32,991 nt of DNA from Planctomycetaceae bacterium (GTDB lineage Bacteria > Planctomycetota > Planctomycetia > Planctomycetales > Planctomycetaceae), in NCBI GenBank assembly GCA_028291565.1, contig JAQGHT010000244.1, positions 1-32,991 on the forward strand. The letters run 5' to 3'. This document shows, piece after piece, positions 1 to 32,991 of this stretch. The translations under genes were made by a program, and so were the position numbers. The notes beneath the pieces were generated by a model, which saw only the letters and a list, made by a program, of their open reading frames with translations, searched no databases and was not told the DNA's origin. Each line of letters opens with the position of its first letter. The stretch's first letter is position 1.

Positions 1-376
1 AGTTTCCTTCCTGAGGTGGTGGTTCGATTTCCAGCCGTCGAAAGATCTCACCCGGTTGCAATATACCGTCGAGTGCCGGACCGGTAGCTTGATACAGCAA
101 GACCACCGCATTTTTTGCCGGAGTGACCCCTCGTCGACTCGAACGATCTGACGCTGATGGGTAATCAATAAATCCGCGCTGGCCCACAGGCTCTGTGGCC
201 CATGTCGTTTCTTTGCTGATCGTGATTTTGGGCTGGGAGGACGACTTGACTTTTTTACGCGGCACTGGTGGTGGGTCGTCGGCTTGAGCCAACTGCAGAA
301 TGAATGCGAAGAGGCCGACTACCGCCAATGATTTAGCGGTAAGCTTCTTGGACCCCTGTAACATACGATTTCTCAT
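1..376 (-). CDS. Hypothetical protein, N-terminal part only (truncated at window edge); paralog of the next two genes
   Basis: Reverse complement from ATG at 376 reads MRNRMLQGSKKLTAKSLAVVGLFAFILQLAQADDPPPVPRKKVKSSSQPKITISKETTWATEPVGQRGFIDYPSASDRSSRRGVTPAKNAVVLLYQATGPALDG..., with a signal-peptide-like N-terminus and the same PKITISKETTWA/GVTPxxNAVVxLYQAxGP blocks as the ORFs at 444-2138 and 2269-3894. Not in the ORF track because it runs off the window. Confidence 0.85.
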   Translation of the reverse strand, partial: MRNRMLQGSKKLTAKSLAVVGLFAFILQLAQADDPPPVPRKKVKSSSQPKITISKETTWATEPVGQRGFIDYPSASDRSSRRGVTPAKNAVVLLYQATGPALDGILQPGEIFRRLEIEPPPQEGN

Positions 377-443
377 GGAGACTTGATTGTCTGCGGAGCA
401 AAGTGACAACTATGGACAGTTTAGCACCGAACCTTTGGACAAT

Positions 444-2084
444 CTAATGAGCCGGCTTTACAAATGGCATCTGAATGATTAAATCGTCTTTTCCATCTCC
501 ATATGCCAGTCCCAAGTCGTCCTTTTCATTCTTACCAACACTGTAAAGACGATAGCCGGATGCCGTCTGCTGGTAATGCAGAGGCTGATTGTTGAATAAG
601 TCGTCTGAAATCGCCGGGATGTATTGTGGTGCGAGTTCCGCCAAATTGGCGGGATAGGAATCGTGTTCACTGCGCCAGGCTGCCAAAGCAAAAGCCAGTT
701 CCAGGTTTTGAAATCGCTGACGGACGACATTCTCGCCGCCCATTCTATGAACGACACCGGAAAGAAAGATTGAAACCAATGTGTCCGCGTAATAGCGGGT
801 GGCTTTCGATTTATCGACCAGAATCGACAGTCTGTCGAGGCGTTGTGTTTGAACTCGAAGTTGTTGGATTTCCTGATCCAAGTTTTTCAGCGCGCCTGTT
901 CGTTGTCGATACGTTGGCAGTTGCGCTGCCGAGACACATCGGTCGTACCAGCGATTTCCCGATTTCAGAATTTCATCCCAATCCACCAATCGGATCAATG
1001 CCTGTTCCAGCAGTTTGTCCGCCCAGGTCTGTTCCGGGTTCTCGTGCCAGAAATTCGGCATCTCCGAAAACTCCGCGATCGTCAATTGCCCCCGTGCCAT
1101 ATGCTGGCAACAGTCCAAAAATGTGGCCCGTTCGATGTGGTCCATTTTGTCGGCCATGAGTGATCGCGGCGGAAGGTTTTGGAGTTGCTTCAAATACCGA
1201 GCAATGAACTTTGCGGTGGGACGAGTTTCAGAAAGGAAACGCAATTCCCCGTCAATCGCCATTGTCTCAATTATGAATCCCGTGAATCCTTCGACCGTTG
1301 ATGGCCCGCGGCCCATTAACCGGCCCAGACGGTGAACAGCCTGTAGATCGGACCAGGCTTGAAGTCGTTCGTTTTCGCCAAGCGACAACATGGCTCGTGA
1401 AACAAGGGCCCGCGCAATCGCCCGCCCCACTTGTATTCCTGGCAAGGTGACGAAAAACATCTTGCCTTCCCCTTCTTCCGAGGAGACATAAGGAGAATAA
1501 TATTCGGTCCGTTCGGTCCCCTCGGTGATGCGCCTCAGAGGGATTTCGATGCTGTGCAACCATTCGGCGATCTCAGGAAACTCTTTCGCGGTCCAGGGCC
1601 GTGTCAGAGCCGTCTCCGCCAAATTCTGAAGCGCTGGGAATCCCGCTTCCGGAACGACCTTTCCAGTTCGTTTTCTCCACTCCCCCACAGTTTCAAAGTA
1701 ATCGCCTTCATTGGGAGGCGGTTTGATTCCGAGTAACTGGAAGAACTTGTCAGGTTGAAGATGGTGATCCGGCGCCGGCCCAGTCGCCTGATACAACATG
1801 ACCACGGCATTATTCTCAGGAGTCACACCTTGACTGTAATGCCGATTGGTGACAGACAGATAATCAATGAATCCGCTGGGGCCAATTGGTTCCGTGGCCC
1901 AGGTTGTTTCTTTGCTGATCGTGATTTTGGGAATGAAAACGGGTCTGACGTTCTGAGGCCGCGGCTTCGCCTGCGGTTCGGAGTCCTGTGCCCGGCATAA
2001 CGCAGTCAAACAGAGACTGATGACGCCGAGCAAGCTGACTGCGATCAAGACGCATGGAGAATGACATCTGCATCGATGTGACAT
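444..2084 (-). CDS. Hypothetical exported protein with pseudopilin (GspG)-like C-terminal segment; paralog of 2269..3894
   Basis: ORF 444..2138; the internal Met at 2084 (MSHRCRCHSPCVLIAVSLLGVISLCLTALCRA) gives a better signal peptide. C-terminal LELAFALAAWRSEHDSYPANLAELAPQYIPAISDDLFNNQPLHYQQTASGYRLYSVGKNEKDDLG resembles the C-terminal motif of GspG-like pseudopilins. Confidence 0.85.
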   Translation of the reverse strand: MSHRCRCHSPCVLIAVSLLGVISLCLTALCRAQDSEPQAKPRPQNVRPVFIPKITISKETTWATEPIGPSGFIDYLSVTNRHYSQGVTPENNAVVMLYQATGPAPDHHLQPDKFFQLLGIKPPPNEGDYFETVGEWRKRTGKVVPEAGFPALQNLAETALTRPWTAKEFPEIAEWLHSIEIPLRRITEGTERTEYYSPYVSSEEGEGKMFFVTLPGIQVGRAIARALVSRAMLSLGENERLQAWSDLQAVHRLGRLMGRGPSTVEGFTGFIIETMAIDGELRFLSETRPTAKFIARYLKQLQNLPPRSLMADKMDHIERATFLDCCQHMARGQLTIAEFSEMPNFWHENPEQTWADKLLEQALIRLVDWDEILKSGNRWYDRCVSAAQLPTYRQRTGALKNLDQEIQQLRVQTQRLDRLSILVDKSKATRYYADTLVSIFLSGVVHRMGGENVVRQRFQNLELAFALAAWRSEHDSYPANLAELAPQYIPAISDDLFNNQPLHYQQTASGYRLYSVGKNEKDDLGLAYGDGKDDLIIQMPFVKPAH

Positions 2085-2268
2085 GCTGCATTCCTGCGTC
2101 CACTGGATTACTGAGACTTTCTGAGTCCATTCAAACAAAGCAGGTTCAAGCCGTTATACTGCGCCACCATTTTACTCGACTCGGGCGTGTTGCAAAGGCT
2201 CGTTCACCGCCAGATTGAACTCCGTACGACTTCAGTGGATTTGTCAGCATTCGAAATCTCTCAGGTCA

Positions 2269-3894
2269 TCATTGAGCAGGTTTCGGAAGCGGCATTGGCA
2301 TTTGCACGACGAGATCGTCCTTGCCCATGCCCTCACCGTATGTCAGACCCATGTCGTCCGTTTCATTTTCGCCGAGGCTGTAGAATCGGTAGCCGTCGGG
2401 TATCCGTTCGTAATGCAAGGGCTGCGTTTTGAACAGGTCGCTTGGAACCGTTGCGATATACTTCGGCGCCAGCACTTCCAGTTTCTCTGGATAGGTACCA
2501 TGTTCGTCCCGCCAGGCGGCTAAGGCGAAAGCCAGCTCGAGGTTCTCATACCGCTGCAGGCATCGACTTTCCGCACGGACGCACTGGGTTGTCGCCGGAA
2601 GTAGCAGTGACAGCAAAATGTTCGCGGCAAAGTCGGTCCGACTGGGCTTGCTCTCGAAAACGGACAAGACACCAAAACCTTGAACTTTCGTCCGGAATTG
2701 CCCGAGTTCAACCTCAAGTTTGCGAAGCTCTTCGATCCGCTGATGATACGTCGGCATCCGAGCCCCAGCGACCATCCGGTCAAAACGACGATTTCCTGAT
2801 TTCAGAATTTCGTCCCAGTCTACCGAACTCACCATAATCCGTTCCAAGACCCTGGTCGTCCAGTCATTCGAACCGCCGCCGTCGAGGTTGTTCAACTGCA
2901 TGCGTCCACGTGCGATTTGCTGGCAACAATCCAGGAACATTGCACGTTCGCAATGGTCGATTTTATCGACCACCAGCGCTCGCGGAGGCAAGCTGGCCAG
3001 CTGCTTGACGTAGCGGGCAATGAATTTTTCAGTCGGGCGAGCATCGGAAATGAATCTCAGTTCGGCGTTCATTGCCACACTCTCAATTGCGATTCCAACG
3101 AGGCCTTCAATAATTGTCGGACCGCGACCAACCAAACGCCCCAATCGATGAATGGTCAATAGATCAGACCAAGCCTTTAAACTGTCTTTCTCTGCGAGTC
3201 GCAACATCGCCCGGGACACCAACGCGCGAGCCAGACCACGCGACATCTGCACTCCCGGCAGCAGAACCTCGATCAACTTGCCTTCTTCGTTGTCTGCAGA
3301 AACCATTGGGGAATAGTATTCCGTCCGTTCCACGGCATCCGCGACGAGTCCCAATGGTTTTTCAATACTTTGTAACCATTCGGCAACTTCAGGAAATTCT
3401 TGCACGGTCCAGGGCCTTATTCCTGTTGTTGTGCCCATCTCAAGTACCGCGGCAATTCCGCCCGCAGGGAGTGGCTTTCCTGTTCGTTTGAACCAATTTC
3501 CGAATTCCTCGTAGTACACTCCATTCGCCGGAGGGGGTTCGATCCCTAACAGCCGAAAAAACTCGGCCGGCTGTTCTCGCCCGTCTGGCATCGGTCCCAA
3601 AGCCTGGTACAGCAAAACCACCGCGTTATTCGCAGGTGTCACACCTTGGCTACACTGGCGATTTATCGCGCCTAAATAGTCGACGAATCCGCTCGGCCCG
3701 ACAGGCTCTATCGCCCAGGTCGTTTCTTTGCTGATCGTGATTTTGGGAATGGAAAAGGGCCTTTCTTTCTTGGTAACTTCTTTCTTGGCAGGAGTTGCTG
3801 GCGGCTTCACTTCCTGGGCCAGGCACAGCCCTGCTGCGCACAGACTGATCGCAATCAAAAGGCTGCTGGCATAATTCATCAGGTGACGCGGCAT
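2269..3894 (-). CDS. Hypothetical exported protein with pseudopilin-like C-terminal segment; tandem paralog
   Basis: 541-aa ORF with signal peptide (MPRHLMNYASSLLIAISLCAAGLCLAQ), strongly similar along its length to 444..2138, including NLELAFALAAWRDEHGTYPEKLEVLAPKYI...YRFYSLGENETDDMG. Confidence 0.9.
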   Translation of the reverse strand: MPRHLMNYASSLLIAISLCAAGLCLAQEVKPPATPAKKEVTKKERPFSIPKITISKETTWAIEPVGPSGFVDYLGAINRQCSQGVTPANNAVVLLYQALGPMPDGREQPAEFFRLLGIEPPPANGVYYEEFGNWFKRTGKPLPAGGIAAVLEMGTTTGIRPWTVQEFPEVAEWLQSIEKPLGLVADAVERTEYYSPMVSADNEEGKLIEVLLPGVQMSRGLARALVSRAMLRLAEKDSLKAWSDLLTIHRLGRLVGRGPTIIEGLVGIAIESVAMNAELRFISDARPTEKFIARYVKQLASLPPRALVVDKIDHCERAMFLDCCQQIARGRMQLNNLDGGGSNDWTTRVLERIMVSSVDWDEILKSGNRRFDRMVAGARMPTYHQRIEELRKLEVELGQFRTKVQGFGVLSVFESKPSRTDFAANILLSLLLPATTQCVRAESRCLQRYENLELAFALAAWRDEHGTYPEKLEVLAPKYIATVPSDLFKTQPLHYERIPDGYRFYSLGENETDDMGLTYGEGMGKDDLVVQMPMPLPKPAQ

Positions 3895-4137
3895 GCGATA
3901 ATCCTAGATCAAATGAATTGGTGACGTGATACGTCGCGCGGATGAAATGGGACATCCCCAGCGGCCATTACCGATTTCAGATGTGACAGCCACCTCCGCG
4001 AGATGTATCGGAAGCATTTTAAGAATCGAGACTGATCACGCTCAATCAATGAGATATGCCCACACTGTCGGACTGTCTGTGAATCTGCGAAGAAATCACG
4101 AAAAATGGAGATTCCGGACAAAGGAAGTCGAAGCTCA

Positions 4138-4208
4138 GGGGTCAGTTGGTTCAAAGTTCATTTTTCGCCATGACATGGCGAAAAATGAACTTTGAACCAA
4201 CTGACCCC
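4138..4208. repeat. 71-bp perfect palindrome (35-bp arms, single central base); member of a dispersed hairpin repeat family
   Basis: GGGGTCAGTTGGTTCAAAGTTCATTTTTCGCCATG-A-CATGGCGAAAAATGAACTTTGAACCAACTGACCCC; arms are exact reverse complements. Shares a core with 25260..25322. Confidence 0.95.
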
Positions 4209-4229
4209 GCGATTTGCCACTTGTCCGCC

Positions 4230-4274
4230 AAAGAAAAACAACGCCGGCCAAACCTTGGTTTGACCGGCGTTGTT
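4230..4274 (-). terminator. Intrinsic terminator of the DUF1501 gene
   Basis: Hairpin AACAACGCCGGCCAAACC-TT-GGTTTGACCGGCGTTGTT (4237-4274, one mismatch) just 3' of the minus-strand stop at 4302, followed on the minus strand by a TTTTTCTTT tract. Confidence 0.8.
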
Positions 4275-4301
4275 GAATTCTCACTCTGACCGAAACGATT
4301 G

Positions 4302-5762
4302 CTAGGACAAGATTCCCAAGACCGCATCGCCCTTCACGAGATCGCGCGGTTGGTTGAGATGGTTGTAAACAATCGTTCGCGGATCGATTCCGACGCTGTG
4401 ATAGATCGTCGCCAACAACTCGGTCGGATGGACTGGAGTTTCGACAGGTGCCGAACCGGTCAGGTCCGACTTGCCGTAAACGAAACCACGTTTGACACCC
4501 GCACCGGCGACGACACACGAATAGCAGTAAGGCCAGTGATCGCGTCCGTCGTCCGAATTGCTGTTGCCAGACGTGCTGACACCTCGTTTGGGGCTGCGGC
4601 CGAATTCGCCCACAGCGATCACAAGGGTCTCTTTCAGCAAGCCGCGCTCGTCGAGATCGGCGATCAGTGCCGACAGGCCTGAATCGAGCATCGGAGCTGA
4701 TTGCTTCTTCATCCGATCCGACAATCCACTGTGCACATCCCAGGAATGGTTGTCGCTATTGGCCACTTTCGGCCAGTTCACTTCGACGAATCGCGTCCCA
4801 GCTTCCACCAGGCGGCGAGCCATTAAACAGCTTTGGCCAAATGTGTTACGACCATAGCGGTCGCGCATTTCCGGAGTTTCTTTCGTCAGATCGAAAGCAT
4901 CCCGAGCCCGACCGGACAACACCAGCCCTAAAGCTTTACCGTAGTATTCGTTCAAGGCGTACTTGGAAACCGCGCGATCAAGCTCCGGCATTCCTGCATT
5001 AATCTGTTCGCGAAGTTTGGCTCGGCGTTCCAATCGCACGTTCGTGACGTCGCCCCGCAATTGCAGGTCGTCCGTTCGCACGCGACTCATCTTGTCCATA
5101 TCCATGTCGTCGCCGGTAGGATACAGATAGTAAGGGTCGTAAGCCCGGCCGAGGAAACCCGCTGTTCCCGCCTTGCCGATCACATTGCTCTCCTGCAAAG
5201 GGCGGGGCAACATGACGAACGGCAACATCGGCTCGTCAATCGGCTTGAGCCGAATGATGTTCGAGCCCACGTTCGGGAAATCATTGGGGCTGGGAGGCTC
5301 CAACTGACCTGATGGGCTGACCTTGTCCGCGGTATAACCGGTCAGCATCTGATAGATGGCAGCCGTGTGGTTGAACAAACCAATCGGCGTATAGCTGACC
5401 GAGCGAATCTGCGTGAACTTGTCATTCACCAGTGCCAGTTTGGGCAGCAATTCCGTGAATTGATAGCCGGGAACTTTGGTGTCGATCGGCTTGAAGACGG
5501 AACGAACATTGTCCGGAACGTCAGTTTTGGGATCCCATAGATCCAGATGGCTTGGTCCACCCTGCAGGTAACACAAGATGACGCTCTTGGCTTTACCGAA
5601 GCCTACGCCGCCGTATTTTCCTTCTTCAGCGGTGGCCTCCTGCATTTGCAGCATGCTGGCCAGGCTGATGCCAAACGCTGCGGAACCACCCACGCGCATC
5701 CATTCGCGACGAGTTACGCCATCACAATTATCTTTACCGACGCCGCCTGGAATCACCAGCAT
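4302..5762 (-). CDS. DUF1501 domain-containing protein (sulfatase-like fold, Tat-type signal)
   Basis: [22 protein letters not shown] twin-Arg-like start; [85 protein letters not shown] are typical DUF1501 blocks. Confidence 0.92.
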
Positions 5763-6188
5763 GAGTGCTCCCTTAAAAATCGAATTCCGTTGACGAACCG
5801 AGGCTTATTCCGAAATCTGCGGCAGATGGTATGCTGTCGGATCAGCATTCCAGAATCTGGATTGCTGCTCCGGCAATATCGCATCAACACGTACCGATCC
5901 TCTATCTTATCGGCGAACGGTCATTCAATTCAATACCGAGCGGCAAATTCACACCAGGCAATCTCGCAAAGGTGACGAGTACAATCAGTCAGACAGTGAA
6001 AACCATGACCATTCAATGCAAGATTCGATCCCGAAACGCCAGAACTTAAATTGCGATATTTTCTTCGAACTTGCCCTCACCGAACCCCGACTAGATTCGG
6101 GACATTAAACACGAAACAGCTGGTCAACACACATGCACAGACCCGTCTTAACACCAACCGAGTTAAAACCTTGTGACTCGATCGCATT

Positions 6189-7529
6189 TTACGGAGTTCC
6201 CAGGATTTTCGCCACAGCGGCGGCGAAAAGTGCATTACCAGCCACATTGTAATGGCAGAAGTTGTCAATATACGTCGGCTCATCAACGGCCGAGAATAAT
6301 TGCGTCAGGTCGTAAAACTTCAGGCCTTCGTTTCGGAGTTCCTGGCCCTTTTTGACAAGCAGCGGATAGGCCCTGGTCGCAGTAGCACTATATTTCGACT
6401 CCAGAAATGCTACCGTTTTTTCCTGTTCCGTCATCTGGGGTTTCGACCCTGCGAGGTACTGATTCGGTGGGAGGACGTGGTAATACTGAATGGAATTTGC
6501 CTGACAGAGCAGCCGCATCTGGCGCGAGCACTGCGCCCAGTATTCAACCAGATAATCGAACATTTCCGCATCATCGCGAAAGGTCTGCTTCGGCCCCAGA
6601 ACCTGGTAGCCGGGGCGTTCCAATTGAGCGGCAAGCACCTTCATGTTCCATTCGACCTCTTGTTGAAGATACCGATGGTGCAGGCTCAACCAGAGAAAGT
6701 TGATTGTGGCGGAATCCTGGAAAGGAAGCTGACGATACCATTTGCTGCGAGCACGCCGGCGGGCGATGCTCGAGAGCAATGCCGCTTTCGTTTGCAGGTC
6801 TTGCAGGTTGATCGTGTCGGACAGCCGGGCTCGCCACGCACGCGGATAAGGGGGAAAGACACCACCCAAGGCATTTTCGACGGGGTGCAACGCGGTTTCG
6901 TTGTACCCGTCGATATTCACGAGCACGTCGAATTCGGCACCCAGGGAGAGCAGAAAGGTCAACAGCATTAACTGTTGGGGCTGTTTGAATCCACTCACCG
7001 CCAACCTGACAAGTTCCACCTGTTTTCCCTGAAATCGAGGCTGACGTCTTAATTCTCGCAGAAAAGCGCCCTCGCCGCTGGCGGTCATTTGCCAGCTGAC
7101 CGATCCGCCCGCCACGGCAACAATAATCTTGTCCGGGCTGCGTTTACGAATCGGTGATCCCTCGTCCACAAGTCCAAAGTCATTGGGCTGGAATTCCCGA
7201 CCTTCAAACAGTTCAGGACTGTGAAATCCTGGATTGCGAGTCCAGCCCACATAGGGATGATTGACTTCGCGTGCGTAATCGAGTTTCTCGCTTTCGTAAT
7301 CGGCATCCATCTCACGATTGTGACGAACTTGAGCTACAGTCGCGTAGGTGATCCATTTCAACCCAATGTAACAGACGAGTTCCACGAAACCTGTCAGCAG
7401 ACACAGACACACCAGCGTGAAGCAAAGGCGTTTGGGCCAGGAAATTCGGCGTCGCGAAACGAGAGCTGCGGGCGCTTTGGGGACGATTGTCATGCGAACT
7501 CTCCGAACCGGAAGCAATGAGCAGCCCAA
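6189..7529 (-). CDS. Membrane-anchored SGNH/GDSL-hydrolase-like protein
   Basis: N-terminal TM helix (LCFTLVCLCLLTGFVELVCYIGL), IIVAVAGGSVSW (block I-like), VLVNIDGYNE (block III-like), NFCHYNVAGNALFA (block V-like). True start may be an internal Met such as MTIVPKAP. Confidence 0.75.
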   Translation of the reverse strand: MGCSLLPVRRVRMTIVPKAPAALVSRRRISWPKRLCFTLVCLCLLTGFVELVCYIGLKWITYATVAQVRHNREMDADYESEKLDYAREVNHPYVGWTRNPGFHSPELFEGREFQPNDFGLVDEGSPIRKRSPDKIIVAVAGGSVSWQMTASGEGAFLRELRRQPRFQGKQVELVRLAVSGFKQPQQLMLLTFLLSLGAEFDVLVNIDGYNETALHPVENALGGVFPPYPRAWRARLSDTINLQDLQTKAALLSSIARRRARSKWYRQLPFQDSATINFLWLSLHHRYLQQEVEWNMKVLAAQLERPGYQVLGPKQTFRDDAEMFDYLVEYWAQCSRQMRLLCQANSIQYYHVLPPNQYLAGSKPQMTEQEKTVAFLESKYSATATRAYPLLVKKGQELRNEGLKFYDLTQLFSAVDEPTYIDNFCHYNVAGNALFAAAVAKILGTP

Positions 7530-7728
7530 AAGATACAGAACCGAGCCGGCAGATGACCGGCCGAATCAAGTATTTCAACAGGTGCGCAATAGATACTGCG
7601 TTGATGCGTTCGCCGGAACTCAGGCTGAGAGACATCGACTGCAAGTGCGGATTCTGCCAGATTGAAAGATTGACAGCAACCAGGAATTACCTTTTCCCTA
7701 TCGTCTGTTCCTTCAAAATCAGAATGAG

Positions 7729-7789
7729 GTAGGACAGGTTTTCAACCTGTCAGTTTTCTGAACACGGACAGGTTGAAAACCTGTCCTAC
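7729..7789. repeat. Nested palindromic repeat (REP/BIME-like): 23-bp perfect inverted repeat whose arms are themselves hairpins
   Basis: GTAGGACAGGTTTTCAACCTGTC (7729-7751) and GACAGGTTGAAAACCTGTCCTAC (7767-7789) are exact reverse complements with a 15-nt spacer; each arm contains GACAGGTT-NNN-AACCTGTC. Confidence 0.93.
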
Positions 7790-7832
7790 GGCCGCAGATC
7801 GCGCGACTGAGTGTCACGTCACATTGGCACAA

Positions 7833-7880
7833 ACGCCAACAGCCCGCTGTCGAGCAAGAATGCTCGGCGCGGGCTGGCGT
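7833..7880 (-). terminator. Candidate intrinsic terminator downstream of bS18
   Basis: Imperfect hairpin ACGCC-aac-AGCCCGC-tgt-CGAGCA-agaa-TGCTCG-gc-GCGGGCT-GGCGT, 3' of the minus-strand stop at 7925; only a weak T-rich tail. Confidence 0.5.
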
Positions 7881-7924
7881 AATTCACGATGAAAGGCCTG
7901 CGTCAAAGACGCCTCAAGCCGCTC

Positions 7925-8215
7925 TCATTCGTTGACGACGTAGGGCAGCAAGGCCATGAATCGAGCGCGAATAATCGCATGTCGGACAGCCCGTTGATAC
8001 TTGGCGCAGTTGCCGGTTTTACGGCGAGCGACCAAGTTTCCATCGCGATTAATCATGACCTTCAACGTGCGGAGGTCCTTGTAATCGACGAATACCGGAC
8101 GGGGGCAGCCTTCTTTGGTACAGAAACGGCACTTCAGCTTGCGTTTGATGCGAGCTCGTTTGCGCTTGTTCGGACCCTTGGGCTTCTTGTTATTGAATTT
8201 GAATGGACCAACCAT
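7925..8215 (-). CDS. rpsR: 30S ribosomal protein bS18
   Basis: CRFCTKEGCPRPVFVDYKDLRTLKVMINRDGNLVARRKTGNCAKYQRAVRHAIIRARFMALLPYV matches the bS18 core. Start placed at MVGPFKFNNKKPKGPNKRKRARIKRK (8215) rather than the track start at 8299. Confidence 0.9.
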   Translation of the reverse strand: MVGPFKFNNKKPKGPNKRKRARIKRKLKCRFCTKEGCPRPVFVDYKDLRTLKVMINRDGNLVARRKTGNCAKYQRAVRHAIIRARFMALLPYVVNE

Positions 8216-8468
8216 GCCGCCACTACCCTCTGCGTGCTGTTTTGTTGTAACCCGTAATGTTTCAACGTCTTCCGACAACCAATACTGGCCCCATACCAAT
8301 ACAGTTCCGGAAACCGAGGATTATGGCAGGTCCGGGTGAAAGATGCAACGGTAGCGGCAAAGTTGATTTTATTGATCGATTGAACCGATCGCGATTTTAG
8401 AAATCCGCGTGCAATTCTGCATCGCATCGCGGTGAACGGAACTCCGCAAGAACGCCGGTGATTCTGCC

Positions 8469-9854
8469 CTAGTTTTCAGGAATCCGCTCTTCATCAATTG
8501 ACGATTGAGACGTCTCGACAGCCGGCGCCAGAGGCTCATCGCGTCCCGCGTCCAATCGGCCATAATTGCGAACCCCGGGAAACAACCATGCGTTGAGTCC
8601 GACAACCAGCAAAGTTCCAAATCCACCGGCCACGACCGAGACTGTCGGGCCAAATGCGATGTCGTCAGAACGCTCAAACGCATGAGCCAGGTAGCCCGAC
8701 TCGCTGCCACCGAGTTCGTTCGAAGCACCAATAAAGATGCCGTTGACGGCAGCCACGCGGCCCCGCATCTGATCTGGGGTCAGTGTCTGAATCAAGGTAT
8801 GCCGGATTACGACGCTGACGGTATCAAAGACGCCCGTCATAAACAGAGCGGCGAGCGACAGCCAGATATTTCGCGATAATCCAAATACGGCAGTGGCGAT
8901 TCCAAATCCGGCCACGCACCATAACAACGTCTTCCCGGCGTGCCGCATGGGTGGCAAATGCGCGATGATGAATGACATCGACAGCGCGCCCACTGCCGGC
9001 ATGGCCCGCATCCAACCCAGCCCTGTGGGTCCGACTTCGAGAATGGCATCTGCGTACACAGGATAGAGTGCAACGGCACCACCCAGCAAAACGGCAAACA
9101 AGTCCAGGCTGATTGCACCCAGGATCAGTTTGTGGTTCCACACAAAGCCCAGCCCACCGAGCAAATCTCGCCAACTCGCGGCGTGTGTGACAGCGGCTTG
9201 CGGCCGCATCTGAACGCTGAATAGCAGCACGAGAAAAATCAGGGCACAGCCCCCTTCCGCGAGATAAATCATCGCGGGCAATTCGAAAGCTGCCAGCAAC
9301 ACACCGGCAAACGCGGGGCCGATGACACTCGAAAGCTCAAATACTGTGGCATTCCAGGTCACGGCATTTGTGAATTTGTTTTTGGGGACCAGCAACGGCA
9401 GCATGGCTCCCTTCGCAGGCTGTGAAAGGGCTTTCGAAGCGCCGTTCAGCAGTAAGAACGCGTACATCCAGGGCAGGGGGGCTCGCGTCCATGAGACCCA
9501 GGCCAATCCTAGTGATCCCAGGGACAAGGCCGTCAGACTGCTCATCAAAATACGGTTCCGAGGAAACCGATCGGCCAGTTGACCTGCCGGGATGCCCAGT
9601 ATGAGCACCGGTAAGAACTGCAACAGAGCCACCAGACCGATTTGCTGCGTCGAGTTGGTTCGGTGCCAGATTTCCCAGCCCACTGCAACTCCCTGCATCT
9701 GCATTCCCAGCAGGGACAGAAAATTTCCCGACAGGTATCGTCGGTAACTGGGGACACGCAGGGCGGCGTACGGATCGTGTTGCTGTTCGGGGTGTGGCGA
9801 TTCGGGCGGATGGCTGGAGGAAGGTGTCGATTCGTCTGACGGGGCGGAGGACAT
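8469..9854 (-). CDS. MFS transporter (EntS/MFS_3-like)
   Basis: About 12 hydrophobic segments; PYAALRVPSYRRYLSGNFLSLLGMQMQGVAVGWEIWHRTNS, LADRFPRNRILMSS (loop 2-3 motif), DQMRGRVAAVNGIFIGASNELGGSESGYLA are typical of MFS_3 exporters. Confidence 0.9.
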   Translation of the reverse strand: MSSAPSDESTPSSSHPPESPHPEQQHDPYAALRVPSYRRYLSGNFLSLLGMQMQGVAVGWEIWHRTNSTQQIGLVALLQFLPVLILGIPAGQLADRFPRNRILMSSLTALSLGSLGLAWVSWTRAPLPWMYAFLLLNGASKALSQPAKGAMLPLLVPKNKFTNAVTWNATVFELSSVIGPAFAGVLLAAFELPAMIYLAEGGCALIFLVLLFSVQMRPQAAVTHAASWRDLLGGLGFVWNHKLILGAISLDLFAVLLGGAVALYPVYADAILEVGPTGLGWMRAMPAVGALSMSFIIAHLPPMRHAGKTLLWCVAGFGIATAVFGLSRNIWLSLAALFMTGVFDTVSVVIRHTLIQTLTPDQMRGRVAAVNGIFIGASNELGGSESGYLAHAFERSDDIAFGPTVSVVAGGFGTLLVVGLNAWLFPGVRNYGRLDAGRDEPLAPAVETSQSSIDEERIPEN

Positions 9855-9956
9855 CCCAAGGCTTTCTCAAATTCAGCTCTTCCGCACACGATTAAGAATG
9901 AGACGCGGGATTCCGAAAATCAGAATTGCAAACACTCATTCGTGGCCGCGAACAGG

Positions 9957-10499
9957 TTAAAACTCTAACCGTGATTGTATTTTGACCACGGCGTGATCGT
10001 CTGGGAAGGTATGAAAGGTATGGACCTGCAGACTGCTATTGTTCGCTTCGAGCTGCAGGAAACTCAATGGCGTGGGCGTCAGTCTGGAACGGGTCGCGAA
10101 ATGGTGCGAAATCGGGCTCTTGGCACTGTCGGCCAGCAGTTCCTGGTGGTAGTGCGCAAATACTTCTGGCTCCAGCTTTTCCAATTCAAAGCTCACATGG
10201 TAAACAATGCCTCCCGCACAAGGAATGGAGCCTTCCTGATGACCGCGTAATTTATGGGAATAGACACGGTACTGCTTGGGAAGGGGCGTGGCTCGGGATG
10301 TCGCGACTTCGGTGATGATGTACTGATGATACCGAACGCTCATCACGTGCCCCGCATCGCAAATCTGAACTTTCACCGCACAAGTCGGATGTTTCCACTC
10401 TGCTTCGGCATGGATCGACAATAATTCTGGATGGACGGTTCGCTCGAAAACTTCAAACACCAGATCAGTGACATCCGGACGTGCAAAACTCACCCCCAT
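9957..10499 (-). CDS. DUF2617-like protein
   Basis: MGVSFARPDVTDLVFEVFERTVHPELLSIHAEAEWKHPTCAVKVQICDAGHVMSVRYHQYIITEV...GSIPCAGGIVYHVSFELEKLEPEVFAHYHQELLAD; recalled similarity to DUF2617. Track ORF extends to 10577; Met at 10499 preferred. Confidence 0.65.
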   Translation of the reverse strand: MGVSFARPDVTDLVFEVFERTVHPELLSIHAEAEWKHPTCAVKVQICDAGHVMSVRYHQYIITEVATSRATPLPKQYRVYSHKLRGHQEGSIPCAGGIVYHVSFELEKLEPEVFAHYHQELLADSAKSPISHHFATRSRLTPTPLSFLQLEANNSSLQVHTFHTFPDDHAVVKIQSRLEF

Positions 10500-11161
10500 G
10501 TTGTGTTCCTCGCCCTCTACTTCGCGTGGATGAAATGCCACTTTTCGAACCGTTGTTACTGTTTGCAGATGTGACAACCACTCCCGCGAAAAGAATCATT
10601 GAGTTTTTCGCTGGCCTGATGGTGTTTTTTACAAAGTGCGAGAATCGTCTAATACATTGCCAATTCAAATCTGTCTGATCGTGATCGATGAACAATTTGC
10701 CCGCGCCGTGCGGGATTCTGTAGCCGTCAATACGCCGAAAGTGGGGCGATTCGGTCAATTCCTGGCCTCGAGGCAAAGTCTGGGCAACCCTGGCTTAATG
10801 AAATCGACGATTCGAAATCCAGTATCGAGTTAAGTCGTGCTGTCTTGCATCACTTCATTTTACCTTGTGGGCCGTTAGACTGTCACGGTTCGGCCGATCA
10901 AAAATTCGGTTCAACCAATCCCTCCATTCCAATCGACCATTTGGCATCGGAGTTGTCCAGACGGACCTGCTGGAATGCGCACTTTCTTCGCAAAAAGTAC
11001 CCATTCGCAGCGTCAAAAACAGGAAGCAGTGCGCAGTTTGGCAAAGCTGTTCCGAACGGATACATCGTGACGCGTGTCTGTCGCAACGATCGGGCCAATG
11101 CGATAGAATCTTCAGGCTCAGGTCATTGGGTGGGAATCGTCTCGTTTGAGAAAGGGATCGC

Positions 11162-11986
11162 GTGCAGGGCTTAGCGGTAAAGATTCAAGAGGCAGCGGAG
11201 TTCATTCAATCGCGCTGGGCGACCAAGCCGCGCGTCGGATTGATCCTGGGAACGGGTTTGGGTGGCCTGGCGGCTCAAATTGGGCAGTCGGTGAAAATCC
11301 CCTACGGGGAAATCCCGCATATGCCCGAGTCCACTGTCGAATCTCATGCCGGACAACTGGTTTGCGGAATACTTGCCGGTCAGCCAATCATCGCCATGGA
11401 AGGGCGCTTTCATTACTACGAAGGCTATACCATGCAGCAGGTGACTTTCCCTGTACGCGTGATGAAAGCCTTGGGAATTGAAATTCTCGTGGTCACGAAT
11501 GCGGCCGGCGGGATGAATCACCAGTATCAACTGGCCGATGTCTGCATCATCGAAGATCACATTAACCTCATGGGCGACAATCCCTTACGTGGAAAGAACG
11601 ACGATACTCTGGGGCCACGTTTTCCCGATATGTGCCAGCCCTACGATGCCGGCTTAATGGAACTCGCCCGAACAACTGCGTTGGAACTTGGAATTCCGCA
11701 CCATCAAGCGGTTTTCAGTGCCGTCACGGGGCCCAATCTGGAGACGCGGGCGGAATACCGCTTCTTACGCGGGATGGGGGCAGACCTGGTCGGAATGTCG
11801 ACCGTTCCAGAAGTCCTGGTCGCCGTTCACGCCGGATTGAAAGTCCTGGGGTTCTCAATTGTGACGGATATTTGTCTGCCCGATGCATTGGAGCCGGTGG
11901 AATTGCCGAAGATTCTGGCGGTCGCCGCCAAGGGAGGCGAACGACTTTCGAGGTTGATTCCGAAGATACTGGAGCGTCTGGGGTAA
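11162..11986 (+). CDS. Purine nucleoside phosphorylase (PNP/MTAP family)
   Basis: GTG start; [99 protein letters not shown] are diagnostic of trimeric PNPs. Confidence 0.95.
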
Positions 11987-12180
11987 GATTAGCGCAATTC
12001 CAGGTAGCCAAGGTTGCCAGACCTTGGGAGATGTGGGTAATAGTTGAGTCAACCGCCCCCAGTCTCTGGCGAGATTGGCTACAAAATCCTCGCCACCGGG
12101 CTGGCCCCGGTGGGTCCACGGCCTTTGAACTACTCTTGCCTTGAATTGTCCAACAGCCGCGAGGAGAGCCAGCCCAATGG

Positions 12181-12268
12181 CACTCGCACTGAGCGGAATG
12201 GCGCTGGCCACCGGTGTTTTGATCGCAAAAAAAACCAGTGGCTAGCGCCATGCCGCTCACAGTTCTGG
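12181..12268. repeat. Dispersed imperfect inverted repeat, copy 1
   Basis: Arms TGAGCGGAATGGCGCTGGCCACCGGT (12190-12215) and ACCAGTGGCTAGCGCCATGCCGCTCA (12234-12259) pair over 26 nt with 3 mismatches; related sequence at 29831..29922. Confidence 0.85.
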
Positions 12269-12421
12269 TAAAAACGTAAAACATCGATAAAAAGCCTGAA
12301 AAAACGAACTTTTCCTGCCCTCTCGCCCTGGTACGCCCGGGAGAGGGGGGGCGTTGATCACAAATTAGTTGATTCATGCCAGCGTACGGTTGGCGCAGCT
12401 GTAAGACAGGTCCACGAAAAC

Positions 12422-15400
12422 ATGTTTGATAAAGTTTCGACGGATACGGATTTCGTTGCCAATGAGCATGCGATGCTTGATTTTTGGCACCGCGCCTCGA
12501 TCTTCAACAAATTGCGAGCCAAGAATCGCGGCAGACAGCCGTGGAGTTTTCTCGACGGTCCGATTACCGCCAATAATCCCATGGGCGTACATCATGCCTG
12601 GGGACGCACGTACAAAGATGCCTACCAGCGCTTCTGGGCGATGAACGGCCGGGATCTGCGCTATCAAAATGGATTCGATTGCCAGGGTCTGTGGGTCGAA
12701 GTGGAAGTCGAAAAGCAGCTCGGACTGGGGACGAAGCACGCGGTCGGCGAATATGGCATCGACCAGTTTGTCTATACTTGCAAGAAACGCGTGTTGAACT
12801 TCGCCGCGCGGCAAACCGAACAATCAATTCGCCTTGGATACTGGATGGAATGGGACAATCCCGGGTCGCTGCGCCAGCTGGCCGGACATATCGGCACGGA
12901 TCAGCAGCTGACCTTGACCATGCCCAAAGGTCCGACCGTCACAGCGACCGCCGAAGAGATCGTTTCGAGACTCGGAAATCCCGAATGGGGTGGTAGTTAC
13001 TTCACGTTCTCGACCGAGAATAACGAGACCATCTGGACATTTCTGAAGAAGTGTTTCGAGCGGGGCAAAATCTATCGTGGTCATGACGTCATGCCGTGGT
13101 CGGGGCGCGGCGGAAGTGCGTACAGCCAGATGGAAGTGGCTGAAGGCCGCAAACTGACGACGCATAAGTCGGTCTTCGTTCGATTCCCGCTGAAAGAACG
13201 CGACAAGGAATATCTGCTGGTCTGGACGACGACTCCCTGGACGCTCACGAGCAACGTTGCTGCCGCTGTGAATCCGCAGCTGGAGTACGTCAAACTCCAA
13301 GCCAAACGCGATGGAGCGATCTACTATTTCGCGAAAGAGAATCTGGAATTTCAACGCTCTGCAAAGGAGTTCAAAGAAGGCTTCGGCCGTCCCGAATGGC
13401 AATGGCCACAAGGCGTCCCCAAGCTCAAATCCATTGCTCAAATCTTCAAAGAGCAGGGGGGCTATGAAGTTCTCGCCACATTGCCAGGCACCGAGATGGT
13501 CGGTTGGGCTTACACTGGGCCGTTCGATGACTTGCCCGTCCAAAGCGAGGGGGGCGGCTTTCCATTCGACGAAAACGTGAAATCGGTGACTGGAATTTCA
13601 TCGCACCGAGTTGTTGACGGCGGCCGCGACAATGAAGGGAGTCCCCTGGTTCTGGCCGGTGAGGGAACAGGGATCGTCCACATCGCGCCCGGCTGCGGTG
13701 ACGTGGATCATGTACTCGGGAAGAGCCTAGGCTTGGTCGTCATCGCGCCACTCGGTGAGGACGGCTGTTTCCTGGAAGGCTTTGGAGATTTTACAGGCAG
13801 GTCGGCAACCGATCGGGCCACGGCCGAGCACGTCTTCGAGACGCTGAAGCAGAAGGGACTGCTGGTCGCAGTCGAAGACTATCCGCACATCTATCCGCAC
13901 TGCTGGCGGACCGGGGATGAACTGGTTTTTCGATTGGTCGACGAATGGTTCATCCAGATGGACTGGCGGCAGGAGATCATGGATGTCGCCAAGAAAATCA
14001 ACTGGTTGCCCGAGAGTGTTGATGGCCTGGCTCGCGAGTTGGAATGGCTGACGAACATGCGCGACTGGATGATCTCCAAGAAGCGGTTCTGGGGTCTGGC
14101 ACTGCCGATCTGGGTGGATCCCGATGAAGCAGTACTGTGGAGCGATCCCCACAAGTTCTTCGTGGTGGGTTCCATCGCAGAAATGAAGCAACTGGCAGTC
14201 GAAGGGCTGGATGAATTTGAGGGGCATACTCCGCATCGGCCGTGGATCGACAACGTCAAGATCCAACATCCCGTTTCCAAGAAGGTGCTCTCTCGAGTGC
14301 TGGATGTGGGCAACCCATGGCTCGATGCCGGTATCGTGGCGTTCTCGACGATGGGCTATAACACGAATCCCGAGATGTGGAAGAAATGGTATCCGGCAGA
14401 CCTGGTGACGGAATGTTTTCCGGGGCAGTTCCGGAACTGGTTCTATGCGCTGTTGTCGATGTCCACGATGATGGACAACACGCCGCCGTTCAAGACGTTG
14501 CTGGGCCACCGCCTGGTCATGGACGAGGACGGGAAACCGATGCACAAGTCGGACGGCACGGCGATCTGGTTTGAGGAGGCGGCCGAGCAGGTCGGCGCGG
14601 ATACCATGCGCTGGATGTACCTCGCTCAGAATCCCGCGCATGATCTGCGATTTGGTAGACGGCACAAAGATAAGCCCATCACATTGCAATTCTACGGAGC
14701 GAACAGCCCGGCGACGATTACAGAGGAAGGCGCAACTCTGTGCGAAGTGACCAGCAAACCGGCTGATGAAATCCGCCGCCAGAATTTGATCACCCTGTGG
14801 AATACCTACGCCTTCTTCGTGAACTATGCGCGGTTGGATGGCTTTGATCCGCTCGCTGCCGCCGTACCGGTGAACGAACGCCCCGAGATCGACCGTTGGA
14901 TTCTGTCGAATCTGCAGGGAGTAATTGCAGCGGCTCACGCGGAAATCCCGAAATACAACGCCGCAGGCTTTCTGCGCGAGGCATCCCGCTTCATTGACGA
15001 TCTTTCCAACTGGTATATCCGCAGGAATCGCCGCCGGTTCTGGAGATCGCGCGATGCGGGCGATCGAGATAAGCTGGCCGCCTATCAGACGCTTTATTCC
15101 GTGCTCGTCAACCTCTGCAAGCTGCTGGCCCCCGCCATTCCGTTCCTGACCGAGCAGATGTATCAAAATCTGGTGCGAAAGGTGGATGCTTCGGCACCAG
15201 AGAGCGTCCATTTGTGCGACTATCCGGTCGTTGATCCGCAGCAGCTTGATGCCGGTTTGAGTGAACGTATGGCACTAGCTCAGATTGTGGTCAATCTGGG
15301 TCACGGGTTACGGGAAAAGGCGAATCAGCGTGTCCGCCAGCCATTAGCGGAACTGCGATTCGCGTGTGCGAATCCCGCACATCGATCCGCCATCGAGAAT

Positions 15401-15994
15401 CTCGCGGATGTCATCAAGGACGAATTGAACGTCAAACAGGTGACCGCCCGCGACAATCTCGATGATCTCGTCACCTATGTCTATAAGCCCAATCAAAAAC
15501 AATTGGGACCGAAGTTCGGCAAGTCGCTGGGAACGATCATCAAGGGACTGCCCGGTGTGAATCCGAAGCTGCTGGCTCCATTACGCCGTGGAGAATCCGT
15601 GACGGTCAAGATTGACGGAACGGACTTCGCGTTTGGCCCGGAGGACGTGATGGTCAGCACGCAACAGGCTGCGGAATGGGCCAGTGCCGACGATCAGGGC
15701 GTGCAGATCGCGATCTCGACGGTTTTGAGTCCAGAATTAGTGCAGGAGGGGATCGCTCGAGATTTCGTCCGCCAGATTCAGCAACTGCGTAAGGATGCGG
15801 ACCTGGAAATCGAGCAACGGATTCGCGTGTACTACGCATCCAATGATTCGGACATTCAGTCGGCCGTCGCCCAATGGACCGATTACATCCAGGCTGAGAC
15901 TTTGGCGAATCGCTTGGAAAATGCACCCGTTCAACCAACAGCCAAGCAAGTCCTGGTCGGGTCCGTTGAGATTCCGATTTGGATTGAACTGTAG
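12422..15994 (+). CDS. ileS: Isoleucyl-tRNA synthetase with non-canonical class I signature motifs (GVHH, PMHKS)
   Basis: [24 protein letters not shown]; editing domain [18 protein letters not shown] and [75 protein letters not shown]; long C-terminal region after the anticodon-binding domain (DUF5915-like). Confidence 0.93.
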
Positions 15995-16014
15995 GTGCTT
16001 GAGCTATGAATCAG

Positions 16015-16048
16015 CGGACGGATCAGTCTGATCAGACCGATCCGTCCG
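16015..16048. terminator. Near-perfect 34-bp palindrome between convergent genes; candidate bidirectional terminator
   Basis: CGGACGGATCAGTCTGATCAGACCGATCCGTCCG, halves complementary at 16 of 17 positions, 20 bp after the ileS stop and before the stop of the convergent gene at 16138. No strong U-tract. Confidence 0.45.
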
Positions 16049-16137
16049 ATTGTCACAAGGCAGACTCTGATGCTGTGGAAATGCCATTCGGCCATTTCCA
16101 ACAGTCCTGCACGACAACACACGGTAGGGAAAGGATC

Positions 16138-17463
16138 CTAAGACGATTTGGGAACGCCGGGATTCGGTTCTTCCTCATCGATTTTTGGTGGTGTGGCCTT
16201 TGCTGGAGTCGGTTCGAATTCTGGATCGATTTCAGATTTCCCTGATGTCGGCTGCGGTGGAATGCTCGGGTTATCAACCCCGCCGTACACAGACAACTTG
16301 GTGCGTGGTTTGGTTGGAATTGGAGGAATCGGGGGCGTGGTTGATTCTTCGTCGCTCGCGAAGCGAGACCGAAGTTTGCCTGGGTCGATTGAGGCCTTCT
16401 CTGCCGGTCCTGGAACACTTGGTGTGGACTGCAGGAGGGTCGACGCTTCACTAATCTGGATTTTATCTAATGAGAGAGAAAAGCTGATTTTCTTGGCCGA
16501 CAAGTCGAATTCTGATCCACCTTCCGTTCCCTGCTGTCGAATTTCGACGCGCGATTGAGCCGATCCTTCCAGTACGAATTCGGATCCTTTGAAAGATAAG
16601 GTGTTGCAGCGGGCCACAAACCGCTGACTCCGTAGCTGGACATTGCCAGAACAGGTGAGTTGATTTCCGGCACCCGGTTCGGTGGGAGGGGTCAGGTTGA
16701 ATTCCTCGGCAGTGATCACCAACGAGCCCACTAAGGATGGGGCGGGGGCCTGTTGCAACAATCCAGGAGGAGTCTTCGCTTCAGGGAGAATTCGAATTTG
16801 ATGATCCTGACCGACAATCAAGGTCACACGAGGCACCGAAGCTGGCACCGGCCCCGAAACAGCGTAAGGGGCATTATTTATCCATTTTACATGCGGGGTT
16901 TGTACGTCACCCCTGCGCGGAACTGGAACTAATCGCGGGTTGCTTTCTTGCGGATTTTGCGGAAGCGCTGGTGTCACGAATGGATCTGCGTTAGCGGTCC
17001 TGTTCAAGGATTCAATCCTTGGTGGTGCCGGCTCGTCAAGTTGCGCGATTTCGGCTCCGACCACGGAATTGGTTTGAAGAAATGGGGACTCTTCCTGAGC
17101 GATTTGCGTGTCTGGCGCACTGAGGATTGCAGGAGCATGGGAAGACTTCTTCCGGATCTGTTCGCCGTCATATTCCTCACCCAGGCGGCCGCGATCGAAT
17201 CGATTTCCGACCACTGATCCCAATCGGCCTTTGATCTCGTTAATTTCATGTGTGTAGGAACGAGCGGCATCCGGCGTTGTCGAAGCAGTCGAACCCTGGT
17301 GTGACTCGACCGCAGTGATCTCTGCGACCCCCTCACCCGGCAATCCTGGCAGGGCTACATTTTCAGCCAGTGCCTGGTTCTGTGAAATCGGGCGTGCAAA
17401 GTAGATGCCGTGCAAACATGCCCCGCATCCAATGACTGCCATCACCGCGATGAATCGCCGCAT
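16138..17463 (-). CDS. Hypothetical exported protein with OstA/LptA-like segment
   Basis: N-terminal hydrophobic signal (FIAVMAVIGCGACLHGIYFA); Pro/Ser-rich middle; GNQLTCSGNVQLRSQRFVARCNTLSFKGSEFVLEGSAQSRVEIRQQGTEGGSEFDLSAKKISFSLSLDKIQI resembles OstA-type beta repeats. Confidence 0.75.
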   Translation of the reverse strand: MRRFIAVMAVIGCGACLHGIYFARPISQNQALAENVALPGLPGEGVAEITAVESHQGSTASTTPDAARSYTHEINEIKGRLGSVVGNRFDRGRLGEEYDGEQIRKKSSHAPAILSAPDTQIAQEESPFLQTNSVVGAEIAQLDEPAPPRIESLNRTANADPFVTPALPQNPQESNPRLVPVPRRGDVQTPHVKWINNAPYAVSGPVPASVPRVTLIVGQDHQIRILPEAKTPPGLLQQAPAPSLVGSLVITAEEFNLTPPTEPGAGNQLTCSGNVQLRSQRFVARCNTLSFKGSEFVLEGSAQSRVEIRQQGTEGGSEFDLSAKKISFSLSLDKIQISEASTLLQSTPSVPGPAEKASIDPGKLRSRFASDEESTTPPIPPIPTKPRTKLSVYGGVDNPSIPPQPTSGKSEIDPEFEPTPAKATPPKIDEEEPNPGVPKSS

Positions 17464-18094
17464 CTCTGATTCCTCCTGAATCGTTTTGCCTTCACAAACT
17501 CCTGCTGTTTGCCGTCGCCGTGAAAGGCGAGGCTCGAAAGAGTTTACCCGACTCAGAAATTAGGCGAAAGAGGGGTTTTCCGAGAGCTTGAATCGCATTG
17601 CCTAATCGTGTTCAGAAGGACGTGCCACGCTACGCCGTTAACCGTGTTGTCGCTAAATCGCAAGAATTCTGGCGCTCCGTCGTAGTTGAATTCGTGAGAA
17701 TTCAGTCACGGTCGACGTCGCGCGTCGGAAGTCTCACGACATTCCGCTACGTAAATTCCTGGGAAAGAAGGTTAATGGCGCAGTGTGGCCCCCAGGGTCC
17801 AACTCAGCGCTGATTGGCAAGCTGTCAGCTCCAAAATGAATCTGACGCCTCAATCTGGCTTTATTACGCTCAGACTGACAGATTGTCAGATCTTCTCTTG
17901 CCGCTTCTCTCTCGACCGTGTTAATTTGCGTCGGTTGAGTTCGATGGGACAATGGGGCACACACCGTATACTGTCGACCTGTTTCAAGTCGCTGTTAATC
18001 CCACCATACGACCAGTCAAAGGTACCTCCGGTGAGTCAATCTCCGGCGGGTCACTTCACAAGTTCGCATCGACTGCTCAAATGAGGACGTTGAC

Positions 18095-21000
18095 ATGTCT
18101 CGAAATTGGTGGCGGAACCTGCTGTTGAATCGGTTCTCTTCCCAGTCCCGACGGCCAGCCCGGTCAATGCTCCTTGCCAGCGAGCAACTTGAAACCCGGA
18201 TCGTCATGACGGTGCAACCGGTCAGCGTTGCCGATCCCAGCCTCTTTGGTGACAGTGGACTGAAGGATTCTTCAGCTCCTTCGATCAGCGCCGACGGCCA
18301 ACTGATCGCCTTCCAAAGCAAAGCCGATAATCTGGTGCCGAATGACACTGACGGCCAATCTGACGCATTTGTCTTCAATCGCACGACTGGGATCGTCACC
18401 CTGATCAGTGTCGGACTCGATGGTACCGCCGTCGGAAAGCAGATCGATGACGCCTCGCCAGCTGTCATCAGTCCGGACGGTCGATATGTGGCTTTCATGA
18501 GCAATTCCGGCGATATCATCCCCGGATTCACAAACTTTTTTGGACACATTGAGGTCTACGTTCGCGATCTCAGTACCGGAACGACCAGTCTGGTGAGCGT
18601 CGCTCCGGACGGAGTGACGGCCGGGGACGGAAGTTCGTCCGCGCCGGTATTCAGCGCCGACAGCCGCCACATCGGCTTCGCGAGCGACTCCGGCAATCTC
18701 GTGGCTGGACCTCAGTATCACGGAAATCTCAATTTGTTCGAACGTGATCTGACGACCGGAACCACTCAGCTCGTCACGATTGGTCACGATGGAATCAACG
18801 ATGGGGACAATTCTTCTGGGCCAATGGCACTGAGTTCCGATGGCAGCATCGCGGTCTTCCAAAGCAGTGCCGAAAATTTGGTTAGCAATGACAATAACGG
18901 TATCGAAGACGTATTTGTCCGGAACATGGTCACGGGAATCACCACGCTCGTCAGTGTCGATTCCAGCGGCCTGACCAGCGCCGCGGGACACAGTATGCTG
19001 AGTTCCAGCGGAGAGGTCATGAGTTCCGATGGTCGGTACGTGGTGTTCCATTCGAATGCCCCGAACATCGTCACTCCAGCTCCAGGCGGTCCGAATTCCT
19101 ATTTGCGCGATCTGCAAACGGGAACAACGGTATTGGTCAGCACCACGCCGGAGGGCCTGGGCGCCAATTCCAATGGCAGTGAAGTGCTCAGCCCCGATGG
19201 ACGCTGGGTCGCCTTTGCAACTGCCTCAAGCGATCTGGTGCCGCTCCCGACAAACGAATCGACTAACGTCTATGTTCGTAACATCCAGACGGGTGTTCTT
19301 TCTCTGGTCAGTGTCAATCTGGCGGGCACGGCTGGCGGCAATGACAATTCGGGAATTGGTACGTTTTTCGACTCGCCTGGTGGATTATCATTTAGCGCGG
19401 ACGGCAGTTCACTCGCCTTTCGCAGTCTGTCAACGGATTTGACTCCCGGCGTCGTCACGGCAACCCGGAATCTTTACGTGCGGAACCTCGACACCGGAAC
19501 GACTACGCTGATCACTCCCAATCTTAAGGGAAACAACGGCGCCGCGGGCGATGCCGACGCAACTAGTCCAGCGGTTTTGAGCGCCAACGGACAGTTCATC
19601 GCCTTCGAAGAGACCGCCGATGACTTGGTGTCCCGGGACAATAATCATCAACAAGACGTGTTTGTCAGCGATGTGAAGGCGAATCAGTCCTTTCTCGTCT
19701 CGACGCGCAGCCCGCAACTGCCCGCCGCCTTCCCGGCCGCGGAAGGCGGAGAACTCAATTCCATTTCCGCGGACGGGCGCTTCATCGCCTTTACAAGTAG
19801 CGTGTTCTATGGTCAGACCTTCTCTGATTTGGCCCCCACTATCACTTTCAGCAGCACGATTTCGGCGGACCACGTGTTTGTGCGTGATCAACAAACCGGA
19901 CAGATTGTCGTCGCCGACCTCGATTCCAATGGAATTGCTGTCGGTGGCAGCTCGCCGGTGCTCAGTCCAGACGGCCGGTATGTCGCATTTCTTGGCGCAA
20001 ACAACCTGCTCCCATCCGGAATCACGACCAGCGGCGATCACGATCTGAATGTCTTCGTCCGAGATCTGCAGACAAATACGACCACGATTGCCAGTTTGAC
20101 TCCCGATGGCACTCATGACGTGCCCGTCACCGCGGGAACGAAAATTGCCATCAGTGATGACGGTCGCTTTGTCAGCTTCAGCAGCAATGTTGCCGACCCG
20201 ATACCCGGTGTGACGAATCCCAACCAGGATCAGGCGATATTCATCGACGATCTGCAGACGGGAACGACGACGCTGGTCAGCCACGACACTGCCAACGACG
20301 GTCAGATCAACGGAAACTCAGTTGACTTTAGCATCAGCAATGACGGCCGCTATGTCGTATTTCGCAGTGCGGACGCGAATCTCGTCAACGGAGATCTGAA
20401 CAACGGTTCGGACGTCTATCGCTGGGATCGAACAACCAATGCCGTGTCACTGGTTAGCGTTAATGCCTCAGGAACCGGCGCCGGAAACTCCGAGTCCGCC
20501 GTCGGCGACCCACCGAAAATGACGCCCGACGGCCGGTTCATTGTGTTCACGAGCGATGCCAGCGATCTGGTCTCCGGGTCGGGCGGCAACGTCACAGACA
20601 TTTTCCTGCGAGACATGGGGGATGGCACGACGGCGCCAAGTACCACTGTCATGGACATCAATTCCGCGGGAACCGGACCCGGCAACGACAATTCATTTGC
20701 TCCGTCGATCAGCGCGGACGGTACTAAGATCGCTTTCGTCAGCAATGCGACAGATCTAACGACCGATCCGTCGGCGGAAGGGGGCGAAAAGACTTATGTG
20801 CGCGACCGAATCACGGGTACTACAACGCTGGCCACAGTCAATCTGGCAGGCGAAGGCGTCTCGGGTAGTGGATTCATCAGTTCCAATGGCCGGTTTGTCC
20901 TGTTCGAAAGCGGTACAGCAGGTATCGTTCCCGGCTTCGTGGACGGTAACGGGGGAGGACAGGATCTGTATCTCCGCGACTTGCAGCAACACCTCACGAA

Positions 21001-24000
21001 GCTCGTCACTGTGAACCAGTCCGGTACAGCGAGCGGTAATGCGGATTCGAGTTCATCCAATGCCACGAATTTGTTTTCTACCGACGGAAGTACGTTAATC
21101 TTCGATTCGAGCGCCAGTGATTTGTTGCCCGGCGACCGCAATGAATTGAATGACGTCTTCGCCTATCAGGTAGCCGGATTCGGCAGCATTTCAGGGCATG
21201 TCTTCGATGATAGCAATCACGATGGGATGCAGGAAAACGGCGAAGCTGGCGTGCCGTATACACCGATCTTCATCGACCTGAATGGCAACGGGAAACTCGA
21301 CCCGACAGAGCCCAACGTCACGACCGACGCGGACGGGAATTACGCTTTCACCGGATTGGTCGCGGGCAGTTATCGGGTGACATTGGGCGCGTTGGTTGGC
21401 CGGGTGCAATCGTTGCCGGCAAACGACGGTAACTATTCGGTCACGCTTGCCACAGATACGACTTCTGTCACCGCCCGTGATTTCGGCCTGACGATTCCGC
21501 AAGAGGATCTGAAAGTCCAATCCGTGATCGTTCCTGCGACTGGCGCGACCGGAGGCGACTTGCAAGTATCTTGGACAGTGGCGAATTTGGGAACAACCAA
21601 TATCGCTGGTGACTGGCAGGACGCGGTCTACCTTTCCTCGACACCCACGATCAATGGACAGTCGACATTGGTTGAAGTCGTGCCTCACACGGGGGGGCTA
21701 GCGACGGAAGACAGCTATACGGAGTCGCTCACGTTGCATTTACCGACGGTGCCGGAAGGCAATTACTTTGTCGTGATCAGCACGGACCGGCGTCGACAGG
21801 TGGGCAGCGACACAAACCTGTCCAACAACATCGGTGCCTCCGCGAAAGTCGTGAATCTGAGCGTCCCAGTACTCACGTTGAATTCACCAGCCAGCGGGCA
21901 ATTCAGCGCTGCTGGCCAGGACCATTACTATAAAATCAACGTCAATAGCGGCGATACACTGCTCCTGAGTCTAAGCGAAAGCCAAGGATCCAATTCCAAT
22001 CAGATTTTCGGCCGTTTTGGCGCCCTGCCGACAGCGTACCTGTTCGATGTACAAACACCGCCAAACCCGGGAGCGAATCCGACGTTGTCCGTTCCAGTGA
22101 CTGAGACCGGAACCTATTATATTCTGGTCCATAATCAAGCCGGCACTCCGGGTAACTTCACGCTGACAGCCACTCAACCCGGCTTGACGATTTTGCAGGT
22201 ATCGCCGAGGACAGTGGGAAATGCTGGTCGTACCACGTTGGCGATCAGTGGTGTGGATCTGCAATCCGATACTCTCTTCAAGTCGGTCGGGCCTTCAGGA
22301 ACAATCACGGCCACGGCCACGCAATTCATCGACTCCACACTAGTGTACGCAACATTTGATTTCACCGGCGCGGTCGTAGGTTCCTATGCAATCACCGCCA
22401 AAAACAAGAATGGCCAGATCATCCAGTTGTCAGGCGCCGTCCAGGTGACGACGGGAGTTGGGCCTGATGTGGTCACGAGTATCATCGGCCCCAGCCTGGT
22501 GCGCGCGGGGAGGCCGTTTGAGTTTCTCGTAACCTACTCCAATACAGGAGACGCGGATGCTCCGGTCCCATTAATCAATATCGCCAATCTGTCGAACGAA
22601 GCGATTGGATTCAGTCCCGACGACGTGCATGTGGCTCCCAATTTGCAGTTTCTGGCGCTCAGTCCAAACGGTCCACCCGGAATCCTGAGACCTGGCGCGA
22701 CTTACCAGACGACAATCTACGTCAACGAAGTGCTGCCTGCCGGCACCGACACATTCACTTTTGAGTTAAACGCTCACACCGGTCAGGATTCCGCCCCGAC
22801 GGATTGGAACCTGATCGATTCATTCATCCCGGGAGCTATTCTGGCCCGGCCCGACTGGGCCGCCATTGAGGCCAATCTGCAACAGCAACTCGGCCCCACC
22901 TGGGGCGACACGGTCACTGTGCTTGCGGCAGACGCCGCTCAGGCTCAGGTCGGCACAGACATTCATCTCGATCCTGCGGTGGCCGTGGGCATCGAAGTGC
23001 AAAAGGCGATCGCTAGACTTGGTAATCTCCCCAACCTCGCTCTGGCGGCCGACACTGAGTCTTCCCCGTCAGGTGGCTTGATTCATCCTCACCAAGAAGG
23101 TGTTGGAGGTCAGGGCGCCTATACAGGCCAAATTGTTCGCGGTTTTGACCCCAATGACATCGTTGGGCTTGCCGGATTTGGCACCGCGGGATTCCTGCCG
23201 GCAAACCAACTGATCCCGTACACAATTGATTTCGAAAACGACCCTTCGAAAGCTACCGCGCCGGCTCAGGAAGTGACCGTCACCCAGACCCTGGACGCCA
23301 ACCTGGATCTTTCCACTTTTGAGTTGGGTGACATTCGTTTTGGATCGACTGTCGTGCCCGTCCTCAGCGGTCTGCAGTCATACCAGACCAGTGTCAATAC
23401 AACAAACCTCGATGGTTCGCCACTCCGGGTGGACATTTCCGCATCTCTCAACCGCCAGACTGGTGTCGTGACCTGGACATTCCACTCGATTGATCCGGCA
23501 ACCGGACAGTTGCCTGCCGATCCCGAAGCGGGATTCCTGCCTCCCGATGATGCCTCGGGCCGGGGTGAGGCGTCTGTCCATTACACCATCCGATCCAAAG
23601 CCAATCTCACGACCGGTTCGCAGATCACAGCCCAGGCCAGTGTCGTGTTTGACACCAATGCTCCACTCGCAACGGCTGTGTTTTCCAATAGGATTGACGC
23701 GGCGCCGCCGACCAGCAATGTCGCTCCTTTACCGGCAACAACGAGTACTCCCGTATTCAACGTCATGTGGTCGGGCACGGATGATGCGGGTGGATCGGGC
23801 CTGGCAACCTATGACATTTACGTCTCGGACAACAACGGTCCTTATACGCTTTGGCTCACGGACACAGCATTGACCGCGGCCAGCTACACAGGACAGAATC
23901 AACATACCTACCGTTTCTATGCCGTCGCGACGGACAATGTCGGACAAGTGGAATCTGGAGCCCAAATCGCAGAAGCCACAACGACCGTCAATGAGGTTCC

Positions 24001-24430
24001 GCAATTGGCGGTCAACGGCCCCGCCGTCACCTGGACCAATAAGCAACCGGCGGTCACGATCCTGCCGCAAATCACAGTGGACGGCGTCGGCCTGGCAGGA
24101 GGAACCTTGACAATCAGCGTGACTGCGATCGGTTCCAAGAAGAAATCGGCTGATTTGTTGCTGATTCCAGCGACAGCTTCGCTGGGCACCAGCAGCGGTC
24201 CGCAATACGCAAATGGACACACCACCGTACAGGTCCAGCTGGGGCAAAATGCGACCGCCAGCGCAATTCAAAGGCTGCTTCGAGTTCTCACGTTCGCGAC
24301 GACGGGGAAAGGTCTGAACACTGCGACTCGCACGCTGACAGTCACACTTTCCAATGGAGTCGGCGGACAGGCCCCAGTCGTTTCTCAGACAATCCACATT
24401 GTCAAAAAGGCGCCCAAGAAAACGCGATAG
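18095..24430 (+). CDS. Giant (2111 aa) multidomain exported protein: LEPR-x-LL-like N-terminus, about 16 PD40/TolB-like propeller repeats, SdrD B-like, CARDB-like, pre-peptidase C-terminal-like and further beta domains
   Basis: N-term LLASEQLETRIVMT; repeated S.DGR.VAF.S...LV....N...DVFVRDL.TG.T.LVSV units; GSISGHVFDDSNHDGMQENGEAGV...DADGNYAFTGLVAGSYRV (SdrD B-like); DLKVQSVIVPATGATGGDLQVSWTVANLGTTN (CARDB-like); YYKINVNSGDTLLLSLSES...TGTYYILVHNQAGTPGNFTLTA (PPC-like). Confidence 0.93.
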   Translation: MSRNWWRNLLLNRFSSQSRRPARSMLLASEQLETRIVMTVQPVSVADPSLFGDSGLKDSSAPSISADGQLIAFQSKADNLVPNDTDGQSDAFVFNRTTGIVTLISVGLDGTAVGKQIDDASPAVISPDGRYVAFMSNSGDIIPGFTNFFGHIEVYVRDLSTGTTSLVSVAPDGVTAGDGSSSAPVFSADSRHIGFASDSGNLVAGPQYHGNLNLFERDLTTGTTQLVTIGHDGINDGDNSSGPMALSSDGSIAVFQSSAENLVSNDNNGIEDVFVRNMVTGITTLVSVDSSGLTSAAGHSMLSSSGEVMSSDGRYVVFHSNAPNIVTPAPGGPNSYLRDLQTGTTVLVSTTPEGLGANSNGSEVLSPDGRWVAFATASSDLVPLPTNESTNVYVRNIQTGVLSLVSVNLAGTAGGNDNSGIGTFFDSPGGLSFSADGSSLAFRSLSTDLTPGVVTATRNLYVRNLDTGTTTLITPNLKGNNGAAGDADATSPAVLSANGQFIAFEETADDLVSRDNNHQQDVFVSDVKANQSFLVSTRSPQLPAAFPAAEGGELNSISADGRFIAFTSSVFYGQTFSDLAPTITFSSTISADHVFVRDQQTGQIVVADLDSNGIAVGGSSPVLSPDGRYVAFLGANNLLPSGITTSGDHDLNVFVRDLQTNTTTIASLTPDGTHDVPVTAGTKIAISDDGRFVSFSSNVADPIPGVTNPNQDQAIFIDDLQTGTTTLVSHDTANDGQINGNSVDFSISNDGRYVVFRSADANLVNGDLNNGSDVYRWDRTTNAVSLVSVNASGTGAGNSESAVGDPPKMTPDGRFIVFTSDASDLVSGSGGNVTDIFLRDMGDGTTAPSTTVMDINSAGTGPGNDNSFAPSISADGTKIAFVSNATDLTTDPSAEGGEKTYVRDRITGTTTLATVNLAGEGVSGSGFISSNGRFVLFESGTAGIVPGFVDGNGGGQDLYLRDLQQHLTKLVTVNQSGTASGNADSSSSNATNLFSTDGSTLIFDSSASDLLPGDRNELNDVFAYQVAGFGSISGHVFDDSNHDGMQENGEAGVPYTPIFIDLNGNGKLDPTEPNVTTDADGNYAFTGLVAGSYRVTLGALVGRVQSLPANDGNYSVTLATDTTSVTARDFGLTIPQEDLKVQSVIVPATGATGGDLQVSWTVANLGTTNIAGDWQDAVYLSSTPTINGQSTLVEVVPHTGGLATEDSYTESLTLHLPTVPEGNYFVVISTDRRRQVGSDTNLSNNIGASAKVVNLSVPVLTLNSPASGQFSAAGQDHYYKINVNSGDTLLLSLSESQGSNSNQIFGRFGALPTAYLFDVQTPPNPGANPTLSVPVTETGTYYILVHNQAGTPGNFTLTATQPGLTILQVSPRTVGNAGRTTLAISGVDLQSDTLFKSVGPSGTITATATQFIDSTLVYATFDFTGAVVGSYAITAKNKNGQIIQLSGAVQVTTGVGPDVVTSIIGPSLVRAGRPFEFLVTYSNTGDADAPVPLINIANLSNEAIGFSPDDVHVAPNLQFLALSPNGPPGILRPGATYQTTIYVNEVLPAGTDTFTFELNAHTGQDSAPTDWNLIDSFIPGAILARPDWAAIEANLQQQLGPTWGDTVTVLAADAAQAQVGTDIHLDPAVAVGIEVQKAIARLGNLPNLALAADTESSPSGGLIHPHQEGVGGQGAYTGQIVRGFDPNDIVGLAGFGTAGFLPANQLIPYTIDFENDPSKATAPAQEVTVTQTLDANLDLSTFELGDIRFGSTVVPVLSGLQSYQTSVNTTNLDGSPLRVDISASLNRQTGVVTWTFHSIDPATGQLPADPEAGFLPPDDASGRGEASVHYTIRSKANLTTGSQITAQASVVFDTNAPLATAVFSNRIDAAPPTSNVAPLPATTSTPVFNVMWSGTDDAGGSGLATYDIYVSDNNGPYTLWLTDTALTAASYTGQNQHTYRFYAVATDNVGQVESGAQIAEATTTVNEVPQLAVNGPAVTWTNKQPAVTILPQITVDGVGLAGGTLTISVTAIGSKKKSADLLLIPATASLGTSSGPQYANGHTTVQVQLGQNATASAIQRLLRVLTFATTGKGLNTATRTLTVTLSNGVGGQAPVVSQTIHIVKKAPKKTR

Positions 24431-24564
24431 AATGCGAAGGAACGGCATTCGATGCACCTTCGTCGTTCACACTGCTGGTGTCGGCGAGAATTCTGGCCGT
24501 AGCTGCCGAAAAGCATCAGGACTCGCACATCAATGACTTTCGCAAGATATCGACTCGGGAAGAA

Positions 24565-24636
24565 GTCATTTGTAATTGTCATTTGGGGTGAAAGGGCATT
24601 TCACAAATGACGAATGACAAGTGGCAAATGACAATT
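24565..24636. repeat. Short intergenic repeat cluster of AATGAC/GTCATT units in inverted and direct orientation
   Basis: GTCATTTGTAATTGTCATTTG ... CACAAATGACGAATGACAAGTGGCAAATGACAATT. Confidence 0.75.
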
Positions 24637-24661
24637 CTCGTAAGAGTGTCATGACCAACGA

Positions 24662-25054
24662 TTACGAGTCCTCAAATCCATTTTCGCGTGCGACTGAAAT
24701 CATCGCTTCGAGCGTTTTGCGATCATTCAGCGTTTGGGACACGAGTTGCGCGGTCTCAACGGCATCGTCCAGATTTTCAAAGCAAATGTAACACGCATCG
24801 CCTTCGGAATTATACTCCATATTGTCGGCCTCGGGTTCCAATCCCGCATGTAACCGGCACGCCATCACCAGCCCCTCGATGCCGTAGCCGTTCAGATAAT
24901 AATCGTCGACGGTGTCGCCAAATGCGCCATGAATCCGGCCCCAGTCGCAGACCAGGAATTGAATGTATGCACCTTCGGGATGTTTGGAGAGTTCAACCGG
25001 AGCAAAAGTCGTTTTATCGTCGCCTTCACTGTTGAACTTAGGAGTCTTCATCAC
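24662..25054 (-). CDS. Imm51-like (immunity protein family) small protein
   Basis: 130 aa; DDYYLNGYGIEGLVMACRLHAGLEPEADNMEYNSEGDACYICFENLDDAVETAQLVSQTLND resembles the Imm51 pattern (NGY..E.L....L then a [YF][DN]SEGD/M strand). Family call is from memory of the pattern. Confidence 0.6.
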   Translation of the reverse strand: MMKTPKFNSEGDDKTTFAPVELSKHPEGAYIQFLVCDWGRIHGAFGDTVDDYYLNGYGIEGLVMACRLHAGLEPEADNMEYNSEGDACYICFENLDDAVETAQLVSQTLNDRKTLEAMISVARENGFEDS

Positions 25055-25259
25055 GATGTCCTTTCCATGTCACTCGATTGAAATGTTTCAGGCCATCACA
25101 GATGACCAGTAATCTGACGCTTTTTGCCGAAATCCCGCTCGTTGGGCGGGAAAGAACGCGAGATTTTACATCAATTCGATGACACTCGCATCTTATGTGT
25201 GATTGGTTTTGAATCTCAAATCTGCGATTTCAGATTTCCAATGAGTTCAGAAAGCGGTA

Positions 25260-25322
25260 TCAGGTGGTTCAAAGTTCATTTTTCGCCCAATGTGGGCGAA
25301 AAATGAACTTTGAACCACCTGA
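25260..25322. repeat. Perfect 30-bp-stem hairpin repeat, second member of the 4138..4208 family
   Basis: TCAGGTGGTTCAAAGTTCATTTTTCGCCCA-ATG-TGGGCGAAAAATGAACTTTGAACCACCTGA; shares GGTTCAAAGTTCATTTTTCGCC with the first copy. Confidence 0.95.
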
Positions 25323-25361
25323 CCCCTGAGTTCGCGGCTTTCTACATGCAGGATTCTGAAA

Positions 25362-26444
25362 ATGCGATACGTTTTCCGTCGGTCTGGAATCGCCGCCTTG
25401 TGTTTTGTGATCCTGTGGATGACGGTCGTCTTGGCGGATAAAGCGGAGATTTCGACGCCTCAATCCGTGGTCGGAGTGGTCGGAAAGGAGCAACCGGACA
25501 AACCTCCGGGATCCACTGATGAACCGGTGTTGGAACGAATATTACAGAACTGGCAACTGGCAAACTCGAAAATCAACCGTATCGATACGAATTTTTCCTA
25601 TCGCCGCTTCGATGCCGAAAACGCAGTTGTTGGACGTGGCAAAGGCAGGTTTTCGATCGATACCACTGGACGTGGAAAGTTCACACTTGGACCTGCGGAA
25701 AACGTATCAGGGCAGTTCATTTTCTTGAGGTCACCAGACGGCAGGAAACTTATTGAATATGAATCCAAACCCGCCGAAGCGTGTCAGTGGCATTGGACGG
25801 GCAAGAACGTGATTTGTGTGGAACAAAACGGTCAATCCTACTACGTGTTTGAACTTCCTCTTGAAGTCCGTCGCGCTCAATACCATCCCTCACACCCTCA
25901 ACCACCGTCGATGCCCGAATCGAGGCCCACGACAACGCACGATCAATATCAAACAGAAACAGTTGAGATCTCAGGGATCGATTCCAGGGCCAGGGCAGTT
26001 GAACGAAAGGCCGCCATGGCTTTGGCTCCAGAGATTAGACGAATTGCCTTTGGTCACTATTTTCGAGTCTCATTTAAGAAAGTGCCGTTAACGCGAGTCT
26101 TCAAGACATGTCGACTCGCCTTATTCGAAGCAGAGATCGCTCGGCCCTTCTTGTTCGCAATGCCATTGATTGAACTCAACTCTCGTTACGAAATCACGCT
26201 GAATGCGCATTCTGACACCGAATTGCATTTGCAGTTCTTATCGAAGCAGCAATTAATGCTCCACAAAAAAGCACTTCTGATACTAACGAGAGATACGTAT
26301 GTCCCCAGGTCCTTACATTTGACTGACTGGAGTGGCGATATTCGTACAGAATATGTTTTCGACAAAATGCGGGTCAACATCCCGCCGGACGAATTCGATC
26401 GCCTCGATTTGCGAGGGTTCTGCAAGCAAACGTCACCGATTTAA
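25362..26444 (+). CDS. TIGR03009-like planctomycete protein (LolA/outer-membrane-lipoprotein-sorting-like fold suspected)
   Basis: Signal peptide (GIAALCFVILWMTVVLA); LERILQNWQLANSKINRIDTNFSYRRFDAENAVVGRGKGRFSIDTTGRGKF, ARPFLFAMPLIELNSRYEI, HLTDWSGDIRTEYVFDKMRVNIPPDEFD resemble TIGR03009. Confidence 0.7.
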   Translation: MRYVFRRSGIAALCFVILWMTVVLADKAEISTPQSVVGVVGKEQPDKPPGSTDEPVLERILQNWQLANSKINRIDTNFSYRRFDAENAVVGRGKGRFSIDTTGRGKFTLGPAENVSGQFIFLRSPDGRKLIEYESKPAEACQWHWTGKNVICVEQNGQSYYVFELPLEVRRAQYHPSHPQPPSMPESRPTTTHDQYQTETVEISGIDSRARAVERKAAMALAPEIRRIAFGHYFRVSFKKVPLTRVFKTCRLALFEAEIARPFLFAMPLIELNSRYEITLNAHSDTELHLQFLSKQQLMLHKKALLILTRDTYVPRSLHLTDWSGDIRTEYVFDKMRVNIPPDEFDRLDLRGFCKQTSPI

Positions 26445-27199
26445 GTCGCTGAATGACGATTGTCGATGCCGGTACAGAGGCCCCTGAAATACGAGTCCGA
26501 TTGGTGCTGGCCGACATAGCCCGCGCTCGGTGTGGGCAAGCGGTGCGCCACATCCCGCGACGCTCGAAACACGGTTGTCAACAAATCGAACGTAATTGCT
26601 TGCGTTTCCTGCTTGCATAACGTGATGAATAATCCGGGGTTTGCGCGCTATCATGACACTGCAATCGAGCTCCAAACCCAGGTAAATCCGACAGCGCGGT
26701 TTCCGATCGTGCCTCGTCGTGGACTTTCGAATTCCGAACCAAATTCAGTTCGCGCATTACGGGATCTTCTCCAGACGAAAATCAGCCCCTGCCAGCATCT
26801 TCCTACCGACCTAACTGTGCGTTGACTTCGGCGATACTTCACGCATTAAGTGCATGCCAGACAACAACTTGTCGCTCCTGGAACGATCAAGTTATTTGAT
26901 TTTTTCATGTTGCTCCGCTTTGGCTTTTGCCTCTAGATCTTTCTGTCGATCAAAATAGAGCAGATTAAGTATGGAACTTCCGGTGAATCCTGCAAATCTC
27001 CTGATGAGGACTTTGATTTCGTCGGAAGCTCGCGAACTCAGCGCGCTATCAATCTTCGAAAGTGGAGATCGGTGGTTTCTCGATTCGCAGAAACACTGAT
27101 TTCGAATCTGGTAGTGAGTTTGGCATTCGTTCCATTGGCTTGATGGATCAGGTAGCCGTTAAGACGTCATTGGAACCTTGAATTGAAGTTGGAACTGAC

Positions 27200-28801
27200 A
27201 TGGATGGAAATCGCCTGGCTTGGATGCCCGTAATCGCCCTCCTGCTGATCGTGCCGTCATGTCGAACTCCCGAACTCCGTGGGCCGGACGTCGGGCGCGA
27301 CTCGCCGGATTCCTTCAATGGAGAAACCAGCACGGAAAATTCCGGTCAGCTCCCCTTCAACGAGTTTTTCAGCGATCCGTTGCTGACGGGCTTGATTGAC
27401 CAGGGGCTGGCTGGCAATCAGCAACTGAAGATCCTCGGTGAGGAAATCCAGATTGCCAATAACGAAGTGCTTCGGCGGCGCGGGGCGTATCTTCCCCTCG
27501 TAACGCTCGGGACCAACGCGGGGCTGAATAAATACAGCCTTTATACGCTCCCCGGAGCCGATAACGTGCAAAACACCTACCCAGGTGGCCACCACTTTCC
27601 CACTCCGCTACCCGATTTCATGGTCGCCGCGAATCTTTCCTGGCAAATCGACATCTGGAGACAATTGCGGAATGCCAGGGACGCTCAATCGCTGCGTTAC
27701 CTGAGTACCTGGGAGGGGCGAAACTACGTTGTAACTCGCCTGGTCGCAGAGATCGCCGAGAATTATTACAGTCTGATTGCGCTCGACAAACGCATGGAAA
27801 ACCTCGATCGGACAATCCTGCTTCAACAGGATAGCCTCGAGAAAGCCAAGGCCAAGAAGGAATTTGCCCAGGGCACAGAATTGGCTGTCCAGCGCTTCCA
27901 GGCCGAAGTTCAAAAGAACCAAAGTGAAAAGCTGATCATTACACAGGAAATCATTGAGGTCGAAAATCGGATCAACTTCCTCGTCGGCCGTTTCCCTGAG
28001 CCTGTTCAGCGGTCTACTGAATTCTTCGATCTGAACCTGCACGCACTCAGCGTGGGTATACCTGCGGATATGCTACGGAATCGACCCGATATCCGCCAGG
28101 CCGAGCGTGAGCTCGAAGCTGCCGGGCTGGACGTATTAGTCGCCAGGGCCAATTTCTATCCGAAGCTGGTTGTCACAGCGGGTGTAGGATACGAGGCTTT
28201 CGAAACCAGGTTTCTGCTCCAAACACCAGAATCTTTGATTTATAGCGTCGCAGGCGGACTGGTTGCCCCATTGATCAACAAGAAGGCGATCCAGGCTGAC
28301 TACATGAACGCCAACGCCAGACAATTGCAGGCTGTTTATGATTACCAGCGAGTTGTCCTCAACGGGTTTACCGAAGTCGTCAATCGCCTCTCCAAAGTGC
28401 AGAACTACACCAAGAGTATCGAGATCAAGAAGCAACAACTGGCGTCACTTGAGGCCTCGGTCAATGCCGCCACTCAACTCTTCGTGGCTGGCCGCATCGA
28501 TTACATTGATGTGCTGTTCGCCCAGCGTGACCTGAGAGACGCAAGAATCGTCCTGATCGATACCAAGAAAGAGCAATTGTCCGCGATCGTCAATACTTAC
28601 CAGGCACTTGGCGGCGGTCTAATACCGTTTGACTATCCCAATGCGGGGACTATCGTTCCAGTTGGACCTGTCGGACCAGATTTGCCGGTGCCAGCGGGCT
28701 TGCCCGTCCCGGCCGCTGCACCCGAAGCCGGTGCCGCTGCCCAAGTTCCACCTGCACTAGAGGTTGCACCAGTACCCGAAAACGGTGCTGAAAAGAAATG
28801 A
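27200..28801 (+). CDS. TolC-family / NodT-type outer membrane efflux lipoprotein
   Basis: Lipobox-like IALLLIVPSCR; LPFNEFFSDPLLTGLIDQGLAGNQQLKILGEEIQIANNEVLRRRGAYLP, ARDAQSLRYLSTWEGRNYVVTRLVAEIAENYYSLIALDKRM, GIPADMLRNRPDIRQAERELEAAGLDVLVARANFYPKL are typical OMF blocks. Confidence 0.93.
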   Translation: MDGNRLAWMPVIALLLIVPSCRTPELRGPDVGRDSPDSFNGETSTENSGQLPFNEFFSDPLLTGLIDQGLAGNQQLKILGEEIQIANNEVLRRRGAYLPLVTLGTNAGLNKYSLYTLPGADNVQNTYPGGHHFPTPLPDFMVAANLSWQIDIWRQLRNARDAQSLRYLSTWEGRNYVVTRLVAEIAENYYSLIALDKRMENLDRTILLQQDSLEKAKAKKEFAQGTELAVQRFQAEVQKNQSEKLIITQEIIEVENRINFLVGRFPEPVQRSTEFFDLNLHALSVGIPADMLRNRPDIRQAERELEAAGLDVLVARANFYPKLVVTAGVGYEAFETRFLLQTPESLIYSVAGGLVAPLINKKAIQADYMNANARQLQAVYDYQRVVLNGFTEVVNRLSKVQNYTKSIEIKKQQLASLEASVNAATQLFVAGRIDYIDVLFAQRDLRDARIVLIDTKKEQLSAIVNTYQALGGGLIPFDYPNAGTIVPVGPVGPDLPVPAGLPVPAAAPEAGAAAQVPPALEVAPVPENGAEKK

Positions 28802-28901
28802 CCGACGCACTTTGACAGAACTTCGGCCGCACGGGCGTGTCTTTATCACTTCCGTGCGGGTTACGAAGCCCAATAATCAGATTGTCAGTATAATCAGATT
28901 G

Positions 28902-29330
28902 TCAGGGGATCTGCGTTGAGTCAGCAATTTTTATGACGGCCAGCAACTCTCCGACCGTTCGATGCGCTTCAATCGGATGTCGCATCGGTTGGTCGACTCG
29001 GATTCTGTAGCTGTTCTGACGGCCGATCTTCTCGCGTTCGATGATTCCGCCAGCCTCAAGATCCGCGATGATCCGCTGCACCGCTCGCTCGGTAATCCCG
29101 ACCAGCAGCGCCACTTCTCGCAGCACAAGCGATGGGTTCCACGACAAGATCGCCAGCACGTGCGAATGATTCGTCAGGAACGTCCAATGTGTACCAGACG
29201 ATTCAGCAGGGGGTGAGTCTGGCTGGCTCAAGGCTGAAGAACGCAACTTTGATTGGGGCGGATCTGGCGGCAAGGCGGTGCGAGGACGCCTCCGGACCGC
29301 AATCAGCGCTTTTTCTCGGGTAGTTTTCAT
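28902..29330 (-). CDS. Winged-helix transcriptional regulator (MarR/ArsR-like)
   Basis: [63 protein letters not shown]: helix-turn-helix followed by wing. Start uncertain; N-terminal 45 aa low-complexity. Confidence 0.8.
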
Positions 29331-29830
29331 TGGAGCGACTCAATGTTTGAAAAAGAACAGCCTCGGCAAAAGGGGCAAATTAAAGTCTATCGGAGATAAT
29401 AGGATATGAAAATAGCGAATAGCAATACGCGATCACATTTTCATATGTCGCTGACGACTCGGAAGGACGATAGCGGGGAAACCACCAACAATTGACTGAA
29501 GACACAAAGTCACCCACTGCCGCTGACAAAACGATTCGACTACGTTGGATTCTTACCGAGGCTCGCTTGAGTTGATCTCAAACGACATGAAGATGCGGTG
29601 TTGTAGCAGCCACCAGTGTCTGAGAAAACGAGCAGACCCGAATGGCACCATGAATATCCTACGTACCAACATATGGCACGCATGTCAATGCGAATGGAGA
29701 GTGACTGTAGAGCAATAATCATGCCGCCCGAACCGGAGGCGATGGCGATTTGATGCTTGGGTTTGTCAGTCAGTGATGCCGCCGCCAGCAGTGAATTGTG
29801 GCCAGTTCGGCATCCCCGGCAGTTAATGCC

Positions 29831-29922
29831 GCAGTGGCACTCGCATGGAGCGGAATGGCGCTAGCCACCGGTGTCTGGATCGTGAAAAATCGGCCGCTAA
29901 CGCCGCGCCGCGCACGATTCTG
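29831..29922. repeat. Dispersed imperfect inverted repeat, copy 2
   Basis: GCACTCGCATGGAGCGGAATGGCGCTAGCCACCGGTGTCTGGATCGTGAAAAATCGGCCGCTAACGCCGCGCCGCGCACGATTCTG, closely related to 12181..12268. Confidence 0.82.
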
Positions 29923-30119
29923 TTAACGCCCGACAGGGCGTTGCCTCCACAAATTGCTGGCATTTGTCACCCCCTGTTGACTGTGTGTCCTGCTCACTCT
30001 CTGCCGCTGGCTCCTCAAAAAGGTGCCCTCACGCGAACATTCTATCGAACGTTAAAACTTCGTAACCCTGTCCATTAGCTGCCATCGCCGCTTGACGCGG
30101 AGCTAAAATCTTCTATGTT

Positions 30120-30141
30120 TACACGACATCGGATTCGTGTA
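30120..30141. promoter_or_regulatory. Candidate operator, distal copy: TACACGA-N8-TCGTGTA
   Basis: Perfect 7-bp dyad TACACGA CATCGGAT TCGTGTA, repeated at 30401..30422 with identical half-sites and spacing. Confidence 0.5.
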
Positions 30142-30400
30142 TTGTCGTACGCATGTGTATCACCGTGGTATTACTGGGGATATGAATTGTCCGTAGTGCA
30201 ATCTTGCAGTAGATCCGTGAACCGAGAAAGTCGCCAGCCTCACGCGAACTCGCCCACCGAACGTTAAAACTTGGTAACCCCGCACATGAAGACCTCGTAA
30301 GACTCCGTGTAAACTCTTAGCAGCACAGCACATAAGCTCTTTGCAACTCTGGAAGCAAGCTTGCGTCCCGGCTTGACCCAGATTCGAAATTGGCTATCGT

Positions 30401-30422
30401 TACACGACAGAAGATTCGTGTA
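30401..30422. promoter_or_regulatory. Candidate operator, proximal copy: TACACGA-N8-TCGTGTA
   Basis: Perfect 7-bp dyad TACACGA CAGAAGAT TCGTGTA, 45 bp upstream of the ATG (30468) of the RND adaptor gene. Confidence 0.55.
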
Positions 30423-30467
30423 TTACCGAACGCATGTTTGTGACACCGAACGTATTTGGGACAACCA

Positions 30468-31577
30468 ATGATAGAGAACACCATCAAAGTCTTACCAAGA
30501 CTGACCACCATCCTGGCACTGCTTTCTCTCGGCTTACCCGGATGCAGCACTCATCACGAGGAGCACGAGCATGAAGCTCACAAGATCGTGGCCACCACTC
30601 CTCAGGCAAAGGACGTGACCATCACGCAACAGTTTGTCTGCCAGATCCACTCGCAACGTCACATTCAAGTTCGCGTACTCGAGCGAGGGTATTTGGAGAA
30701 GATTCCTGTTAAGGAGGGGCAGAAGGTCAAGGAGGGCGATTCGTTGTTCTCGATTATTCCAGTGCTGTACCAGACAAAACTGGATGCTGAGAAAGCCGAG
30801 GCCAGGCTGGCGCAATTGGAGTACAACTACACCAAGAGGTTGCAGCTGGACAAAGTGGTCTCTTTGAATGAAGTGGCGCTGCACGAGGCCAAGGTACAGA
30901 AGGCGGATGCCAAAGTACAACAGGTGGCAGCTGAGCTGGGCTTCACGCACGTGAAAGCGGCTTTTGATGGCATCATCGACCGACTACTGCAGCAGCAAGG
31001 CAGCCTGGTTGAGGAGGGCGAGATCCTCACGACCTTGTCCGATAACAGCCTGATGTGGGTCTATTTCAACGTGCCCGAAGCTCAATATCTCGAATACATG
31101 GCTGCCCAGAAAGAGAAAAAAGAGGATCTGCACGTCGAACTCATGCTGGCAAACGGTCAAAAGTTCCACCAACCCGGCAAGATCGGTGCGATCGAGGCCG
31201 ACTTCAACAACCAGACGGGGAACATCCCGTTCCGAGCGGATTTTCCGAACCCGGACAATTTGCTGCGTCACGGTCAGACCGGCAACGTGTTGATTCACCG
31301 AGTGTTGCATGACGCCATCGTCATTCCTCAACGGGCGGTTTTCGAGGTTCTTGACAAGCGGTATGTTTACGTCGTCGACAAAGACGACGTGGCTCACCAG
31401 CGGGAGATCGAAGTCCAGAACGAATTGGAGGACATTTTTGTTATTAAGAGCGGACTCGAAGTCAGCGACAAGATCGTACTTGAAGGAGGCCGGCAGATTC
31501 GCGACGGCGAGAAAGTCGAATACGAGGATCGTCGACCGGAACAGGTTGCGACAGATCTGAAGTTTCACGCAGAATAA
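30468..31577 (+). CDS. RND efflux periplasmic adaptor (membrane fusion protein, AcrA-like)
   Basis: Lipobox-like LLSLGLPGCS; VRVLERGYLEKIPVKEGQKVKEGDSLFSI (lipoyl half), FTHVKAAFDGIIDRLLQQQGSLVEEGEILTTLSDNSLMWVYFNVPE, ILRATG-type ...VLIHRVLHDAIVIPQRAVFEVLDKRYVYVV. Track start 30456 is TTG; ATG at 30468 preferred. Confidence 0.92.
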   Translation: MIENTIKVLPRLTTILALLSLGLPGCSTHHEEHEHEAHKIVATTPQAKDVTITQQFVCQIHSQRHIQVRVLERGYLEKIPVKEGQKVKEGDSLFSIIPVLYQTKLDAEKAEARLAQLEYNYTKRLQLDKVVSLNEVALHEAKVQKADAKVQQVAAELGFTHVKAAFDGIIDRLLQQQGSLVEEGEILTTLSDNSLMWVYFNVPEAQYLEYMAAQKEKKEDLHVELMLANGQKFHQPGKIGAIEADFNNQTGNIPFRADFPNPDNLLRHGQTGNVLIHRVLHDAIVIPQRAVFEVLDKRYVYVVDKDDVAHQREIEVQNELEDIFVIKSGLEVSDKIVLEGGRQIRDGEKVEYEDRRPEQVATDLKFHAE

Positions 31578-31710
31578 CTTCCGCTCCTCGATCCGATGCT
31601 CAATTCGGCGCTCATTGAGCCAATCGATCGCGGGAGTCATCGTTGTCATACATCTCATTCGTCGCCGCGACTCTATGAAATACTGAAATCTTCCGGACCC
31701 GCTCAGAATC

Positions 31711-32991
31711 ATGTTCTCACAATTCCTCCGCAGACCGGCATTGGCGATCGTTATCTCGATCCTCATCTTGTTCCTCGGAGGGTTGTCCATCAAGACCCTG
31801 CCGATCTCTCAGTTCCCATCCGTTGCGCCACCGAGCGTTGTGGTCACGGTTGCATATCCCGGCGCCAGTGCCAACGTTCTGGTCGATTCGGTACTGGTGA
31901 TCTTGGAGCAGGCCATCAATGGCGTGCCGGACATGCGCTATATGGCCTCCGCCGCCACCAGCGCCGGCGAAGCGACGATCATGATCATCTTCGAGCCGGG
32001 CACGGATCCGAACGTGGCTGTCTTAAATGTGCAAAACCGAATCCAGACCGTGAAGCAAAGGCTCCCGCCCCTGGTGGAGCGCGAGGGCATCATCGTCATG
32101 CAGGCCATGACGAGCATGTTGATGTATGTGAACATCTACAGCAAGGATCCCACGCACGACCAGAACTTCCTTTACAACTACGCGTTTGTCGACATCCTGC
32201 CTGAGATCAAGCGGGTCCGCGGAATCGGCAGCGCCATTATTCTCGGCAGCCGCCAGTATGCCATGCGAGTCTGGTTGGATCTCGACCGCATGCGCGCCTA
32301 CAACATCAACTCCGATGACGTCATGAAGGCGATCGGAGAACAGAGCATGATTGGTTCGCCTGGGCGACTCGGCCAGGCGACAGGGAAGACGTCACAAACA
32401 GTTGAGTACGTGCTGACTTGGGTCGGACGCTACAACAAGCCGGAGCAGTATGAAAATATCATTCTGAGAGCAAATGAAAAAGGCGAGATCCTGCGATTGA
32501 AGGACGTTGCCAAAGTCGAAATGAGCGCTTCGTACTACAACATTTACTCGAACATCGACGGTCATCCCTCGGCGGCCATCGTTCTCAAGCAACTTCCAGG
32601 TACCAACGCCGCCGTCGTCATCGAGGAAGTGAAGGAGCGGCTCAAGGAGATCAAGGAAGCGTCGGTCCTGCCTGCTGTCGATTTTGAAGTGAGCTACGAT
32701 GTTTCCAGCTTCCTGGAGGCCTCGATCGAGCAGGTGTTGCATACCCCGCTCGAAGCCTTCGTGCTGGTTTCTCTGGTGGTCTACCTGTTCCTCGGTGATT
32801 TGCGTTCCACATTGATCCCGACCCTCGCGGTTCCGGTGTCTCTGATCGGAACGTTCTTTTTCCTGCAATTGTTTGGTATGTCGATCAATCTGATCACGCT
32901 ATTCGCGCTTGTACTGGCAATTGGCGTCGTGGTAGACGACGCGATTGTGGTGGTGGAAGCGGTGCATGCCAAAATGCATGAAAAACACCTG
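31711..32991 (+). CDS. RND efflux inner membrane permease (AcrB/MexF-like), truncated at window edge
   Basis: Translation from ATG 31711 is open to the window end: MFSQFLRRPALAIVISILILFLGGLSIKTLPISQFPSVAPPSVVVTVAYPGASANVLVDSVLVILEQAINGVPDMRYM...FLGDLRSTLIPTLAVPVSLIGTFFFLQLFGMSINLITLFALVLAIGVVVDDAIVVVEAV. Contains the TM4 VVDDAI motif. Confidence 0.95.
   Translation, partial: MFSQFLRRPALAIVISILILFLGGLSIKTLPISQFPSVAPPSVVVTVAYPGASANVLVDSVLVILEQAINGVPDMRYMASAATSAGEATIMIIFEPGTDPNVAVLNVQNRIQTVKQRLPPLVEREGIIVMQAMTSMLMYVNIYSKDPTHDQNFLYNYAFVDILPEIKRVRGIGSAIILGSRQYAMRVWLDLDRMRAYNINSDDVMKAIGEQSMIGSPGRLGQATGKTSQTVEYVLTWVGRYNKPEQYENIILRANEKGEILRLKDVAKVEMSASYYNIYSNIDGHPSAAIVLKQLPGTNAAVVIEEVKERLKEIKEASVLPAVDFEVSYDVSSFLEASIEQVLHTPLEAFVLVSLVVYLFLGDLRSTLIPTLAVPVSLIGTFFFLQLFGMSINLITLFALVLAIGVVVDDAIVVVEAVHAKMHEKHL

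Follow-up and report, generated by a model that had tools for sequence, protein, structure and literature searches.

A dispersed family of perfect DNA palindromes in a planctomycete genome: putative non-autonomous repeats of the TIRYT type

Results

The palindromes and their surroundings

The window analysed here is the whole of a stretch of 32,991 nucleotides from a Planctomycetaceae bacterium (GenBank assembly GCA_028291565.1, contig JAQGHT010000244.1) and carries two palindromes, one of them beyond the end of a DUF1501-type gene (Table 1). Orthologues of this gene, 93 % identical in the congeners G030 and G093, have another gene downstream and no copy of the palindrome. A similar terminator hairpin does follow them, and we therefore regard the hairpin between gene and palindrome as DUF1501's own terminator. 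The original prediction had likewise given the gene a separate terminator and had held that the palindrome does not look like one, and on both points it was borne out. Downstream of DUF1501, G093 (locus L184) also has a different hairpin, beginning CCACGGATTAACACAGATGAAACACGGAT, and G030 has none in that intergenic slot. Two adjacent similar genes on the minus strand of the window (444–2138 and 2269–3894, 564 and 541 aa) are apparent tandem paralogues; in their position congeners carry a proC-like gene next to DUF1501.

Table 1. Coordinates of the palindromes and of the neighbouring DUF1501 features in the window
Feature	Position	Strand	Description
Palindromic TIR-type repeat, copy 1	4138..4208	-	71 bp; arms perfect over 35 bp, 1-nt centre
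DUF1501 hairpin (terminator)	4237..4274	-	Not part of the element; marks the edge of shared sequence
DUF1501-type gene	4302..5762	-	486 aa; upstream of copy 1; stop at 4302
Palindromic TIR-type repeat, copy 2	25256..25326	+	71 bp; arms perfect over 30 bp, outermost 4 bp not paired (GGTA)

The perfect palindrome originally described at copy 1 was confirmed, its two arms being exact reverse complements. At copy 2 a perfect hairpin had been placed at 25260–25322, and this stands as the core of a longer homologous element, the first four bases of which have mutated to GGTA and so leave the outermost base pairs unformed. Read 5' to 3' in its own polarity, copy 1 (minus strand) has GC before its opening GGGG and TGAGCTTCG after its closing CCCC, and copy 2 (plus strand) extends from GGTATCAGG to CCTGACCCC, with AAAGC before it and TGAGTTCG after it. 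Copy 2 ends 35 bp before an ATG at 25362 in a divergent promoter region. The end motif GGGGTCAG is present in copy 1 and in most other copies of the family, and one end of copy 2 has mutated to GGTATCAG. The stem is AT-rich internally, and there is no T-run behind either arm of the window copies.

A chance origin of such palindromes is excluded: in 20 base-shuffles of the window the longest inverted repeat measured 7–12 bp, and the number of arms of at least 35 bp expected by chance is about 3e-16. Folded as single-stranded DNA, copies 1 and 2 reach -41.7 and -37.2 kcal/mol, compared with about -8 in shuffles, and folding as RNA gives highly stable structures of -60 and -54 kcal/mol. A search of the window against Rfam gave no family match, and a search of the literature for the end sequence returned only unrelated matches such as primers.

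A dispersed family in the host genome

The host assembly comprises 10.1 Mb in 1263 contigs and is about 85 % complete; all genome-wide counts given here come from pattern searches. With up to three mismatches allowed, the arm pattern found 18 forward and 17 reverse matches, and the reversed control found none. Reading these arm matches and adding the copies on contig C963 and at position 5983 of C849 gave a family occupying at least 22 places, some of them truncated; a weak three-mismatch arm match at C849 4024–4044 was counted as chance. The family had been predicted to have two members with copy 1 as its founder, and neither idea was confirmed, copy 1 being a variant in which GTTGG/CCAAC replaces GGTGG/CCACC of the consensus. 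In this consensus GGGGTCAGGTGGTTCAAAGTTCATTTTTCRCC and its reverse complement enclose a variable centre of about 7 nt, which extends to about 35 nt in the copy on contig C113. A whole-palindrome pattern with an N{20,48} centre, too short to catch the 71-bp form, yielded a 42-bp deletion form and another family. The flanks of the host copies are mutually unrelated, and none of the 15 copies whose surroundings could be read falls within a long ORF, long ORFs serving as a proxy for gene calls. Contig ends are touched by 7 of the 22 copies, compared with 0.06–0.4 expected, an excess which implies that these repeats break the assembly.

Further palindromes of 97–98 bp with GGGGTCRG ends and other cores occur in the host. 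A search for exact ends located 26 places (control, 2), comprising 16 of a family beginning GGGGTCAGGCNCCGCAG, 7 of the family studied here and 3 with other cores. The 16 places make up a second GGGGTCAG-ended family of 97–98 bp (GGGGTCAGGCNCCGCAGAATTCAGAATTGGCGG...), with copies on contigs C106, C218, C247, C252 and others of the host genome, G000 (loci L221–L230), and G083 also carries one of its palindromes. Separately, a GTAG-type REP pair (GTAGGACAGGTTTTCAACCTGTC and its inverse) lies at 7729–7789 of the window, and a host-wide search for its arm, with up to two mismatches, gave 178 matches, 88 forward and 90 reverse, so that a canonical REP family coexists there. On host contig C1119 (L027, 959–1082) a GTAG repeat adjoins a GGGGTCAG palindrome in degenerate form, and the second arm of the GTAG repeat ends early where the palindrome starts, as if truncated by it.

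Paired changes and flank polarity

When 12 host copies were aligned for arm pairing, 94.5 % of cells paired, and changes on both sides were seen at 7 of 32 stem pairs, amounting to 14 cells as compared with 4.8 in shuffles, counts that shared descent can inflate. Sliding the partner position abolished the signal, and copy 1 itself bears one paired change. As the paired changes in both arms show, the arms are maintained perfect over time, and such changes could stem from common ancestry within subfamilies instead of from correction that has happened many times. The original prediction had taken perfect arms to mean either recent mobility or maintenance; upkeep over time finds support here, and recent mobility is not required.

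The flanks are asymmetric both in the host and in a second genome, G129 (see below). Of the 12 host copies, 6 are bordered by GC at one end and by TGA at the opposite end, the GC side also being seen as GGCTTC; in G129 the corresponding bases are GGCT and TGAT, at 10 of 27 copies, a count that excludes the copies at L109 and L113. Both of these (near 94–136 and 7414–7456, respectively) lie near contig ends and have outer flanks that are also reverse complements over at least 12 bp, probably as a result of fold-back assembly joins. From the asymmetry it follows that the two window copies are opposite in polarity, copy 1 being minus and copy 2 plus. The GC and TGA bases may be either part of the element or a preferred target. 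Of the two features expected of a MITE of a DDE transposon, inverted repeats are present, and no common target-site duplication is obvious in the flanks as printed.

A Y1 transposase gene flanked by the same palindrome

On contig C10 of G129, a genome of a different genus, palindromes lie on both sides of a gene for a 344-aa transposase (L070, 4964–6000). Its product matches Y1_Tnp above the curated cut-off (E 2e-7), contains the HFH (HUH) and YVHLNP (Y) motifs and has a DnaA-C-like helix–turn–helix (HTH) at its C-terminus, where the match to Bac_DnaA_C (E 1e-5) falls below the curated cut-off; against NCBIfam REP_Tyr_transpos it scores 60.5 bits, under the 80-bit cut-off. An extra copy of the palindrome interrupts this gene without breaking the reading frame, so that some 33 additional residues separate the catalytic domain from the HTH. 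The insert is specific to G129: the orthologues of G083, G113 and G030, which share about 60 % identity with the G129 protein, are without it, and each is flanked by palindromes of its own that keep GGGGTC[AG] ends and differ in the core. No other single observation points as strongly to movement of the palindrome as this in-frame insert.

The original prediction had invoked a Y1 (RAYT-like) transposase encoded elsewhere, and a gene flanked by the same palindrome does exist in a member of the same family, G129, but none was found in the host assembly, where the best match to the G129 transposase is 26 % identical. Host Y1 genes on contigs C218, C1201, C1072, C1034, C1104, C381 and C1119 were considered as partners and rejected, the family arms being absent from the flanks fetched (up to 1.5 kb). 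As a matching gene is absent from an assembly about 85 % complete, we infer that mobilisation in the host would occur in trans; at this completeness, and with 7 of 22 copies at contig ends, the gene may also simply be missing from the assembly. A sequence search of the PDB gave no relevant relative.

Distribution and syntenic sites

Among 150 genomes of the same family, an exact 19-base core of the palindrome matched only the host, G129 (a Schlesneria-like MAG) and G148 (Planctomycetota SZAS-6), with no match in three congeners; a single Bacteroidales match (L140), having no inverted partner, was discarded as chance. The loci fetched from G129 include 35 two-armed copies, in 65-bp and 99–101-bp forms. 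Identical arms in two genera and none in congeners would be most simply explained by horizontal acquisition, and differential loss could also produce such a pattern.

At two host loci the neighbouring genes could be followed in congeners. The gene order around the C963 copy is shared by G030 and G093, G072 having only the upstream gene on the contig fetched, and those on C797 are syntenic in G030 and G093. In the corresponding gaps the element is absent and other hairpins, once a tRNA-like sequence, are found instead; these are absences at syntenic positions and not base-exact empty sites. A joined-flank search of the congeners gave no precise empty site with unchanged flanks, the intergenic DNA of these genomes being too diverged for flank joins at the base level. 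An outcome of only two copies at conserved positions had been named in advance as speaking against mobility; what was found is a family at 22 or more places that is missing from syntenic congener sites.

Discussion

Taken together, these data describe palindromes of about 65–101 bp with GGGGTCRG ends that form one family scattered over extragenic DNA, and we consider it very probable that they are non-autonomous, TIRYT-dependent palindromic repeats, probably derived from another genus, whose arms owe their perfection to recent spread together with template-switch correction. We infer that a TIRYT moves the palindrome, and the host hairpin probably depends on a transposase of the G129 type. In the mechanism we envisage, the transposase would recognise the folded single strand, the GC and TGA flanks marking the strand to be cut, and would cut at the foot of the hairpin and paste a copy elsewhere, mostly into intergenic DNA. 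The host lineage probably gained the family from another genus, and its patchy spread (two other genomes in a sample of 150 and none of three congeners) fits horizontal acquisition. The perfect arms may be due in part to the youth of the copies and in part to template switching during replication, by which one arm would be copied onto the other. The mechanism originally proposed is therefore largely supported: the element appears to be a dispersed, non-autonomous, extragenic and mobile palindrome as predicted, yet not a canonical REP but a TIR repeat of the TIRYT type with GGGG[AT][CG]A[CG] ends. A bolder proposal, which we think quite unlikely, is that the in-frame palindrome has a function within the G129 transposase gene, such as that of a linker or of a self-regulating site through which the enzyme would bind its own gene or mRNA, and that, combined with flanks that mark the strand and arms corrected by template switching, it would make up a self-limiting mobile hairpin system passing between planctomycete genera.

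Other readings of the data are less probable. The palindrome might be immobile and serve structure or regulation, having been amplified as a bidirectional transcription terminator or as a hairpin that affects mRNA stability, as its extragenic position at every readable host site and the great stability of the RNA hairpins would suggest. However, DUF1501 already ends in a separate terminator that congeners share, copy 2 lies in a divergent promoter region 35 bp ahead of a start codon, the stem lacks both the GC-rich composition and the following T-run of an intrinsic terminator at a gene end, Rfam offers no match for the window, and in G129 these arms are found both around and inside a transposase gene; we therefore hold a static role to be quite improbable. 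Membership of the canonical GTAG-type REP/REPIN families moved by group 2/3 RAYTs would likewise account for a short, extragenic palindrome tied to a Y1 transposase, and a true GTAG repeat with its many genomic arm matches does lie in the same window. That membership is refuted by the absence of GT[AG]G 5' of the hairpin foot, where the flanks are instead GC or GGCTTC and TGA; moreover, the arms form one long palindrome rather than two hairpins, the transposase has an HTH typical of subclass 2.1 and a REP_Tyr_transpos score below the cut-off, and the repeats around its orthologues end in GGGG, so that we regard a GTAG-type origin as very improbable. Fold-back joining at contig ends could in principle create palindromes during assembly, and many copies do lie at contig ends, with fold-back-like complementary flanks at L109 and L113 in G129, but the window copies are internal to a 33-kb contig and have unrelated flanks, and the same sequence occurs in three independently assembled genomes. 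An assembly artefact is accordingly hardly credible. The reading that we prefer remains that of a TIRYT-dependent mobile repeat.

The TIRYT repeats have been little followed up, the term occurring in only two papers of the literature searched. The pairing of enzyme and repeat in planctomycetes is now clear, with several orthologous enzymes each accompanied by its own flanking palindrome variants, and such pairs make recognition of a GGGG-ended hairpin by a Y1 enzyme testable through repeat swaps. The paired changes in the arms also provide a natural data set on the persistence of perfect long DNA palindromes.

The system to which the family is closest is that of the TIRtron/TIRYT repeats, described by Di Nocera et al. 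(2013; PMC3733652) with the end motif GGGGWSAS, i.e. GGGG[AT][CG]A[CG], whose transposases are mainly assigned to TnpA-REP subclass 2.1 (PMC6006769). Shared features are a Y1/HUH transposase with a C-terminal Bac_DnaA_C-like HTH, flanking inverted repeats with these ends, and moderately abundant dispersed families in which some repeats are self-complementary (PMC3733652). The examples in the available part of that paper are mostly from Acidobacteria, Pseudomonas and Stenotrophomonas, and not from planctomycetes (PMC3733652), and the accessible sections of the TIRYT papers contain no demonstration that a TIRYT moves its own repeats (PMC3733652, PMC6006769). The present family has the same ends and is dispersed and moderately abundant (at least 22 places in the host, 35 copies in G129), and in G129 there is a repeat-flanked Y1 gene with HUH, Y and HTH elements. 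It differs in that the arms are joined as one long perfect palindrome, in 65–73-bp and 97–101-bp forms, in that one copy lies in frame in its own transposase gene, and in the documentation of paired changes and asymmetric flanks. Like REP/BIME elements and REPINs with their RAYTs, these are short, dispersed palindromes dependent, as we suppose, on a Y1 transposase and extragenic save for the in-gene copy of G129, but they have no GTAG foot, are longer, form a single long hairpin and go with a different transposase subclass (PMC2817692, PMC3116915, PMC3686654). Template switching, which in the part of the source available accounts for long perfect stems and compensatory changes with no need of selection at each base, was described there for RNA hairpins and is proposed here for a mobile DNA palindrome (PMC8794818). 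Judged on its ends, arms and associated transposase, then, our palindrome is best classed as a putative non-autonomous repeat of the TIRYT/TIRtron kind and not as a canonical GTAG REP. Rickettsia palindromic elements are palindromic repeats that lie in frame within protein-coding genes; the present family may be compared with them in this respect, with a single in-gene case, in the element's own transposase. The family is a further example of a repeat kind already described rather than a new kind of system.
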